A stretch of DNA of 64,000 bases, taken from the NCBI RefSeq assembly GCF_029338395.1, contig NZ_CP119809.1, positions 1,798,001-1,862,000 of the forward strand, in the 5' to 3' direction. Shown here piece by piece: positions 1 to 64,000 of this stretch. A program made the position numbers and the translations under genes. The DNA comes from Halorussus caseinilyticus (GTDB lineage Archaea; Halobacteriota; Halobacteria; Halobacteriales; Haladaptataceae). Position 1 is the first letter of the stretch, and the number at the start of each line of letters is the position of its first letter. The notes beneath the pieces are model-generated. The model saw only the letters and a list, made by a program, of their open reading frames with translations. It was not told the origin of the DNA and made no database searches.

Positions 1-18
1 GCTGGATGATAGTGCCAT
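1..18 (-). CDS. Start of the next branched-chain amino acid transporter gene (partial)
   Basis: An ATG on the minus strand begins 1 base after the stop of the LivH-like permease and reads M-A-L-S-S-S before the window ends. The position immediately downstream of a LivH gene is where the partner permease LivM normally lies, so this is probably its first six codons. That is inference from order; six codons cannot prove identity. Confidence 0.4.
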
Positions 19-19
19 G

Positions 20-1492
20 TTAGCTCCCTCCCGTGATGCCTTCCGGTTTGACCAGCAGGACGACGAACAGGATGGCGAACGCGATGGGGATGCGGTAGGT
101 CGAACCGACGTTGGGAATCGCGTAGATGCCAACGTCCATCGAGAGACCCACGATGTAGCTCCCGAGAATCGCGCCGTACACCGACTGAAGTCCGCCGAGG
201 ATGACGCCCGCGAACATCGGGAGCAGGAGGAAGAACCCCATGTTGACCGTCAGTTGACTGAACAGGACGCCGAGCATCACGCCGCCGACCGCGGCGAACG
301 CCCCGGCGATAATCCACGTCGCCATCATCACGCGGTCGGTGTTGATGCCGGTAATCTTGGCGAGGTCGATGTTGTCGCTGGACGCCCGCATCGCCTTGCC
401 GAGTTTGGTCTCCTGTAGCAGGAAGTGCAACGACGCCATCATCCCGACGGCGATGAAGATGACCGATGCGCGCATCACCGAGAGGCGGACCCGCGTCGAG
501 AACGACGACGACTGCGGAATCGACCCGCCGCCAGCCAGCAGGAACAGCAACGCGACGAACGTCACGATACCCGCGACGGCCGCGCTGAGTTTCGGGCCGA
601 CGGTGTAGCTGGTGCCGTAGCCCTCCGCGCCGCCGCTTCGCCAGCGATAGGCCGCGAGCGCCGCCCCGAGGGTCAGGACGACCAGTCCGAGGAGCGCCAG
701 CCACGAGTAGGCCGCGGTGAACATCGCTTGGTCGGGGTTCGGTCCCGTGTCGATGACGTGCATCGTGAGACCGCTCCCGGTGACGTAGAAGTCGAAGAAC
801 TTCGCGGCCGACAGTCCCACGTCGTAGCCGAAGACGCTACCGACCTGCGGCACGACGTAGGTCCGGACCTGTCCGCCGTAGAACGCTTGGGTCCCGAACC
901 GGAGGACGAACGAGAGACCCAGCGTGACGATGAGCATCGTCGCCAGCGACGCGTCTTTCGCGCGGAACTTCTGGAAGACGACTTTTTCGAGGAACGGTGC
1001 AATCCACGCGAGCATCAGCGCCGACAGGAGCAGTCCGGCCCATATCGAGGGGAACCCGACCACGACGACGGCACCGAGGACACCGGCGGCGAGGGAGTGG
1101 ACCCCGAGCGCCACCGCCGGACTCGGGTCGCCCGGCCACCACGACCCCTTCAGCGCCCGCATGCCGCCGAGCAGGTACACCGCGGCTAGTACGGACCCAG
1201 TGGCGAGTGCGAATAGGACGGCCATCCCCACCGCGTCGAGCGTCCGGGAGGCCGTCACGAGTTCCTCGAACACCGGAACGGTGTCGGGTTTGTTGACGAA
1301 TAGCGCCATGTACGCCCCGAGCATGAGGAGTTCCCCGTGCGCGAAGTTCGGTACCTCTGCGATATTGTACACCAGCGCCAGTCCGATAGCGCCGAGTGCG
1401 ACGATACTGCCGGTAACTAAGCCGGTCACTATCGCATTTGCCAACCCAGTGCTAGGTGGCACGTGCGACCACCTCGCGTGTCTGCCTGTCAC
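20..1492 (-). CDS. Branched-chain amino acid ABC transporter permease, LivH type
   Basis: Integral-membrane permease subunit of a branched-chain amino acid or amide importer. The N-terminal part carries the family signature (LALVYNIAEVPNFAHGE, about residues 38-54), and the C-terminal half has the conserved MRASSDN and GAILGSYIVGL segments. At 490 residues it is much longer than a typical bacterial LivH (about 300). The extra length is additional hydrophobic segments between about residues 60 and 330, so the conserved core is interrupted. The 1492 start is GTG. A second GTG at 1462 has a GAGGTG Shine-Dalgarno-like stretch just upstream and may be the true start. The next gene starts 1 base after the stop, so it belongs to a transporter operon running off the window. 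Confidence 0.85.
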   Translation of the reverse strand: MTGRHARWSHVPPSTGLANAIVTGLVTGSIVALGAIGLALVYNIAEVPNFAHGELLMLGAYMALFVNKPDTVPVFEELVTASRTLDAVGMAVLFALATGSVLAAVYLLGGMRALKGSWWPGDPSPAVALGVHSLAAGVLGAVVVVGFPSIWAGLLLSALMLAWIAPFLEKVVFQKFRAKDASLATMLIVTLGLSFVLRFGTQAFYGGQVRTYVVPQVGSVFGYDVGLSAAKFFDFYVTGSGLTMHVIDTGPNPDQAMFTAAYSWLALLGLVVLTLGAALAAYRWRSGGAEGYGTSYTVGPKLSAAVAGIVTFVALLFLLAGGGSIPQSSSFSTRVRLSVMRASVIFIAVGMMASLHFLLQETKLGKAMRASSDNIDLAKITGINTDRVMMATWIIAGAFAAVGGVMLGVLFSQLTVNMGFFLLLPMFAGVILGGLQSVYGAILGSYIVGLSMDVGIYAIPNVGSTYRIPIAFAILFVVLLVKPEGITGGS

Positions 1493-1618
1493 AACCTACC
1501 ATATATCGTATCTCGCAAGCCCGACCTATTTGTGTCTTGCGCTTTTTCACACCCCGACGGCCGGAGGATACGAGGTGAGAGCGACGGCTGAGGGATTCGA
1601 GACCGAGAAATAGAGCGA

Positions 1619-2227
1619 TTACACGTCCCGGCAGTCGGCGCAGATGAGTTGGCCGTTGACGTTGGTGAGTTCCCTGCTCAGGGTGCCGCAGGTCTCGCAG
1701 ATGCTCCGGTCGGAGTAGTCGTAGCGGTCCCCGCCGTCGTCTGCGATGGTCTCGGCGGATTCGCTCGCCAATCGCTCGTTGCCCATCGATTCGCTACCCA
1801 TCGGTTCGCCGCCGAGTGGTTCCTCCCGGAGCGAGGGGACGCCGGACAGCGACGCCGACGCCGAAATCACGTCGCGTTCCGAGAGGACGCCAAGGAGTTC
1901 GCCGTCGTTCGTCACGAGCAGACGACGAATGTCCTCGCGGGACATCGTGCCCGCGGCGTCGGACAACTCGCGGTCGGCGTTCACCGAGACGACCGGTTCG
2001 GACATCACCGACGACACCTCGGTTTCGGCCGGGACGCCCTCGTCGGCGACCAGTGCGAGAACGTCCGACTCGGTGACGATACCCACCGGGTCGCTCCCTC
2101 GAAGGACGATAGCACACCCCACTCCCTCTTCGCGCATGAGTCTGACCGCTCCCAGAACCGTATCAGATTCGCTGACGCCGACGTACTCCCGAGACATCAC
2201 GTCCCGGACAGTCACTTCGCCTTCCAT
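1619..2227 (-). CDS. Two-CBS-domain protein with C-terminal zinc ribbon
   Basis: 202 residues. Residues 1-125 form two CBS repeats (VRDVMSREYVGV and VSSVMSEPVVSV mark their beginnings, and IVTESDV and VLSERDV close them). This Bateman module normally binds adenosyl nucleotides and senses energy state. A low-complexity Gly/Ser/Glu/Met linker follows (about 130-160), then a zinc ribbon with Cys177, Cys180, Cys196 and Cys199. The combination suggests a nucleotide-responsive regulator that contacts nucleic acid or a protein through the ribbon; the ligand and target cannot be told. Stand-alone gene; its upstream region (2228-2290) is AT-rich. Confidence 0.85.
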   Translation of the reverse strand: MEGEVTVRDVMSREYVGVSESDTVLGAVRLMREEGVGCAIVLRGSDPVGIVTESDVLALVADEGVPAETEVSSVMSEPVVSVNADRELSDAAGTMSREDIRRLLVTNDGELLGVLSERDVISASASLSGVPSLREEPLGGEPMGSESMGNERLASESAETIADDGGDRYDYSDRSICETCGTLSRELTNVNGQLICADCRDV

Positions 2228-2346
2228 ATGAGAACGATTGTCACTGGCAATCTAAAAAGTATCCCCGGCAGGTTTAAGCACGCGACGAGCCTACGTTAAC
2301 AGTTGTCAGGGTTCGGCGGGTGATTCTCGCCTCGGGAGTTCGCTGG

Positions 2347-2412
2347 CGGTCGGTCGGCCGAGCGCATCCTATCGGCTGATTGGCCGAGCGTTCGCTGGCG
2401 GTCGGCCGAGGC
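2347..2412. repeat. Degenerate 26-27-bp tandem repeat, GGTCGGTCGGCCGAGCG type
   Basis: Two diverged tandem units (starting at about 2347 and 2372) resemble the 26-bp unit repeated perfectly at 59780-59883: GGTCGGTCGGCCGAGCGCAT and then GGCTGATTGGCCGAGCG. The word TTCGCTGGCGGTCGG also occurs twice (2339 and 2391). It lies downstream of the thioredoxin reductase gene, in non-coding DNA. Confidence 0.4.
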
Positions 2413-2413
2413 G

Positions 2414-2440
2414 TCCGCGGTGGCCGTCGGCCACCGCGGA
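2414..2440. other. Perfect hairpin, 12-bp stem with 3-base loop
   Basis: TCCGCGGTGGCC (2414-2425), loop GTC, then the exact reverse complement (2429-2440). It is about 70 bases downstream of the stop of the thioredoxin reductase gene, on the side where its transcript ends, so it may help terminate or stabilise that transcript. It is followed on the plus strand by AT-rich DNA. Confidence 0.5.
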
Positions 2441-2512
2441 GATATAGCTACCTATGTTTAGAAAATATTTCTGATTGCGAAAGAACGACGGAGATGGCTT
2501 GCACGGGCGTCC

Positions 2513-3877
2513 TCAGTCGTCGCTCGCCGCCGCCTCGGTCGCACCCTCTTCGGCCTCGACTTCCGCGGTTTCGAGGTAGTCGTCGGCGTCGAGCGCCGCC
2601 TTACATCCCATGCCCGCGGCGGTCACGGCCTGCTGGTAGTGGTAGTCCACCACGTCGCCCGCGCCGAAGATGCCCGGCACGCCGGTCTTCGTCTGGCCGC
2701 CGCCCTTGCCGCCCTCGGTCTTGATGTAGCCCGCTTCGTCCATCTCGACCGCCGTGTCTTCGAGGTACTCGGTGTTGGGGGTGTGGCCGATGGCGAGGAA
2801 GACAGCACCCACGTCCATCTCGAACTCCTCGGTTTCAGGGTCGTCGAGTTTGTCGGTCGGGTGGCCCTCGGGGTGGCGGACCAGTTGCGCGTAATCGACG
2901 CCCTCCTCGACCGACCCGTGAATCTCGGTGACCTCTGCGTTCTCGATAATCTCGATTTCGCCCTCCTCGACCTTCTGTTCGGTGCGGTCTATCCAGTAGT
3001 CCTCGGCGCGGAACTCCTCGCGGCGGTGGACCAGATACACCTTCGAGGCGAACTTGGTGAGGAAGTTGGCCTCCTCCATCGCGGCGTCTCCGCCGCCGAC
3101 TACCAGCATCTCCTCGTCGCGGAAGAACGCGCCGTCACAGGTCGCGCACGTCGAGACGCCGTAGCCCATCAGGTCGTCTTCGCCGGGGATGCCGAGGGTC
3201 CGTGCGCTCGCGCCCGAGGCGGCGATGAACGCGTCGGCGGTGTACACGTCGCCGTTCGAGAGTTCGACGCGGTAGGGCCGCGAGGAGTCGTCAACGTCCG
3301 CGATGACGCCGTTTTTGACCTCCGCGCCGAAGCGCGTGGCCTGCTCTTTCATGTTGTTGATGAGGTCCGGACCGCTGATACCCTCGGGGAATCCGGGGTA
3401 GTTCTCCACGTCGGTCGTCAGAGTCAACTGACCGCCCGGTTCGTCGCCCTCCAGTACGAGGGGGTCGTTGTTCGACCGCGCGGCGTAGATGGCCGCGGTC
3501 AGGCCCGCGATGCCGCTCCCCGAGATGATGAGTTTGCGGTGTTCGACTTCGGCGGTTACACCGCCTCCGTTTCGCTGGCCCTGCGGCCCAGCGCTCCCCC
3601 CATCGGCGGTGGCGATGCCCAACTTCTCGTCCAACTCGCCGGACTCGTCCAGCGCCTTCGTGTCGTCGTACCCGCCGATGAGTTCGTCGTCGATAAACAC
3701 CTCCGGGGCGGTCTTCCGGCCGTTCGCGCGCTCTACCATCTCTTCGAATAGCTCCTCGTCACCGGTGACGTTGTAGGTCTCGTACTCGACGCCCTTCGAG
3801 TCGAAGAGGTCCTTGGCCTTCTCGCAGTAGGGGCAGTTCTCCTTGCAGTAAATCTCGACGTGCGGGTGTTCGGCCAT
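2513..3877 (-). CDS. Glutaredoxin-thioredoxin reductase fusion
   Basis: 454 residues. Residues 1-85 are a glutaredoxin domain with the redox motif C15-P-Y-C18, a cis-Pro region (TAPEVFI) and the glutathione-side GGYDD segment. After a Gly/Gln linker (about 92-108), residues 114-450 are a low-molecular-weight thioredoxin reductase: FAD-binding GSGIAG (120-125), the dithiol C244-A-T-C247-D, the nucleotide-binding GGGDAA, and the C-terminal FAD motif GIFGAGDVV. Both halves keep their catalytic cysteines, so the enzyme could pass electrons from NAD(P)H through its own glutaredoxin domain to low-molecular-weight thiols (gamma-glutamylcysteine in haloarchaea) or to proteins. The electron path and acceptor are inference. 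Confidence 0.92.
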   Translation of the reverse strand: MAEHPHVEIYCKENCPYCEKAKDLFDSKGVEYETYNVTGDEELFEEMVERANGRKTAPEVFIDDELIGGYDDTKALDESGELDEKLGIATADGGSAGPQGQRNGGGVTAEVEHRKLIISGSGIAGLTAAIYAARSNNDPLVLEGDEPGGQLTLTTDVENYPGFPEGISGPDLINNMKEQATRFGAEVKNGVIADVDDSSRPYRVELSNGDVYTADAFIAASGASARTLGIPGEDDLMGYGVSTCATCDGAFFRDEEMLVVGGGDAAMEEANFLTKFASKVYLVHRREEFRAEDYWIDRTEQKVEEGEIEIIENAEVTEIHGSVEEGVDYAQLVRHPEGHPTDKLDDPETEEFEMDVGAVFLAIGHTPNTEYLEDTAVEMDEAGYIKTEGGKGGGQTKTGVPGIFGAGDVVDYHYQQAVTAAGMGCKAALDADDYLETAEVEAEEGATEAAASDD

Positions 3878-3997
3878 AGTACAATATTGCTACCGGGGAG
3901 GTATTTAGCTTGTGTTGTCGCGTCGGCTTTCCGGTTTCGGGAGTCGTCGGAACTCGTCGGATTTTGTATACCACTAATATAGTTATTATCGACTAAA

Positions 3998-4555
3998 ATG
4001 CTCGGTGAGGGAAACGAAGCGCCCGACGATCGGGAAGCAAAATTGAAACAGGTAGCCGAGGAACGTGACCTCGACCCCGACGCTTTGGAACGAGCGCATT
4101 CGGACGCCCAACTGGTTCTAGAGCAGACTCTTCAAACGTTCTCCGACCTCTCAGACACGGCGTTTCGACTCGTTCGTCTCAACGGTCTCGTTCTCACTAT
4201 TCTCGTGGCAGTTTCGTCAAACGTACGTAATCTCCGAACGTACGTCAACGTACTGTCGGTTGGGGCCGTGTTACTCTTCATCGGTTCCGCATTTTTTGCT
4301 ACGCTGAGCTATACGAGACAGACCGTAGACGGAGGTGTCAGTACAGATGCCTTCGACAAGTTGACCGAGTACAAGTTACGCGAAGACGAGTATCTAAACT
4401 GGGTACTCACGCTCGGATACCCGAAGTGGATAGAGAATGGTGTCGAAAAGAGCGACGAAAAAGAGCAGTGGATAGAGTACTCGCTACTGGCCTTTCTAGG
4501 GGCGATAATGATGCTACTCGGTAGAATGCTTTTGAGCATATACACTCAAGCGTAA
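3998..4555 (+). CDS. Membrane protein of unknown function
   Basis: 185 residues. An acidic, charged N-terminal third (1-55) is followed by hydrophobic segments at about 59-75 (LNGLVLTILVAVSS) and 85-106 (VGAVLLFIGSAFFATLSY), a charged stretch (110-155), and a final membrane segment at about 161-182 (LLAFLGAIMMLLGRMLLSI). The layout, cytoplasmic domain plus a transmembrane pair and a C-terminal anchor, resembles small effector or stress membrane proteins, but I recognise no family. Codon third positions contain clearly more A/T than its neighbours, a sign of possible recent acquisition. Only 3 bases separate its stop from the next small gene. Confidence 0.7.
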   Translation: MLGEGNEAPDDREAKLKQVAEERDLDPDALERAHSDAQLVLEQTLQTFSDLSDTAFRLVRLNGLVLTILVAVSSNVRNLRTYVNVLSVGAVLLFIGSAFFATLSYTRQTVDGGVSTDAFDKLTEYKLREDEYLNWVLTLGYPKWIENGVEKSDEKEQWIEYSLLAFLGAIMMLLGRMLLSIYTQA

Positions 4556-4558
4556 AGC

Positions 4559-4684
4559 ATGGACGAGAGCAGTGCTGGTACTAGAAACGTCACGATTACC
4601 CCGGACGACCTCGGTGAACCCGGAGCGACGACCTTCGGTAACGGGAACACATCCGGCACCGAAGACGACTCGGAAGACGAGTAA
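4559..4684 (+). CDS. Small acidic protein, 41 residues
   Basis: An ATG 3 bases after the upstream membrane-protein stop opens a 41-codon frame ending in TAA. The product begins MDESSAGTRNVTITPDDLG and ends in an acidic tail (EDDSEDE). It has no membrane segment or cysteine. The tight spacing and its composition, typical of halophile proteins, argue for translation with the preceding gene. No family recognised. Confidence 0.5.
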   Translation: MDESSAGTRNVTITPDDLGEPGATTFGNGNTSGTEDDSEDE

Positions 4685-4739
4685 CTGCGTCGCGTAGCAA
4701 GGTCGAAGTCTTTACTTCTCGTTTGACCCTACCACCAGT

Positions 4740-5024
4740 ATGCCCGCCGACCTCGAAGAGAAGACCGACCGCTACGAAGGTCTGCTCGCCGAAGCCGTAG
4801 CCGCCGCCGAAATCGCGCCGCCCGAGGACACCCCGATGGGTGAGGCCGCGGCGGAGTGTCTGGAGATGGCGACCTCCTACCTCGAAGACGGCCGTCACTT
4901 CCGGGAGGAAGACGACTTGGTGAACGCGCTGGCGTCGTTCTCGTACGGCCACGCTTGGTTGGACGCGGGCGCGCGCGTTGGTCTGTTCGACGTGCCCCGT
5001 GAGGGCCACCTGTTCACGGTGTAG
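4740..5024 (+). CDS. DUF357 family protein
   Basis: 94 residues, entirely helical in appearance, matching the archaeal DUF357 family in length and pattern: ADLEEKTDRYEGLL at the N-terminus, then EMATSYLEDGRHF and ALASFSYGHAWLDAGARVG. The family forms small helical bundles of unknown function, conserved across Euryarchaeota and resembling TPR/MIT-like bundles. Single gene with its own short upstream region. Confidence 0.85.
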   Translation: MPADLEEKTDRYEGLLAEAVAAAEIAPPEDTPMGEAAAECLEMATSYLEDGRHFREEDDLVNALASFSYGHAWLDAGARVGLFDVPREGHLFTV

Positions 5025-5185
5025 GCCGGAGACTGCCAGTTGGCGGCGACCCCGCCGACCGGCGGGCGCTCCTGCGGGAAGCACCCCCGAAACGTAACTC
5101 TCCGTGCCCGAACGCGGTGAATTTGGACGAGACCTGACGCGAAGTTTGGAAAACCGATTTTACCCCTGTCGTGATACTCGCTAGC

Positions 5186-5710
5186 ATGGCACCTACGAGA
5201 CGGACGGTTCTGCGCGCCTCCGCGCTCGGCGTCGCCGGGTCGATTGCGGGGTACGCGGGCGCGAGCGAGAACCGACAGGAGACCGAAACGACCACCGAAG
5301 GGACTGGGGAGACGACCACGGCCCGACAATCCGACGAGACCGTCGTTCTCGGCGGACAGGTCGAGTACTGGTACGGTCTCGCGCCGTCGGAGATTCAGGG
5401 ACGGGAGAACCCGACGCTCACGATGCGACCGGGGACCGTCTACGAAGTCGTGTGGGTCAACCTCGACGGCGTGGAACACGAACTGCGCGTCTTCGACGGA
5501 AACGACGAGGAAGTCGTCTCGACTTCCTCGTCGTCGGCCGTCGGTGCGAGTCGGTCGGTCGTCTTCGAAGCGACCGACCGACTCGCGCGCTACGACTGCG
5601 AGTACCACCCCGAGAGCATGCGAGGGCAGGTGACACAGGGCGGGACGACGACAGGCGGGACGGCGACGGAAACGACCACCGGGGACGGCGGCGGTGGCGG
5701 GCCGTACTGA
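5186..5710 (+). CDS. Halocyanin-like blue copper protein with Tat signal
   Basis: 174 residues from the ATG at 5186. The N-terminus has a twin-arginine motif (TRRTVLR) followed by a short hydrophobic stretch to about residue 25, so the protein is exported folded, as expected for a cofactor protein in haloarchaea. A Thr/Glu-rich linker (30-50) leads to a cupredoxin domain with all type-1 copper ligands: His98 (VEHEL), Cys138, His141 and Met145 (C-x2-H-x3-M). It probably carries electrons at the outer membrane face. The C-terminal tail is Gly/Thr-rich and may be surface-tethered. It differs from classical halocyanin mainly in its short, simple N-terminus. Confidence 0.85.
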   Translation: MAPTRRTVLRASALGVAGSIAGYAGASENRQETETTTEGTGETTTARQSDETVVLGGQVEYWYGLAPSEIQGRENPTLTMRPGTVYEVVWVNLDGVEHELRVFDGNDEEVVSTSSSSAVGASRSVVFEATDRLARYDCEYHPESMRGQVTQGGTTTGGTATETTTGDGGGGGPY

Positions 5711-5806
5711 CGAGAGACGTTCGTGGAACCCTCTAAAATATGATATTAATCGGAAAAGAACGAAACAAGTTGCTTTAGCGTCGAGAGTCGGCGGTTCGGA
5801 CTCGTC

Positions 5807-6307
5807 TCAGCGCGACGAGTGGCGGCGCTCGGTGTCGCGTTCGCTCCCGTGACCGCGGCGACTGCCGTACCGCCGGTCGCGCTCGCTCGTCCCTTCTCGG
5901 CCGCCGTGACGGTGTTCTCGCTCGCCGCCGGTCCCTTCGCGGAAGGACGAGTCGCTCGGGTCGGAGTGGCGGGTGGTCTCACCTCGCTGGCCGGTTATCC
6001 GCCCCGAGATTCCGTCCTCGCGGTGACTGCCCCGCTGACTCCCGGCGTTCGGGGACTCAGTATCGGAGTGAGTCGTCTCGGTTTCGGTCGTCCGGTTGCT
6101 CCCCCACCGATTCGCGTGTCCGTGGCCGGTCTCGTCGTGCCTCAACTGTCGGGCGCGACGTTCTCGGTCCCGGTCGGCGGCGTCGCCGTACTCGTTCGTG
6201 TGTCGTTCGTCGGCGGGGTGGTCGCCGCGTCGGGTCTCGCCGCTCTCGTGGAGTCGGTCCTCGTTCGCCGCTTCGCGCCGTCGCTGTTCTCTGTGCGGAT
6301 TAGCCAT
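5807..6307 (-). CDS. Arg/Glu/His-rich disordered protein
   Basis: 166 residues from the ATG at 6307 (preceded by a G-run). Composition is extreme: mostly Arg, Glu, Asp, His, Gly, Ser and Thr, with almost no hydrophobic residues, hence intrinsically disordered. Words such as RRYGSRRGHGSE and GGERE recur. It is much more basic than the acidic proteome around it and shares the RRYGSRR...RGH word with the disordered protein at 11009-11848. It lies 55 bases downstream of the metal exporter on the same strand and may be in its transcript. A hydrophobic open frame on the opposite strand also exists; I prefer this strand because of operon position and the shared words. Confidence 0.6.
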   Translation of the reverse strand: MANPHREQRRREAANEDRLHESGETRRGDHPADERHTNEYGDAADRDRERRARQLRHDETGHGHANRWGSNRTTETETTHSDTESPNAGSQRGSHREDGISGRITGQRGETTRHSDPSDSSFREGTGGEREHRHGGREGTSERDRRYGSRRGHGSERDTERRHSSR

Positions 6308-6362
6308 CTTCGAAACCCCCGGAAGATGATTGCCCGAGAACGTCCTTGGACTTGGTGGCTGG

Positions 6363-7571
6363 CTATCCAAGCAACCCGAACCCGAACATCGGACCGAACA
6401 GCAGGTGGAGCGCGATGCCGACGAGCAGGGCCGGAATCGTGGTGTAGATGGAGGCGACGACGGCCGCCGTCTTGTCTACCGCCAGCAGGGGAAACAGCGC
6501 GTCGCCGTCCTGACTGATGGCGTTGGCCGTCAGCGCCGAGAAGGGAATCGCGCCCTCGGCGTACACCCCCGCGAGGACGATTTGCGGGCCGCACCCCGGA
6601 ATCAGCCCCACGAGCGCGCCCGCGACGGGTGCGAGCAGGCCCGCGGCCGCCGCGAGCGCGCCCACGTCCACCCCGAGCGCGAGGACGCCGTACTCGTAGA
6701 GCAGGTAGGCCGCCAGAACCCACACCGTGACGAAACTCGTCTCCATCGCGGCGTGGACGAGCGTATCGTAGGTCCCCGAGAACGACTCTCGGGCGCGCCC
6801 GACCTGCCCGTCGCCGAGGTACCGGCGGCCGACGAAGTAGAGGAAGAACGACAGCGTGGTCCCGGTGATACCGACCACGGTGAACAGGCCCGCGAACGAA
6901 GTCCCGACTTCGAGGGGCACCTCGGGAGCGCCCGCGAGGAGGTACGTAATCCCGAGTCCGAGGGCGGCGACGGCGGCGACCCACCAGAGGGCGTGGGCGG
7001 CGTGGGACACCGGCGTCAGCACCGGCGACTCCTTCGCGGGCGAGTGGTCGTGAGTCGCGCAACTCCCGTCGTCGTAGTCGTGGGGTCCGGTAGCGGCCTT
7101 CGAAGGGGTCGCGGCCGCGCCGCCGTCGGTCGCGGTCCGGTCGATTTTCCGGACCGCGGCGTCCACGCGGCCGACGCCGACCCCGAAGCGGTCGATGACG
7201 TACCCCGAGACGATGGCGACCCCGAACGCGAGTCCGTAGGCGTAGACGGCCGCCTTCGGCGCGAGCGCCAGAATGACGAACGCGGAGTCGCCCGCAGTAG
7301 CGATGAGCGTGGCGACGACGGTGCCGAAACTGACCGTCCCGCGGACGTAGAGGGGCATCATCACGATGGCCCCGCCGCATCCGGGCGTCAGTCCCATCGC
7401 CGCGCCGACGAGCGGTTGTGCGCGCTCGTTCTCGCCGAGTCGTTCGACCAGCGCGCCGCCGGTCCGGTACTGGACGAGACCGAACAACAGGACCGTGACC
7501 GCGACGAACGCACTGACTTGGACGTAGCCGTCGCGGACCGACGCCACGAATATCTCGATACTACTCGCCAT
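6363..7571 (-). CDS. ArsP_2-type 10-TM heavy-metal exporter (putative manganese transporter)
   Basis: 402 residues. It is an internally duplicated membrane protein: each half has a GxxPGCG signature (MGLTPGCGGAI near the start, VGLIPGCGPQI in the second half) in front of long hydrophobic segments. The halves are joined by a soluble His/Asp-rich loop (HDYDDGSCATHDHSP) able to bind metal. This is the pattern of the 10-TM exporter family annotated as putative manganese or arsenite permease; the actual metal is not known. The ATG at 7571 is preferred over one at 7604 because GGAGG lies 9 bases upstream. A palindrome (7615-7630) upstream suggests control by a DtxR-type metal regulator. Confidence 0.8.
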   Translation of the reverse strand: MASSIEIFVASVRDGYVQVSAFVAVTVLLFGLVQYRTGGALVERLGENERAQPLVGAAMGLTPGCGGAIVMMPLYVRGTVSFGTVVATLIATAGDSAFVILALAPKAAVYAYGLAFGVAIVSGYVIDRFGVGVGRVDAAVRKIDRTATDGGAAATPSKAATGPHDYDDGSCATHDHSPAKESPVLTPVSHAAHALWWVAAVAALGLGITYLLAGAPEVPLEVGTSFAGLFTVVGITGTTLSFFLYFVGRRYLGDGQVGRARESFSGTYDTLVHAAMETSFVTVWVLAAYLLYEYGVLALGVDVGALAAAAGLLAPVAGALVGLIPGCGPQIVLAGVYAEGAIPFSALTANAISQDGDALFPLLAVDKTAAVVASIYTTIPALLVGIALHLLFGPMFGFGLLG

Positions 7572-7614
7572 CTCTTTCGGCCTCCGAGACCGTGAAATGC
7601 GCATTCGAGGGTGT

Positions 7615-7641
7615 TTTAGACATATCTAAATCTGAGTTTAG
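7615..7641. promoter_or_regulatory. Palindromic operator candidate upstream of the metal exporter
   Basis: TTTAGA-CATA-TCTAAA (7615-7630) is an inverted repeat with 6-bp arms, 44 bases before the exporter start. It overlaps a second inverted repeat, CTAAA-TCTGAG-TTTAG (7626-7641). The arrangement resembles operators of DtxR/SirR-type metalloregulators. A nearly identical sequence, TTTAGATATGTTTA, occurs at 11923-11936. Binding is inference. Confidence 0.45.
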
Positions 7642-7737
7642 CATGGTACAACTTAGCTATTTTGGTCGTCGCTCGTTCTTACCGAGCGTGGTTTTGCGAC
7701 AACTTTTTTCTATCAGCCACGCGCATGGCACATCTGT

Positions 7738-7917
7738 ATGAACGAAACGTACGTACGGCTGGTGTGTCCGGAATGTAGCAAGGATTGGGAAGAGTCACCG
7801 GACGACCTCCCGTCCCACGACGAGATGTTCCACTGTCCGAACTGTCACGCCAGTCGTCGGACCGCGGAGTTCACGCGGACTGAACGGGACTTAGAGACGC
7901 TAAAACAGTTCCAGTAG
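7738..7917 (+). CDS. Small double-CxxC zinc-ribbon protein
   Basis: 59 residues, beginning MNETYVRLVCPECSKDW. Two CPxC knuckles (CPEC at 10-13 and CPNC at 33-36) form a zinc ribbon, followed by a conserved C-terminal helix (RTERDLETLKQFQ). This is a widespread haloarchaeal small CPxCG zinc-finger type. The last base of its stop codon directly abuts the stop of aIF-2 beta on the other strand (7917/7918). Function unknown; such ribbons usually mediate nucleic-acid or protein contacts. Confidence 0.85.
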   Translation: MNETYVRLVCPECSKDWEESPDDLPSHDEMFHCPNCHASRRTAEFTRTERDLETLKQFQ

Positions 7918-8325
7918 TCAGTTGCTGGTCGCGGAGCGTGCGCCACACGCTTCGCACCGCAACAACAGCGCGCTCTGTTCTCGTTCGAGTTTCGTGTCCG
8001 GCAAGCCACACTCCGGACAGAGGACGAACGCCTCGGTGTAGTCGTCGATAGCGTCGTCGATTCGGCGCTCGCTGAACTCGCCGGTCAGACGCGCGCGTCC
8101 GCTCTCGTCTATGTGTGCGCTGGTCCCCAACTCGTCCTGTAGGAACTTCAGAACGTGGTCCTCATCGCGGCCGAGTCTGTCGAGCGTGTCCTGAAAGTTC
8201 TCGTAGACGGTGGCGTTCCCCTCTTGGCGCACTTCGGCGTCGGGAACCTCGAAGCGGTCGCCGTCACCGTCGATTTCGGGCGTTTCGTCCATCGCCCGTT
8301 CGAGATGGTCGTCGTAGCCCTTCAT
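7918..8325 (-). CDS. Translation initiation factor aIF-2, beta subunit
   Basis: 135 residues. The central alpha/beta domain (VYENFQDTLDRLGRDEDHVLKFLQDELGTS) and the C-terminal zinc ribbon (CPEC...CEAC) are diagnostic of archaeal aIF-2 beta, one of three subunits of the factor that carries initiator Met-tRNA to the 30S subunit. The N-terminal tail is acidic and short, as in other haloarchaea. Stop-to-stop contact with the small zinc-ribbon gene leaves no terminator space, so the two transcripts must overlap. Confidence 0.93.
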   Translation of the reverse strand: MKGYDDHLERAMDETPEIDGDGDRFEVPDAEVRQEGNATVYENFQDTLDRLGRDEDHVLKFLQDELGTSAHIDESGRARLTGEFSERRIDDAIDDYTEAFVLCPECGLPDTKLEREQSALLLRCEACGARSATSN

Positions 8326-8421
8326 GGTTGGCTCAAGGGCCGCAATCGGATAAAAACCTTTCAGACTCGAAGGGAACTATGGGGGTCGGCCAGCGTGCCG
8401 GGCGGTTGGTTGCGCCCCGAA

Positions 8422-8520
8422 GTGAAACGGACACAACAGTTTGCAACCGTTTCACAACATCGTCTTACTCCCGCTTCGTTGCGATTATGGCGTTACATGA
8501 CGGAGTAATTCGTACTCCGT
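8422..8520. promoter_or_regulatory. Two inverted repeats between aIF-2 beta and UPF0058
   Basis: The divergent intergenic region (8326-8575) has GTGAAACGG...CCGTTTCAC (8422-8430 and 8447-8455, 9-bp arms, 16-base spacer) and ACGGAGTA...TACTCCGT (8500-8507 and 8513-8520, 8-bp arms, 5-base loop), the second ending 55 bases before the UPF0058 start. The first looks like a dimeric-protein operator, the second like a hairpin. No known regulator can be assigned. Confidence 0.4.
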
Positions 8521-8575
8521 GTTAACGGGACTCAAGATAATACTATAACCCTGCAACTGTTAGCCTCGTTTGCTT

Positions 8576-8815
8576 ATGAAGAAGCAGGAACTCATCCACC
8601 TTCACGGCCTTCTCGCCGAGGTCGGGAACTACTTCGAGGAAGAGAACAGCACCGAAGTCGACCTTTCCGAGTACGATTCGCTCGGCGTACGACCAACTTC
8701 TATTCACAAGTCGAAGACAGACCACAAAGCGGCAGTCTTCGCTATGGCGAAAGCAATAACCTCCGAAATGCACGAAGCCGAGGCGGACGAGAAAGTCGCC
8801 GCCAAGGCCGACTGA
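8576..8815 (+). CDS. UPF0058 family protein
   Basis: 79 residues from the ATG at 8576, beginning MKKQELIHLHGLLAEV, with a conserved middle (LGVRPTSIHKSKTDHKAAVFAMAKAI) and an acidic tail. Length and motifs match the archaeal UPF0058 family of small helical proteins, function unknown. A TTG two codons upstream is in frame but the ATG is the natural start. An AT-rich stretch (AATACTATAACC) about 35 bases upstream may be its promoter. Confidence 0.9.
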   Translation: MKKQELIHLHGLLAEVGNYFEEENSTEVDLSEYDSLGVRPTSIHKSKTDHKAAVFAMAKAITSEMHEAEADEKVAAKAD

Positions 8816-9020
8816 ACTGCGAACGACGTTCCTCGAAATCTCGATACGACTCGCTAGTGGCGTCTCTGTTCTGCGAACAACTCGATAGTTCCCGGCCGAA
8901 CCGCCCACGAGACGGTGCGAAACGTTTCGACCGAGAAACAGTAAGCTACGAGTATCGGCTACCGGAGAATAGACGTGCCCGTCACGCCGCGCGAAGGCGA
9001 GGGGCTAGCAGAGTCGGTCG

Positions 9021-9485
9021 TCACTCGATGAGGTCCTCGAACTCGGGGAGGACTTCATCGTCGCTGTCGCTCTGACCCGTAGATTCGACTTCGGCCTCTT
9101 CGGAATCGGTTTCCTCGGCGTCGGTCTCCTCGGACTCGTCGTCGTCCTCCTCGATGACTTCGACTTCGAGGACGGTGAGGGGGATGTTTTCGAGGCGCTG
9201 GCCGATTTCCTTGCGCGCGATGCGCGAGGCGTGTTCCTCGCGTTCGACGTTGAACACCGACATCTCCAGTTCGAGAGCGACGAGGCTCTCGTCGGCCGCG
9301 ATGAACGCCGGTTCGAGTTCCTCCCCGCAGTGAGGGCAGGAACGACCCCCCATGTTGATTTCGACGTAGTTGAGGTCGGGGTTGAGCAACTCTCCGGTCT
9401 TGGAGATTGCGATGCGGACTGCCTCGTCCGGTGTCTCCACGTCGTAGACCGGGACTGCGGCTTCCACGACAACTCTGCAGTTCAT
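9021..9485 (-). CDS. DUF555 / UPF0212 family protein
   Basis: 154 residues. Conserved core: CRVVVEAAVPVYDVETPDEA, ISKTGELLNPDLNYVEI, and a CPHC zinc-binding knuckle (about residues 50-53), then FNVEREEHASRIARKEIGQRL. The last 45 residues are a Glu/Asp-rich tail typical of halophile adaptation. The family is confined to Archaea and its role is unknown. It converges with the UPF0058 gene across 205 bases of non-coding DNA. Confidence 0.88.
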   Translation of the reverse strand: MNCRVVVEAAVPVYDVETPDEAVRIAISKTGELLNPDLNYVEINMGGRSCPHCGEELEPAFIAADESLVALELEMSVFNVEREEHASRIARKEIGQRLENIPLTVLEVEVIEEDDDESEETDAEETDSEEAEVESTGQSDSDDEVLPEFEDLIE

Positions 9486-9571
9486 AGGCGCATAGAAGTT
9501 GTAGCGCCAACAGTATCAACTTTGGCCCCAAAGCGAAAGACTTCCACCGTGCCAAACCTTTCGGTCTCCCG

Positions 9572-10477
9572 ATGGACTCGGGTTCGATACCTGTCGGCGA
9601 CCTCTCGGGTGGTCTCGACTTGCAGGCGACGTTGGAGAGCGGCCAGACGTTCCTCTGGCGGCGCGAGGACGGACGCGCCTACGAGACTGCCGACGCGACC
9701 GGCGGGTCGGCGTGGTACTACACCGTCGTCGGCTGGAACGACGACGCCGACCCGGAAGTCGTCCGGGCGCGACAGCGAGACGGGATGGTCGAGTGGGAGG
9801 CGACGACCGACGCCGACTCGCTTCTGGCGGACCGACTCCGACTCGACGACGACCTGCCCGCCATCTTCGACCGCATCCCCGACGACCCCCTGCTCGCGGA
9901 CGCCCGCGACGCCTACCGGGGCCTCCGAATCGTGGACGACCCCTTCTTCCCGTGTCTCGTGTCGTTCATCTGTTCGGCCCAGATGCGGGTCGGGCGCATC
10001 CACGGGATGCAGACCGCCCTCGCCCGCGAGTTCGGCGAGACGGTGCGTTTCGACGGCGAGACCTACCACGGGTTTCCGACGCCCGACCGCCTCGCGCGTG
10101 CCACCGAGGACGAACTCCGGGAGTTAGGCTTGGGCTACCGCGCTCCCTACGTCCGGCGGTCGGCGGAACTGGTCGCCTCCGGCGAGGCCACCTCCGAGGA
10201 CGTTCGTGGTCTCGACTACGCGGACGCCCGCGAAGCGATGCAGACGTTCGTCGGCGTCGGCGACAAGGTGGCCGACTGCGTGTTGTTGTTCTCGCTGGGC
10301 TATCTGGAGGCGGTTCCGCTGGACACGTGGATTCAGACCGCCATCGCCGACTACTACCCCGACTGCGAGAAGGGGTCGTACGCCGAGACTTCCGACGCGA
10401 TTCGCGCGGCGTTCGGCGGCGAGTTCGCGGGGTACGCCCAGACCTACGTGTTCCACTACCTCCGAAACCGAGGGTAA
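9572..10477 (+). CDS. OGG-type DNA glycosylase/AP lyase
   Basis: 301 residues. An N-terminal OGG-like domain (LQATLESGQTFLWR) is followed by a helix-hairpin-helix GPD domain. The motif GVGDKVADCVLLFSLGYLEAVPLDTW carries the catalytic Lys (after GVGD) and, about 20 residues on, the catalytic Asp of the Ogg/Nth superfamily. The expected activity is excision of 8-oxoguanine from DNA by base-excision repair; alkylated-base activity (AlkA) is a possible alternative annotation. Single gene, divergent from DUF555 with 86 bases between starts. Confidence 0.9.
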   Translation: MDSGSIPVGDLSGGLDLQATLESGQTFLWRREDGRAYETADATGGSAWYYTVVGWNDDADPEVVRARQRDGMVEWEATTDADSLLADRLRLDDDLPAIFDRIPDDPLLADARDAYRGLRIVDDPFFPCLVSFICSAQMRVGRIHGMQTALAREFGETVRFDGETYHGFPTPDRLARATEDELRELGLGYRAPYVRRSAELVASGEATSEDVRGLDYADAREAMQTFVGVGDKVADCVLLFSLGYLEAVPLDTWIQTAIADYYPDCEKGSYAETSDAIRAAFGGEFAGYAQTYVFHYLRNRG

Positions 10478-10664
10478 GGGCCGTCGGTCTCTCCGCTCCC
10501 GACGGCCCGCCAGCGCGCGTCCGGAGAGCGGGAGAGCGCCGGTACTCTTCGCACGCGCAAAGAATTAATATTAAAGATTGTAACGTCCGACTCGACCGCT
10601 TCGCCGACCCGAAACGCGGACGCCGGGACCCACCTTTAAAAGTCAGAACGCCGAACAACCGGCA

Positions 10665-10961
10665 ATGCCTGAGGACTCCCAGAACGACGAGCGAACCCGA
10701 GCGCACGTCTTCGTCTCCGGGCGGGTACAGGGCGTCTACTACCGAGCGAACACCCGCGACACCGCCCGAGAGAAGGGCATCGACGGGTGGGTTCAGAACC
10801 TCGCGGACGGCCGGGTCGAAGCGGTTTTCGAGGGACCGGACGACGACGTGGAGTCGATGGTCGAGTGGTGTCACACCGGCAGTCCGGCCGCCGACGTGGA
10901 CGACGTGACAGTCGAGTACGGCGACCCCGAAGGCGAAGACGGCTTCCGGATTCGACGATAG
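10665..10961 (+). CDS. acyP: Acylphosphatase
   Basis: 98 residues. It shows both family signatures: VSGRVQGVYYRANTRDTA with the catalytic Arg, and GWVQNLADGRVEAVFEG with the catalytic Asn. It hydrolyses acyl phosphates such as carbamoyl phosphate or 1,3-bisphosphoglycerate in the cytosol. The first 15 residues are an acidic extension not found in the 90-residue mesophilic enzymes. A TATA-like AATTAATATTAAAG lies at about 10562-10575. Confidence 0.95.
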   Translation: MPEDSQNDERTRAHVFVSGRVQGVYYRANTRDTAREKGIDGWVQNLADGRVEAVFEGPDDDVESMVEWCHTGSPAADVDDVTVEYGDPEGEDGFRIRR

Positions 10962-11008
10962 CGGGACCGCGCTTCCGAAAGAAGAGACTCTGGTCGGAAC
11001 TCCGGCAT

Positions 11009-11848
11009 TCAGTACCGGTCGTCGCGGCGCGCGTCCCGACTGTCGGCGTCGTCGTTCCGACCACCGAACCGCTCGAATCGGTCGCTCCCGGACTGGTCGC
11101 GTTCCCGGCCCTGCGTCTGCTGGTTGCGGATGTCGTGACCGCGGCGTTGACTCACGGTCCGGCGACTCCCGTACCGCCGCGTCCGAGCGGAACCGCTCCG
11201 GGCCTGTTCGTCGCCGGACGGCCCTTCCGTCCGGCGTCTCGACTCTTCGAGACGCCGGGAGTACGACCGGTCGTCGGCGGGTCGCTGATGCGGTTGTTCG
11301 GTGGGTCGCTGATTCCCTTCCGTCGGCCGCTGGTGCGGTTGCTTCGAGGGCGTCTGCTCCGTCGGCGTCTGCTGGTGAGTCTGCTGTGGCGACGGTCGTC
11401 GCTCCGGCGACTGCTCGGCGGACGGGTCCCGCCCCCGCGACTGCTGTCGGGACGCGTTCCGCTCTCGCTCGGAGAACTGCTCGCCGCCGTGCGGTGGCCC
11501 GGCGTGACTCGACTGGTGGCGGGACTCGCCGCCGTGTTGGAGTCCGTGACGGCTTTCCTCCGGGTTCTGCGACGGCTGGCCCGTCCCTTCGCTCTGGCGC
11601 GACGACTCCCGCGGAACGTGGTCGCCCCGCTGTCGCGCCTCGGCACCGTAGCGAAAACTCGCCCGGTCCCCGCCCGCCGACTGGTCCTCGTCGCCGACCG
11701 GAATCAGTAGTTCCTCGCCCTGCATCCGCCGTTTGACCGCCGACTCGACCTGTTCGGGACTTCGCGGGTCGCCGCGCCCGCGTTCTTCGGTGGTTCGTCC
11801 CCATCGCGGTTCCTCGCGGCCGCCCCGTCGGTACTGGTCGTTCGACAT
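11009..11848 (-). CDS. Arg/Gln/Ser-rich disordered protein with short ordered N-terminal motif
   Basis: 279 residues. Residues 28-60 include the only ordered-looking part (SPEQVESAVKRRMQGEELLI followed by PVGDEDQ). The rest is Arg, Gln, Ser, Pro, His and Glu with repeated words (RPTEGNQRPTEQPHQRP, QTPTEQTPSKQPHQ). The C-terminus carries RRYGSRR and RRGHD, also present in the protein at 5807-6307, which suggests one unusual family in the genome. Net basic disorder is rare in a salt-in acidic proteome and suggests nucleic-acid binding or condensate formation; that is inference. An exporter-operator-like motif lies 75 bases upstream. Confidence 0.7.
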   Translation of the reverse strand: MSNDQYRRGGREEPRWGRTTEERGRGDPRSPEQVESAVKRRMQGEELLIPVGDEDQSAGGDRASFRYGAEARQRGDHVPRESSRQSEGTGQPSQNPEESRHGLQHGGESRHQSSHAGPPHGGEQFSERERNASRQQSRGRDPSAEQSPERRPSPQQTHQQTPTEQTPSKQPHQRPTEGNQRPTEQPHQRPADDRSYSRRLEESRRRTEGPSGDEQARSGSARTRRYGSRRTVSQRRGHDIRNQQTQGRERDQSGSDRFERFGGRNDDADSRDARRDDRY

Positions 11849-11922
11849 CGGTAATCTCCCCGCCGAACGTTCGGCCCGCGAGACTCTTATCGGTGCTGGC
11901 TAGAGTGGGCTGACATTCGCGC

Positions 11923-11936
11923 TTTAGATATGTTTA
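11923..11936. promoter_or_regulatory. Copy of the exporter operator-like motif
   Basis: TTTAGATATGTTTA differs at one position from the matching 14 bases (TTTAGATATGTCTA) of the inverted repeat at 7615-7630 read on the minus strand. It lies 75 bases before the start of the disordered-protein gene. It may be a shared regulator site or merely an AT-rich promoter element. Confidence 0.3.
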
Positions 11937-12107
11937 CTTGTTTTTTAGCAATATTTTGCATTCTTTAGTACTTCTATAGGGTTCTCTCGGACGAGGGGGA
12001 CCGTCGTCACACCTCGTCGGAGTCGAACGGGACTACTCGGAGGGAGACCGACTCGTCGGAGGTAAACGAGACTGCTCGGCGATAAACGGACTAATCGAGA
12101 AGAACTA

Positions 12108-12225
12108 GCTTCAGGCTTGAGCCAATCATACCGCAACCGCACCGCACAGCACCGCGCCCCGTGCCTCCCCGCACCGCGAGCGCCGACCGGCGCTCGCGGT
12201 GCGCGTCCCGTGGTCGATTGGTCGG
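12108..12225 (-). repeat. Dispersed intergenic element, family 1 (copy A)
   Basis: Within the 466-base gap 11849-12314. The plus strand begins CTAGCTTCAGGCTTGAGCC, then runs of CCGCAACCGCACCGCAC, then CCTCCCC, and an 11-bp self-complementary segment around GAGCGCCGACCGGCGCTC (12178-12195). Read on the minus strand it matches the elements at 18190-18400, 35331-35410 and 49390-49560. No coding potential is supported; the remaining gap (11937-12107) is AT-rich, with DNA such as TCGGAG and ACTCGTCGGAGG-like repeated words. Confidence 0.6.
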
Positions 12226-12314
12226 GTGCATCCCGCCGTCGGTGACGATTCGCGGAACCGCCGCCGTCGTCCGCGACGACAGGACTTAACGCGCTTGCCG
12301 ACCAATCACCCGGC

Positions 12315-13757
12315 ATGATTTCGGCAAACAGGATGGCGCAGGTAGACGCCAACGCCGCCGCTCTCGGCGTCCCACAGAAGCAGTTGATGGAGTCGAGCGG
12401 CAACGCCGTCGCCCGCGCGGTCCGCGAGGCGGCCGACCCCGGCGCGCGCGTGGCCGTCGTCGCTGGCCGCGGAAACAACGGCGGGGACGCCTTCGTCGCG
12501 GTCCGGTTCTTGGACGACTACGAGGTTTCGGTCCACCTGCTCGGACGGTCCGAGACCATCTCGACCGACATCGCCCGACGGAACTGGGACGCACTCCGGC
12601 AGGGCGAGTACGAAGTCGAGGAAGTCGGCGACTCCCGTAGCTTCGAGTTGCCCGACTGCGACGTAATCGTGGACGCGATGCTCGGAACCGGCGTCACGGG
12701 CGCGCTCCGCGAACCCGAGGCCACCGCCGCCGAGCGAATCAACGACGCCGACGCCACCGTAGTCTCGGTGGACGTGCCCTCGGGCGTGAACGCGGACACG
12801 GGGGAGACCGAAGGTACCGCGGTCGAGGCCGACCGCGTGGTCACGTTCCACGACCTGAAACCCGGTCTCGACTCGCTGGACGCCGCGGTGACAGTCGCGG
12901 ACATCGGCATCCCCGCGGCCGCCGAGCGACTCGTCGGGCCGGGCGACCTGCTCCCGGTCCGGCGCGGCGCGAAACCCGAGGATAGCCGGGCCTACGTCGT
13001 CGGCGGCGGCCCCTACACGGGTGCCCCGGCGCTCGCGGCCCAGTCCGCGCTCCGGACCGGCGCGGACCTCTCGTTCGTCGCCGCGCCCGAGACCGTCGCG
13101 CCCCAGATTCAGAGCTACGCCGAGGACCTCATCGTCCAGTCCTACGACGGCGACCGACTCGCGCCCGAACAGGTCCCGAACCTCGTGGACACCGCCGAGA
13201 GCTACGACGACGTGGTGGTCCTCGGGCCGGGTCTCGGCAACGCCGACGAGACCCTCGAAGCCGCGAAACGGTTCCTCGCGGAGTTCTCGGGCCGGGCGGT
13301 CGTGGACGCCGACGCCCTCCCGGTCGTCCCCGACGTTGATACCGACGCGACCCTCGTCTGCACCCCGAACCGGAAGGAACTGGCGAAGATGGGCGGTCCC
13401 GAAGTCGAGAGCGCCGACGCCCTGCGCGACCACGCCGACGAAATCGAGGACTTCGCCGCGGACCTCGGCCACGTCGTGGTCGCAAAGGCCAGAGACGACA
13501 TCGTGACCGACGGCGAGCGCACTCGCGTCTCGACGGCGGGCACGTCGGGCATGAGCGTCGGCGGCACGGGCGACACGCTCGCGGGCGCGGTCGCGGGCTT
13601 GCTCGGCGCGCACGACCCCTTCCAGTCGGCGTGCATGGCGACCTACGCCAACGGACGGGCGGCCGAACTGCTGGACGAGGACCGCCACGACGGTCTGCTG
13701 GCCTCGGACTTACTCGACGCCCTCCCCCGCGCCCTGTGGGGTGACGACGATGAGTGA
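12315..13757 (+). CDS. nnr: Bifunctional NAD(P)H-hydrate epimerase / ADP-dependent hydrate dehydratase
   Basis: 480 residues in two fused domains. Residues 1-210 are the YjeF_N epimerase (VVAGRGNNGGDAFVAVRFL and VDVPSGVNADTG). Residues 215-480 are the ribokinase-like dehydratase, with NRKELAKMGGP and the nucleotide-phosphate motif GTSGMSVGGTGDTLAGAV. Together they repair NADHX and NADPHX, damaged hydrated cofactors. The stop overlaps the first codons of moaC by 8 bases, so the two are translationally coupled. Confidence 0.95.
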   Translation: MISANRMAQVDANAAALGVPQKQLMESSGNAVARAVREAADPGARVAVVAGRGNNGGDAFVAVRFLDDYEVSVHLLGRSETISTDIARRNWDALRQGEYEVEEVGDSRSFELPDCDVIVDAMLGTGVTGALREPEATAAERINDADATVVSVDVPSGVNADTGETEGTAVEADRVVTFHDLKPGLDSLDAAVTVADIGIPAAAERLVGPGDLLPVRRGAKPEDSRAYVVGGGPYTGAPALAAQSALRTGADLSFVAAPETVAPQIQSYAEDLIVQSYDGDRLAPEQVPNLVDTAESYDDVVVLGPGLGNADETLEAAKRFLAEFSGRAVVDADALPVVPDVDTDATLVCTPNRKELAKMGGPEVESADALRDHADEIEDFAADLGHVVVAKARDDIVTDGERTRVSTAGTSGMSVGGTGDTLAGAVAGLLGAHDPFQSACMATYANGRAAELLDEDRHDGLLASDLLDALPRALWGDDDE

Positions 13758-14262
13758 AGACGGCGAGACCGCCGGAGACGAGACCGACCTCACCCACACC
13801 GACGCCGAGGGCGAGGTCCAGATGGTGGACGTGGGCGACAAGCCCGACACGGCCCGCCGAGCGGTCGCCGCGGGCGAAATCAACCTCCGACCCGAGACGG
13901 TCGAAGCCATCCGCGACGACGAGGTGAGCAAGGGCGACGTGCTGGCCACCGCCCGCGTCGGCGCGGTGCAGGCGGTCAAGCACACGTGGGAGACCATCCC
14001 GATGTGCCACCAGATTCCCATCACGAACGTCGAGACCGACTTCGAGTTGTTCGCCGACCGCGTGACCCTCGAAGTCGCCGTCGAGACGACGGGCAAGACC
14101 GGTTGCGAGATGGAGGCGCTGGAGGGCGTGACGACCGGTCTGAACGTGGTGTGGGACATGGTGAAAGCCGCGGAGAAGAGCGCGGAGAACGCCGACGACC
14201 AGTATCCCGAAACGTCAATCGACCGTGTGCGGGTGGTCGAGAAGACCAAGCGCGAGTTGTAG
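13750..14262 (+). CDS. moaC: Cyclic pyranopterin monophosphate synthase
   Basis: 170 residues from the ATG at 13750. It shows MoaC signatures: MVDVGDKPDTARRAVAAGEI, the MCHQIPITNVE motif, and TGCEMEALEGVTTGLNVVWDMVKAAEK, which holds the active-site Glu and Asp. It converts the GTP-derived cyclic dihydropterin into cPMP in molybdenum cofactor synthesis. A GTG three codons upstream is in frame, but the ATG overlapping the nnr stop is typical of coupled starts. Confidence 0.95.
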   Translation: MSEDGETAGDETDLTHTDAEGEVQMVDVGDKPDTARRAVAAGEINLRPETVEAIRDDEVSKGDVLATARVGAVQAVKHTWETIPMCHQIPITNVETDFELFADRVTLEVAVETTGKTGCEMEALEGVTTGLNVVWDMVKAAEKSAENADDQYPETSIDRVRVVEKTKREL

Positions 14263-14270
14263 TCTCGGAC

Positions 14271-14609
14271 TCACGTCTCGTCGGTGGTGTCGTCGTCCCC
14301 TCTCCCGTCGCCGTCTCTCTTTTCGTCCGGTTCATCGGTCTCCCGATACGCGATTTCCTCGTCGAGGGTTGCGGGAAAGTCGGGCGGCGCGTCCTCTGCC
14401 CGGCGTTCTCTCCGATTCACGTCGTACCAGTGGCCGACGCTCGCCGCCGCGAACACGGCGACGATGAGTACGGCCGCGGCGACCGGAGGTAAGCGGTCGA
14501 ACGGCGGAACGTCGTACCGGAGTAGTCCGAGCAGGCCTGTCGAGAGCGCGGTCAGCACGAGGTACACTTTGGGCCACGCCACCCGCGTCGGATTCGATTC
14601 GCGGGCCAT
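14271..14609 (-). CDS. Two-TM small membrane protein
   Basis: 112 residues. Hydrophobic segments at about 15-30 (VYLVLTALSTGLLGLL) and 42-60 (VAAAVLIVAVFAAASVGHW) are followed by a long charged, acidic C-terminal tail (62-112) that is probably cytosolic. No family recognised. It converges with moaC (8 bases between stops). Confidence 0.65.
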   Translation of the reverse strand: MARESNPTRVAWPKVYLVLTALSTGLLGLLRYDVPPFDRLPPVAAAVLIVAVFAAASVGHWYDVNRRERRAEDAPPDFPATLDEEIAYRETDEPDEKRDGDGRGDDDTTDET

Positions 14610-14824
14610 CGTCTGTACGGCAGGCGTCCAGCGTCGAGTACTCCCGTCGGTCGGCCGATTCCTGCCGTGGGAATGTGCCGGTCAGGGCTACTTTGTTATT
14701 CGCCGCGCTCCCGAGTCGCGCGTCGAAATAATCACCGAACCGCCGAACGGCGCGTAGCCGACCGCTCGCGGATATATCCGTTACTTGGACCCACCCGAGT
14801 CGTAACGAGGATTACCCCGCGTCT

Positions 14825-16120
14825 TCACGCCGACGGTGCGCTGGTCAACTCGCCCGCCTTCGCCCGCGAGCGTTCCACGATAGACGGTCGGGCCTCGAAG
14901 TCCAGAATTACCTCGTCAGCGGTGTAAGTTACGTCGTTGACCCGCGCGTGGTCGTGAACCCACGAGACGACGCTCATCGTGTTGTCGGTCATCGGCAGGA
15001 CGAGTCGTTCGCGCTCCCAGTCGGGGAGTTCGGCGTCGATTCGGTCGCGCAGGCCCTCCAGATTTATCTGCTCTCTGCCCGAGACGGCGATGGGGTTCGG
15101 AGCGAGCGCCGAGAGCGCCTCGGTCTTCTCGCGGAGTTCCTCCTCGTCCACGGCGTCTATCTTGTTCAGCACCGTCACGATGGGGGCCTCGTTGCGCTCG
15201 TAGAGGGTGTCGTGGCTGGTGACGAGTTTCTCGCGTATCTCCTCGATGGGTTCGCTCACGTCCACGACGAGCAACACGAGGTCGGCGTAGTACACCGCGT
15301 CGAGCGTGGACTTGAACGACTCGACCAACCAGTGGGGAAGGTCGCTGATGAACCCCACCGTGTCGGTCAGCAACACGTCGCGGCGCTCCATGTCCATCTT
15401 CCGGGTGGTCGTCCCGAGCGTCGTGAACAGGCGGTCTTGGGCCTCGGCCGTCGTGTCCAAGTCGGGATGCAACTCCTCGTTCTCACCCAACTCGATGTCG
15501 GCCGCGAGACTCTGCATCAGCGTGGACTTCCCGGCGTTGGTGTAGCCAGCCATCGCCACGAGGTCGAATCCGGACTCGCGCCGCCTGTCCCGGCGGTCGG
15601 CCTCGGTCCGGGCGATGGAGTCGAGTTCGTCCTTGATGTTCGAAATCTGGTCTTTGATGTCCTGCTCGCGGCTCTCGTCGTACTCGCCCAGACCCATGAA
15701 CCCCGGTCGCTCGTCGCGCTTGGCGAGACTCGTCTTGGCCTCCGCGCGCGGGAGTTCGTACCGGAGTTCGGCCAACTCGACCTGTAACTGGGCCTTCCGG
15801 GTCTGTGCGCGCTGGCCGAAGATTTCGAGGATGAGTCTGAATCGGTCGATGACCTTGGTGTCCTCGGGGAACTGCTGGCCGAGGTTGTACGTCTGGTACG
15901 GGCCGAGTTCGTTGTCGAAGACGACGACTTCGGCCCCCGACTCGGCGACTGCGCGCCCGATTTCGGCGGCTTTCCCCTCGCCGACCTGTAGCGCGGGGTC
16001 CTCCTTGCGCGACTGGGTGAACTCGGCGACGACTTCGTAACCCGCGGCTCGGGCGAGGTCGCGTATCTCTTCGGTGTCTGGCGTGCCGGAATCGACTCGC
16101 TTGACGATTATCGCTTTCAT
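14825..16120 (-). CDS. hflX: GTPase HflX
   Basis: 431 residues. An N-terminal HflX domain (residues 1-180, including GEGKAAEIGRA and NELGPYQTYNLG) and a coiled-coil linker (RKAQLQVELAELRYELPR) lead to the GTPase domain with G1 GYTNAGKS (about 191-198), G3 DTVGF and G4 NKID. HflX binds the large ribosomal subunit and splits stalled or heat-damaged ribosomes. Its start overlaps the stop of the upstream DUF2209 gene by 4 bases (ATGA). Confidence 0.95.
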   Translation of the reverse strand: MKAIIVKRVDSGTPDTEEIRDLARAAGYEVVAEFTQSRKEDPALQVGEGKAAEIGRAVAESGAEVVVFDNELGPYQTYNLGQQFPEDTKVIDRFRLILEIFGQRAQTRKAQLQVELAELRYELPRAEAKTSLAKRDERPGFMGLGEYDESREQDIKDQISNIKDELDSIARTEADRRDRRRESGFDLVAMAGYTNAGKSTLMQSLAADIELGENEELHPDLDTTAEAQDRLFTTLGTTTRKMDMERRDVLLTDTVGFISDLPHWLVESFKSTLDAVYYADLVLLVVDVSEPIEEIREKLVTSHDTLYERNEAPIVTVLNKIDAVDEEELREKTEALSALAPNPIAVSGREQINLEGLRDRIDAELPDWERERLVLPMTDNTMSVVSWVHDHARVNDVTYTADEVILDFEARPSIVERSRAKAGELTSAPSA

Positions 16121-16473
16121 AGGAACAGTTTTCGGGCGGCGTACGCGGCGTAGTGTGCGGCTTGTACGGTCTTGCGTTCGGCTATACTCTCGACGTACTT
16201 GAAATCCGGGCCGAGGAACTGCTCGACCTTGATTTCCGGTTCCTCGTAGAACTCGCCTCTCTCGGCGACGACGGGACCCTCGGGCGGGTCGGGCAGTTCG
16301 GCTACCGCGTCGGCCACGACGTTCGCGGCGTTCTCGAAGGTCGGCGGGTTCCGACTCGTGGCGAACCCCATCCCCTCAACGTTCCGGAGTCGGGTGGTGC
16401 CGACGCTGGCGTAGACGGCCGCGGCCACCATCAGGTACTCGCCGGACTCCTCGTGGCGGCCGCTGATGTCCAC
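16117..16473 (-). CDS. DUF2209 family protein (RNase H-like fold predicted)
   Basis: 118 residues, starting at GTG (16473) with the conserved MDISGRHEESGEYLMVAAA. No ATG precedes it in frame before a stop. The family was described as distantly RNase H-like: the DIS near the start and the strand-rich pattern fit, but the catalytic set cannot be confirmed by eye. It is coupled to hflX by a 4-base overlap, so it may act in the same ribosome or RNA rescue context. Confidence 0.8.
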   Translation of the reverse strand: MDISGRHEESGEYLMVAAAVYASVGTTRLRNVEGMGFATSRNPPTFENAANVVADAVAELPDPPEGPVVAERGEFYEEPEIKVEQFLGPDFKYVESIAERKTVQAAHYAAYAARKLFL

Positions 16474-16634
16474 GCCGACGACGCTAGCCTCGCCGGGCCT
16501 TCACCTCGGTTTCCGCACCCACGGTGCCCATGTCCCGGTCTACGACCCCGTTCCATTTCAATGATGCGACGAGCCGGTGTCGCCGCACTGAGAGTACCAC
16601 AAGAGTCTTATTCCGTCGATGTGGGTTTGGTCGT

Positions 16635-16955
16635 ATGCCCCTCGAAATCGACCCCCAACAGCTCGGACTCGAATTCGGGTCCGGGGCCGTCGTCGGCGGC
16701 GTCATCGGGTTCGCCGCCAAGAAGGTGGCGAAACTCATCGCCGTCATCGTCGGTCTCGAACTAGCTCTCTTCAAGTTCCTCGAATCGCGCGGCATCCTGA
16801 CGGTGGACTGGGAACGACTCACCGCGGGCGCGCTGAAAGCGGGCGAAGCGGCCCAAGGCGGCACGCCGCCGTCGTGGATGACGACCATCCTCTCTACGCT
16901 CTCGGTGGGTGCCGGATTCACCGGCGGGTTCCTGCTCGGTTTCCGGAAGGGGTAG
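16635..16955 (+). CDS. FUN14-family small membrane protein
   Basis: 106 residues from the ATG at 16635. Conserved features: LEIDPQQLGLEFGSGAVVGG, GFAAKKVAKLIAVIVGLELALFKFL, and a C-terminal membrane segment ending in GFLLGFRKG. Archaeal members resemble eukaryotic FUN14 mitochondrial membrane proteins; function unknown. It is divergent from the DUF2209-hflX pair. Its last 38 bases overlap the end of the minus-strand membrane-protein gene. Confidence 0.85.
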   Translation: MPLEIDPQQLGLEFGSGAVVGGVIGFAAKKVAKLIAVIVGLELALFKFLESRGILTVDWERLTAGALKAGEAAQGGTPPSWMTTILSTLSVGAGFTGGFLLGFRKG

Positions 16956-17289
16956 CGTCCACACCGTGGGTTTCGGCCGCTTCGCGGCGGTCGATTCGCT
17001 CCGCGACGACGCTCGGAACGAGCGTCTCCCCGTTCTTCGACCGATACTCGACCAGTCCGAAGACGACCAGCGCCGCCGCGACGCCGAACAGGGGTCGCTG
17101 GACGACGAGCAGACTGTAGCCGACCATCACCGTCGCGACCAGTCCGACCAATGCCCGGAGGAGGATTCTGCGCTTGCGGTACTCGTCTTCGTGGGCCGCG
17201 ACGACTTCGCTGGCGCGTCCCGCTTCGACCGCCCGATACGCCGTCTCGCCGTCGGGGAGGTCGTACGCCAGCACGTCTACGAGCGCCAT
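16918..17289 (-). CDS. Two-TM membrane protein co-transcribed with SBDS
   Basis: 123 residues. A conserved soluble N-terminus (VDVLAYDLPDGETAYRAVEAG) is followed by two adjacent membrane segments (about 43-60 LLRALVGLVATVMVGYSLL and 67-83 LFGVAAALVVFGLVEY) and a charged tail. It starts 1 base after the SBDS stop, so the two are one transcript. Family not recognised. Confidence 0.8.
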   Translation of the reverse strand: MALVDVLAYDLPDGETAYRAVEAGRASEVVAAHEDEYRKRRILLRALVGLVATVMVGYSLLVVQRPLFGVAAALVVFGLVEYRSKNGETLVPSVVAERIDRREAAETHGVDATPSGNRAGTRR

Positions 17290-17290
17290 C

Positions 17291-18016
17291 TCACCGCATA
17301 CTGATGTCGTCCTCGTCTTTGATGATGCGAGTCTCGGCCTCGCCGCTGGTGTGTTCGTTCACGAGGTCGTAGAAGTCGTTCTGCATCCCGGCGGGGAACG
17401 TGAGGACGCCGACCCATCCGCCGTCGTTCTGCCACTCCTCGCGTTCGAGTTCGCCGAACTGCCGAATCTTCGCCTGCGCGCTCCCGGCGTAGTCGGCGGG
17501 CACCTGAACCGCGACCGTCACCTCGTCGAACCGGATGGGGATGACGGGTCGGAGCGCGTCCAAGGCGTCGTCCACTTGGGTCTCGACGGGTTCCATCGGG
17601 TCCACGCGGAAGTCGGTCTCCTCTAAGGCGGACTCGATGCGCTCGGGCGGGTGGGGCGCGTTGTCCATCTGGGGGTTGACCGCGTTGCGCGTGATGCGGT
17701 TGACCAGTTGCTTGTGCTTCTGTTCTTGCATCTCGCGGCGCTGTTCGGCGGTAATCTGAATCTCCCCGTCCTCGATGACTCTGGGGATGATTTCGAGGGG
17801 GTCGGTCGTGCCGAACACGTCTTCGAGGGCGGTCTCGGCCGGTCGGTCGCCGCGACTCGCGTTCTCGAACACGTCCTCGGCGGCGATAACGTCCTCCAGT
17901 TCGCCCTCGAACTCGCCGCGCTTGATTTCCAGCGCCGCGTCCGGGTCTACGAGTACCTCGAACCGTTCGCCGTGAGATTCGAGGCGGGCAGTCACCGCCT
18001 CTTCGAGTGGTATCAT
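17291..18016 (-). CDS. Ribosome assembly factor SBDS
   Basis: 241 residues from the ATG at 18016 (IPLEEAVTARLESHGERFEV). Three SBDS domains are visible: the N-terminal FYSH domain with EDVFENASRGDRPAE; a middle helical domain (TAEQRREMQEQKHKQLVNRITRNAVNPQ); and a C-terminal ferredoxin-like domain (AVQVPADYAGSAQAKIRQFG). It helps release the anti-association factor aIF6 from new 60S-like subunits. In many archaea SBDS sits with exosome or proteasome genes; here it heads a two-gene transcript. Confidence 0.95.
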   Translation of the reverse strand: MIPLEEAVTARLESHGERFEVLVDPDAALEIKRGEFEGELEDVIAAEDVFENASRGDRPAETALEDVFGTTDPLEIIPRVIEDGEIQITAEQRREMQEQKHKQLVNRITRNAVNPQMDNAPHPPERIESALEETDFRVDPMEPVETQVDDALDALRPVIPIRFDEVTVAVQVPADYAGSAQAKIRQFGELEREEWQNDGGWVGVLTFPAGMQNDFYDLVNEHTSGEAETRIIKDEDDISMR

Positions 18017-18189
18017 ACGGTACGGTAGTGTCCCGCGTATAAAATAAGCTTCCCCACTACGCCTCCCCGTCCGCGACTCGGCGCGTGCGGACTTCACGGC
18101 CTGCGACCCGCGCGCGCTGGCGTCGTCGGCGCTCTGGGCCGACTGCTCGGAAGACGCGGTTTGTCTTCCGGTGGACGAGTACCACAGCG

Positions 18190-18400
18190 ACCGGAGGGGC
18201 GAGGCTTGCGAGACGCGAAGCGTCTCGCTGACCTGCGAACGTCGGCAGGGAACGCAGTCGGTTGGGGAGGACGTGGCTCGCAGTCGCGGTGCGGTCTTCA
18301 GTGGCTCAAGCCGGTCGCCAACTCTACGAATTTCTGTCTGCGTTGCTGTGCGGTGCCGTGCGGTCGCGGTGCGAGGCGTCCGTCGTTCAAGCCGGTCACT
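18190..18400 (+). repeat. Dispersed intergenic element, family 1 (copy B)
   Basis: In the 525-base gap 18017-18541. Matching landmarks shared with 49390-49560 are GGCTTGCGAG-CGCGAAGCGTCT (hairpin 18208-18228, a 9-bp stem with GAA loop), then GGTTGGGGAGG, GTGGC-CGC-GTCGCGGTG, and CTTCA--GG-TCAAGCC. The block GCGGTCGCGGTGCGAGG...TTCAAGCCGGTCACTCC (18360-18400) repeats the distal end a second time. No protein is supported here; frames that read through it merely extend SBDS out of family length. Confidence 0.7.
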
Positions 18401-18541
18401 CCTACCGATTTTCCGTCCCCGTCGCCGCCGCGCCCACGGACGGAGAAATCCCCCTGTCTCGAACAACTATACGACCGTCTAAGCAACGTGGATGTTTCTA
18501 AGGAAAACAAGAATCTATGCGAAAGCATGGCAGATTAACGT

Positions 18542-18991
18542 CTACTCGTCTTCGGGTGCGAACTCCACCAGCGTCAGGTCCCTGTCGAGCATGCAGTAGT
18601 CGTGTGGCGGTTCGCCCAGAATCTCGGAAATCTGATAGTCCTCTTCGAACTCCGCGCCCGCGGGTTCGCAGAACTCGTGGCTCGGACACTGGGTGTGCGG
18701 ACACGGCCCGGCGAGACTGGCCTTGCTCCCGGCGTAGGCGTTCTTCGCCGGGACGTTGGCTTTCACGCCGACCGGTTCGACTTCGACGGCCGTGACGCCC
18801 GTATCGTGGACGCCGCAGTCGAGGGTCTGTGCGCCGTCGCGCACGTCGCTGACGCGGTAGCGCACGCCCGCCGAGAGGTTGAGACACTGGTCGCGGTACG
18901 GACACCCCTCGCAGGCCGAGGCTTCGCCCTGATAGACGAACTCCTGTCCGGCGTCGGCGAGGCGGGTTCCGATGAGGGTGATAGTTGACAT
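18542..18991 (-). CDS. UPF0179 family cysteine-rich protein
   Basis: 149 residues. Cysteines occur as C-x2-C-x4-C (ACEGCPYRDQCLN), in DCGVHDTGV and in CPHTQCPSHEFC, eight in conserved positions, typical of UPF0179. This archaeal family probably binds zinc or an iron-sulfur cluster. The N-terminal strand (TITLIGTRLADAG) and ANVPAKNAYAGSKASLAGPC are diagnostic. Function unknown. It stands alone between two repeat elements. Confidence 0.9.
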   Translation of the reverse strand: MSTITLIGTRLADAGQEFVYQGEASACEGCPYRDQCLNLSAGVRYRVSDVRDGAQTLDCGVHDTGVTAVEVEPVGVKANVPAKNAYAGSKASLAGPCPHTQCPSHEFCEPAGAEFEEDYQISEILGEPPHDYCMLDRDLTLVEFAPEDE

Positions 18992-19140
18992 AGCGAGGCG
19001 TATGCGGGCCTCCCGGTTAAGGGTCTCGTCCTTCTACTCGGTGGTTCCGTCCCTGCGTCGAGTCGGTTCGGAACGCCTTCGCCCGTTCGCTACGCATCGC
19101 TGGAGTCGTGACATCGACCGCGAGAATCGGGACCGTGAGC

Positions 19141-19264
19141 GTCCAGAAAGCCCCCGCCCGCTCGCGGTCGCTCCGCGGGATATTCTCGCGCCTCGCTTCG
19201 CTCGGCGCGTCGAATAGGGGCCCCGCGGAGACGACTGAAGTGAACGCGAGCGGGCGGCCCCTTT
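19141..19264. repeat. Inverted-arm intergenic element, family 2 (copy A)
   Basis: Lies in the 364-base gap 18992-19355. The left end (19141-19172) is identical at 31 of 32 positions to 59641-59672, and the right end GCGAGCGGGCGGCCCCTTT (19246-19264) is identical to 59744-59762. The two ends pair through CCGCCCGCTCGCG and CGCGAGCGGGCGG. Nested inside are CTCCGCGGG (19171-19179) pairing with CCCGCGGAG (19222-19230) and a GCGCC...GGCGC hairpin. It can fold into one long branched structure. Confidence 0.7.
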
Positions 19265-19355
19265 ATCCTCCCGGCGGTTGTCGGGCCGAGCGTCTGGGGT
19301 GTGTTGGTCGGTCGGGAGTCGTCGCCTCCGACGACGGTTCCACGGCCGAATCACG

Positions 19356-19799
19356 TCACTCGCCGGTCAACTCGTCCAGTTCGTCCAGATATTCCTCGCG
19401 CGGGACTTGGTACGCGCCGCGGTAGTCGAGTTCGCCGCGCGCGAACTCGTCCGCGAGTTCGCGCGCGCCCGCCAGCGCCTCCTCGCGGGTGTCGTACGTC
19501 CGCGCGGGGACGACTTCGACCTCCGGTTCGAGGAAGAACTCGACGCGCCAGACGCGAGTCGTCCCGTACTCGGCCTCCGACGCCGGGCGGTTGGGCGCGC
19601 CCGCCGCGACGTACAGCGTCGGCATGCACGCCGCCGGGAACTGGGCGGCGTCGAACACGTCCGGTCGGTACGCGAGGATTCGCCGCCCGCCGGGTTCGTC
19701 GTTCCAGACGCGCCACCCTTCCGGGAGGTCCGCGTCGTCGGGCGCGTCGGGGTCGTCGCCGCGCGGCGTCTCGTCCGCCGATGGGTCGCCGTCGCTCAT
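19356..19799 (-). CDS. DUF5820 family haloarchaeal protein
   Basis: 147 residues. An acidic N-terminal tail (1-27) precedes the conserved block PEGWRVWNDEPGGRRILAYRPDVFDAAQFP and a second block, RVWRVEFFLEPEVEV, and the protein ends in a DELDELTGE tail. Length and motifs fit DUF5820, a soluble haloarchaeal family without known function. It is preceded by a long non-coding stretch shared with the PrkA operon. Confidence 0.75.
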   Translation of the reverse strand: MSDGDPSADETPRGDDPDAPDDADLPEGWRVWNDEPGGRRILAYRPDVFDAAQFPAACMPTLYVAAGAPNRPASEAEYGTTRVWRVEFFLEPEVEVVPARTYDTREEALAGARELADEFARGELDYRGAYQVPREEYLDELDELTGE

Positions 19800-20370
19800 G
19801 CACGCCGATTCGGTCCTGCGCGATAAGGCGTTGGCGGTCGCACACGGCCGACTGACGCCCCCTCGCGCGTCCGGACTTAAAGATGGTATATGCTACCAAC
19901 CGCCAACGAACCGACGACACCTCTCGCCCGCGTCAGTCGTCGTCCTTCAAAGATATTAATTTATATTAAGTAGCATGTGAGTCGAGCCAACAGTTATATA
20001 TTGTCTCATCCCATCCATTAAATAGTATCGGTGGTAGAGACCCACGCGGTACTCGGTAACACCTACCAAAGCCCCGTCACGACCGAACGAGTTCGTCGCC
20101 CTCTGCCGTGTCGTCGCCGTGAATGGGGTGTGGGGATGGCACGCACATGACGGACCAGCAACGGAGCGTCTCGCGGACGAGCGAGACCGAAGGAATCTTC
20201 GGCAGGGCGACGTGGCACCGACACCGCCATGTCCGTGATGAGTTGTCAGTTGCCAAACTAGCCGTCACACCTTTGTACGTGTACGACTACCACATATTTC
20301 GACCGCAAATTGCCAAACCACCGGTCAGCCGTTCGCCTCTCTCGCCTCTCCCAACGAAACACGTGATACG
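19800..20370. promoter_or_regulatory. Long divergent regulatory region between DUF5820 and the PrkA operon
   Basis: 571 bases with no supported gene. AT-rich promoter-like stretches occur at 19952-19977 (AAAGATATTAATTTATATTAA) and 19993-20003 (TTATATATTG). The word TTGCCAAAC occurs twice exactly 60 bases apart (20250-20258 and 20310-20318), each followed by a similar A-CC/GC-GTCA context; the second ends 52 bases before the prkA start. This looks like a two-site operator for a regulated stress operon, which is inference. Confidence 0.45.
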
Positions 20371-22434
20371 ATGACAGAAACACTGGAAGAACTCAGCCAG
20401 CGGTACCAAGAATCGATGCCCGAAGACCTCCGAGAGACCAAGTCGTTCGACTGGTACCTCGACGAGTTGTACGCCGACCCCAAAATCGCCAGAAACGCCC
20501 ACCAGCGGGTCGCGGACATGTTCGACTACTACGGCACCGAGTACGACGAAGACGCCGGAGTAGTCGAGTACCTACTGGCCTCGGAAGACCCGCTTCACGA
20601 CGGCGAAAACACCTTCTACGGCCACGAGATTCACCGAGCAATCCACGAGTTCGTCAACAAGGTCAAGTCCGGCGCGCGCGGACTCGGGCCGGAAAAGCGC
20701 ATCAAACTCCTGCTCGGCCCGGTCGGGTCCGGCAAGTCCGACTTCGACCGGCAGGTTCGGACCTACTTCGAGGACTACACCCTCAGCGACGAGGGTCGGA
20801 TGTACACCTACAAGTGGACCAACCTCTGTGACGTGATTCACGACCAAGACCCGGCCGACGACACGGTCCGGTCGCCGATGAACCAAGACCCCCTCGTCCT
20901 GCTCCCCCTCGACCAGCGCCAGCGGGTCGTGGACGACCTGAACGAGAACCTCGACGCTCCTTACACCATCCAGAACGAGCAGAGCCTCGACCCCGCGTCG
21001 GCGTTCTACATGGACGCACTGCTGGCGTACTACGACGACGACATCCAGCAGGTGCTGGAAAACCACGTCGAAGTCATCCGCCTGACCGCAGACGAGAACA
21101 AGCGCCAAGCCGTCGAGACCTTCGAACCCAAGGACAAGAAGAATCAGGACGAAACCGAACTCACGGGCGACGTGAACTACTCGAAAATCGCCATCTACGG
21201 CGAGTCCGACCCCAGAGCCTTCGATTACTCGGGGGCGTTCTGTAACGCCAACCGCGGCATCTTCAGCGGCGAGGAACTCCTGAAGCTTCAGCGCGAGTTC
21301 CTCTACGACTTCCTCCACGCGACCCAAGAGCAGACCATCAAACCGAAGAACAACCCCCGAATCGACATCGACCAAGTCATCGTCGGCCGGACGAACATGC
21401 CCGAGTACCGCGACAAGAAGGGCGACGAGAAGATGGAGGCGTTCAACGACCGGACCAAGCGCATCGACTTCCCGTACGTCCTCGAATACGACGAGGAGGC
21501 CCAAATCTACCGGAAGATGCTGGGCAACGCCGACGTGCCCGACGTTCACATCGAGCCACACACCCTCGAAATGGCGGGACTGTTCGGCGTCCTGACCCGC
21601 ATCGAGGAACCCGACTCCGAGACGGTGGACCTGATGCAGAAGGTCAAAGCCTACAACGGCGAGATAAAGGACGGCGAGGACGTTGACGTGAAGAAACTCC
21701 GCGAGGAGGGCGAGGAGACCGCCGACATCGGCGAGGGGATGGAAGGGGTTTCGGCCCGGTTCATCGGCGACGAAATCGCCGAGGCCATCATGAACTCGAC
21801 CCACCGGGACCGCGGGTTCCTGAGTCCCCTGTCGGTGTTCAACCACTTCGAGGAGAACCTCGAAAATCACGGCTCCATCCCCGAGGAGAACTTCGACACC
21901 TACTACCGCTACCTCGAAATGGTCCGCGAGGAGTACAAGGACCGCGCCATCGAGGACGTGCGCCACGCGCTGGCCTACGACATCGAGGAAATCCAGCGGC
22001 AGGGCGAGAAGTACATGGACCACGTGATGGCGTACATCGACGACGATACCGTCGAAGACGAACTCACGGGCCGTGAGCAGGAACCCGACGAGAGTTTCCT
22101 CCGAGCGGTCGAGGAGAAACTCGACATCCCGCGCGACCGGAAGAACGACTTCCGCCAAGAGGTCAGCAACTGGGTGTCCCGGCGCGCCCGCGAGGGGTCG
22201 CCCTTCGACCCGCAGGACAACGACCGCCTGCGCCGCGCCCTCGAACGCAAGCTCTGGGAGGACAAGAAGCACAACATCAACTTCTCGGCGCTGGTGTCGT
22301 CCAACGAGATGGACGACGACGAGCAGAACGCGTGGATAGACGCGCTCACCGACCAAGGCTACTCCCGCGAGGGCGCGAAGGAGGTGCTGGAGTTCGCTGG
22401 CGCAGAAGTCGCTCGCGCGGAGATGGAGGACTAA
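20371..22434 (+). CDS. PrkA-family serine protein kinase, first paralog
   Basis: 687 residues. An AAA+ PrkA domain carries the Walker A motif GPVGSGKS (116-123), an N-terminal conserved YGTEYDEDAGVVEYLLASED, and the PrkA landmark GIFSGEELLKLQREFLYDFLHATQEQ. The C-terminal kinase-like half has ESFLRAVEEKL. PrkA/YeaG kinases phosphorylate proteins in nitrogen starvation and stationary phase. It opens an operon of four genes (PrkA, PrkA, YeaH, SpoVR), and only 2 bases separate its stop from the next GTG. Confidence 0.92.
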   Translation: MTETLEELSQRYQESMPEDLRETKSFDWYLDELYADPKIARNAHQRVADMFDYYGTEYDEDAGVVEYLLASEDPLHDGENTFYGHEIHRAIHEFVNKVKSGARGLGPEKRIKLLLGPVGSGKSDFDRQVRTYFEDYTLSDEGRMYTYKWTNLCDVIHDQDPADDTVRSPMNQDPLVLLPLDQRQRVVDDLNENLDAPYTIQNEQSLDPASAFYMDALLAYYDDDIQQVLENHVEVIRLTADENKRQAVETFEPKDKKNQDETELTGDVNYSKIAIYGESDPRAFDYSGAFCNANRGIFSGEELLKLQREFLYDFLHATQEQTIKPKNNPRIDIDQVIVGRTNMPEYRDKKGDEKMEAFNDRTKRIDFPYVLEYDEEAQIYRKMLGNADVPDVHIEPHTLEMAGLFGVLTRIEEPDSETVDLMQKVKAYNGEIKDGEDVDVKKLREEGEETADIGEGMEGVSARFIGDEIAEAIMNSTHRDRGFLSPLSVFNHFEENLENHGSIPEENFDTYYRYLEMVREEYKDRAIEDVRHALAYDIEEIQRQGEKYMDHVMAYIDDDTVEDELTGREQEPDESFLRAVEEKLDIPRDRKNDFRQEVSNWVSRRAREGSPFDPQDNDRLRRALERKLWEDKKHNINFSALVSSNEMDDDEQNAWIDALTDQGYSREGAKEVLEFAGAEVARAEMED

Positions 22435-22436
22435 CC

Positions 22437-24812
22437 GTGGCGACCGGCCACGACGACCGGACCGGCCGCGACGACGCTACCGGCCGAGACGGGTTCCGAG
22501 ACGACGGGGACGGCGACGAACCGGACGGACAGGAGTTCGTGGAGGCCGCAGACCGCGAACTCCGGGAGACCTACGAAGAGCCGAAAAGCCTCCCCGAGTT
22601 CGTGGACGAGGCGTTCGAGAACTCCACCGTCGCGGCCCACGCGAGCAAGTACCTGCTGGAGGCCATCGAGTCGATGGGCACTCGGACCGTCATCGAGGAG
22701 GGCGAGGAGAAAGAGCGGTACCTGTTCTTCGACGACCCCGCCAACGACGGCGAACACGCCATCCTCGGCAACACCGAGGTCCTGAACGCCTTCGTGGACG
22801 ACCTGCGGTCCATCGCGGCCGAGCGCGGCAAGGCCGAGAAGATTATCTGGTTCGACGGCCCGACCGCGACGGGCAAGTCCGAACTCAAGCGGTGTCTCGT
22901 CAACGGCCTCCGGGAGTTCTCGAAGACCGAGGCGGGACGCCGGTACACCGTCGAGTGGAACATCGCCAGCGCCAGCGAGACCAGAGGGTTGAGTTACGGC
23001 GAGGAACGGGCGGCCGCCGACGAGGAGAACTGGTTCCCGAGTCCGGTGCAGACCAATCCCCTCACGGTGTTCCCCGAGGAGGTCCGCGAGGACATCCTCG
23101 CGCAGGTCAACGAGGGCGTCTCCGACCACATCGACGTGACGGTCGATAGCGCGCTCGACCCCTTCAGCAGGGAAGCCTACGACTACCTCGAAGAGCAGTA
23201 CCGGCGGACCGGCGAGGAGGACCTGTTCAGCGCCATCACCGACCCGAACCACCTCCGGGTGAAGAACTACGTCGTGGACGTGGGCCACGGCATCGGCGTC
23301 CTCCACTCGGAGGACTCCGGGCCGCCCAAGGAGCGACTCGTCGGGTCGTGGATGCGCGGGATGTTGCAGGAACTCGACTCCCGCGGCCGGAAGAACCCCC
23401 AAGCGTTCAGCTACGACGGGGTTCTCTCGCAGGGTAACGGCCTGCTGACCATCGTGGAGGACGCCGCCCAGCACGCCGACCTGCTCCAGAAGCTCCTGAA
23501 CGTGCCCGACGAGAAGACCGTCAAGTTGGACAAGGGAATCCAGATGGACATCGACACCCAACTGCTCATCATCTCGAATCCGGACTTGGAGGCCCAACTC
23601 AACCAGCACGCCGACGCGGGCGGTGCCGACCCGCTGAAGGCCCTGAAGCGCCGACTCGACCGGCGGCGGTTCAAGTACCTCACCAACCTGAGTCTGGAGG
23701 CCGAACTCATCCGCCGGGAGTTGACAAACGAGACCGACGTGTGGAAGGCCGACAGTTACGACGAACTCGAAAACCTCATCCGGGAACCCCTCTCGGTCCG
23801 CGTCCGGAAGGAAGACCACGGGGCTGGCGTGGGCGAGCGAGAACTCGCGCCCCACGCTATCGAGGCCGCGGCGCTCTACAGCGTCGTCTCCCGACTCGAC
23901 GGCGAGGACGTGCCCGCGGGTCTCGACTTGGTGGACAAGGCCAAACTCTTCGACAGAGGCTACCTGCTCGACGGCGACGACCGACTCGACAAGGACGACT
24001 TCGAGTTCGGCGACGACGCAGACGACGGCGAGCAGGGCATCCCAGTCACCTACACCAGAGACGTGATTGCGGACCTGCTCAACGACGAGAGCGACCGGGC
24101 GCACGCAGACTACCCGGTCGAGGAGGTCATCATGCCTCGGGACATCCTGAACGCGATGGCCGAGGACCTGACGGGCGCGCCCGTCTTCTCGACGGCCGAG
24201 CGAACCGAGTACGAGAACCGACTCGTCCCCGTGAAAAACCACATCTTCCAAAAGCAGGAAGAGGACGTTCTCGACGCGATGATGCGGGACAAGCGCGTGG
24301 ACGAGGAGACGGTCGAGGAGTACATCGAACACGTCTACGCGTGGGCGACCGACGACACCGTCGAGAACGACCGCGGCGAGCGCGTCGAACCGGACGCCTT
24401 GAAGATGAAGGTGTTCGAGACCGACCACCTCGGTCGGTTCTCGCCCGACAGCTACGGGTCGGACCACGAACCCGCCCCGGCGGTCGAGGAGTTCCGGCGC
24501 AACAAGGTCATCACCGCGCTGAACCGTCACGCGTGGGAGAACCGCGACGAGGACTTCTCGGTGTCGGACATCGACCCCAAAGAGATTCCCATCATCAAGA
24601 CGGTGCTGGCGAACTACGACTGGGACGACGTGCGCCGGGTGTACGAGGACTTCGACCCCCACCAGTGGGCCGACCCGCCGAGCGACACCGAGACGGCGGC
24701 GGTGAAAGACGAGACCGTCTCGAACTTAGTCGAGATGTTCGGCTACACCGAGGCGTCGGCCGAGCTGACCAGCCAACACGTCATGGACCAAGTGAGCTAC
24801 AAATGGGACTGA
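22437..24812 (+). CDS. PrkA-family serine protein kinase, second paralog
   Basis: 791 residues, starting at GTG 2 bases after the first kinase. A disordered, repeat-like N-terminal tail ([20 protein letters not shown], residues 4-23) is absent from the first paralog. Walker A GPTATGKS at 141-148; PrkA landmark [36 protein letters not shown]. The sequence has diverged strongly from the first kinase, so the pair may form a hetero-oligomer or recognise different substrates (inference). Its stop overlaps the next start by 10 bases. Confidence 0.92.
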
Positions 24813-26113
24813 GAGAGGACATAGAACGGTACCGCGAAGTGGGCGAGGACAAGCGCCAAGACCTCGCCGACTTCATCCAGTACGGGGACCTCGGCCAGAG
24901 CCTGCCCGACGAAATCAACATCCCCATCAAAATCGTGGACCTGCCGGAGTTCGCCTACGACCAGATGGACAAGGGCGGCATCGGGCAGGGCGACCCCGAC
25001 GTGGGCGACCCGGTGGGCGAGCCACAACCCCAACCCGGCGACGGCGACGAGGAGGGCGACCCCGGCGACGAGTCGGGCGAACACGACTACTACGAGATGG
25101 ACCCCGAGGAGTTCGCCGAGGAGTTGGACGACGAGTTGGGTCTCGACTTGGAACCGAAGGGCAAGGAGGTCGTAGAGGAGAAAGAGGGCGACTTCACCGA
25201 CATGACCCGGACCGGCCCGGACTCCACCCTCGACTTCGAGCGGATGTTCAAGGAGGGTCTGAAGCGAAAGCTAGCGATGGACTTCGACCCCGACTTCCTC
25301 GAAGAGGTGCTGAAAATCGACGGGTGGGGACCGGACAAGACGTTCGACTGGGCGCGCGAGAACTCCATCAACGTCTCGAAACACTGGCTCGAAGAGGCCT
25401 ACAAGCAGATTCCCGACGACGAGAAGACGACGTACGAGTCCATCGAGGAAGTCGAAGAGAGCGTCCCCCACCGGAGTACGGCCCAGAAGATAAAGGAGGA
25501 GGGCATCCGCCACGTCCCCTTCCGGAAGGAGGACGAGCGCTACCGCTACCCCGAAATCATCGAGGAGCGCGAGAAGAACGTCGTGGTCGTCAACATCCGA
25601 GACGTGTCCGGGTCGATGCGCGAGAAGAAACGCGAGTTGGTCGAGCGAACCTTCACCCCGCTGGACTGGTATCTGACCGGCAAGTACGACAACGCCGAGT
25701 TCGTCTACATCGCCCACGACGCCGAGGCGTGGGAAGTCGAGCGCGACGAGTTCTTCGGGATTCGGTCGGGCGGCGGGACGAAAATTTCGTCGGCCTACGA
25801 ACTCGCCGCCGCAATCTTGGACGAGCGCTACCCGTGGACCGACTGGAACCGCTACGTGTTCGCGGCCGGGGACAGCGAAAACTCCCGGAACGACACCAGC
25901 GAGAACGTCATCCCGATGATGGACGAGATTCCGGCGAACCTCCACGCCTACGTCGAGACCCAACCCGACGGGAAGGCAATCAACGCGACCCACGCCGAGG
26001 AAGTGGACGAACACTTCGGCGAGTCGAACGAGGTGGCCGTGAGCTACGTCAACAGTCCCGAGGACGTGACCGACGCCATCTACGAGATTCTCAGCACGGA
26101 GGCCGAATCATGA
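24803..26113 (+). CDS. YeaH/YhbH (DUF444) family protein with VWA-like MIDAS
   Basis: 436 residues from the ATG at 24803. An N-terminal helical part (1-60) and an acidic Gly/Pro/Asp linker (60-110) precede a C-terminal VWA-like domain with MIDAS motif DVSGSM (267-272) and the metal-site Thr in [13 protein letters not shown]. In bacteria YeaH is always linked to PrkA/YeaG and SpoVR/YcgB, as here. It probably recruits or is phosphorylated by the kinase. The overlaps with both neighbours mark strict translational coupling. Confidence 0.9.
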
Positions 26114-28095
26114 GAGACCGACCCCGAACCGAGAAGGCAGCCGAACCGTTGCGGGAACCGGCCGACGAAGCCCGGAATCTGGCCCACAAACTCGGACTCG
26201 ACCCCTACGACGTGAACTACTGGGTGGTCGATTACGACGAGATGAACGAACTCATCGCGTACAACGGCTTCCAAGAGCGCTACCCCCACTGGCGGTGGGG
26301 CATGCAGTACGACCGCCAGCAGAAGCAGGGCCAATACACCGGCGGGAAGGCCTTCGAAATCGTCATCAACGACGACCCGTCCCACGCCTTCCTGCAGGAG
26401 TCCAACGCCGTGGCCGACCAGAAGGCGGTCATCACCCACGTCGAGGCCCACGCCGACTTCTTCGCCAAGAACCGGTGGTACCGGATGTTCGCCGACGAGT
26501 TGGACGCCGCGGCGATGCTGGAACGCCACGCTCGGCGCATCGAGGAGTACATGTCCGACCCGGAAATCGACCGCGAGGCGGTCGAGCAGTGGATAGACAG
26601 CGTGCTGTGTCTGGAGGACAACATCGACCAGCACGAACCGTTCAAGCGCCAGTTCGAGCGCGAGGACGACGACGAAGACGAGATGCCCGACGACGAGTTG
26701 GCCGAGCGACTCGAAGAGATGGACCTCTCCGACGAGGTGAAACAGCAGGTGTTCGACGAGGAGTGGCTAGACGAGCAGGCCGACGCCGCCGAACTCGACG
26801 AACCCGAGAGAGACGTGCTGGCGTTCCTCCGGGACCACGGCAAGGCCTACGACGAGGAGTCGGGCAAGGCCGAGGAGATGACCGAGTGGCAGAAGGAGAT
26901 TCTGGAGATGCTTCGAGCGGAGTCGTACTACTTCGCGGCCCAGAAGCTGACGAAAGTGATGAACGAGGGATGGGCCGCGTATTGGGAATCGGCTATGATG
27001 GGCGAAGAGGCGTTCGCGGGCGACGACGAGTTCCTGCTGTACGCCGACCATCAGGCGCGGGTCCTGAACTCGCCGGGACTCAACCCCTACCAGCTCGGCA
27101 AGGAACTCTGGGAGTACATCGAGAACACCGAGAACCGCCGGGAGGTCTGCCGGAAACTCCTCCGGACCGAGGGCGTTACGTGGCGCAACTTCCACGACAC
27201 GGTGGACTTCGACCGAGTGCAGGAGTTGCTCGCGCCCGACCCCAGAATCGACGGCATCGACCCCGAGAGTCTGGACGAGTTGGACGCGCTCGCACCTGAG
27301 AAAGTGGACGAAGAAAATCTAGAGAAGGCTAAGAACAATGAAATTGATGTCGAGAGCTATCCGTGGAAGGTTCTGACCTACGAAGGACTGGCCGAGCGCC
27401 ACTTCTCGCTGTGCAAGCGCCAGAACCGCGGGTTCCTGCGGTCGGTCTCTCAACAGGACTTAGAGCAGTTCGCGCGCTACATCGTGGACGACGCGCGCTT
27501 CGAGTCCGTCGAGCAAGCCATCGCGGACGTGGACTACACCACCGGATGGGACAAGATGCGCGACGTTCGGGCGTCGAACAACGACGTGACCTTCCTCGAC
27601 AGCTATCTGACCCAAGAGTTCGTCACGGACAACCAGTATTTCACCTACGAGTTCAGTCAGACCACGGGCGACTACAGAGTCGCCAGCACGGACTACGAGG
27701 ACGTGAAGAAGAAACTGATGCTCCAGTTCACGAACTTCGGTAAACCGACCGTCGCGGTGTACGACGGCAATTACAACAACCGTAACGAGTTGTTGCTCGG
27801 CCACCACTACAACGGCGTGATGCTCGACATCGAGCAGGCCAAGCGGACCTTGGAGCGCGTGTTCGACCTGTGGGGTCGGCCGGTGAACCTCAAGACCATC
27901 GTGAAGGAGGTGGACGACCGGGACGCCGAAATCGCCCGACGGCGCGACCGCGAACCGGAACCCGAGGAGGTCGGCAAACTCCTGCGCTACGACGGCGAGA
28001 CGTTCACGATGGAGGACTTGAAGTGGAGCGAAGTCGAGGACATCGCCGCGACCGAAGTGGACTACGACACCAAGCCGGAAGACTGGTTGGCGTAG
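26110..28095 (+). CDS. SpoVR-like family protein
   Basis: 661 residues, ATG overlapping the YeaH stop by 4 bases. Diagnostic blocks: [33 protein letters not shown] near the N-terminus, [15 protein letters not shown], and [14 protein letters not shown] with [17 protein letters not shown] later. A Glu/Asp-rich insertion (about 190-240) is typical of halophile proteins. In spore formers it acts in cortex assembly; elsewhere it is a PrkA-operon stress protein. Its presence in a non-sporulating archaeon supports a general, spore-independent role. Confidence 0.94.
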
Positions 28096-28152
28096 TCCGC
28101 AGAATCGGTCCTACAGAGCGATTCTGCGTCGTCGGACGCCACCTTCGGTCGT

Positions 28153-28692
28153 CTACCAACTCAACTCGAAGGCGTACTTCTCGTCGTCGCGCGCGTCGGT
28201 CTCCGACACGTTCGGGAACACCGAGTCCGACGTGAATTCCTCTAACATGCCCTCGAAGAGACCCTCGATGCACGCACGCGGATAGGGAAAGTTCTCGGTG
28301 ACGGCACCGCGCGCTTCCCGGTCGCCCGTCTTCTCGAACCGGTAGCGGCCGATTATACTCTCGGGGGCATCGCCGTAGACTTCCGCGTGCGTCTCGTTGA
28401 GAACATCAAATCCGCTCTCAACGGAGTCGATTCCCGGCGGCCAATCGACGGTTTCGATGACTCGTATCCCAATCTTTCGAGTCGTCGTAGAGCCGATTTC
28501 GTCGGTAATCTGCTCGAACGCGTTTACGAACGCGTCGGCCGGATACGCTTCGTCCGCCGACGGTTCCGAGATACCGTTTTCTTCGAGGAACGTGCGCGCT
28601 CTGTCCTCGAACGCCGGGGATACGTCGGCTACGGCTTCTATGAAGGCGATTGCGAACTTCCCGTCTAGCTTCACCTCTTCGGAATCTTGCAT
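28153..28692 (-). CDS. Small soluble sensor-like protein, family not recognised
   Basis: 179 residues. A helical N-terminus (FAIAFIEAVADVSPAFEDRARTFLEE) precedes a conserved-looking core: YPADAFVNAFEQITDEIG, IGIRVIETVDWPPGI, RYRFEKTGDREARGAVTENFPYPRACIEGLFEGMLEEF. The order of motifs is loosely like V4R/HNOB-type small-ligand domains or DUF2378, but I cannot assign it. No membrane segment or cysteine pattern. A TATATTTATCTA promoter-like stretch lies directly upstream (28690-28703). Confidence 0.6.
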   Translation of the reverse strand: MQDSEEVKLDGKFAIAFIEAVADVSPAFEDRARTFLEENGISEPSADEAYPADAFVNAFEQITDEIGSTTTRKIGIRVIETVDWPPGIDSVESGFDVLNETHAEVYGDAPESIIGRYRFEKTGDREARGAVTENFPYPRACIEGLFEGMLEEFTSDSVFPNVSETDARDDEKYAFELSW

Positions 28693-28785
28693 ATATTTAT
28701 CTACATTATTGGGCGTACAAAAACGCTCTGATGTGTGAGTGAGTATTCATTTCTGCGGTCGGAGACAGGATACTCCGCCTCTCCC

Positions 28786-29358
28786 TCACTCCCCGTGCCG
28801 GGTGAAGTTCCCGAGCAAGCGGTCGCCGAACGCGAGGACGAGGAGTGCGCCGACCATGTTGAACACGAGGTCGAGTAGCGTGTCTTTCCTGCTGTAGGTC
28901 ACGAGAATCGGTTCGATGCCGAGGCGACGCGACACCGCGTGGATGGCGTACTCCAGCAGTTCCCACAGCAGTCCGGCGAAGACGACGACGGCTAGAACCC
29001 GCGGCGCGGGGTCCCTGCCGCGGCGGTCGGCGGCGGCGTGGACGAATCCGGCGAGAATCGTGGTCGAGAGCGTGTGGGTCACGTGGTCCCACCACCACGT
29101 GTCGTCGTACGGTCCGAGCATCCCGATGGCGTGGGCGAGCATCGCAATCCCGGCGTAGACGCGTTGCCACGGCCGGAACTCCACGCCGTACCAGCGTTCG
29201 ACGGCGCTCGGGAAGAACGTGGCCGCTAGCGCGACGACGGCGTTGACGATAGCGCCCGGATTTCGGCGGCGGAATCCCTCTCCGAACACGGCGACGAGTC
29301 CGTATCTGATGGCTCGCTCTGCGGTTCGCGCCACCGCGGTCCGCGTGGTCCGACTCAT
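28786..29358 (-). CDS. DUF2238 / YjdF-like membrane protein
   Basis: 190 residues from the ATG at 29358. About five membrane segments are visible, with the family-like WWWDHVTHTLSTTILAGFVHA, LLWELLEYAIH and TLLDLVFNMVGALLVLAF motifs. The polar Asp/His residues inside the membrane segments are characteristic. Function unknown. A longer frame upstream to 29526 reads non-family sequence and is rejected. It is divergent from archease with 144 bases between starts. Confidence 0.75.
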   Translation of the reverse strand: MSRTTRTAVARTAERAIRYGLVAVFGEGFRRRNPGAIVNAVVALAATFFPSAVERWYGVEFRPWQRVYAGIAMLAHAIGMLGPYDDTWWWDHVTHTLSTTILAGFVHAAADRRGRDPAPRVLAVVVFAGLLWELLEYAIHAVSRRLGIEPILVTYSRKDTLLDLVFNMVGALLVLAFGDRLLGNFTRHGE

Positions 29359-29502
29359 GCGTGTCGTCCGACCGTAGGTGTGGAACCGGGAAATAGGTTC
29401 GTCTACGCTCCGGGAGGCGACTTTCGGGACGGTCGGAGAGCGACGGGTTCCGACACCGACGAGATAGCGAAACCTTTCCCGCGGCGTTCCGTGGGTAGCA
29501 GT

Positions 29503-29928
29503 ATGAGCTACGAACTCCGCGACCACACCGCAGACGTTGCGGTGGAAGCGACCGGTCGGAACCTCGGGTCGGTCTTCGCGGCCGCGGCAGACGGAATGGC
29601 CGCCGCGATGTGCGAGGACGTGCCCGAGTCCGGCGACCGGTTCGAACTCGACGTTCGGGCCGAAAGCCGCGAGGCACTGCTGTTCGACTACTTGGACGAA
29701 CTCATCTACGAGCGAGACGTGCGGGCGGTCCTGCCCGTCGAGAACGAGGCCGAAGTTCGGCGAGAGGACGGCGAGGACGGAACCGGCGAGTGGGCGGTGT
29801 CGGGGAGCGCCCGCGGCGTTCCACTCGGCGAGATTTCGGCCCGCGAAATCAAGGCCGTCACTTACTCCGAGATGGAACTGGCCGAAACCGACGAGGGATG
29901 GCGGGCTTACGTCGTGTTGGACGTGTAA
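29503..29928 (+). CDS. Archease
   Basis: 141 residues from the ATG at 29503. It contains DHTADVAVEATGRNL near the start, LFDYLDELIYERD, and the GVPLGEISAREIKAVTYSEMEL motif with Asp and Glu metal ligands. Archease speeds up multi-turnover RNA ligation by RtcB by promoting its guanylylation. The rtcB gene follows 0.8 kb downstream on the same strand, so a functional pair is present even though another gene intervenes. Confidence 0.95.
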   Translation: MSYELRDHTADVAVEATGRNLGSVFAAAADGMAAAMCEDVPESGDRFELDVRAESREALLFDYLDELIYERDVRAVLPVENEAEVRREDGEDGTGEWAVSGSARGVPLGEISAREIKAVTYSEMELAETDEGWRAYVVLDV

Positions 29929-29931
29929 AAA

Positions 29932-30627
29932 TTAATTTATTTGTTCAATTTGCAGATTAGTCCGTAACCGTTCACCGACCAATGTGTCGTCGTTGTCTTG
30001 ATTCCAGGCGGTGATTGTTACGGAATCGCCTTTGGAGAGACGAGCAATCGTCGATACCGGAACTGATTCCCAGTCTCCCTTCGGCGTCGTGGACCATCTC
30101 GCTTCATAATCCTCCCCGTTTATTTCTATTATAGTCACTACGTGGTCCCCACCGAGAGAGTTGTACGTGACGCTCGTCTTGATTTTGTACGTTCCTGCCG
30201 TCGGAGCGACGAATTCATTTGCTGTCGTATCGAATGCATTTAGCTCGTCCCACTCAACCGTGTCGAACTGAACTATCTCGTGCGTACTCTTAGCTATAGA
30301 CTGGTCGGACGAGAGATATACGGAAGTAGTACTATGCGTCGTCTCCGAAGCAGAACTACCAATCCCCGTTTCTATCCATTCACTACCGTTGTGCTTGTAG
30401 ATTTTCCCCGTGTCCTCGGCGAAAAACAACCAACCGCGAGAGCCGAGTCCTGATTTCTCGGCATCGTCACCCACGTATGCATCACGGAACTCCATGAGAT
30501 TGTGCGCAGATGCTGTTCCGCTGAATGCTGTTACGCCCGCACTTCCGGCGAGTGCCGCGCCGAGCGCCATGAGACTGCGACGCGAGAGCTTCGTTACATC
30601 GGAGTTGTCGTGGTTTCCTTTGACCAT
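29932..30627 (-). CDS. Tat-exported C1q/tail-fibre-like protein
   Basis: 231 residues. A twin-arginine signal (SRRSLMALGAALAG, 15-28) ends in AHN. Residues 63-90 read GWLFFAEDTGKIYKHNGSEW, a pattern seen in viral tail-fibre and structural proteins; residues 130-231 form a C1q/TNF-like beta-jelly-roll (AFDTTANEFVAPTAGTYKIK). It is AT-rich compared with all neighbours and lies alone, in reverse, between archease and rtcB, overlapping neither. It therefore looks like a recently acquired surface protein, perhaps of viral origin (inference). Confidence 0.7.
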   Translation of the reverse strand: MVKGNHDNSDVTKLSRRSLMALGAALAGSAGVTAFSGTASAHNLMEFRDAYVGDDAEKSGLGSRGWLFFAEDTGKIYKHNGSEWIETGIGSSASETTHSTTSVYLSSDQSIAKSTHEIVQFDTVEWDELNAFDTTANEFVAPTAGTYKIKTSVTYNSLGGDHVVTIIEINGEDYEARWSTTPKGDWESVPVSTIARLSKGDSVTITAWNQDNDDTLVGERLRTNLQIEQIN

Positions 30628-30734
30628 ACCTAATCATAAATACCTAAATATTTATACTTTTATAATTTATCTGTTTCTATGATATTTATGGGTTCGATAC
30701 CCCAGTATGTAATCTTATCTATTTTTGGCACGTC
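30628..30734. promoter_or_regulatory. AT-rich divergent promoter of the C1q-like gene and rtcB
   Basis: 107 bases, over 70% A+T by eye, with AAATACCTAAATATTTATACT and TTTATAATTTATC on one side and TATGATATTTATGGG on the other. It serves both gene starts. Its composition is far from that of the rest of the window, matching the AT-rich C1q-like gene. Confidence 0.5.
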
Positions 30735-33695
30735 ATGGAGCAAGACGAATGGCGAAACGTATTCCGGTCGGACGACGAACCAACGAGTATGACCGACGAC
30801 GACGCGAGAGATACCTACGAGGCGGGCGACGTTACGCTCCAGAAGGTCCGTGAGTACGTCTGGGAGATTCCACAAGAAGGAGACATGCGCGCTCCGGCGC
30901 GCGTGCTGGCGAGCGAGACCCTGCTCGACCAAATCGCCGACGACAAGACGCTCGAACAGTTGCGGAACTCGACGCACCTGCCGGGCGTCCGGAAGTACAA
31001 CGTCTGCATGCCCGACGGCCATCAGGGGTACGGGTTCCCGGTCGGCGGCGTGGCCGGAATCGACGCCGAGGAAGGCTGTATCTCCCCCGGAGCGGTCGGA
31101 TACGACATCAATTGCCTTTCGGGAGATTCGGAAGTCCTCTTACAAGACGGACGACGACGGGAAATTGCTGAACTCGCCAGTCGTTTCGAGAACGAAAGCG
31201 CCGTCGTTGCGGGTGAAGAGCTAACCGAATCCCAGATTCGCCTGTACACAGAGACCGACGACGAGACCGTTTACGAAGTTGAGACGGAAACGGGTGAGAC
31301 TGTCGAGGCGACCGCGGACCATCCCTTTTCCACTCCGGAAGGTATGAAAGAGCTTAGTGAGCTTTCGGAGGGCGACGAGATTTACACCCATCCTTTCGAG
31401 GGGGTTGCAGACGAAGACCCGGACGAGTTCGTCCTTCTCGACGAATCGGACTTCGAAGAAGAGAGCCAGCAACTCGTCCGCGTCTTGAAAGAGCGTGACG
31501 TTCTTCCCTTGAAGTCAACTGACTCCGAACTCGCGCCGCTTCTGAAATTAGTCGGCTTCCATACCGGTGACGGTGCTATCGGCCACGGTGGTCAGACGTG
31601 GTTCTACGGCGAACCAGCGGACCTCCGAGCGATTCAGGATGACATCCGACGGGTTGGATTCAAGCCGTCGAAAATCTACTCCCGTGAGCGAGACCACGAC
31701 ATCGACGGGACGGAGTTCACTCGAACGGAACACAGCGTTCGGTCCACTTCAAAAGCATTCCAGCGTCTTCTGGTGAAACTCGGCGCTCCCGAGGGGCGAA
31801 AAGTCGAGTCAGACTTTACTATCCCATCGTACCTCGACCGTCTCACGAACTGGCAACGCGCACTTTATCTCTCGGCATTCTTCGGTGCAGAGATGAGTGC
31901 CCCGTCAGCAATGGCCGACAAGAACCTCTACTGCCCGAAGGTTTCGCAGAACCGAACGGTAGAGAACGCCGAAGCGGGGCGACGATTCCTCGAAAAGATG
32001 GCCGACTACCTTGGTGAACTCGGAATTGAAACGAACGAAATCGAGTCGTTCGATACCGACTCGAACCGTAACCACGAGATGCGACGGTTCCGTCTCGGTA
32101 TTACGAACGACTCACAGAACCTCGTTCGGTTCTTCACGACTGTCGGCTACCGATACAACCGAGAAAAGCGGACGAAAGCAGTCTTAGCAACGCAGTATCT
32201 CAAGACGAAAGAGAAAGCCATCGAAAAACGCGAGCGCATCGCCGAGAAAGCAGTCGTACTTGCGGATGGAGGTACAGCGGTTTCTGAAATCAAGACTCAG
32301 TACGACATTAACGGTCGCTTCATCGAGCGAAGCGTCTGGAGTGGTCGAGACGGACGACCACGACCACCCGCGGACTTCCCCAGTTTTGAGGAGTTCTGCG
32401 AAGCAACGGAGGTTCAAGAGAACCTAACGGTCAAAACGACTATCGACTCGATTTCCGAAGCGGGTTCCGAGACTGTCTACGACATTGGTGTCGAACACGA
32501 TGCACACAACTTCGTCGCAAATCAGTTCGTCGTGTCTAATTGCGGCGTCAGGATGATGAAGACGAACCTCTCCTACGAGGACGTGCGGGGCCGCGAGGAG
32601 GAACTCGTGGACGCCCTCTTTGCGAACGTCCCGTCGGGTCTCGGCGGTGGCGGCATCGTGGAGGGCGACATCGACGCCGTGGACGCCATCCTCGACCGGG
32701 GGATGGAGTGGGCGCTCGAAGAAGGGTGGGCCGTCGAAGAAGACTTGGCCCACTGCGAGGACGAGGGCGTGCGCCACGATTCGAATCCCGCGAAGGTCTC
32801 CCAGAAGGCCAAGGACCGCGGGAAGAACCAAATCGGCAGTCTCGGGTCTGGCAACCACTTCCTCGAAGTTCAGCGCGTGACCGACACGTATCTGGACGAC
32901 GTGGCCGACGCCTACGGACTCGAAGAGGACCAAATCGTCGTCCTCATCCACTGCGGGAGTCGCGGGTTGGGCCATCAGGTGTGTACCGACTACCTGCGGG
33001 ACATCGAGAAGGCCCACGCGGGCCTGCTGAACCAGTTGCCCGACAAGGAACTCGCCGCCGCGCCCGCGGGGAGCCACCTCGCCGAGGACTACTACGACGC
33101 GATGTGCGCCTGCATCAACTTCGCGTGGGTGAACCGCCAACTCATCATGCACCGCGTCCGGCAGGTGTTCGAGAAGGTGTTCGGCCGCGACTGGGAGTCG
33201 ATGGAAATGGACCTGCTCTACGACGTGGCCCACAACATCGCCAAGAAGGAGACCCACACCGTGGAAGACGGCGAAGAGAGGGAGTTGTACGTCCACCGGA
33301 AGGGGGCGACTCGCGCGTTCCCCGCGGGCCACGAGGAAGTTCCCGGCGCGTACCTCGACGTGGGTCAGCCGATCATCATTCCGGGGAGCATGGGCGCGGG
33401 AAGCTACGTTCTCCGGGGCGGCGAGGAGTCGATGGACCTCACCTTCGGTTCGACGGCCCACGGCGCTGGCCGGACGATGAGTCGCACGCAGGCCAAGAAG
33501 GACTACTGGGGCGGCGACGTGCAGGACGAACTCGAACAGGAACACATCTACGTCAAGGCCCAGAGCGGCGCGACGGTCGCCGAGGAAGCGCCGGGCGTCT
33601 ACAAGGACGTGGACGAGGTGGTTCGGGTCTCAGACGCGCTGGGAATCGGCGACAAGGTGGCCCGGACGTTCCCGGTGTGCAACATCAAGGGGTGA
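30735..33695 (+). CDS. rtcB: RNA-splicing ligase RtcB, intein-containing
   Basis: 986 codons, of which 510 are extein. Extein N: KYNVCMPDGHQGYGFPVGGVA, then GYDIN (ends at residue 126). Extein C: CGVRMMK (from residue 603), the LGSGNHFLEV motif, HCGSRGLGHQV, AHNIAKKE, and FGSTAHGAGR with the guanylylated His. RtcB joins 2',3'-cyclic phosphate and 5'-OH RNA ends in tRNA splicing and repair, using Mn and GTP. The insertion lies exactly between Asn126 and the metal-binding Cys. In the Pyrococcus horikoshii numbering known from structural work this is Cys98, two residues after Asp95-Ile-Asn. The enzyme is dead unless the intein splices. Confidence 0.95.
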   Translation: MEQDEWRNVFRSDDEPTSMTDDDARDTYEAGDVTLQKVREYVWEIPQEGDMRAPARVLASETLLDQIADDKTLEQLRNSTHLPGVRKYNVCMPDGHQGYGFPVGGVAGIDAEEGCISPGAVGYDINCLSGDSEVLLQDGRRREIAELASRFENESAVVAGEELTESQIRLYTETDDETVYEVETETGETVEATADHPFSTPEGMKELSELSEGDEIYTHPFEGVADEDPDEFVLLDESDFEEESQQLVRVLKERDVLPLKSTDSELAPLLKLVGFHTGDGAIGHGGQTWFYGEPADLRAIQDDIRRVGFKPSKIYSRERDHDIDGTEFTRTEHSVRSTSKAFQRLLVKLGAPEGRKVESDFTIPSYLDRLTNWQRALYLSAFFGAEMSAPSAMADKNLYCPKVSQNRTVENAEAGRRFLEKMADYLGELGIETNEIESFDTDSNRNHEMRRFRLGITNDSQNLVRFFTTVGYRYNREKRTKAVLATQYLKTKEKAIEKRERIAEKAVVLADGGTAVSEIKTQYDINGRFIERSVWSGRDGRPRPPADFPSFEEFCEATEVQENLTVKTTIDSISEAGSETVYDIGVEHDAHNFVANQFVVSNCGVRMMKTNLSYEDVRGREEELVDALFANVPSGLGGGGIVEGDIDAVDAILDRGMEWALEEGWAVEEDLAHCEDEGVRHDSNPAKVSQKAKDRGKNQIGSLGSGNHFLEVQRVTDTYLDDVADAYGLEEDQIVVLIHCGSRGLGHQVCTDYLRDIEKAHAGLLNQLPDKELAAAPAGSHLAEDYYDAMCACINFAWVNRQLIMHRVRQVFEKVFGRDWESMEMDLLYDVAHNIAKKETHTVEDGEERELYVHRKGATRAFPAGHEEVPGAYLDVGQPIIIPGSMGAGSYVLRGGEESMDLTFGSTAHGAGRTMSRTQAKKDYWGGDVQDELEQEHIYVKAQSGATVAEEAPGVYKDVDEVVRVSDALGIGDKVARTFPVCNIKG
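31113..32540 (+). other. Intein with LAGLIDADG endonuclease inside RtcB
   Basis: 476 residues, starting with Cys (CLSGDSEVLLQDGRR). Block B is TADHPFSTPEG; a homing-endonuclease domain has LLKLVGFHTGDGAIG and ALYLSAFFGAEMSA as its two dodecapeptides with acidic residues retained; block F is IGVEHDAHNF; it ends VVSN. The +1 residue is Cys. The usual penultimate His is Ser, so Asn cyclisation must rely on other residues. Codon third positions contain more A/T than in the exteins, which fits horizontal homing. Confidence 0.93.
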
Positions 33696-33765
33696 CTCGG
33701 ACGAAGCGAACCCGCCGACCCCCTTGCCCGGAAGTTGATACGTCGGCCCACCGATTTTCCGAGCG

Positions 33766-34026
33766 ATGGCTCTGTTCGAAGCACTCCTCGTCTTCTTCGT
33801 CGGGTTCGTCTCGGGGAGCGTGGTCCGGTGGTTCGCGGGTCTGGCCGCAATCGTCGCCCTCGTCCTCGTCGTCCTCGGGACCACGACGCCCGACATCGCC
33901 CTCGTGAACCAAATCGTGGACCGGTACTACCTCGGCAACGAACTGCTGTTCATCTCGGGGTTCCTGTTCGGCATCGACGCCAAACCGACGAAGGAGGTCG
34001 TGGTCGAGCGCCGCACCGCCGAGTAG
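33766..34026 (+). CDS. Small membrane protein
   Basis: 86 residues: hydrophobic segments at about 5-22 (EALLVFFVGFVSGSVVRWF), 24-42 (GLAAIVALVLVVLGTT) and 57-69 (NELLFISGFLFGI), then a short charged tail. No family recognised. It starts 71 bases after rtcB on the same strand and may be read from its transcript. Confidence 0.65.
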   Translation: MALFEALLVFFVGFVSGSVVRWFAGLAAIVALVLVVLGTTTPDIALVNQIVDRYYLGNELLFISGFLFGIDAKPTKEVVVERRTAE

Positions 34027-34326
34027 GGAGACGGAAGTACCGTCGTTTCGGCATCGTTAGTAATCGTTAGACGCGTATTTTCAACGCTAAAGCAAACGAG
34101 ATTGTGTCCGAATCGGCGAGGACCGAGCGTTCGTCTCGGCCCTCGCCGTCGGCCAAACGTGGACCGACGCGCCGCCAGAGCGTAGCGGGTCGTCGGGCCG
34201 AGCGCGGCGGGACCGCGGCCGAGTTCGGACCGGGGCGCTCGCATAAGTTATACCGATTATTTTCTTACCCATCCCGTTTCCAACCCTATGGATTTATATA
34301 GATACGGCCCGTAGTATGTAGTACGC
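34027..34326. other. Non-coding gap
   Basis: About 300 bases with no supported gene. An AT-rich patch at 34283-34318 (GGATTTATATAGATACGG) precedes the next small gene and is probably its promoter; the middle is plain GC-rich DNA with short words such as CGGCCGAG. Confidence 0.5.
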
Positions 34327-34536
34327 ATGAACTACTACGACCTCATTCTCGGTCTGATTCCGCTCGCGCTCCTCGGCCTGACTGCCGTCCTCACGACTCT
34401 CGGGTTCGGTCTCACCACCGCCGTTCCGCTCGCTGGCACTGTCTCCGTCGGCATGATAGGCCACGCGATGTTCGCCCGGACCCCGACCGACGCGCCCGCG
34501 ACCGACGCGCCCGCGACTCCGACCGTCCGACAGTAG
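34327..34536 (+). CDS. Small two-TM protein with Pro/Thr tail
   Basis: 69 residues, MNYYDLILGLIPLALLGLTAV then TVSVGMIGHAMFARTP, ending in a duplicated DAPATDAPATPT tail. A common haloarchaeal type of short hydrophobic protein; family not named here. Its start follows an AT-rich promoter-like stretch by about 20 bases. Confidence 0.7.
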   Translation: MNYYDLILGLIPLALLGLTAVLTTLGFGLTTAVPLAGTVSVGMIGHAMFARTPTDAPATDAPATPTVRQ

Positions 34537-34650
34537 ACCGACCATCGTCCCCCTCTTCTCTCCGTTCCGTTTCCTGCTCGACTACTTCGACGCGCGTCGG
34601 CCGCTCGTCTGACGAATCTATTTGTGTCCGTGCTTCGGTGGGTTTCCAAT

Positions 34651-34821
34651 ATGAATCAGGACCACCTCGACATGGAGTCGGTCACGCTCGAACTCGGCGA
34701 GGAGGAACTCGAAGAAATCGACGACATCGCGTTCGCGGACCACCGGGACAACCGCGAGGCCGCGATACGCGAACTTCTCGACCGGTGGTTGAAACAGCGC
34801 GGGAGCGACGAGTCCGAGTGA
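34651..34821 (+). CDS. Ribbon-helix-helix-like small regulator
   Basis: 56 residues from the ATG at 34651. The VTLELGEEELEEIDDIA strand-helix followed by NREAAIRELLDRWLKQR is the ribbon-helix-helix pattern of small dimeric DNA-binding proteins, here unusually acidic. Target unknown. It is head-to-tail with the previous small gene and converges with the zinc-ribbon gene at 34844. Confidence 0.65.
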   Translation: MNQDHLDMESVTLELGEEELEEIDDIAFADHRDNREAAIRELLDRWLKQRGSDESE

Positions 34822-34843
34822 CGAGGTGCGAGCGCCGCGTGGT

Positions 34844-35194
34844 CTACGGCTTGAAGTCGAACCGCGGCCCGTCGTCGTCCGCGTCGTCCGAGTCGTCTAT
34901 CGACGGCCCTTCGACCGACGGCGGGACGAACGACCGGTCTTTCGGGTCAACCTCGCGGCCGTCCTCGAACTTCACGAAACTCAGGTAGTACACCTCGCCG
35001 CATCCCTCTCCGTCGGTCTCGTCGGCCCCGCAGACGATTTGCACGCCGTCGGCCGCCTCGAAGTCGTCGTAGGCGTCGGCGTACTCCCACCCGTCGAGCG
35101 GAGTCGGCGTGACGCACTTGTCGGCGAGATACCCCTCGCGGTCGAGCGCGGCGACGGCCCCGCATCGCGGGCAGTAGTACCGAACGTCGGTCAT
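34844..35194 (-). CDS. Zinc-ribbon hypothetical protein
   Basis: 116 residues. CPRCGAVAALDREGYLADKC near the start and CGADETDGEGCGEVYYL in the middle give four or more metal-binding cysteines; the C-terminal third is acidic (DDSDDADDDGPRFDF). Soluble, family not recognised. Upstream lies a 488-base non-coding stretch with a family-1 repeat. Confidence 0.7.
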   Translation of the reverse strand: MTDVRYYCPRCGAVAALDREGYLADKCVTPTPLDGWEYADAYDDFEAADGVQIVCGADETDGEGCGEVYYLSFVKFEDGREVDPKDRSFVPPSVEGPSIDDSDDADDDGPRFDFKP

Positions 35195-35330
35195 GGTCGG
35201 TGGTAGGCGCGGCGGCTACTTTCGACTGTTGCCTAGGCGCGGTCCTCGGTTCGTTCCCCACGTTCCTCAGTTCGTCTTTCTTTCACGGACCTCCGGGAAC
35301 CGGTTCCGAGACGCGAACTACTGCCGACGC

Positions 35331-35410
35331 CAATCATACCGCACCGCGACCGCCCCGCACCGCGGACCTCACACCTCCCCAACCTCGCGGTCGCTTCGCT
35401 CCCGCGTCCG
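35331..35410 (-). repeat. Dispersed intergenic element, family 1 (copy C)
   Basis: In the non-coding gap 35195-35682. The plus strand reads CCAATCATACCGCACCGCG, then CCGCCCCGCACCGCGG, then CACACCTCCCCAACC: the minus-strand order GGTTGGGGAGGTGTG...GCGGTCGCGGTGCGG matches copies B and D, and ACCGCA next to CCAATCATACCGC matches copy A. No gene is supported elsewhere in the gap; frames on both strands are short and of low quality. Confidence 0.6.
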
Positions 35411-35682
35411 CCGTCGGAAGCGAGTTCCGGCGAGCCATCGGTCGCTCCGCTCCCGACTGACCTCGCGCGGTTGGGCGCGGCGCTCGTACGCCACGCCCGC
35501 ACGCGCCGGTCGAAAAGCGAGGCATCCGCGCCGTGGTGAATGGTCGTTCGAGCGCGTCCGGCCTATCTGCGACGCTCCGAGAATCCCGCCGAATCCGACC
35601 GAGACCCCCACCGAATCCCCGAGCCTACCGCCTCGCGCACCGAGAAGCAAGACCTTTGGCCCGCGGCGGAGACCCTTCGGGT

Positions 35683-36534
35683 ATGATAGACGAGACGGTC
35701 GAGGAGATTCGGGAGATGCAGACCCATAGCTCCTCCGTCGTCGCGATGAAGGCCGCCCGCGCGCTGGAGGACCTGCTCGAACGCGACTTCGCGTCGGTCG
35801 AGGACTTCGAGCGCGACCTCGAACGAAACTCGTCGGCCCTCCGGCGTGCGAACCCCTCCCACGCTTCGCTGGTGACGACCCAGCGCGCCATCGTTTCGAT
35901 GGTAGAAGACGCCGGGACCGAGACGGTCGCGGACGCCAAGGACGCCCTCGGCGAGGCAGTAGGCGACGTGGTTGAGCAGGTCGAGACCGCAAAGCGCCGG
36001 GCCGCCGAGAATGCCATGCGGTTCGTGGAGGACGGCGCGACCATCCTGACCCACGACTACTCATCGACGGTGCTGGAGGCCATCGAGCGCGCCGTCTCCG
36101 ACGGACGCTACCTCACGGTGTACGTCACCGAGGCCCGGCCGCGCTACCTCGGGCGAAAGACCGCCCGCGCCCTCGCGGAGATGGACCGCGTGGACGCCCA
36201 CCTCGTCGTTGACGGGGCCTGCGGTCACTACCTCCCCGAGTGCGACCGCGTGTTCCTCGGCATGGACTGCATCGTCGAGGACACCCTCTACAACCGCGTG
36301 GGCACCTTCCCGCTTGCCGCCACCGCCGAGAACGTAGACGTTCCCGTCACCGTCGTCGGGTCGTCGGCGAAACTCGTCGGCGAGGGCTTCCGGTTCGAGA
36401 ACGACTTCCGGTCGCCCAGCGAGGTCCTGCTGGAACCCGCCGAGGGCTTCACCGTCGAGAATCCGGCCTACGACGCGACCCCGACCGACCTGCTCGACGC
36501 GGTGGTCACGGACGAGGGCGTCCGGGAGTTCTAG
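35683..36534 (+). CDS. eIF-2B-like / ribose-1,5-bisphosphate isomerase-like protein
   Basis: 283 residues from the ATG at 35683. A helical N-terminal third precedes a Rossmann-like C-terminal part with TILTHDYSSTVLEAIERA, TEARPRYLGRKTARALAEM, and MDCIVEDTLYNRVGTFPLAATAE. This is the eIF-2B alpha/beta/delta superfamily, which in archaea includes ribose-1,5-bisphosphate isomerase of the AMP/nucleoside pentose bisphosphate pathway. At 283 residues it is short of the usual 320-residue isomerase, so I leave substrate open. Confidence 0.85.
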   Translation: MIDETVEEIREMQTHSSSVVAMKAARALEDLLERDFASVEDFERDLERNSSALRRANPSHASLVTTQRAIVSMVEDAGTETVADAKDALGEAVGDVVEQVETAKRRAAENAMRFVEDGATILTHDYSSTVLEAIERAVSDGRYLTVYVTEARPRYLGRKTARALAEMDRVDAHLVVDGACGHYLPECDRVFLGMDCIVEDTLYNRVGTFPLAATAENVDVPVTVVGSSAKLVGEGFRFENDFRSPSEVLLEPAEGFTVENPAYDATPTDLLDAVVTDEGVREF

Positions 36535-36552
36535 CCCGCACACCGAGCGGGT

Positions 36553-37653
36553 TCAGTTTACTTCGACCCACTCGCCGCGCTCGTCGCTCTCCTGAATCGC
36601 CGCCAGAACTCGCTGGACCGCGAGTCCGTCGTGGAAGTCGGGGTGGTGCTCGTCGCCGCTCTCGACCGCCGAGAGGAATTCGTAGTTCTCGTGGACGAAG
36701 GTGTGTTCCCACCCGAGGACGTGGCCCGGCGGCCACCAGTGTTCGACGTAGGGGTCCGACTCGTCGGTGACGAGAATCGTCTCGTAGCCCCGGTCGTCGC
36801 CGCGGAGGACTTCCAGTTCGTTCAGGCGTTCGAGCGAGAACTTCAGACTCCCCTCCGAGCCGTGAATCTCGATGCTGTGGTCGTTCTTGTGGCCAGTGGC
36901 GAACCGGGAGGCTTCGAGGGTCGCCATCACGCCGCCCTCCAACTCGGCCTGCGCGGAGTAGGCGTCGTCCACCGTGACCGGGCGCGCTTCGTCTCCACCG
37001 TCTACGGGTCGCTCGTCCACGAAGGTCCGGAGGTGGCCCGAGACGCGCGCTACGTCGCCGACGAGGAACCGCGCGAGGTCGATGGTGTGCGCGCCGAGGT
37101 CCCCCAAGGCTCCGCTCCCGGCCATCTCCGCGTCGTTGCGCCACGACCACGGGGCCTCGGGGTCCACGAGCCAGTCCTGTAGGTACTGGCCGCGGAAGTG
37201 GTGAATCTCGCCGATTTCACCGCTCTCTATCAGGTTCTTCGCGTACTGGATGGCCGGGACGTACCGATAGTTGAACGCCGCGGCGGTCGGCACCCCGGCG
37301 GACTCGGCGGCGTCGGCCATGCGCTCGGCGCTTTCGAGGTCGTTTGCGAGCGGTTTCTCGCAGAGGACGGGCGTGCCCGCTTCGAGCGCCGCGATGGAGG
37401 GGTCGGCGTGGACGTGGTTCGGACCGAGGTTGTAGAAAACGTCTACCTCGTCTACCACGTCCGCCCAGTCGGTGGCGATGTTCTCGAACCCGAGGCGGTC
37501 TGCCGCGTCCGCGAGCGCGTCCTCGTCGCGCCCGACGAGGACGTGGCGCTCCACGTCCGGGGCGTCCGGGAAGAACATCGGTAGTCGCGCCATCGCGTTG
37601 GCGTGGGCTTTACCCATGAAACGGTAGCCGAGAACTCCGACTTCGAGAGTCAT
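36553..37653 (-). CDS. Gfo/Idh/MocA-family oxidoreductase
   Basis: 366 residues. The N-terminal NAD(P)-binding domain has GVLGYRFMGKAHANAM, and the EKP motif (CEKPLANDLESAERM) is intact. The C-terminal substrate domain has GALGDLGAHTIDLARFLVG with the His expected of sugar and inositol dehydrogenases. Its partner may be the TIM-barrel sugar isomerase 2 kb away, past the CRISPR array on the same strand; such pairs act in inositol or sugar-acid catabolism. Start at 37653 (TLEVGVLGY). Confidence 0.9.
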   Translation of the reverse strand: MTLEVGVLGYRFMGKAHANAMARLPMFFPDAPDVERHVLVGRDEDALADAADRLGFENIATDWADVVDEVDVFYNLGPNHVHADPSIAALEAGTPVLCEKPLANDLESAERMADAAESAGVPTAAAFNYRYVPAIQYAKNLIESGEIGEIHHFRGQYLQDWLVDPEAPWSWRNDAEMAGSGALGDLGAHTIDLARFLVGDVARVSGHLRTFVDERPVDGGDEARPVTVDDAYSAQAELEGGVMATLEASRFATGHKNDHSIEIHGSEGSLKFSLERLNELEVLRGDDRGYETILVTDESDPYVEHWWPPGHVLGWEHTFVHENYEFLSAVESGDEHHPDFHDGLAVQRVLAAIQESDERGEWVEVN

Positions 37654-37699
37654 GTCGTCGGACGTACTCGGGGGAGACGCTTAGTTTTTCAGGAGTCGG

Positions 37700-37999
37700 T
37701 CAGTGATGCGGGCCGTGGGTTCCCGGCGAACCGTGGGGTCCCCCGTGCGGGCCGTGGTGACCCGGTTGCCCGTAGTGGCCGTCACCGTCGCCGTGGTGGG
37801 GATGGTTCGTCCAGTCGTCGCCGTGCCGGTGGTCTCCCCAGTCGTTCTGGAGGCCCCACTGGTCGCAGACGTGCCCGACGGTCGAGACGGGGTCGGCCGC
37901 GAAGTCGGTGACGTGAGCGCCCGCCGTCGCGGTCACACCGAGACCGAAGACTGCGAGGGCAATCAGGACCGTCGCGGCGATTTTGAGTGTGGTGGTCAC
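37700..37999 (-). CDS. Exported His/Gly-rich small protein
   Basis: 99 residues. Signal peptide TTTLKIAATVLIALAVFGLGVTATAGA is followed by about 35 ordinary residues with one Cys, then a His/Gly/Asp-rich tail (GDHRHGDDWTNHPHHGDGD and more), 17 His in the last 50 residues. The tail would bind Ni, Zn, Cu or similar metals outside the cell. A third-position bias and the position next to a metal-type His repeat support a real gene. Family not recognised. Confidence 0.7.
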   Translation of the reverse strand: MTTTLKIAATVLIALAVFGLGVTATAGAHVTDFAADPVSTVGHVCDQWGLQNDWGDHRHGDDWTNHPHHGDGDGHYGQPGHHGPHGGPHGSPGTHGPHH

Positions 38000-38123
38000 G
38001 GAGTCTCACCTCTATCAGAAGGTGGGCACCGAGCGGGCATAAGACGGGAAGGCGGTTCCCACTCGGTGAGAGACGGCGGAACCGTCGAGCGACGCGACGG
38101 CGAGAAAAGAAGTCTCGGGTCCG

Positions 38124-38498
38124 CTACTCTCCTTCGAGGACTGACCCCATCGCCGACGCGAGTTCCCTGAACCGGTCCATCTCCATCGCGTCGGTAGTGA
38201 CGAACGCGCCGTGGTCGCCGACGATGACCCGCGTGAGGTAGCCGTGGTCGAACACGCGCATCGTGAACTGGTACGGGCCGAGTTCGGTCTCCTCGTAGAG
38301 TGCTTGGGAGTGGAACCCGAGTCGCTCGTTGTCGGCGAAGCCCACGAGGTCGGCGTCGGCTTCGAGGTCCCCGCGAAGGTAGAGCTGTTCCTCCTCGTTC
38401 TCGTCGAAGTACGTCACGCTCCGGAGTTCGTCACCCACGGCGGTTCGACAGGTACTGACTAACTGGTCGGCGAGGTCGTCCGAGACAATTTCCCCCAT
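38124..38498 (-). CDS. DUF7522 family haloarchaeal protein
   Basis: 124 residues, a soluble alpha/beta protein: LVSTCRTAVGDELRSVTYFDEN, the YEETELGPYQFTMRVFDHGY block and MDRFRELASAMGSVLEGE at the end. It matches a haloarchaea-only family often found near signal-transduction genes; role unknown. It lies next to the CRISPR leader on the opposite strand, with no link expected. Confidence 0.75.
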   Translation of the reverse strand: MGEIVSDDLADQLVSTCRTAVGDELRSVTYFDENEEEQLYLRGDLEADADLVGFADNERLGFHSQALYEETELGPYQFTMRVFDHGYLTRVIVGDHGAFVTTDAMEMDRFRELASAMGSVLEGE

Positions 38499-38734
38499 AC
38501 CCCCTCCGTCAACACACAGCAGGAAAAGTGCTAGTGGCGGTCCCGGCGACTCGGGAATCGACCCCCGAGGTTTTGCCCGAGGAGATAGAAAGGTGGCGAG
38601 GGAGTTAGACCGAAGGTCTCCCGGTCTTCGTGGACCTTTTTAAAGTCCGTGTACAGCGGGGGTCCACGAATCGCGGGTGGAGAGCGACGGGGTGAGAAAG
38701 GTTTATTTGGTCGCTAGACGGATTTTCACCCCCT
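38499..38734 (+). promoter_or_regulatory. CRISPR leader
   Basis: 236 bases before the first repeat. A TATA-like TTTTTTAAAG (38636-38645) lies within an inverted repeat CGTGGACC (38629-38636) ... GGTCCACG (38661-38668), about 90 bases before repeat 1. The leader side is indicated because the opposite end of the array has the degenerate repeat. Confidence 0.6.
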
Positions 38735-39426
38735 GTCGCAGAACCCAGAAAACCCACGAAGGGATTGAAACAGTGCAGGCTGGTCGTGGGACGGGCCGCC
38801 GTCGCAGAACCGTCGCAGAACCCAGAAAACCCACGAAGGGATTGAAACTACCGCGAGTTGGACGCCGGACAGGGCGGCGTCGGGATGGTCGCAGAACCCA
38901 GAAAACCCACGAAGGGATTGAAACCAACAGCGACAAGCCCATGGTGAAGTACTGGAGTGGTCGCAGAACCCAGAAAACCCACGAAGGGATTGAAACACGG
39001 ACCTCGGCCCGAACACAGGGACGGGCACTGTCACGTCGCAGAACCCAGAAAACCCACGAAGGGATTGAAACACGAGGACGACGAGAACCGGCGGGAAGTC
39101 GAGACGCGTCGCAGAACCCAGAAAACCCACGAAGGGATTGAAACACCTGCCGACCGTCTCGAAGTCGGACCTGAAAGAGCGTCGCAGAACCCAGAAAACC
39201 CACGAAGGGATTGAAACACATCGTCGAGCGGACGACGCTCCCCGAGCGCACGTCGCAGAACCCAGAAAACCCACGAAGGGATTGAAACACGACTCGGACG
39301 ACTCGGACGACAGCGGTCGCAGAACCCAGAAAACCCACGAAGGGATTGAAACTGCGCCATGTTGGGCAACTCGATTTGCTGGCGGTCCTGTCGCAGGACT
39401 CGGAAAACTTCGGAGACTATCGAAAC
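38735..39426 (+). CRISPR. CRISPR array, 10 repeats of 37 bp and 9 spacers, no cas genes
   Basis: Nine identical 37-base repeats begin GTCGCAGAACCCAGAAAACC and end GGGATTGAAAC, at 38735, 38812, 38888, 38960, 39035, 39108, 39181, 39252 and 39316. The tenth at 39390-39426 keeps only 25 of 37 positions (starts GTCGCAGGACTCGG, ends CGAAAC) and marks the old end. Spacers are 40, 39, 35, 38, 36, 36, 34, 27 and 37 bases. No cas gene lies in the window, so it depends on machinery elsewhere. The subtype cannot be fixed from the repeat alone. Confidence 0.97.
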
Positions 39427-39600
39427 GTCGTCCACTTGCCCCACGACGTTCGACACCGAGCGAGACGTGCGGGTAGCCCGTAGACAATCCTATAGACACA
39501 CATAACAGTTCTATAGAATTGTTAGAGAAACAGATGTGGTTCTGTACGTCGGAGGACGCCGCGAAGAATCGGACCGGGGCGAATGCCCCCGACGCGCGAT

Positions 39601-40569
39601 TCAGGCCCAGTACGCCTCGCCGGGTTGCTCGCGGAAGATTGCGCGCTGGAGCATCGACACCGCCTTTTCGAGACCCTCGTTGGAACTGGTCAGCGAGTCC
39701 TCGTGTTCGATGGAGAGCGCGCCGTCGTAGCCCACCATCCGGAGGGTACTCACGATGTCCTTCCAGTGGCCCTCGTCGTGGCCGTACCCGACCGACCGGA
39801 ACAGCCACGAGCGGTCGGACTCTTCGTCGTAGGGCGTGGTGTCGAGAACGCCCTTGTAGCGCGCTTGGGCGTCGTAGACTTTGGTGTCCTTGGCGTGGAA
39901 GTGGTGGATGGCGTCGTGTTCGCCGAGGAACCGGATGGCGTCGGTCACGTCGATGCCCTGCCAGTAGAGGTGCGAGGGGTCGAAGTTCGCGCCGATGCGC
40001 TCGTTAGTCTCCTCGCGCAGGCGGAGCATCCCCGAGGGTTCGTAGACCAGCATGTTGGGGTGCATCTCGATGGCGACGTTCACGCCGTGGTCGGCGGCGT
40101 GTTCGGCGATGTCCTGCCAGTAGGGGATGGCGACTTCTTCCCACTGGTAGCGGTGGGCCTCAGCGTGTTCGCCCGGCCACGGGGCCGTAATCCAGTTGGG
40201 CGTCTCGTCGTTCGGACTCCCGGCGGGAAGCCCCGAAAAGCACGTCACCGCGTCTACATCGAGTTGGTCCGCGAGTTCGATGGCCTCGCGGAGTTCGGTG
40301 TCGGCTTCCTCGGCAGTCTCGTCGTCGGGATGAAGCGGGTTGTTGTGTGTCGCCAGCGCCGAGATGCGCATCTCGTACTCGTCCAACAGGTCGAACAGGT
40401 GGTCTTTGGCCTCGTCGTCGCCGAGGTACTCTTCGCGGGGCAGGTGGGTGTCGCCGGGATGTCCGCCGACGCCCGGTTCGATTGCATCGACGCCGATGCC
40501 GTGGAGGTACGCCATCGCGTCTTCTAACGACTCTCCGTACAAGGGTGGTGTGTGAACGCCAATATCCAT
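39601..40569 (-). CDS. Sugar phosphate isomerase/epimerase (TIM-barrel)
   Basis: 322 residues. Xylose-isomerase-like TIM barrel: GVDAIEPGVGG with the strand-1 acid; CFSGLPAGSPNDETPNW; VNVAIEMHPNMLVYEP with metal-ligand Glu and His; NFDPSHLYWQGID; HFHAKDTKV; and GALSIEHED at the end. The Glu, Asp, His, Glu metal set is intact. Such proteins pair with Gfo/Idh oxidoreductases like the one at 36553. The 3' end is 174 bases past the CRISPR array. Confidence 0.9.
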   Translation of the reverse strand: MDIGVHTPPLYGESLEDAMAYLHGIGVDAIEPGVGGHPGDTHLPREEYLGDDEAKDHLFDLLDEYEMRISALATHNNPLHPDDETAEEADTELREAIELADQLDVDAVTCFSGLPAGSPNDETPNWITAPWPGEHAEAHRYQWEEVAIPYWQDIAEHAADHGVNVAIEMHPNMLVYEPSGMLRLREETNERIGANFDPSHLYWQGIDVTDAIRFLGEHDAIHHFHAKDTKVYDAQARYKGVLDTTPYDEESDRSWLFRSVGYGHDEGHWKDIVSTLRMVGYDGALSIEHEDSLTSSNEGLEKAVSMLQRAIFREQPGEAYWA

Positions 40570-40630
40570 ACGTTTCTACTCACTACGAACGTAGTGAATA
40601 AGATTACGGGACCGGAAACGTCGGCGAATC

Positions 40631-41137
40631 TTACCGACCCTCGGCGAGTTGCACGTCGAGTCGGTCTTCGAGCGCCTCGATGAGCGTCCCGCCGACGTTG
40701 GCCTGATTCGCCCGACCCTGTTCGACCGCGAGCAGGTCGTTCTCGGGCACGTCGAGTTCGTCGGCGAGTTCGCCGCGCTGGAGACCGGCGTCCCGCCGGG
40801 CCTGTTCGACCGTCTCGCCGTAGTCGGTGACCAGATACGGCAGGGGGTCGTCGTCGTAGTTGGTGCCCTCTTCCTCCCAGCGACTCGAATCGCCGTCGTA
40901 GACGCCGCTGGCCTTCGCCGTGTTCTGGGCGGCCTTGCGCTTGCGTTCGCGCTCTCGGTCGTCGCCGGTCGTCTCGGTCTTGGCGTTGTCGTTGTGCGAG
41001 GACGCACAGTCCGAACACACCTGCAACTGCGCTCCGGCGACGTTCGCCTCGGTCAGCGAGTCGCTCGACGTACCACAGAGTTCGCACGAGCCGCCGCTAC
41101 CACCGCCGGACGACCCGCCAGTCGAGTATTTAGCCAT
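40631..41137 (-). CDS. Archaeal multiprotein bridging factor MBF1
   Basis: 168 residues from the ATG at 41137. A zinc ribbon CELCGTSS...CSDCASS (about 18-44), a highly charged linker, and a C-terminal helix-turn-helix (GETVEQARRDAGLQRGELADEL, ENDLLAVEQGRANQ). It is the archaeal homologue of the eukaryotic TBP coactivator MBF1; archaeal MBF1 also associates with ribosomes. It lies 61 bases upstream of the sugar isomerase on the same strand. Confidence 0.9.
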   Translation of the reverse strand: MAKYSTGGSSGGGSGGSCELCGTSSDSLTEANVAGAQLQVCSDCASSHNDNAKTETTGDDRERERKRKAAQNTAKASGVYDGDSSRWEEEGTNYDDDPLPYLVTDYGETVEQARRDAGLQRGELADELDVPENDLLAVEQGRANQANVGGTLIEALEDRLDVQLAEGR

Positions 41138-41258
41138 GTGGGAACCAGTTAGGGCACGACACATTTGAATACCCCGCTTGCCGTTCACGTCCCCGTCACC
41201 GCTCCGTTCCCCCGCCCAAAGTTAATACTTGTTCGTGACTAATGTGGCGTGAGAGAAC

Positions 41259-41663
41259 ATGAACGACGACGCGCCGGACGCCGACGCGACCGCCGAGGTA
41301 GATGCGGTGTTCGGCGTCCTCTCAGACGTTCACCGGCGATACGCCCTCTACTACCTGCGGGACCGAGAGTCCGCGACCGTAGACGAATTGGCGACGATTC
41401 TCGCCGGATGGCTCGGTACCCGCGAGGACGCGGGCAAGGTGGTCACGCCCGAGGACCGCGAGCGCGAGCGAACCGCGCTCCACCACGTCCACCTCCCGAA
41501 ACTCGCGGAAGCGGAGTACGTCCGCTACGACCCCGAGACCGACGACGTGACGCTCGAACTGCTTCCGGAACTCGCAGAGACCGTCCTCGACCGGTCTCTC
41601 GACCAACAGCGTGACGCCGCCGACCGGTCCGACAGGTCAGTCTCCGACCACCGCGCGGGGTGA
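41259..41663 (+). CDS. DUF7344 winged-helix protein
   Basis: 134 residues. The winged-helix core DVHRRYALYYLRDRESATVDELATIL and VHLPKLAEAEYVRYDPETDDVTL are the DUF7344 pattern of haloarchaeal transcriptional regulators; the C-terminal 20 residues are charged. It lies 4 bases from a DICT sensory protein, and the two are usually paired, so it may be the output of that sensor. Confidence 0.85.
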   Translation: MNDDAPDADATAEVDAVFGVLSDVHRRYALYYLRDRESATVDELATILAGWLGTREDAGKVVTPEDRERERTALHHVHLPKLAEAEYVRYDPETDDVTLELLPELAETVLDRSLDQQRDAADRSDRSVSDHRAG

Positions 41664-41667
41664 CAGG

Positions 41668-42378
41668 ATGGGTCTCCACGAGTTCTTAGACGCCGTGGCC
41701 GACCGCCGGAAGACCATCACCGTGTTCGCACCGGAACCCAACCGCGCGTTCGAATCGCACTTCGAGACGCGGAACGTCGCGGTCGAACACGAGTACATTC
41801 CCGACGACAGTTCCGGCGGGTTCGTCGTCGTGACCGAAAGCGGGGAGTTCGTCGGGAGCGTCGGCGGAACCGCGGTCAACCACCTCGTCTCGCCGACGGA
41901 GACCGACCTCGAACCCGGCACGGACGACCCGACGCGGGCACTGCTCGACCTCCTCGCGGACACGACGTTCGTCTCGTTCGACAAGCGCCAGATGCTGCTG
42001 ACCGCCCGCGAAATCGAGGACCGGGCCTACCGGCAGGGGACCGGCACGCTCCGGACCGGTTTCCAGTCGCTGTCGGCGATGAAGGTCCAGCGCGACGTGT
42101 ACGCCACGCTCGCGTCCGAGAACCTCCTCGACGTTCACGTCTACGGCGAACCCGACTGGTCGCCCGACGTGCCCGGCACGACGGTCCACGCCGAGGAGAG
42201 CGAGGAACTCGGCGCGTTCTGGTTCGTGGTCTTCGACGGCGGCGACGACGACCGGCAGGCCTGCGCGCTGGTCGCCGAAGAGGTCCAACCCGACTCGGAC
42301 TTCTTCCGCGGGTTCTGGACCTACGACCCCGAGTTGGTCGCCGACATCGACGAGTATCTGCGCGAGACCTACGGGTGA
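41668..42378 (+). CDS. DICT sensory-domain protein
   Basis: 236 residues from the ATG at 41668. Conserved DICT blocks: GLHEFLDAVADRRKTITVFAP, NVAVEHEYIPD, VSFDKRQMLLTAREIEDRAYRQGTGTLRTGFQSL, and LGAFWFVVFDGGDDDRQACALVAEE. DICT domains accompany light- or redox-sensing proteins and HTH regulators. It ends LREXYG-like and is 4 bases downstream of a winged-helix gene, in one transcript. The signal is unknown. Confidence 0.85.
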   Translation: MGLHEFLDAVADRRKTITVFAPEPNRAFESHFETRNVAVEHEYIPDDSSGGFVVVTESGEFVGSVGGTAVNHLVSPTETDLEPGTDDPTRALLDLLADTTFVSFDKRQMLLTAREIEDRAYRQGTGTLRTGFQSLSAMKVQRDVYATLASENLLDVHVYGEPDWSPDVPGTTVHAEESEELGAFWFVVFDGGDDDRQACALVAEEVQPDSDFFRGFWTYDPELVADIDEYLRETYG

Positions 42379-42463
42379 GGGAGGCGTGACGGTCCGCGAC
42401 TTCACTCCGAACAGACGCCCGAAAGCGATAGACGGAACTACCGGGCGCGACGAGGTGGCACCG

Positions 42464-42865
42464 ATGACCGACGACTGGTTTACCGTCGACGTAGACGTTC
42501 GCTATCGGGACCTCGACACGATGGGCCACGTCAACAACGCTGTCTACGCCTCCTACTTCGAGCAGGCGCGCGTGGCCTACTTCGAGGAAGTGCTGGACGT
42601 GCCCCTCCGAGAAATCGAGTCCGTCCTCGCCAGCCTCGAAATCGACTTTCGGCGACCGGTCGAAATCGAAGACGAGGTGACGGTGGCGCTCCGAGTGCCC
42701 GAACTCGGCGAGTCGTCGGTTCCGATGGAGTACGAGGTCCGGGCCGACGGCCACGTCGCGGCGACGGGCGAGACGGTACAGGTCGCGGTCGATAGCGAAA
42801 CAAAGTCCTCGCGGCCGATTCCCGACGCGTGGCGCAAGCAGATACGCGACTTCGAAGGGCTGTAA
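42464..42865 (+). CDS. 4-hydroxybenzoyl-CoA thioesterase-like hotdog protein
   Basis: 133 residues from the ATG at 42464. The hotdog core VDVDVRYRDLDTMGHVNNAVYASYFEQARVAYFEEVL is typical of YbgC/FadM-type acyl-CoA thioesterases, with the conserved Asp and the RYRDLDTMGHVNN loop. The N-terminal strand follows at once after the ATG. The substrate is unknown. It is separated from the DICT gene by 85 bases. Confidence 0.9.
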   Translation: MTDDWFTVDVDVRYRDLDTMGHVNNAVYASYFEQARVAYFEEVLDVPLREIESVLASLEIDFRRPVEIEDEVTVALRVPELGESSVPMEYEVRADGHVAATGETVQVAVDSETKSSRPIPDAWRKQIRDFEGL

Positions 42866-43004
42866 GCTCTGGTTTCCCCGGCGCGCGAACCGTTTGTACC
42901 TCCACAGAACCGTTCACGACCCCAGTAGTATCGTTCATCGCCCGGCGTTTCGACCGGGAAACTGGAGTCGGACTGAACCGTCCTGACCGTTTATTCGCCC
43001 GTCA

Positions 43005-43349
43005 GTGAAAACGTGGTCAGTGAACGACTTCCACGACGCGACCGACGCCGCGAGTCCGGTATCGGACGACGAGACGTTCGTCTGCGGACTTCTGCCGAGC
43101 GACCACGCCCGCCGCGGAGCGAGACTCGTCCGTCGGCCGAGCGACGACGCCGGACCGACGCGAATGTACCGAGCGGTCGCGGTCCGAGTCGATGGCGAAC
43201 CGACGACGCTTCTGGCGGGACCGCAGTGTGACCTGCCGCCGTCGCGGTCGTATCGCGTCGTGGACGTGCGGGGCGTCCCGTCGGACCGATTTCGGACGGT
43301 GGGGTTTCGCCCGACGAGTTCGTGGGGGACGCGTTCCCGGAGAGAGTAA
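43005..43349 (+). CDS. Hypothetical protein, family not recognised
   Basis: 114 residues from the GTG at 43005. Codon third positions are strongly G/C, as in its neighbours, which supports coding. The protein is soluble with strand-rich segments (TRMYRAVAVRVDGEPTTLLAG, SYRVVDVRGVPSDRFRTVGF) but no recognisable motif. An alternative GTG lies at 43020. It directly precedes a duplicated tRNA-linked region with many hairpins. Confidence 0.5.
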   Translation: MKTWSVNDFHDATDAASPVSDDETFVCGLLPSDHARRGARLVRRPSDDAGPTRMYRAVAVRVDGEPTTLLAGPQCDLPPSRSYRVVDVRGVPSDRFRTVGFRPTSSWGTRSRRE

Positions 43350-43399
43350 GGGCTCCCGAGGGCTCTCGTCGCCGTCGAACGGCGACGAGAGCTCGCTCG

Positions 43400-43771
43400 G
43401 AAGTTAGCGTCCGAAAGGAATTGTGCGTGGGTGCAGTCCCAAGGGACTCCACCTGCATCGTCCTCGGCGGCGAGGCCGCCTCGAATATCGCGGGCGAACC
43501 CGCGCTTTTAACGTGGCAAAGCCACGCGTGCGATGCGTGGGACCGGATTTGAACTTCCGTCACTCCGCTTCGCTCCGTGACGACGTTCGCAGTCGCTACG
43601 CGACTGCTCACCGGCGGACCCCTACGGGACAGCGCCCGCAAGTCCGCGTAGAACTGTCGCTCAGAAGTTAGCGTCCGAAAGGAATTGTGCGTGGGTGCAG
43701 TCCCAAGGGACTCCACCTGCATCGTCCTCGGCGGCAAAGCCGCCTCGTACGTGGCAAAGCCACGCGTGCGA

Positions 43772-43792
<21 letters not shown>
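43400..43792. repeat. Partial tandem duplication beside tRNA-Leu, rich in mini-hairpins
   Basis: Within the 422-base gap 43350-43771. A 72-base block is perfectly repeated (43400-43471 and 43664-43735) and a 44-base block ending GATTTGAAC is repeated (43511-43554 and 43749-43792). Small stem-loops follow one another: AGTCCC-AA-GGGACT, GGCGGC-GAG-GCCGCC (GGCGGC-AAA-GCCGCC in the other copy), GCGGG-CGAA-CCCGC, GTGGC-AAA-GCCAC, and GCAGTCGC-TAC-GCGACTGC. The right copy continues into the intact tRNA, the left into a broken one. Confidence 0.85.
43534..43637 (-). pseudogene. Broken tRNA-Leu 3' half
   Basis: The duplicated copy retains bases equivalent to the T arm and acceptor 3' side (43534-43554) and the variable-arm side (43611-43637) of tRNA-Leu(GAG). 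They are split by a 56-base insertion (43555-43610) made of two hairpins. The 5' half is missing, so no functional tRNA can form. Confidence 0.8.
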
Positions 43793-43856
<64 letters not shown>

Positions 43857-43980
43857 TCGCGGTGTCTTTCTCTGCATTCACTTGTAGACGCTACCCCAAT
43901 AAAATGCCTTTCGTTTCAACTTCGGGACGGTATCGAGGCACACGGCAAGGCGTATTTCCCTCGACTCCCTACCTGCGTCC

Positions 43981-44538
43981 ATGCAACGACTCGCAGAGCG
44001 TCACGTCCCCGCGCTGACCGGCCTGTTGACCGTCGTCTCGCTCGCGCTGGTGTTCGCGGCCGCGCTCCGCGTCGTGCCCGCAGGATCGCTCCCGCGCGCG
44101 CCCGACCCCGTTCTCGCGGCCATCCCGCACGTCAACGCCGTCATCAGCGTCGTCGCGTTCGGGGTCGTCTCGGCCTCGTGGCGATGGATTCGACAAGGCG
44201 AAGTCGAGAAACACCGCGTCGGGATGCTCGCTGGCGTCGTGCTGTTCGCGGCCTTCCTGACGCTGTACCTCTACCGAGTCGCGCTCCTCGGGCCGACTCA
44301 CTTCGAGGGACCGGCGGTCGTCGAGCAGTTCGTCTACTACCCGATTCTGGCGATTCACGTCCTGCTCGCGGTGATTTGTATCCCCTTGCTCTACTACGTT
44401 CTCCTGCTGGCGCTGACCCGTCCCGCGTCGGAACTCCCCGCGACGAACCACCCGCGCGTCGGCCGAGTCGCGGCGTCGCTGTGGCTGACTTCGTTCGCGC
44501 TCGGCGTCGTGGTGTACCTACTGCTCTACCTGTTCTGA
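43981..44538 (+). CDS. DUF420 family membrane protein
   Basis: 185 residues with four to five membrane segments: ALTGLLTVVSLALVFAAAL, HVNAVISVVAFGVVSAS, MLAGVVLFAAFLTLYL, PILAIHVLLAVICIPLLYYV, and LTSFALGVVVYLLLYLF, with conserved His and Glu (IPHVNAVIS and EKHRVGM) that resemble CtaM/SCO-type heme-copper assembly proteins. DUF420 proteins are associated with cytochrome oxidase assembly; the substrate is unproven. It starts 125 bases after the tRNA. Confidence 0.85.
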   Translation: MQRLAERHVPALTGLLTVVSLALVFAAALRVVPAGSLPRAPDPVLAAIPHVNAVISVVAFGVVSASWRWIRQGEVEKHRVGMLAGVVLFAAFLTLYLYRVALLGPTHFEGPAVVEQFVYYPILAIHVLLAVICIPLLYYVLLLALTRPASELPATNHPRVGRVAASLWLTSFALGVVVYLLLYLF

Positions 44539-44563
44539 CGCGCCGGGGTCGCCGCGCCGCCGC

Positions 44564-44797
44564 TCACCCCGACACCTCGCCCTCGTAGGTCTCCAACAGG
44601 ACTTCCCACGCGTCGTACCCCCCGTGATAACGACTGTCGAGAATTCGGCCGTTCGGTCCGATTTCGATAGCGTGTCGCGGTGCGTCGAGTTGCACCCACC
44701 GGAGTTCCGACTGCGGGATGGTCGCTCCGTGTTGGTCGGTTTCGCTCTCCCCCTCGCGGTGCGTGCATCGGTCGCCCGCGTCGTGACCCGTTCCCAT
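44564..44797 (-). CDS. Small conserved-looking hypothetical protein
   Basis: 77 residues. A polar N-terminus (DAGDRCTHREGE) precedes an ordered-looking segment, LRWVQLDAPRHAIEIGPNGRILDSRYHGGYDAWEVLLETYEGEV. It is soluble and converges with DUF420 at 25 bases. No family is recognised. Moderate confidence because of its length and codon bias. Confidence 0.55.
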   Translation of the reverse strand: MGTGHDAGDRCTHREGESETDQHGATIPQSELRWVQLDAPRHAIEIGPNGRILDSRYHGGYDAWEVLLETYEGEVSG

Positions 44798-45034
44798 CCT
44801 CGATTCCCACGTTCCGCCGTCGATTAACTGTTGTGTCCGTTCTCGCGGGCGCGCTTGGGCGTGGGGCGAGAGCGGGTTCGGTGGTCGAGAAATATATACC
44901 TGCGTTTAACACACATTTTCCATTGTTTAAGCATCTCGTGTCGTTCTCCACTCGGAGGTTCGTTCCGCGGACGGCGAGCGGAAACCGACGGCGCGCCAGA
45001 GAGCGACTTCTCGACCCGAAGACCGCTCGCGGAC

Positions 45035-45060
45035 GGGCGCGGCGCGTATGCGCCGCGCCC
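45035..45060. promoter_or_regulatory. GC hairpin upstream of purF
   Basis: GGGCGCGGCGC (45035-45045), loop GTAT, then the exact reverse complement (45050-45060), an 11-bp stem, in the 367-base gap 44798-45164. It ends 104 bases before the purF start. The gap also holds an AT-rich stretch (44891-44936, TTCCATTGTTTAAGC and AAATATATACC). The hairpin may attenuate or set the 5' end of the purF message; inference. Confidence 0.4.
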
Positions 45061-45164
45061 GCACGCCGAGGAGTATCCGTAAACGTGCATACTTCTTGTC
45101 CGTCGGAGCGAAAATTCGGCACGATAACGAGAGTTTTTACTACGGTGGCCCAGTAGCTTCGACC

Positions 45165-46670
45165 ATGCCAGACGGCCGGGACCCGGTCCCCAGTAGTCCG
45201 ACCGAGAGCGCCCCTTCGGGCCAGTCCGACAACGCCCTCTCCGGGCCGACCGAAAAGTGCGGCGTCGTCGGCGTCTCGCTCGCGGAGCGAGACGCCGCGC
45301 GACCGCTCTACTACTCTCTGTACGCGCTCCAGCACCGCGGGCAGGAGTCGGCGGGAATCGTGACCCACGACGGGTTCCAACAGCACGACCACGTGGAGAT
45401 GGGACTCGTCGGAGACGCCTTCGACGAGGAGGACATAGAGTCCCTGCGCGGGAGCGCGGGCATCGGACACGTTCGGTACCCCACCGCGGGGAGCGTGGAC
45501 AAGTCCTGCGCCCAACCGTTCACCGTCTCGTTCCGGAGCGGAGCCTTGGGTCTGAGTCACAACGGCAACCTCGTCAACGCCGACGAGGTGCGCGACGAAC
45601 TCGCCGCGCAGGGCCACGCGTTCACCTCCGACGGCGACACCGAGGTCATCGCCCACGACTTGGCGCGCAACCTGCTGGAGGCAGACCTCGTGCGCGCGGT
45701 CAAACGCACGATGGGTCGCATCCACGGGTCGTACTCGCTGACCATCATGCACGACGATACGGTTCTGGGGGTGCGCGACCCCGAAGGAAACCGCCCGCTA
45801 TGTATCGGCGAAGTCGAAGACGGCTACGTCGTCGCCAGCGAGTCGGCCGCCATCGACACGTTGGACGGCGAACTCGTTCGGGACGTGCGACCCGGCGAAC
45901 TCGTCGTCCTCCAGTCCGACGGCGAGGGCTTCGACTCCTACCAGTTGTTCGAGCGCGAGAACACCGCCCACTGCTTTTTCGAACACGTCTACTTCGCCCG
46001 GCCCGATAGCGTCGTGGACGGCAGTCTCGTCTACGAGGTCCGCCGGGAACTCGGCCGAAAGCTCTGGGAGGAGAACGGCATCGACACCGACGTAGTGATG
46101 CCGGTGCCCGACTCCGGGCGCGCGTTCGCCAGCGGGTACGCCGAAGCCGCCCAAGAGGACGGCGCGACCGTCGAGTTCGCCGAGGGGATGATGAAGAACC
46201 GCTACGTCGGCCGGACGTTCATCATGCCCACCCAAGACGAACGCGAGCGCGCGGTCCGCCTCAAACTCAATCCCATCAAGTCCACGGTGGAGGGCAAGAC
46301 GGTGACACTCGTAGACGACAGCATCGTCCGTGGAACCACCTCCACCCAACTGGTCCAACTGCTCAAAGACTGCGGCGCGGCCGAGGTCCACATGCGAATC
46401 GGCGCGCCGCCCATCGCCGCTCCTTGCTACATGGGCATCAACATGGCGACCCGCGAGGAACTCATCGCCGCCGACAGGTCCACCGAGGAGATTCGGGACG
46501 AAATCGAGGCCGACAGTCTCGCGTACCTCTCGACGGAGGCAGTCGCCGACGCCCTCGGCCAAGAGCGTGCCGACCTCTGCATGGGATGTGTCACGGGCGA
46601 GTACCCCTACGACATCGAAGGCGAGGAGATGGACCCGGCACACGCCTCGAACCCCCGGCCGGAACTGTAG
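45165..46670 (+). CDS. purF: Amidophosphoribosyltransferase
   Basis: 501 residues from the ATG at 45165. The first 31 residues are a Ser/Pro/Thr-rich propeptide that must be removed to expose the catalytic Cys32 (KCGVVGVSL). The glutaminase domain has GIGHVRYPTAGS and SHNGNLVN; the PRPP site is VTLVDDSIVRGTT; and iron-sulfur cysteines lie in HCFFEHVYF, PCYMGINMA and CMGCVTGEYP. It makes phosphoribosylamine from PRPP and glutamine, first step of purine synthesis. A perfect palindrome lies after its stop. Confidence 0.96.
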   Translation: MPDGRDPVPSSPTESAPSGQSDNALSGPTEKCGVVGVSLAERDAARPLYYSLYALQHRGQESAGIVTHDGFQQHDHVEMGLVGDAFDEEDIESLRGSAGIGHVRYPTAGSVDKSCAQPFTVSFRSGALGLSHNGNLVNADEVRDELAAQGHAFTSDGDTEVIAHDLARNLLEADLVRAVKRTMGRIHGSYSLTIMHDDTVLGVRDPEGNRPLCIGEVEDGYVVASESAAIDTLDGELVRDVRPGELVVLQSDGEGFDSYQLFERENTAHCFFEHVYFARPDSVVDGSLVYEVRRELGRKLWEENGIDTDVVMPVPDSGRAFASGYAEAAQEDGATVEFAEGMMKNRYVGRTFIMPTQDERERAVRLKLNPIKSTVEGKTVTLVDDSIVRGTTSTQLVQLLKDCGAAEVHMRIGAPPIAAPCYMGINMATREELIAADRSTEEIRDEIEADSLAYLSTEAVADALGQERADLCMGCVTGEYPYDIEGEEMDPAHASNPRPEL

Positions 46671-46704
46671 TCGCGCCGGAATCGCGCCCCGAGTCGCTGG
46701 GTCA

Positions 46705-46728
46705 CGGCCGTCGGCGCGCCGACGGCCG
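46705..46728. terminator. Perfect 24-bp palindrome after purF
   Basis: CGGCCGTCGGCG followed immediately by its exact complement, 34 bases after the purF stop, in the 105-base gap before the next gene. No T-run follows, so it is more a barrier or a processing structure than a classic archaeal T-tract terminator. Confidence 0.5.
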
Positions 46729-46775
46729 GGTCGGTCGGCCACAGTCGCTACCCGTTTCGAGGACGACGTACCGCT

Positions 46776-47165
46776 ATGGTCGAAGAAGACCTCGGCGAGG
46801 CTACCATCACCTACGAGGGACCGGACGGCGAGACCGAGACCCAGACGGTCCAGAACGAACACGTCGCGTACTTTCAGGACCACTGGATAGTCAAGACCGG
46901 CGAGGACGAGCAGGGCCGGGACCTCGTGCGGCGCATCCCCGCCTCGCGGGTCTACCACGTCGAGCGGACGGTCGAACAGTTCGAGAGGGAGGTCGAGACG
47001 CTCCGGGACCAAGTTCAGTCGGTCGCAGACGACCTCCGGTCGCGGTTCCTCGGCGGCGAGAGCAGTAGCGGGTCCGACCGCGGGAGCGAGACCGAGGCGT
47101 TCCGAATCGACGTGGAGAGCGGCGAAAGGGACGACGGCGAGGAGTCCGACGACCCGAACCGATAG
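46776..47165 (+). CDS. Small acidic coiled-coil-like protein
   Basis: 129 residues. The N-terminal part (ATITYEGPDGETETQTVQNEHVAYFQDHWIVK) is strand-rich, a helical stretch (VYHVERTVEQFEREVETLRDQVQSVADDLRSRF) is coiled-coil-like, and the last 30 residues are acidic. It is a haloarchaeal type without a named function. It follows the purF palindrome on the same strand. Confidence 0.75.
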   Translation: MVEEDLGEATITYEGPDGETETQTVQNEHVAYFQDHWIVKTGEDEQGRDLVRRIPASRVYHVERTVEQFEREVETLRDQVQSVADDLRSRFLGGESSSGSDRGSETEAFRIDVESGERDDGEESDDPNR

Positions 47166-47249
47166 GTCCGCGGGCCGAATCAACTTATGTTCTAATTTCA
47201 TTCTGCGCAAAAATAATTTTTAGATGGAGCGACATTATCGAGTTGCTCC

Positions 47250-49259
47250 ATGAGCGACGAACCCAACGTTCGCTTGGCCGAGATAGACCGCAGAGGATTC
47301 CTGAAGACCACCGGCGCGGCCGCCGGGACCGTCGCGGTCGGAGCGACCCCCGCCAGCGCGGGGTCGTACACCACGACCGACCTGACCATCTCGTCCCACG
47401 ACGGGACGAGTCTGGCCGCGACCCTCTACGAACCCGACGACGGGCAGGCACACGAGGCGGTGCTGATGACCCACGGTTGGGGGTCGAACCGCAAGTCGGG
47501 TCGCGTGACCGAGAAGGCGAAACTCTACGCTTCGAACGGCTACGTGGTACTGACCTACGACTCGCGCGGGTTCGGCGAATCCGGCGGCGAAGTCGGTCTC
47601 GACGGACCCAAAGAGGTAGACGACGCCTCGACGCTCGTCGATTGGCTCGCGGGCCGGGACAACGTGTTGATGGACGGGACCGGCGACCCGAAAGTCGGGA
47701 TGGACGGCTACTCGTACTCGGGAGGCATCCAACTGCTCGCGGCGGCGGCCGACGACCGCATCGACGCCATCGTCCCGCGAATCACGTGGAACGACCTCGA
47801 ATACGCGGTAGCACCTCACGGGGTCGTCAAAATCGGGTGGCTCACCCTCCTGCTCGGACTCGGCGGCATCAAGTCGTGGGACTTCGAGACCGGCAATGGA
47901 CTCGACGCCGACCTGTGGGACTGGTACCTCGACGCGGCGTGGAACAACGAACTCTCCCAAGACGCGAAAGACGCGTTCGCTCAGCGGTCGCCCGCCGACG
48001 AGATTTCGAACGTGAACGCGCCGACTTTCCTGATTCAGGGTTGGGACGACACGCTGTTCAAACCGGTTGAGGCGCTCCGGACCTACCGGTCGCTTCAGGA
48101 CCGCGGCGTCGAGACCCGCATCTGCTTCTACGAGGGCGGCCACGCCCTCGAAGGACTGGACCGCACCCAGAGCGAAATCGACTACCTGAACGGTCTCGCG
48201 CTCGACTGGATGGACCGCCACGTCAAGGGGAAGGCCACGGACGTTCCCCAGTCCACGATGTACCTCAAGCAGGCCGACGCGTGGCGCACCCACGACCAGT
48301 TCCCGCCGAGCGACGCGTCGGAGACCACGCTGAAACTCAGCGAGACGGCCGACGGCGGCGACACCTACCTCGAGAAGGACATCTGGTGGTGGAACGACAC
48401 CGAGTACCGATTCGACTGGCGGGCCGGGTCGGACTTCGAAATCGTGGGCGCGCCCGAACTCGACATCTGGGTCTACCCCGAGGGTCCCGAAGAGCGCCTC
48501 TTCTTCAACTTCTACCACACCGACGCTGACGGCCACACCAAGATGATAAACGACATGGGCGAGACCTACCGCGTGGAGGGGGCCGACCAGTACCACCGCG
48601 TCCAGATTCAGTTCTCGCCCATCCAGCGGTTCCTCCAGAAAGACGAGACGATTAGCCTCGGCGTCAGCATCTCGAACCCCTTCTACTTCGACTCGCGGGA
48701 GTCGGAAGGCGTCTACATCGGCCACTCCGCGGACTACCCCTCGAAGTTCACCCTGCCGATGCGGAGCGTCTCGGACACCCACACCGTCGAGAAGGACCTC
48801 GCGGTCGGCGACGAGGTTCACGTCTCCGTCGAGAACCTCGACGTGCGGACCGGCCCGGGCACGAGTTACGACTCGAAGAAGCAAAAGCACGTCTACTCGT
48901 CGGGCAAAATCGTGGACGGTCCGACCGCCGCGGACGGCGACCGCTGGTGGAAGGTCCGGTACTACGAGGACGACGGCGGAATCGCTGGCTGGTCGAACGA
49001 GGTTGGATTGGACCGCGGCGCGCGCAACTCCGAACGCCTCTCCATCGGGGACCGCGTGGAGGTGAACACGGGGTCCGACCGCCTCAACATCCGCGAAGGA
49101 CCGGGAACGGGCTACACGGCCATCGACGCCGCCGACGACGGCGACAGGGGCCGCGTCGTGAACGGACCCGAGTGGGCCGACGGCTACGTCTGGTGGAAAG
49201 TGGAGTACGACAACCACGCCGAGGGCTGGTCGGCACAGGACTGGCTGACGCTGGTGTAG
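47250..49259 (+). CDS. Tat-exported CocE/X-Pro-peptidase-like hydrolase with two SH3b domains
   Basis: 669 residues. A perfect Tat signal (DRRGFLKTTG, 13-22) ends in SAGS. Alpha/beta-hydrolase of the CocE/NonD type: THGWGSN, DSRGFGESGG and the nucleophile elbow GYSYSGG with Ser157; a second X-Pro dipeptidase C-terminal domain (VYPEGPEERLFFNFY) follows. The last 140 residues are two bacterial-type SH3 domains (VRTGPGTSYDS and NIREGPGTGYTAI with W-W-K-V). It is a secreted esterase or peptidase that anchors to the cell surface or polymer through the SH3b modules; substrate unknown. Confidence 0.85.
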   Translation: MSDEPNVRLAEIDRRGFLKTTGAAAGTVAVGATPASAGSYTTTDLTISSHDGTSLAATLYEPDDGQAHEAVLMTHGWGSNRKSGRVTEKAKLYASNGYVVLTYDSRGFGESGGEVGLDGPKEVDDASTLVDWLAGRDNVLMDGTGDPKVGMDGYSYSGGIQLLAAAADDRIDAIVPRITWNDLEYAVAPHGVVKIGWLTLLLGLGGIKSWDFETGNGLDADLWDWYLDAAWNNELSQDAKDAFAQRSPADEISNVNAPTFLIQGWDDTLFKPVEALRTYRSLQDRGVETRICFYEGGHALEGLDRTQSEIDYLNGLALDWMDRHVKGKATDVPQSTMYLKQADAWRTHDQFPPSDASETTLKLSETADGGDTYLEKDIWWWNDTEYRFDWRAGSDFEIVGAPELDIWVYPEGPEERLFFNFYHTDADGHTKMINDMGETYRVEGADQYHRVQIQFSPIQRFLQKDETISLGVSISNPFYFDSRESEGVYIGHSADYPSKFTLPMRSVSDTHTVEKDLAVGDEVHVSVENLDVRTGPGTSYDSKKQKHVYSSGKIVDGPTAADGDRWWKVRYYEDDGGIAGWSNEVGLDRGARNSERLSIGDRVEVNTGSDRLNIREGPGTGYTAIDAADDGDRGRVVNGPEWADGYVWWKVEYDNHAEGWSAQDWLTLV

Positions 49260-49389
49260 CGGGCCAGAAGCGTGCGCTGACCGGACCCCTCGACTCCGGC
49301 GCGCGCTGATTCGACCGTTCTTCCCGGCGTGCGCCGACTCGGCGAGTTCCCCGGCGCGCGCTGGCGCGGTCGCTCGTGACCGCGCCGAT

Positions 49390-49560
49390 GCGCGCGAGGG
49401 ATGAGGCTTGCGAGGCGCGAAGCGTCTCGCTGATTTGCGAACGACGTTCGCAAACATCGCAGGCCGGAACGAAGTGGAGGCCGAGACGCGCAATCGGTCG
49501 GGGAGGGTGTGGCCCGCGGTCGCGGTGGGGCCTTCATCGGTTCAAGCCTGAAGCTAGCTC
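49390..49560 (+). repeat. Dispersed intergenic element, family 1 (copy D)
   Basis: In the 509-base gap 49260-49768. It contains the hairpin GCGAGGCGC-GAA-GCGTCTCGC (49410-49430), one G-T wobble against the perfect version in copy B, then CAATCGGTCGGGGAGG, GTGGCCCGCGGTCGCGGTG and CTTCATCGGTTCAAGCCTGA. It ends CAAGCCTGAAGCTAGCT, the mirror of copy A. No gene is supported in the gap; frames over it are low quality. Confidence 0.7.
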
Positions 49561-49768
49561 TCTCAGTAACAACTCTCGTCCGAAGCCGACTCCCGCTCGA
49601 TAACTCACGTCCACCGTACCGTCTACGCGTCACCGAACACTCACACGGCCGTCACGAACCGAAAACCGACAACAGAAGATACCGACCCCCAGCCGAAAAC
49701 ACACCCGCCGCTACCCGAGAGGCTTCAGAGAGAAGGGAGAGCCGCATCTTCGGTCGCAGTCGGGCCGA

Positions 49769-50556
<788 letters not shown>

Positions 50557-53256
50557 TCACGACGCCCAATCGACCATCCGCGCGTAGAGGTCGTCGCTCC
50601 GGAGGGCGTCCTCGTCGCCGACCAGCACCAGCGACTTCTTCGCGCGCGTGAGCGCCACGTTCACCCGGCGATAGTCCTCGAAAATCGGGCTGTCGAGGTT
50701 CTCGGCGGCGACGAACGAGACCACGATGACCTCCTTGCTCGACCCCTGAAATCGGTCCACCGTGTCCACGGTCACGTCGTCGGGGACGCGGCGGGAGATT
50801 TCGGCGACCTGCGCGCGGAACGGCGCGATGACGCCGATTTCCTCGACCGTCACGCCCGCCGCACGGAACTCCCCGACGATTTCGGCCACGCGCTCGGCCT
50901 CCGCGGGGTTGGTGTTCCCCTCGACGTTCCCGTCGGGGTCCACGAACGAGACGCCGCCGCTCCCCCGGAATTCGGCCGGAACCTCGGTTTCGGCAACGTC
51001 GGGGAGGTCCGCGAGTCGCTGGGCGGCCACCTCGCCGCTGGCCGGGCGCAACTCGCCGTCGTAGAACTCGCGGGACGCGAACGCCTGAATCCGCTGGCTC
51101 ATCCGGTACTGTCGGTCGAGCATCACGCCCGCCTCCGGGGACTGCTCGATGAGTCGCTCGAACAGCGAGGTCGAGAGGCCGTTCTCGGTCCGGACGACCG
51201 GCGGGAGTTGCTGGTGGTCGCCGACGAGGACGAATCGGTCGGCGCGGTTGATAGCCGCGAGAGTCTCGGGTTCGGTCAACTGCGAGGCTTCGTCCACCAG
51301 CGCCACGTCGAACGACTGCTCGCGCACGACTCGGGACCCGCAGGTCGCCGTCGTCGCGGCCACCACGCTCGCGTCGCGCAACTCCGCCACGCGCTCCCCG
51401 GGGTCGCCCGCCTGTTCGAGGCGCAGGTCCTGCATGTCCTCGCGGACGCCGCTCTCGGTGCCGACGCGCACGATGTCCTCGAAGCCTTGGTCGCGCAGGG
51501 CTTCGAGCGCGTTGTCCACCGCGCGGTTCGTGAACGCCGAGAGGAGGACTCGCTCGCCCTGCTCCACGAGGGCGCGGATGGTCCGCGCGATGGTGTAGGT
51601 CTTGCCCGTCCCCGGCGGGCCGTGGACCAGCGCGAAGTCCTCGGCGTTCACGGCGAGGTTCACCGCGTCGTTCTGGCCCTCGTTGTTGTCGATGTAGGTC
51701 TCGCGGGCGTCCCGAAACTCGGGGGCGGCGCGGCCGAACAGCACGTCCTTCCGGCGCTCGTCGCCCTTGAGCAGGAAGTCGTGGAGCGCCGTCAACATCC
51801 GGTCGGCAGAGAGTTCGGACGGATACACGTCGAGTCGGCGGAGTTCGACCGGTTCGTCCGCGGTGACGACGATTTCCTCGCCGAGGCGTTCGACGCGGGC
51901 GAGTTCGGCGTGGCCGTTCACCGGGTCGCCGTCGCTGGCCATCACCAAGTCGCCCTCCCGGATTTTCGACACCGCGCTCCCGGCGCGTTCGGCCCGCATC
52001 TCCCATCGGCCGCCGTCGAGTTGGCGGCGGCCAGTGGGTTCGAGACCGATTAGCGCCCGGTCGTCGTCGGCGCGCTCCGCGGCGGTCTGCTCCCAGAGTT
52101 TGGCGTACTCGGCGTGGGTCGCCCGGCGCTCTTCCTCGATGAGTCTGTAGATGCGGTCGAAGTAGCCGCGCTCTTCCTCGGGGATTGCGGTCCCGATTTG
52201 GCCCGCCTTCGACTGCTGGTCTAAGCGACCCGAGACCACCATGCAGGCGTCCTGTTCGAAGCAGTATTCGCAGGTGGCGTCGGCCTCGTAACCGGTGGGC
52301 ACGCCGGGGGTTCCTTCGGTGTCCTCGGCGGTGTCGCCCTCCGTCGGCGCGACGGCGTGGTACTCCATCGCGGCGATTTCGTTTCTGGTGCGGACCACGA
52401 AGTCCAGCAGACCGTCGCCGATGGAGAACTCCTTGGCGGGCGAGAGGTCCCCATCCTCTTCGGTCCGGTCGAGCGCCGAGTTCTTCGTGTAGAGCAGGGT
52501 TCCGGTGTCGGCCGGAACCCCCTTCTCTTGGAGGAGTAAGGCGTAACACGCCGCCTGAATCTTGTCCTGAAACCGGGGGTCGCGCTTGAGGTTCTTGCCG
52601 GTCTTGAGTTCGACGGGCATCCCGCGCCGGAGGGCGTCGGCCCGGCCTTTGATGCCGAATCGCTCGCTGATGAGCGTCTGCTCGCTCCGCCAGTCGTCTT
52701 CCTCCGTCAGGGCACCTTGGGCCAACCAGCCTTCGATTGCGGCGGCGTTCTGGCGGACCTCCTCGGCCACTTCGTCGCGTTCTCGCCCGAGCAGTCCGAG
52801 TTCGAGACCGGCCTCCTCGACTCGCTCCGCGATGCTCTCGTCCAACTCGCGGCCCCTGAGCAAGTCCCCGAAGACTTCGTGGACGATGGTCCCCTTGATG
52901 ACGGGGTACGCCAGCGGGATGCCCGACAACTTGTTGAGGTAGTACATCCGCGGGCACTGGACCCACGACCGCACGTCGGTCACGTCCACGAGGAACGAGG
53001 GTTCCACGACGACGTAGGAGTCCTTGCCGGTGGAGTAAGTCGTCTCGCCGCGGTACTCGCCTTCTTCCACGTCGGTCACGAGCAACTCCATCCCTTCTTT
53101 CAGGAGTTCGGCGCTCTCGGTCCACTTGCCCCAGAGCGTGACCTGTTTGGGTCCATCGTCCTCCCGGACCGTGACCTCGGCGAGTTCGCGTTCGCCGTAC
53201 TGCGTGCTGACGGTTCGGACTTCTCCGACCTCGACGGCTTCTCCCCGGACGTTCAC
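50557..53256 (-). CDS. Dna2-like nuclease-helicase
   Basis: 899 residues from the GTG at 53256. An N-terminal OB-fold (EVGEVRTVSTQYGERELAEV) precedes a Cas4-like RecB nuclease domain with CPRMYY, ELKTGKNL and the Fe-S cysteines CEYCFEQDACMV, then an SF1 helicase with Walker A GPPGTGKT, Walker B DVALVDEASQ, GDHQQLPP, and VDTVDRFQGSSKEVIV. Dna2-type enzymes act in Okazaki-fragment and end processing. The gene is only 1 kb from orc1. The longer frame to 53424 begins with non-family sequence. The GTG is the best start. Confidence 0.85.
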   Translation of the reverse strand: MNVRGEAVEVGEVRTVSTQYGERELAEVTVREDDGPKQVTLWGKWTESAELLKEGMELLVTDVEEGEYRGETTYSTGKDSYVVVEPSFLVDVTDVRSWVQCPRMYYLNKLSGIPLAYPVIKGTIVHEVFGDLLRGRELDESIAERVEEAGLELGLLGRERDEVAEEVRQNAAAIEGWLAQGALTEEDDWRSEQTLISERFGIKGRADALRRGMPVELKTGKNLKRDPRFQDKIQAACYALLLQEKGVPADTGTLLYTKNSALDRTEEDGDLSPAKEFSIGDGLLDFVVRTRNEIAAMEYHAVAPTEGDTAEDTEGTPGVPTGYEADATCEYCFEQDACMVVSGRLDQQSKAGQIGTAIPEEERGYFDRIYRLIEEERRATHAEYAKLWEQTAAERADDDRALIGLEPTGRRQLDGGRWEMRAERAGSAVSKIREGDLVMASDGDPVNGHAELARVERLGEEIVVTADEPVELRRLDVYPSELSADRMLTALHDFLLKGDERRKDVLFGRAAPEFRDARETYIDNNEGQNDAVNLAVNAEDFALVHGPPGTGKTYTIARTIRALVEQGERVLLSAFTNRAVDNALEALRDQGFEDIVRVGTESGVREDMQDLRLEQAGDPGERVAELRDASVVAATTATCGSRVVREQSFDVALVDEASQLTEPETLAAINRADRFVLVGDHQQLPPVVRTENGLSTSLFERLIEQSPEAGVMLDRQYRMSQRIQAFASREFYDGELRPASGEVAAQRLADLPDVAETEVPAEFRGSGGVSFVDPDGNVEGNTNPAEAERVAEIVGEFRAAGVTVEEIGVIAPFRAQVAEISRRVPDDVTVDTVDRFQGSSKEVIVVSFVAAENLDSPIFEDYRRVNVALTRAKKSLVLVGDEDALRSDDLYARMVDWAS

Positions 53257-53446
53257 GGAACAGTGGTAGCGCCCGACGGTAGAAAAACCCCGTCGGTCGC
53301 GGTTGCAGGCGGGACGTAAGCAGTCGGTCGAAAACGGAGGAAGTGGTTGGTCGAAAGCGATACTGTCTCGGCCGGGTTCGCGCGGCAGTCGTGCGGTCGT
53401 GCGGTCGTGCCGCGGTCGTGCCACAGTCGTGCGGCGGGGTCGCCAG

Positions 53447-53542
53447 TTAGTCCGCGCCGTGGGGCGGGATGTGTCCGCACTTCGAACACGACTCGTAACC
53501 GCGTGCGGCCACGAGTTTACCGCTGCATTGGGGGCATCTCAT
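53447..53542 (-). CDS. 31-residue CPxC zinc-finger protein
   Basis: MRCPQCSGKLVAARGYESCS followed by KCGHIPPHGAD: two CxxC knuckles (CPQC, CSKC), 31 residues, an archetype of the small CPxCG zinc fingers of haloarchaea. It lies between the Dna2-like gene and a hairpin, minus strand. ATG at 53542; no alternative start. Confidence 0.8.
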   Translation of the reverse strand: MRCPQCSGKLVAARGYESCSKCGHIPPHGAD

Positions 53543-53697
53543 CGTAGGAGTCGGTAGCCGAGACGCAGTGATAAGCCTTCCTATAAGAAGAGTTAATTTG
53601 ATGATTTGTGTATAAGGTTGCCTAATATTGCCTTGGTCAAGCGTGACGCACCATCAAGGGATGCGGGGACTCCAGCTGTGACTATCAGAAAGGCGCT

Positions 53698-53740
53698 CCG
53701 AATCGTGACGACGCCGCTCACGGCGTCGTCACGATTTCGG
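53698..53740. other. 16-bp perfect hairpin, loop CTCA
   Basis: AATCGTGACGACGCCG (53701-53716), loop CTCA, then the exact complement (53721-53736), with an extra CCG/CGG pair across a T bulge. It is in the 253-base gap 53543-53795, upstream (in the minus sense) of the 31-residue gene and downstream of the DUF7501-like gene, so it probably ends that transcript or separates the two. Confidence 0.6.
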
Positions 53741-53795
53741 GAACTTTCCGATTACCGTCCGGGCGTTCGGACTACCGAGAAAAACCAGTCGGGTG

Positions 53796-53972
53796 CTACC
53801 CGGACCAACCGGCGCAGATGTCGTCGGTGATGTTGCTCCGCCACGTCTCGAATCCGGCCTCACAGTCCGGATTCTCGTGGATGTGGTCTATGAAGGCCGC
53901 GCCGGGATTCTGGAGTTCACTGCCGCAGAAGGGGCAGTCGTTCGGGTCGTTCCACGTTGCGGTCGTTGACAT
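53796..53972 (-). CDS. DUF7501-like small zinc-finger protein
   Basis: 58 residues from the ATG at 53972. One CPFC knuckle plus a His-x-His...Cys (FIDHIHENPDC) makes a C2HC-type zinc site; the end is WRSNITDDICAGWSG. Haloarchaeal family of unknown function. A longer frame upstream has no family character. An AT-rich promoter-like stretch lies upstream (53999-54010). Confidence 0.75.
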   Translation of the reverse strand: MSTTATWNDPNDCPFCGSELQNPGAAFIDHIHENPDCEAGFETWRSNITDDICAGWSG

Positions 53973-54066
53973 ACACGATACGCCGACGTTCTGGCGTATA
54001 AATTCTGTGCAGGTATATCTAAAATACCTAAGTTGAGATAATATGCCCCTAATATATTCTCGTCGT

Positions 54067-55296
54067 TCAGACACCGAGGTCCGCGATTCTGGAGTCCCGG
54101 TTCAGGACCTTCTTGACGATTTCCGGTTCTTCGAGCAGTCGATGCTTGGTGTGGACCCCGCGGCCCCGACCCCGACCCTTCGTCTCGGAGTTGATGACGT
54201 TGAGGAAGTCCTGTTCCTGTAGAATCTCTTGCACCCGGCGCTCGGACAGCGAGTCCATGTCGAGTTTGCGCGCGATAGACTGATACTGCCGGTAAATCTG
54301 TTGGGTGGGGAACTGGTCGCGGGGCTTGTTCTCCGTCAGGACAGTCAGCGCAAGCAGAATCGCTTTCGCCTGCGTCGGCGCGCCCTCGATGAGTTCGGCG
54401 AATCGGTCGGCCTCCGTCTTCTCCTTGGCGGCGTAGACGTGTTCCTCGGTGACTTCCTCGTCCTCTTCCTTGGTGGCGATTCGACCGGCGTTCCGGAGAA
54501 TGTCGATAGCTTTGCGCGCGTCACCGTGTTCTTGGGCGGCGAGCGCGGCCGTGAGCGGAATCGCGTCGTCCGACAGCACGCCGTCGCGGAACGCGTCGGC
54601 GCGGTTCTGAAGGATGTCCACCAGTTGGTGGGCGTCGTACGGCGGGAAGACGAGTTCGTCGTGGGCGAAACTCGACTTGACTCGCTCGTTGAGTTCGTCG
54701 GGGAAGTCTATCTTGTTCGAGATACCGATGATGCCGATAGTCGAGTCGGTGACGCGGCGGTTCTCGCCCGCCCGCGAGAGTTTTCGGAGAACTTCGTCAT
54801 CTTCGAGCATGTCGATTTCGTCGAGGATAACGATAGCCACGTCGCTACAGGCGTCGATAATCTGCCAGAGGCGGTCGTAGTAGTCGCCGGTGCCGAGTCC
54901 TCGCTGAGGAACCGAGATACCGGTCTCGTTCGGTTCGTTGAGTTCCCTGCCGACCGTCTTGATGACGGAGGCTTCCGTCGTCTGTTCCCCGCAGTCGATG
55001 AACGCCGTTTCCACGTCCACGTCCTCGTGGCGGGCCTCGTTCTCGACGCGCTTGGAGACGCTTCGGGAGATGAGCGATTTACCGGTCCCGGTCTTTCCGA
55101 AGATGAAGAGGTGGGTTGGTTCTTGCCCGAAGATAGCAGGGTTGAGGGCTTCGGCGACCTTCTGCATGTGTTCGTCGCGCCCGACGATGCGGTTCGGGCC
55201 GGGGAGGTGAGAGATGCGGAGGAGGTCCTCGTCGGCGAATATCGGTTCGTCGTACCGGAAGAGCGGGTCGCGGTCTACGTCGTCGTCGGTAGCCAT
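54067..55296 (-). CDS. orc1: Orc1/Cdc6 replication initiator
   Basis: 409 residues from the ATG at 55296 (ATDDDVDRDPLFRYDEPIFAD). AAA+ domain: Walker A GKTGTGKS (67-74), Walker B IVILDEIDML and sensor regions; the C-terminal winged-helix (GVHTKHRLLEEPEIVKKVL) contacts ORB sites. It is the initiator next to a canonical haloarchaeal oriC1 layout: gene, ORB cluster, AT-rich element, more ORBs. ORB a lies only 49 bases from its start, so it may repress its own gene. A longer upstream frame is rejected. Confidence 0.96.
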   Translation of the reverse strand: MATDDDVDRDPLFRYDEPIFADEDLLRISHLPGPNRIVGRDEHMQKVAEALNPAIFGQEPTHLFIFGKTGTGKSLISRSVSKRVENEARHEDVDVETAFIDCGEQTTEASVIKTVGRELNEPNETGISVPQRGLGTGDYYDRLWQIIDACSDVAIVILDEIDMLEDDEVLRKLSRAGENRRVTDSTIGIIGISNKIDFPDELNERVKSSFAHDELVFPPYDAHQLVDILQNRADAFRDGVLSDDAIPLTAALAAQEHGDARKAIDILRNAGRIATKEEDEEVTEEHVYAAKEKTEADRFAELIEGAPTQAKAILLALTVLTENKPRDQFPTQQIYRQYQSIARKLDMDSLSERRVQEILQEQDFLNVINSETKGRGRGRGVHTKHRLLEEPEIVKKVLNRDSRIADLGV

Positions 55297-55344
55297 CTGA
55301 TGGGAATGCCTTCGCACTTCAGCACATAAATGGAGGGGGTATCG

Positions 55345-55501
55345 TCGCGGATGTATCTCTCCACCGAACGACGAACTAGAAGGGTTTGGAACCAGTTCGC
55401 AGGAACCGACCCTTCGGAGTACCCTCGCGGATGTTCCGTCGGGCGAGACCGGACGAGGTGACGGGAAACTGATTGTGACAGACACCTACCTCGCGGATGT
55501 A
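55345..55501 (+). promoter_or_regulatory. ORB-like sites, left cluster (three)
   Basis: Three copies in the same orientation: TCGCGGATGTA at 55345-55355, TCGCGGATGT at 55425-55434 and TCGCGGATGTA at 55491-55501; the last is preceded by ACACCTACC. They are the presumed Orc1 binding sites on the orc1-proximal side. Confidence 0.7.
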
Positions 55502-55740
55502 AGTCGAAGGAAGGGTGGGTAGGGGAGGCGGGGAGAAGAAGGCGAGGGGAGAGGAGGATGGAGTAGGGGAGAGGAGAATGGAGTAGGGGAGAGGAGGATG
55601 GGGTGGAGAAGAGAAAAAGGCAGAAACCAGAAAGAAGCGGGAAACAAACGGGAGTCGAGAACACGGACGAGAATCACGGACCAGACCACGGACAAGAAAG
55701 TGAACGAAGGACAGCGAAGACGAAAAGACGAGAGAATGAG
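55501..55740. repeat. Purine-rich origin tract with 20-bp tandem repeats
   Basis: About 240 bases in which the plus strand is almost only A and G. Three 20-base units, GGGGAGAGGAGGATGGAGTA and near copies, run from 55546 to 55605. Such a strand can form triplex or G-quadruplex DNA and lies between the ORB cluster and the AT-rich DUE. Confidence 0.6.
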
Positions 55741-55872
55741 ATAGCGATAATAGACAATTAGTATCGCATACAATTTACAACATACCATAAAACGATACAT
55801 AAAACGGTATTTCATATAAATAAATTATAGTATACAAATACGCACTTATTATCCTTATTATATAATTATATG
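55741..55872. other. AT-rich DNA-unwinding element
   Basis: About 130 bases, mostly A and T, with direct repeats (ATAAAACGATAC followed by ATAAAACGGTAT near 55783-55812) and a run such as CATATAAATAAATTATAGTA. It separates the two ORB groups and is the likely site of strand opening. Confidence 0.7.
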
Positions 55873-55927
55873 AGGGAATGAGAAAGCAAAGAGAAAAGAA
55901 AAAGAGGGAGAGAGTCACACACCTACG

Positions 55928-56154
55928 TCGCGTCTGTAACGGCGTGTGTATCTAGTAGTTCGACACACACCACTATCGCGGATGTAAATACGGTGTTTTA
56001 GGGCGCTTCAGAACCCAAAAGTCAAATATTGGGTTATCAATGTTCTTCTATTTAGTAATCCGTAAATACATCCGCGACAGTGGTGTCAGGGTCCGACGAA
56101 GCCAGCGACTCACGGTACCCCTCTCTCACCACTTACATACGCGACGGTGGTGTC
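55928..56154. promoter_or_regulatory. ORB-like sites, right cluster (four)
   Basis: Variant TCGCGTCTGTA at 55928-55938 (plus); TCGCGGATGTA at 55976-55986 (plus); TACATCCGCGA at 56067-56077 (minus copy); TACATACGCGA at 56144-56154 (minus copy). All share the ACACCAC context on one side. The middle pair is an inverted pair about a small inverted repeat, AACCCAA and TTGGGTT (56012-56018 and 56029-56035). Confidence 0.7.
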
Positions 56155-56258
56155 TCCCCCCACGAGACGAGTCGAACGTCTCTCCCGACGCCGGAGTCCG
56201 AGCGAGACACGCCGCCTGCGGCAGAAAGATTTTGACCACACGTCCCCAACTGAAAACC

Positions 56259-57212
56259 GTGAGTCTCTATCGTAGCGTCCGGGCAATCGCCGACGCGTCG
56301 GGTGATGGACCCATCGACTGGGAAGCGGTCGCCGAGGCCGCGAAAGCAGTGACGCCTCCCGGTTCGCTCGCGTTGTCCGAGGACGAGCAGAAAGGCTACG
56401 CGGCCGACGTGCGGGACGCTCGCGCTCGCGTGCAAGAGGTTTCCGGCGCGGAGTTCGACGTACCCAACGTCGTAGAAGTGCAGAACCGCCACCACTGGAT
56501 AGACGCCAACATCGACACCTTCCGGCGGGTGATGAAACCCGTCGAGGAACACGGTCCGGAAGTGATGCCGGGCGTTGCCCGCACCATCAACACCGGAACG
56601 ATGTCGCTGATGCTCTCGGTGCTGGGCAAGAACGTCCTCGGGCAGTACGACCCCCTCTTGCTGGCCGAGGGCGACGAACACGCCCTCTACTTCGTCCGAC
56701 CGAACATCGACCGCATCGCCCGCGAACTCGACGTGGACTACGACCGGTTCCGGCGCTGGATTGCGTTCCACGAGGTGACACACGCCGCGGAGTTCGGCGC
56801 GGCACCGTGGCTCTCGGACCACCTCGAAACCCGGATGGAGTCGGGAATCGACGCGCTGGCGAAGGGGCAACTCGACCGGGAGGCGTTCCGTGAACTCGAC
56901 GCCGCGATGACTGCGGTGGAGGGCTACGCCGAACTCCTGATGGACGGCGCGTTCGACGACGAGTACGCCGACCTCCGTGAGAAGATGGAGGCCCGCAGGC
57001 AGGGCGGCGACCCCCTCTCCCGACTCGTCCGCCGGATGCTCGGTCTCGGCCTGAAGCGCAGGCAGTACGAGCGCGGAAAGGCGTTCTTCGAGGCGGTGGC
57101 CGCCCGGCGAGGCATCGAGGGCGCGAGCGTGGTGTGGGACCGACCGGAGAATCTGCCGACCGACGCGGAACTGGACGACCCCGAGCGATGGCTGGCGCGG
57201 GTCAGTCCGTAG
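56259..57212 (+). CDS. DUF2342-type zinc metalloprotease
   Basis: 317 residues from the GTG at 56259. The zincin helix HEVTHAAEF (HExxH) and a downstream acid are present, with the MPGVARTINTGTMSLMLSVLGKNVLGQYDP block typical of the family annotated as zinc-dependent peptidase or F420-associated protein in actinobacteria and haloarchaea. Soluble. It lies directly across the origin from orc1, whose ORB g is 105 bases upstream. The longer frame from 56040 covers origin DNA and is rejected. Confidence 0.85.
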   Translation: MSLYRSVRAIADASGDGPIDWEAVAEAAKAVTPPGSLALSEDEQKGYAADVRDARARVQEVSGAEFDVPNVVEVQNRHHWIDANIDTFRRVMKPVEEHGPEVMPGVARTINTGTMSLMLSVLGKNVLGQYDPLLLAEGDEHALYFVRPNIDRIARELDVDYDRFRRWIAFHEVTHAAEFGAAPWLSDHLETRMESGIDALAKGQLDREAFRELDAAMTAVEGYAELLMDGAFDDEYADLREKMEARRQGGDPLSRLVRRMLGLGLKRRQYERGKAFFEAVAARRGIEGASVVWDRPENLPTDAELDDPERWLARVSP

Positions 57213-57370
57213 TCGACGACTCCTTTTCCCACGTTCTTCCGGTCTTTTCCCTCACGTTCTTCGGATTCCTTCCTCACATTCCTCTAGCCCCTTCGCTCTC
57301 CCCGTTTTACATGCTCAATCAAAAAGATAAAAATTAACCAAGTTCGTCACGAACTCATGAAATCACGACT

Positions 57371-58114
57371 ATGAACGATGGTGGCGTAATCGTCGTCGGT
57401 GCGTCGGCAGGTATCGGGCGGGAACTGGCGAAGGTCTTCGCGCGGAACGGCCACGAAGTCGGTCTCACCGCTCGACGGCGGGAAAAACTCGTAGAACTCG
57501 CGGACGAGTTGCCGACGGCGGGCTACGTCAAAGAGATGGACATCGCCGAAACCGACGAGGCGAGGGGTCGGCTTCGAGAACTCGCCGAAGAGATGGGCGG
57601 GGTGGAGACTATCGTGGTGAACGCGGGGGTGTTCTTCACGAACGAGTCGCTGGAGTGGGAAACCAAGAAGACGACCATCGACGTGAACGTCGCCGGATTC
57701 ACCGCGATAGCGGACGCCGCGTTCGACTACTTCGTCTCGCGGGGCGGCGGAACGCTCGTCGGTCTCTCCTCGGTCGGCGCGCTTCACGGCGGCCGTGTCG
57801 CCCCGACGTACAACGCTTCGAAGGCATTCGTCTCGAATTACCTATCAGGACTAAGACAGAAGACGAGCGCCGAGGGACTTCCGGTGACGGTGACGGACAT
57901 CAAACCGGGGTTCGTGGACACCGAATCGGCGAACGTCGAAGGCGCGTTCTGGGTCGCACCGCCCGAAGTCGCCGCCGAGCAGATTTTCGACGCGATTCAG
58001 GCCGACCGGAACCACGCCTACGTCACGCGACGGTGGCGACTCGTCGGGTGGTTGCTGAAGGCGCTTCCGGAGTCGGTCCACCATCTGCTGAACCGGTACA
58101 CGTCGGTAGATTGA
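57371..58114 (+). CDS. Short-chain dehydrogenase/reductase
   Basis: 247 residues. Rossmann glycine motif VVGASAGIGREL (GxxxGIG), NAG in VVNAGVF, the catalytic Ser (LSSVGA), Tyr and Lys of YNASK, and the PGFVDT loop are present. It is a classical SDR of unknown substrate. The last third (RRWRLVGWLLKALP) contains a hydrophobic stretch which may touch a membrane. The upstream AT-rich AAAGATAAAAATTAACC is its probable promoter. Confidence 0.92.
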   Translation: MNDGGVIVVGASAGIGRELAKVFARNGHEVGLTARRREKLVELADELPTAGYVKEMDIAETDEARGRLRELAEEMGGVETIVVNAGVFFTNESLEWETKKTTIDVNVAGFTAIADAAFDYFVSRGGGTLVGLSSVGALHGGRVAPTYNASKAFVSNYLSGLRQKTSAEGLPVTVTDIKPGFVDTESANVEGAFWVAPPEVAAEQIFDAIQADRNHAYVTRRWRLVGWLLKALPESVHHLLNRYTSVD

Positions 58115-58134
58115 CTTCCCTTCTCTCCAGACCC

Positions 58135-58338
58135 TCACCTCGAAATCCGGACCAGATACGCCAACAGCGCCGCACCGACGGCGAGTCCGGCGACGACTGC
58201 GGCCCCGACTTCGAGGAGCGACCCGCCGCTCGAAACCACGATAAGCCCGGCCGACACGCCGACGAGAACGACGATAGAGGCCTTTAGCTGTCGTCTCCCG
58301 CTTCGGTGTGGGTCGTCGTCAGAAGGTGGTCCGACCAT
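58135..58338 (-). CDS. Small two-TM protein
   Basis: 67 residues: a charged N-terminus (RSGRRQLKAS), then VVLVGVSAGLIVVSSGG and LEVGAAVVAGLAVGAALLAYL. It ends close to the SDR stop on the opposite strand. Family not recognised. Confidence 0.6.
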   Translation of the reverse strand: MVGPPSDDDPHRSGRRQLKASIVVLVGVSAGLIVVSSGGSLLEVGAAVVAGLAVGAALLAYLVRISR

Positions 58339-58340
58339 GG

Positions 58341-58733
58341 TTACACTTCGTGCGGTGCACTAACGTGCATCTGGGCGAACTGCCAGTCGCTCTCGGTCCG
58401 GTCGGGACCGTTCCCTACTCGTTCGAGGACGCCGCTCCACCGGGTGTCGAACGACCGACGGTCGCCGTCGGTCGGCGTCCACGCCAGTTCCACTTCGTCG
58501 GTGAACCACGCGACCGACTCGCGGTCGGTCGTCCGGAGTCGGCGACTCTCGACGCCCCAGTCGTCGGTCGTCCGAGTCTGGTCGCGGAGGCCCTCGGCGA
58601 CCGCCTCGTAGCCGGAGAGACGTTCGCTCACGCCGAACTTTACCACGTCGTCGCGCTCGGCGAAGTAGGGCGCGAGGGGGTCGCCGCGACGGAGCGCCTC
58701 GTAGTAATCCGCTACGGTCTCGGTCGGGTTCAT
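58341..58733 (-). CDS. SnoaL/NTF2-like protein
   Basis: 130 residues from the ATG at 58733. NTF2-like alpha+beta barrel pattern: TVADYYEALRRGDPLAPYFAERDDVVKFGVSE, then SVAWFTDEVELAW and a strand-rich C-terminal half ending in HVSAPHEV. SnoaL_3-type domains are either enzymes on small substrates or stress-protein modules. It ends 2 bases from the two-TM gene, in one transcript. A long frame running to 59960 covers other genes and repeats and is rejected. Confidence 0.8.
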   Translation of the reverse strand: MNPTETVADYYEALRRGDPLAPYFAERDDVVKFGVSERLSGYEAVAEGLRDQTRTTDDWGVESRRLRTTDRESVAWFTDEVELAWTPTDGDRRSFDTRWSGVLERVGNGPDRTESDWQFAQMHVSAPHEV

Positions 58734-58918
58734 GAAAAGTCGGTGTCGGCGGATTCGCTTAAGCCTACTCGTCTGCCACTGGACAGGTTCGTCCGCTACC
58801 GGACACGTACGTCCGACGCGGGAACGCCGGTCGTCGTCGCTCTGCCACTGTCGGGCCGATTGTCCCATCATCGGCGGGCCGATTGTCCCATCATCGGCGG
58901 GCCGGTCGTCCGGCTCGC

Positions 58919-59470
58919 CTACTGGAACGCTCGGCCAACGTCGTCGTCGTCGATGAGGTCGTCTAACTCCTCGTTCAGGAGGTCCTCGGCTTCCTCGAAT
59001 CGTTCGGAGAGTTCGTCGGCGGGGTCGGGCCGGTCGTACCGGTCGAAGTCGATGGGACCGAACGCCGGACTGTCCAGCGCGTCCATCATGTCGTCGAAGA
59101 AGTCGTTCGGGGTGGTCGGCGCGTCGGCGTGGGCCTTCACGACTTCTTCGAGGTGTCGGGCCTTTTCCTCGGCGTCGTCCTCGCTCTCGGGCGGGTTCTG
59201 AACCGCGAACCGACCTTCGGTCTCCTGCTGGGGGAGGAACGACCCGATTTCGTCGTCCAGACTCCGCGCGACTCGCGTGCCCACGCCCCGGACCTCGTAG
59301 GGGTTCTTCGCGTAGGTCTTCAGGAGGTAGACGCCCCCGCGCGGATGCCCGAGATAGAGGTCCTCGCCGACGCCGCCAGCGCGCTTGCCACCGACTGCAC
59401 GCCAGTCGTCGGGGTCCACGTCTTTCTCGACCACGTCCTCGACGATGTCCTTCCACTCGCGTATCCGCAT
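58919..59470 (-). CDS. Hypothetical haloarchaeal protein
   Basis: 183 residues from the ATG at 59470 (MRIREWKDIVEDVVE). The first half has a strand-rich block (VGGKRAGGVGEDLYLGHPRGGVYLLKTYAKNPYEV), the second is acidic and helical (PADELSERFEEAEDLLNEELDDL). No cysteine and no membrane segment. Unrecognised family, but codon bias and length support it. It starts upstream of the SnoaL gene with a 185-base gap. Confidence 0.7.
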   Translation of the reverse strand: MRIREWKDIVEDVVEKDVDPDDWRAVGGKRAGGVGEDLYLGHPRGGVYLLKTYAKNPYEVRGVGTRVARSLDDEIGSFLPQQETEGRFAVQNPPESEDDAEEKARHLEEVVKAHADAPTTPNDFFDDMMDALDSPAFGPIDFDRYDRPDPADELSERFEEAEDLLNEELDDLIDDDDVGRAFQ

Positions 59471-59640
59471 GCTTACGTGTCTCATGCGACTGAAAGCGAA
59501 TTAACGTATCGGTCTCGGCGCTATCTGGTGTCTGTCTCTTCGAGAACCGTACCATCGGCATCACCGTGACGAAGGTCCAGAAATCCCTCGGCCGTTCGCT
59601 ACACACTGCAACCGCTCCCGTCAGAATTGCCACGATGGAG

Positions 59641-59762
59641 GCCCAGAAAGCCCCCGCCCGCTCGCGGTCGCTGAGCGACATATCCGTCGCTCGCTTCGCT
59701 CGCTCGGATAGTGGTCGCTCAGACGACCACGGGCCTGCGGCCCGCGAGCGGGCGGCCCCTTT
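59641..59762. repeat. Inverted-arm intergenic element, family 2 (copy B)
   Basis: In the 524-base gap 59486-60009. The left end (59641-59672) and the right end GCGAGCGGGCGGCCCCTTT (59744-59762) are shared with the copy at 19141-19264, but the middle has different hairpins: TATCCG...CGGATA, GTGGTCG-CTCAGA-CGACCAC (59711-59730) and GGGCC-TGC-GGCCC. Arms pair, contents differ, which is what conserved structure with changing sequence looks like. Confidence 0.7.
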
Positions 59763-59779
59763 CGTCCACCCAAACTGCC

Positions 59780-59903
59780 GGTTGGTCGGTCGAGCGCGTC
59801 CTGCTGGTTGGTCGGTCGAGCGCGTCCTGCTGGTTGGTCGGTCGAGCGCGTCCTGCTGGTTGGTCGGTCGAGCGCGTCCTGCCGGTTGGTCGGCCCGGCG
59901 CGC
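59780..59903. repeat. 26-bp tandem repeat, four copies plus remnant
   Basis: Unit starts GGTTGGTCGGTCGAGCGCGT and ends CCTGCT; copies at 59780, 59806, 59832 and 59858 (the fourth ends CCTGCC), followed by a diverged partial copy. The copies are identical over their full length, a sign of recent expansion. It is next to the family-2 element, as a weaker version is at 19270-19320. Confidence 0.85.
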
Positions 59904-59931
59904 GGCAGGCGCAGACGCGCCTGCCGCGCGC
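59898..59931. other. 15-bp perfect hairpin, loop AGAC
   Basis: GCGCGCGGCAGGCGC (59898-59912), loop AGAC, then the exact complement (59917-59931). It ends 79 bases before the stop of ychF, on the downstream side of that minus-strand gene, and sits after the 26-bp repeat. Likely a strong transcript-end structure. Confidence 0.6.
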
Positions 59932-60009
59932 GAAAGCAACTTCCACCTTTCTCTAAACAAGAAAAATACGTCTTAGAGACAGCAATACATTCCCTCCTAC
60001 CGAACGCTC

Positions 60010-61203
60010 TCAGTTCGTGGACACGATGTCGATAACGTCTCGACTGTCGAGTACCGTGTCCGCGCCGACCTGTCGGTTGCTACGGCAGTCGATGCCGTGG
60101 AGGAAGCCCTCGCCGAGGTCCGAGTGGATGTGGTGGGCGAAGTCCTCGGCCGTCGCGCCCTCGGGCAGGAGGAAGCAGTCGGGCAGGACCTCGCCGTTCT
60201 CGTTGCCCAGACCGTTCGCGCCGCCGGGGAAGACGGGGACGAGACCCAACTCCTCGAACAGCGCCTTCTCCAGCGCGCTCTGGACGCCCGTGCCGTCGAA
60301 GTCGGTGACGAACGACTCGATGGCTTCCAGACCCTCGCGCTGGTCGCCGGACACGTCGCCGACGATTTCGAAGTCGCCGTCGCCCGGCCGGTACTCCACG
60401 GCCCCCTGTTCGTCGGCCTGCTTGAGGGCCTTCTCCGCGTGGGCGCTGACCGGCACGACGGTCAGATGCTCGTACTCGGGGTCGCTGGTGATTTCCTCGT
60501 AGTTCGCCTGCGCTTCGGGCGTGTCCATCTTGTTCGCGGCGACGACCATCGGCTTGGTCGTCTTGCGAATCTCGCGGGCCAGTTGCTCGCGGTCCTGTTC
60601 GTCCCACTCGGCGGGGTCCAGCGACAGGCCGAGCGACAGGATTTCGCGCTTGATTTCGTCCTTGTTGGTCCGGAACGCGCTCATCTGCTCGGCGAGTTCG
60701 ACTTCGATGTCGTCGTCGTTACCGTCGTATCCGCTCTCGTAGCGGTCGATGCCCTTCTCCAGCACTTCGAGGTACCACATGTCCAACTCGTCTTCGAGGA
60801 AGTCGATGTCCTCTCGGGGGTCGTGGCCCTCGGTGGGTTCGCCCTCGATGTCGGTCGTGCCCGAGAAGTCGACGACGTGGACCAGCACGTCGGCCTCGTT
60901 CAGGTCCGTGAGAAACTGGTTACCCAGTCCCGCGCCCTCGTGGGCACCGGGAATCAGGCCCGCCACGTCCACCAACTTCGTCGGGACGAACCGCGTCCCG
61001 TCGTCGCAGTAGCCGACGTTGGGCGTGCATCGCTCGTCGAACTCCGGGGCGGCGCACTCGACCCGGACGTAGGCCTCGCCCACGGCGGGGTCGATGGTCG
61101 TGAAGGGGTAGGCACCCTCGGGTACGTCGTTCATCGTCGCGGCGTTGAAGAACGTGGACTTGCCAACCGAGGGCTTGCCCACGAGACCGATTTTGTAACT
61201 CAT
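60010..61203 (-). CDS. ychF: YchF-type Obg-family ATPase/GTPase
   Basis: 397 residues. G1 GLVGKPSVGKST at the start; G2/G3 with DVAGLIPGAHEGAGLGN; G4 AANKMDTPEA; a coiled-coil-like insertion (LEDELDMWYLEVLEKGIDRYE); and a C-terminal TGS-like domain (CFLLPEGATAEDFAHHIHSDLGEGF). Members bind ATP rather than GTP in bacteria and associate with the ribosome and stress response. The archaeal NKMD motif is the standard NKxD, so nucleotide specificity is open. Confidence 0.95.
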   Translation of the reverse strand: MSYKIGLVGKPSVGKSTFFNAATMNDVPEGAYPFTTIDPAVGEAYVRVECAAPEFDERCTPNVGYCDDGTRFVPTKLVDVAGLIPGAHEGAGLGNQFLTDLNEADVLVHVVDFSGTTDIEGEPTEGHDPREDIDFLEDELDMWYLEVLEKGIDRYESGYDGNDDDIEVELAEQMSAFRTNKDEIKREILSLGLSLDPAEWDEQDREQLAREIRKTTKPMVVAANKMDTPEAQANYEEITSDPEYEHLTVVPVSAHAEKALKQADEQGAVEYRPGDGDFEIVGDVSGDQREGLEAIESFVTDFDGTGVQSALEKALFEELGLVPVFPGGANGLGNENGEVLPDCFLLPEGATAEDFAHHIHSDLGEGFLHGIDCRSNRQVGADTVLDSRDVIDIVSTN

Positions 61204-61401
61204 TGCTCCGAAGTGGCGGGTCGGCGTTAATAAGGCCTGCTACTGCCGGAATCGGGCGGTATTTGGTCTCACGGTACTCTGTGGCACGCACCCGTCTCCT
61301 CCGATACGCCAACGTCCCTCACGGCAGACGGCCTTTTTGTCGCCGGGCGTCGTGGGTTCGGTGATGATTCTCCGACCGTCGCCGACTCCAGAGACGCAAC
61401 G

Positions 61402-62829
61402 ATGGACGTGACCGGCCGCGCTTCCGACGCCGCGCGGTCGCTCGCGGGCCACGCCTCGTTTCTCGCGCAGTGGGTCGCCTACCGCGGCGCGAGCGCCCTC
61501 GAACCCCTCCGGGAGCGACTGCCGGGTCTCGGCCGCGACGAGACGCTGTGGGTCTTCGGCGCGCAGGGCGGCGCGACGTTCGCGGACAACGCGAAGTACC
61601 TCTACCTCCACGTCGCGGCCGAGCGTCCGGATATTCGACCGGTGTGGCTCTCGAAGAACGCCGAGGTCGTCACTCGCCTACAGGACGCGGGGTTCGAAGC
61701 CTACCACTGCTACTCGCTTCGGGGCCTCCTGCTGACGCTCCGGGCGGGCGTCGTCTTCCTGACGCAGGGCCACCGGGACCTCGCCATGCCCGCCACCGCG
61801 GGCGCGTTCACGGTCCTGCTCTGGCACGGCGTCCCCCTCAAGCACGTCTCGTGGGACGCCGGGTTTCGGGACCTCCCCGCTCCGGTCCGGCGCGCCCACG
61901 CGGACATGGCCGAAGAGTTCGACCTGCTCACGGTTCCCGGCGAGGGAGTCGCCGACACCTTCGCGTCGGGTCTCCGCATCGACCGCGAGCGAATGGCGGT
62001 CGTGGGCTACCCCCGAAACGACGCGCTCTTCGGCGCGGTTCCGGGCGAGGAAGTCGGTGCCGACGCCGCGGCGTTAGACCGAATCGGCGACCTCGCCGAC
62101 GACCAGTCGCTGGTCTTCTACCTGCCGACGTTCCGGGAGTGGACCGACGAGTCGGTCGCCGACCGACTCGACTTGGAGACGCTCGACGCCTTCCTCGCCG
62201 AGCGAGACGCCACGCTGGTTTTCAAAACCCACCCTCGGGACCACCTCGAACTCCCGGAAGGTCTCTCGCAGGTAGTTCAACTCCCCGAGTCCACCGACAT
62301 CTACCCGTTCCTCCGGCACGCCGACGCCCTCGTCACCGACTACTCGTCGGTCTACTTCGACTACCTCCTGCTCGACCGGCCGGTCGTGTTCTACCCCTAC
62401 GACTTCGAGGAGTACCGCGCCCGCCGGGGCTTTTACTTCGACTACGAGGAGGTCACGCCCGGCCCGGTCGCCCGAACCTTCGACCAGTTGCTCGCGGGTC
62501 TCGACCGGGCGCTCGACCCGGCGGCCGACCACGACGCCGACCGGCGCGCGGCGCTTCGGTCTCGACTCCTCGACGGCGACCCCGCCGTGTCGGGCGAGTC
62601 GGCGACTGCCTCCGCCCCGTACCGGAGCGCGACCGACCGCACCACGGACGACGCCACGAACTGCGCGACCGACGCCGACCGGTCGGCGTCGGTCGCGCGA
62701 CTCGTCGGGCGACGACTCACCGGCGTTCGGCCGAAATCGACGGACTCAGACCGATTACGTAGTCTATTGGGGTCTCTATCGTCTCGGTTGCGTTCGGCAA
62801 CAGTATTTATATTGAAAAAGAAACCTTGA
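61402..62829 (+). CDS. CDP-glycerol glycerophosphotransferase-like protein
   Basis: 475 residues. It shares the TagF/TagB-like core: [68 protein letters not shown]; and [28 protein letters not shown]. The N-terminus has a weak hydrophobic segment, and the last 85 residues are a low-complexity Thr/Ser/Asp/Arg tail. It would transfer glycerol-phosphate or polyol-phosphate to a surface polymer. A glycerophosphodiesterase and a nucleotidyltransferase follow. Its tail is AT-rich in the last 15 codons. Confidence 0.85.
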
Positions 62830-62911
62830 AGTTCACTTCGTCTCAACCCTCGGTTAAGGGTGGCAGACGGCGCTCGCGCGGCCGCGCGGGAGCGCCACGA
62901 AAACTGACAAC

Positions 62912-63799
62912 ATGGTACGCACGAGCGGAACGACAGGGCAGGACGCGCCGAACCGAACCGACGTATCGCTCATCGCACATCGGGGATTCGCGGGCGTCTA
63001 CCCCGAGAACACGGTGGCGGCGGTCGAACAGGCGACGGCCGGAGTCGCCGTCGGCGGACGACCCGAGATGGTCGAAATCGACGTGATGCCCACCGCCGAC
63101 GGGGAAATCATCACGTTTCACGACACCTCTCTCGGCCGCGTGACGGACGCGCCCGCCGAACTCGCCGACCGGAAGGTGTGGGAGACGCCCTACGAGACGC
63201 TGGCGGAGTTGGAAGTCCTCGGAACCGGCGAGCGAGTCCCCACGTTAGACGAGGTGTTGGACGCCCTCCCCTCGGAAATCGGCGTCAACGTCGAGTTCAA
63301 GAATCCGGGGTCGGCCGACGTGCGCCCCCGAGAGAACCTCCCTCCAGAGGCCCGCGCCGACCAGAAGGCCCTCTGGAAAGACTTCGCCGAGGACGTTCTC
63401 TCGACCCTCTCGGGCACCGACCACGACGTGTTGGTCTCGTCGTTCGCGGAGGGTGCGCTGGCGGCGGTCCGAGAGGTGGAACCCTCGGTCCCCCTCGCGG
63501 CAGTGTTCGCCGACTCCATCGCCGACGGGATGGAAGTCGCGCGCCGGTACGACTGCGAGGCGGTCCACCCGCCGTGGAACATGATAGCTGACACCGCGCT
63601 GTTCAACGCCGAGTACGGGTCGCTCGGTCCATACGAGGACATCGATCTCGTGGAAATCGCCCACGAGGAGGGCCGTGCGGTCAACGCGTGGACCGTCGAA
63701 CGCTGGTACGAGGCCGACCAACTCCGGCAGGCGGGCGTGGACGGCGTCATCGCCGACTACCCCGGCGTCCTCCGGTTCGGCGGCACGGCGGCGGACTGA
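62912..63799 (+). CDS. Glycerophosphodiester phosphodiesterase
   Basis: 295 residues. The GDPD family signatures are present: AHRGFAGVYPENT with the first catalytic His, MVEIDVMPTADGEIITFHDTSL with Glu, Asp and second His, NVEFKNPGS, and VNAWTVERW near the end. It hydrolyses glycerophosphodiesters to glycerol-3-phosphate and alcohol. It fits with the upstream glycerophosphotransferase in polymer or lipid turnover. ATG at 62912, 82 bases after the previous stop. Confidence 0.93.
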   Translation: MVRTSGTTGQDAPNRTDVSLIAHRGFAGVYPENTVAAVEQATAGVAVGGRPEMVEIDVMPTADGEIITFHDTSLGRVTDAPAELADRKVWETPYETLAELEVLGTGERVPTLDEVLDALPSEIGVNVEFKNPGSADVRPRENLPPEARADQKALWKDFAEDVLSTLSGTDHDVLVSSFAEGALAAVREVEPSVPLAAVFADSIADGMEVARRYDCEAVHPPWNMIADTALFNAEYGSLGPYEDIDLVEIAHEEGRAVNAWTVERWYEADQLRQAGVDGVIADYPGVLRFGGTAAD

Positions 63800-63973
63800 C
63801 CCGCGTCGGCCGAACGCCCCGGAGCGTCGAACGCGAGTCCCGTCGGGCGAGTTTCCGCGCGCGCAAAGTACCTATTTAATATCGCATATCGAATCTGACG
63901 CTCCGTCGGGCCGAGAAGGGCCAATAGGGTTAATACCGACGACGTTGGCTTCTGGTGCGGTGACTTGTTCGTG

Positions 63974-64000
63974 ATGGGGGTTATCTTAGCGGCCGGTATC
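63974..64000 (+). CDS. Nucleotidyltransferase, partial N-terminus
   Basis: The ATG at 63974 reads M-G-V-I-L-A-A-G-I before the window ends. The LAAG start is the nucleotide-binding signature of the NTP-transferase family (sugar-1-phosphate or similar). With the phosphotransferase gene upstream it probably makes an activated sugar or alcohol. Only nine codons are visible. Confidence 0.6.

Follow-up and report, generated by a model that had tools for sequence, protein, structure and literature searches.

The single rtcB gene of Halorussus caseinilyticus, located in the window analyzed here (the whole stretch of 64,000 nucleotides from contig NZ_CP119809.1), appears to carry, directly before the codon of its catalytic cysteine, a full-length class-1 intein with a LAGLIDADG homing endonuclease, which would be both self-splicing and homing, and was probably gained horizontally, a reading to which a probability of roughly 0.9 can be given. 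This reading is based on the anatomy of the element, its conservation, fold prediction and distribution, the conflict between the intein and host trees, and purifying selection. The element is an ordinary selfish intein, and not a demonstrated switch.

Anatomy, splice junction and predicted fold

The open reading frame at 30735–33695 of the forward strand encodes 986 amino acids, and corresponds to an RtcB (PF01139, E 1.9e-159) with an intein inside it, the latter matching the profiles PF14890 (E 6e-14), TIGR01445 (the intein N-terminus, at residue 127), and TIGR01443 (the intein C-terminus, ending at residue 603). The original prediction of a 476-residue intein directly before the catalytic cysteine is borne out by these domain matches and by the spliced alignment with PH1602, the RtcB of Pyrococcus horikoshii (Table 1). 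The interval contains exactly 476 codons, which begin with CLSGD, end with VVSN, and are followed by Cys, with the insertion point lying between the Asn and Cys of GYDIN/CGVR. The excision of these codons joins GYDIN to CGVR, producing an RtcB of 510 residues, which aligns with PH1602/RtcB from end to end (E 6.6e-159). In this alignment, the +1 Cys falls on Cys98, so that, as had been proposed, a single cysteine would act as both the splicing nucleophile and the active-site residue of RtcB, and the positions of His203, His234, His329, and His404 are kept, as counted from the printed alignment. These five positions are, going by the Pyrococcus structures, the metal and guanylation residues of the enzyme, and the joined protein has the family assignment and the catalytic Cys and His residues of an archaeal RtcB ligase. 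The flanking residues, Asn and the +1 Cys, had also been named correctly, and the number given to the former, Asn126, depends on the ATG at 30735. A comparison with the congeners suggests that RtcB may start at Met19 (30789) instead, which would lower this number by 18, and leave the DNA coordinates unaffected.

Table 1. Features of the archease–rtcB region of the window.
Feature	Position	Strand	Evidence
Archease gene (RtcB partner), upstream of rtcB	29380..29928	+	PF01951, E 7.5e-33
N-extein of RtcB, to ...GAVGYDIN	30735..31112	+	PF01139; phmmer alignment to PH1602
Intein, 476 residues, Cys1 ... Ser475-Asn476	31113..32540	+	PF14890, TIGR01445, TIGR01443; boundaries from spliced alignment and 44 relatives
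N-terminal splicing (HINT) half, intein residues 1-125, with Cys1 and block B T67-A-D-H70	31113..31487	+	Conservation; AlphaFold2 model; Foldseek to DnaB mini-inteins
Predicted LAGLIDADG homing endonuclease region, intein residues ~126-424, including helical extension ~350-409	31488..32384	+	Motifs; Foldseek; dN/dS
C-terminal splicing half, block F (V-Y-D457 ... H465) and block G (VVS475-N476)	32385..32540	+	Conservation; AlphaFold2 model; comparison with solved intein structures
C-extein of RtcB, from the +1 Cys (Pyrococcus Cys98) to the stop codon	32541..33695	+	PF01139, residues 582-986; PH1602 alignment

The intein has the residues of class 1, that is, C1, T67-A-D-H70, D457, H465, N476, and the +1 Cys, with C1, H70, D457, H465, and N476 being invariant in all 44 haloarchaeal RtcB inteins. 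The usual penultimate histidine is replaced by Ser475, as the original prediction had pointed out, although this residue should not be read as a sign of a defect or a switch. A penultimate His is usual in class-1 inteins, and not universal. The serine is likewise invariant (44/44), and a terminal Ser-Asn is also present in the solved structures of DnaE-type inteins, which led to the rejection of Ser475 as a lesion.

Following the translation of the precursor, Cys1 would attack the N-terminal junction, the +1 Cys of RtcB itself would take over the N-extein, and Asn476 would cyclize, releasing the intein and joining GYDIN to CGVR in an active enzyme. With the catalytic Cys held in the splice junction, the precursor would probably be inactive, and RtcB unable to ligate before splicing, as the original prediction soundly reasoned. 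No second copy of rtcB that might serve as a backup was found in this genome, and as this is the only RtcB of the cell, any need for RtcB during growth would require splicing to proceed under those conditions. Once free, the intein would be expected to cleave intein-less rtcB alleles at the conserved site, and to be copied into them by repair.

The AlphaFold2 model of the intein, for which 24 members of the family were used as input, has a mean pLDDT of 89.7. The best matches in a Foldseek search of the PDB were, in order, the TliVMA intein, PI-PfuI, PhoVMA, and PI-SceI, all of them inteins with homing endonucleases, followed by mini-inteins, and I-Tsp061I was also returned. The whole-chain TM-scores are low (about 0.3), which indicates that the relative placement of the domains is not shared with these matches, and the splicing half superposes on the DnaB and RecA mini-inteins at ~1.3–2 Å over ~95 columns. 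In the model, then, the HINT splicing fold is seen together with a complete predicted endonuclease fold. This splicing fold and the C-terminal block are shared by the solved structures of DnaE-type (Npu) and DnaB mini-inteins, which have no endonuclease, and the DnaE inteins are split in nature. Both endonuclease motifs are kept, as had been predicted (GFHTGDG and FFGAEMS, in intein residues 144–157 and 250–263), providing the two motif helices with catalytic acids that are typical of a LAGLIDADG homing endonuclease. These acids, D153 and E260, are invariant in the 44 haloarchaeal copies. The helical extension at ~350–409 may have a role in DNA binding.

Distribution and known relatives

Of the 391 halobacterial genomes sampled, 42, or about one in ten, have this intein at the same site (41 complete copies and one cut by the end of a contig), while two additional matches (G318 and G346) are weak (29%), and are taken to be other inteins. 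The site is empty in 218 of the 391 genomes according to a strict pattern and in 297 according to a broader one, including all eight of the sampled congeners. Among the genomes that were neither filled nor empty by pattern, 22 were inspected closely, together with a few controls. Some of these have variants of the site, such as GYDVN or CGIR, and ten (G002, G014, G016, G041, G051, G055, G059, G075, G083, and G124; loci L131–L140) have no match to an archaeal-type RtcB, and contain the bacterial type only. Those of the bacterial-type sequences that were aligned read GVDVGCG or GVDIGCG at this position, which lacks the intein target, and they would represent, on this sequence evidence, a replacement of the ligase that also removes the homing site. 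The essentiality of RtcB, which had been claimed for many archaea, is thus not general in the haloarchaea for the archaeal-type enzyme. Both types are found in G036 and G037. In one genome (G039, locus L039), the intein follows GFDIS in place of GFDIN, Ser being a rare substitute for Asn at the -1 position, and in G171 the intein-bearing copy (L129, C23) is accompanied by another RtcB, which has no intein and is divided between two frames (L141, C1).

Outside the halobacteria, three genomes of the phylum (L088, L089, and L091) carry a homologous intein at the same junction, with 34% identity, in which the penultimate residue is His in two cases and Ser in the other. Insertion at the Asn/Cys junction of GYDIN/CGVR by a homologous intein is found, then, in the 44 haloarchaeal copies and in these three. 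The sharing of the site with distant archaea, as originally proposed, is confirmed both by these inteins from other families of the phylum and by the Pyrococcus RtcB, in which Cys98 is the splice junction (PMC4150793).

RtcB inteins at this site are already known. The intein of P. horikoshii RtcB has the same host protein and splice junction, and the NCBIfam model NF038162 (intein-containing RtcB) describes the same insertion site and a homologous full-length intein (E 1.3e-106 for the intein alone). The record of Natrinema thermotolerans, of the Natrialbaceae (CP031304, annotated as an “intein-containing tRNA-splicing ligase RtcB”), has the same allele, with a full-length intein of 65% identity on a secondary replicon of 987 kb. 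The RtcB of the window scores 1053.6 bits against NF038162, that is, below the curated cut-off of 1150, as do the other haloarchaeal copies scored, while L088 and L089, of family f15, exceed this cut-off. In comparison with these two members, the intein described here has a penultimate Ser, rather than His, and GAEM, rather than GADG, in the second endonuclease motif. A survey of haloarchaeal inteins recorded 24 alleles in 13 genes, with RtcB being absent from the list (Soucy et al. 2014, PMC4071816), and the inteins of that survey likewise form a patchy, horizontally moving class. Among the full-text matches for RtcB and intein, no title or abstract has the haloarchaeal RtcB inteins as its topic. 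The present findings thus add a widespread haloarchaeal allele that is absent from the 2014 survey, and present the penultimate Ser as stably kept throughout a family that looks homing-competent. Matched intein-bearing and intein-free congeners are also available, in which homing, and the burden that an intein places on an RNA ligase, could be measured. The general picture of what inteins do is unchanged.

At least six other genes of the same genome bear inteins (L153, L154, L155, L156, L157, and L158), their hosts being MCM, a B12-dependent ribonucleotide reductase (two inteins), RNA polymerase A'', the DNA polymerase II large subunit, an XPB-like helicase, and DNA polymerase B, although some of these names were read from the sequence, rather than from a family search. 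MCM, the polymerases, the helicase, and the ribonucleotide reductase are kinds of host that are also listed by Soucy et al. (2014).

Origin, homing and possible regulation

The host RtcB groups with the empty congeners (99% SH-aLRT), and is 93% identical to one of them (L051), whereas the nearest intein (L009) has only 68% identity, leaving the intein of the window with no close kin. This contrast favors horizontal gain from an unsampled donor, and the intein was probably acquired by this lineage after its split from the sampled congeners. Vertical inheritance from an ancestor of the genus, followed by precise loss in every sampled congener, is an unlikely alternative. Intein loss is reported to occur in the haloarchaea (PMC10643990), the flanks of the insertion match those of the congeners up to the site, and the intein and extein distances are correlated across the family (Mantel r 0.62). 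However, the position of the host within a well-supported clade with empty congeners, together with the empty site in all eight of those sampled, would require several independent precise losses, and the intein and extein trees conflict elsewhere in the family, which was the outcome of a check proposed with the original prediction. The intein data reject the clade L040+L077–L080 (AU p 4e-6), a grouping that RtcB supports, and the converse, intein-supported clade is rejected by the extein data (p 0.001), with these p values being somewhat generous, given that the tested clades were chosen after seeing the trees. The correlation is itself consistent with a mixture of vertical descent and exchange among relatives, and much of the history of the family would follow either the hosts or exchange between close relatives. 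No donor of the intein was found among the sampled genomes, nor was any donor-like co-conversion tract from a sampled donor seen beside the insertion. A viral or plasmid vehicle was also considered, and rejected, given that no RtcB intein was found in the viral-contig collections or the phages, and that the only one found on plasmids was that of the Natrinema replicon. One large viral contig (L149, 6882–8777) encodes an intein that includes a LAGLIDADG-like domain, the host protein being unrelated and perhaps a cysteine protease, and L150 has the same short match. A record of a Halorubrum virus BJ1 mutant (AM491333.1, L152) contains an intein-free archaeal RtcB (72% identity) beside a small gene, V2, and a fragment of HMG-CoA reductase, which indicates that rtcB DNA from a host can find its way into a virus.

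The reading of this element as one that still homes must be weighed against decay and regulation. The second motif has Glu for Asp and Met for Gly relative to the GADG of the f15 relatives, as might be expected if the endonuclease were dead and the element were a domesticated or decaying intein, restricted to splicing. This is highly improbable, since every one of the 44 copies has GAEM, which also occurs in L091, no copy is truncated other than the one cut by the contig end, and the pairwise dN/dS values (eight pairs) are 0.06–0.15 for the endonuclease. The full-length copies have 465–480 residues, with no mini-inteins or internal stops among them. The dN/dS values are comparable with those of the splicing part (0.08–0.17), which argues for the continued use of the endonuclease, and such strong purifying selection suggests that homing is probably still active. 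The maintenance of the endonuclease, a mark of a homing element, also counts against the intein being a regulatory switch, in which salt, redox, or metal conditions would hold back splicing, and RtcB would become active only when needed. Conditional splicing is known in other inteins, including salt-dependent splicing in those of haloarchaea (Reitter 2016 and Ciragan 2016, both cited by PMC7765530), which may reflect only salt-dependent folding. In the present case, the +1 Cys is an active-site residue, RtcB is single-copy, and there is a Cys at position -12 of the N-extein. This last residue is, however, at least as common without the intein (29 of 30 intein-free RtcBs, against 36 of 44 intein-bearing ones), which led to the rejection of a redox partner evolved with the intein, and no intein-specific Cys partner was found among these 30 and 44 sequences. 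In addition, eight congeners do without the intein, the whole family shares the penultimate Ser, which other inteins have too, and no features specific to the carriers were found in support of a switch. The switch suggested by the original prediction is thus very doubtful, having no sequence support beyond what any intein offers. The fuller proposal, prompted by the double role of the cysteine, that splicing is gated by metal, redox, or salt, and activates the sole RtcB of the cell post-translationally in a stress response, is likewise very doubtful. The homing element at a conserved target, as first outlined, remains the preferred reading.

Genomic neighborhood of rtcB

The archease gene upstream of rtcB probably has its true start near 29503, given that the domain match begins at residue 44 of the frame. 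The order archease–rtcB is also found in Natrinema, where the archease lies directly upstream of, and adjacent to, rtcB. In the window, a gene encoding a C1q-like, secreted-looking protein lies between the two, on the reverse strand (29932–30627).
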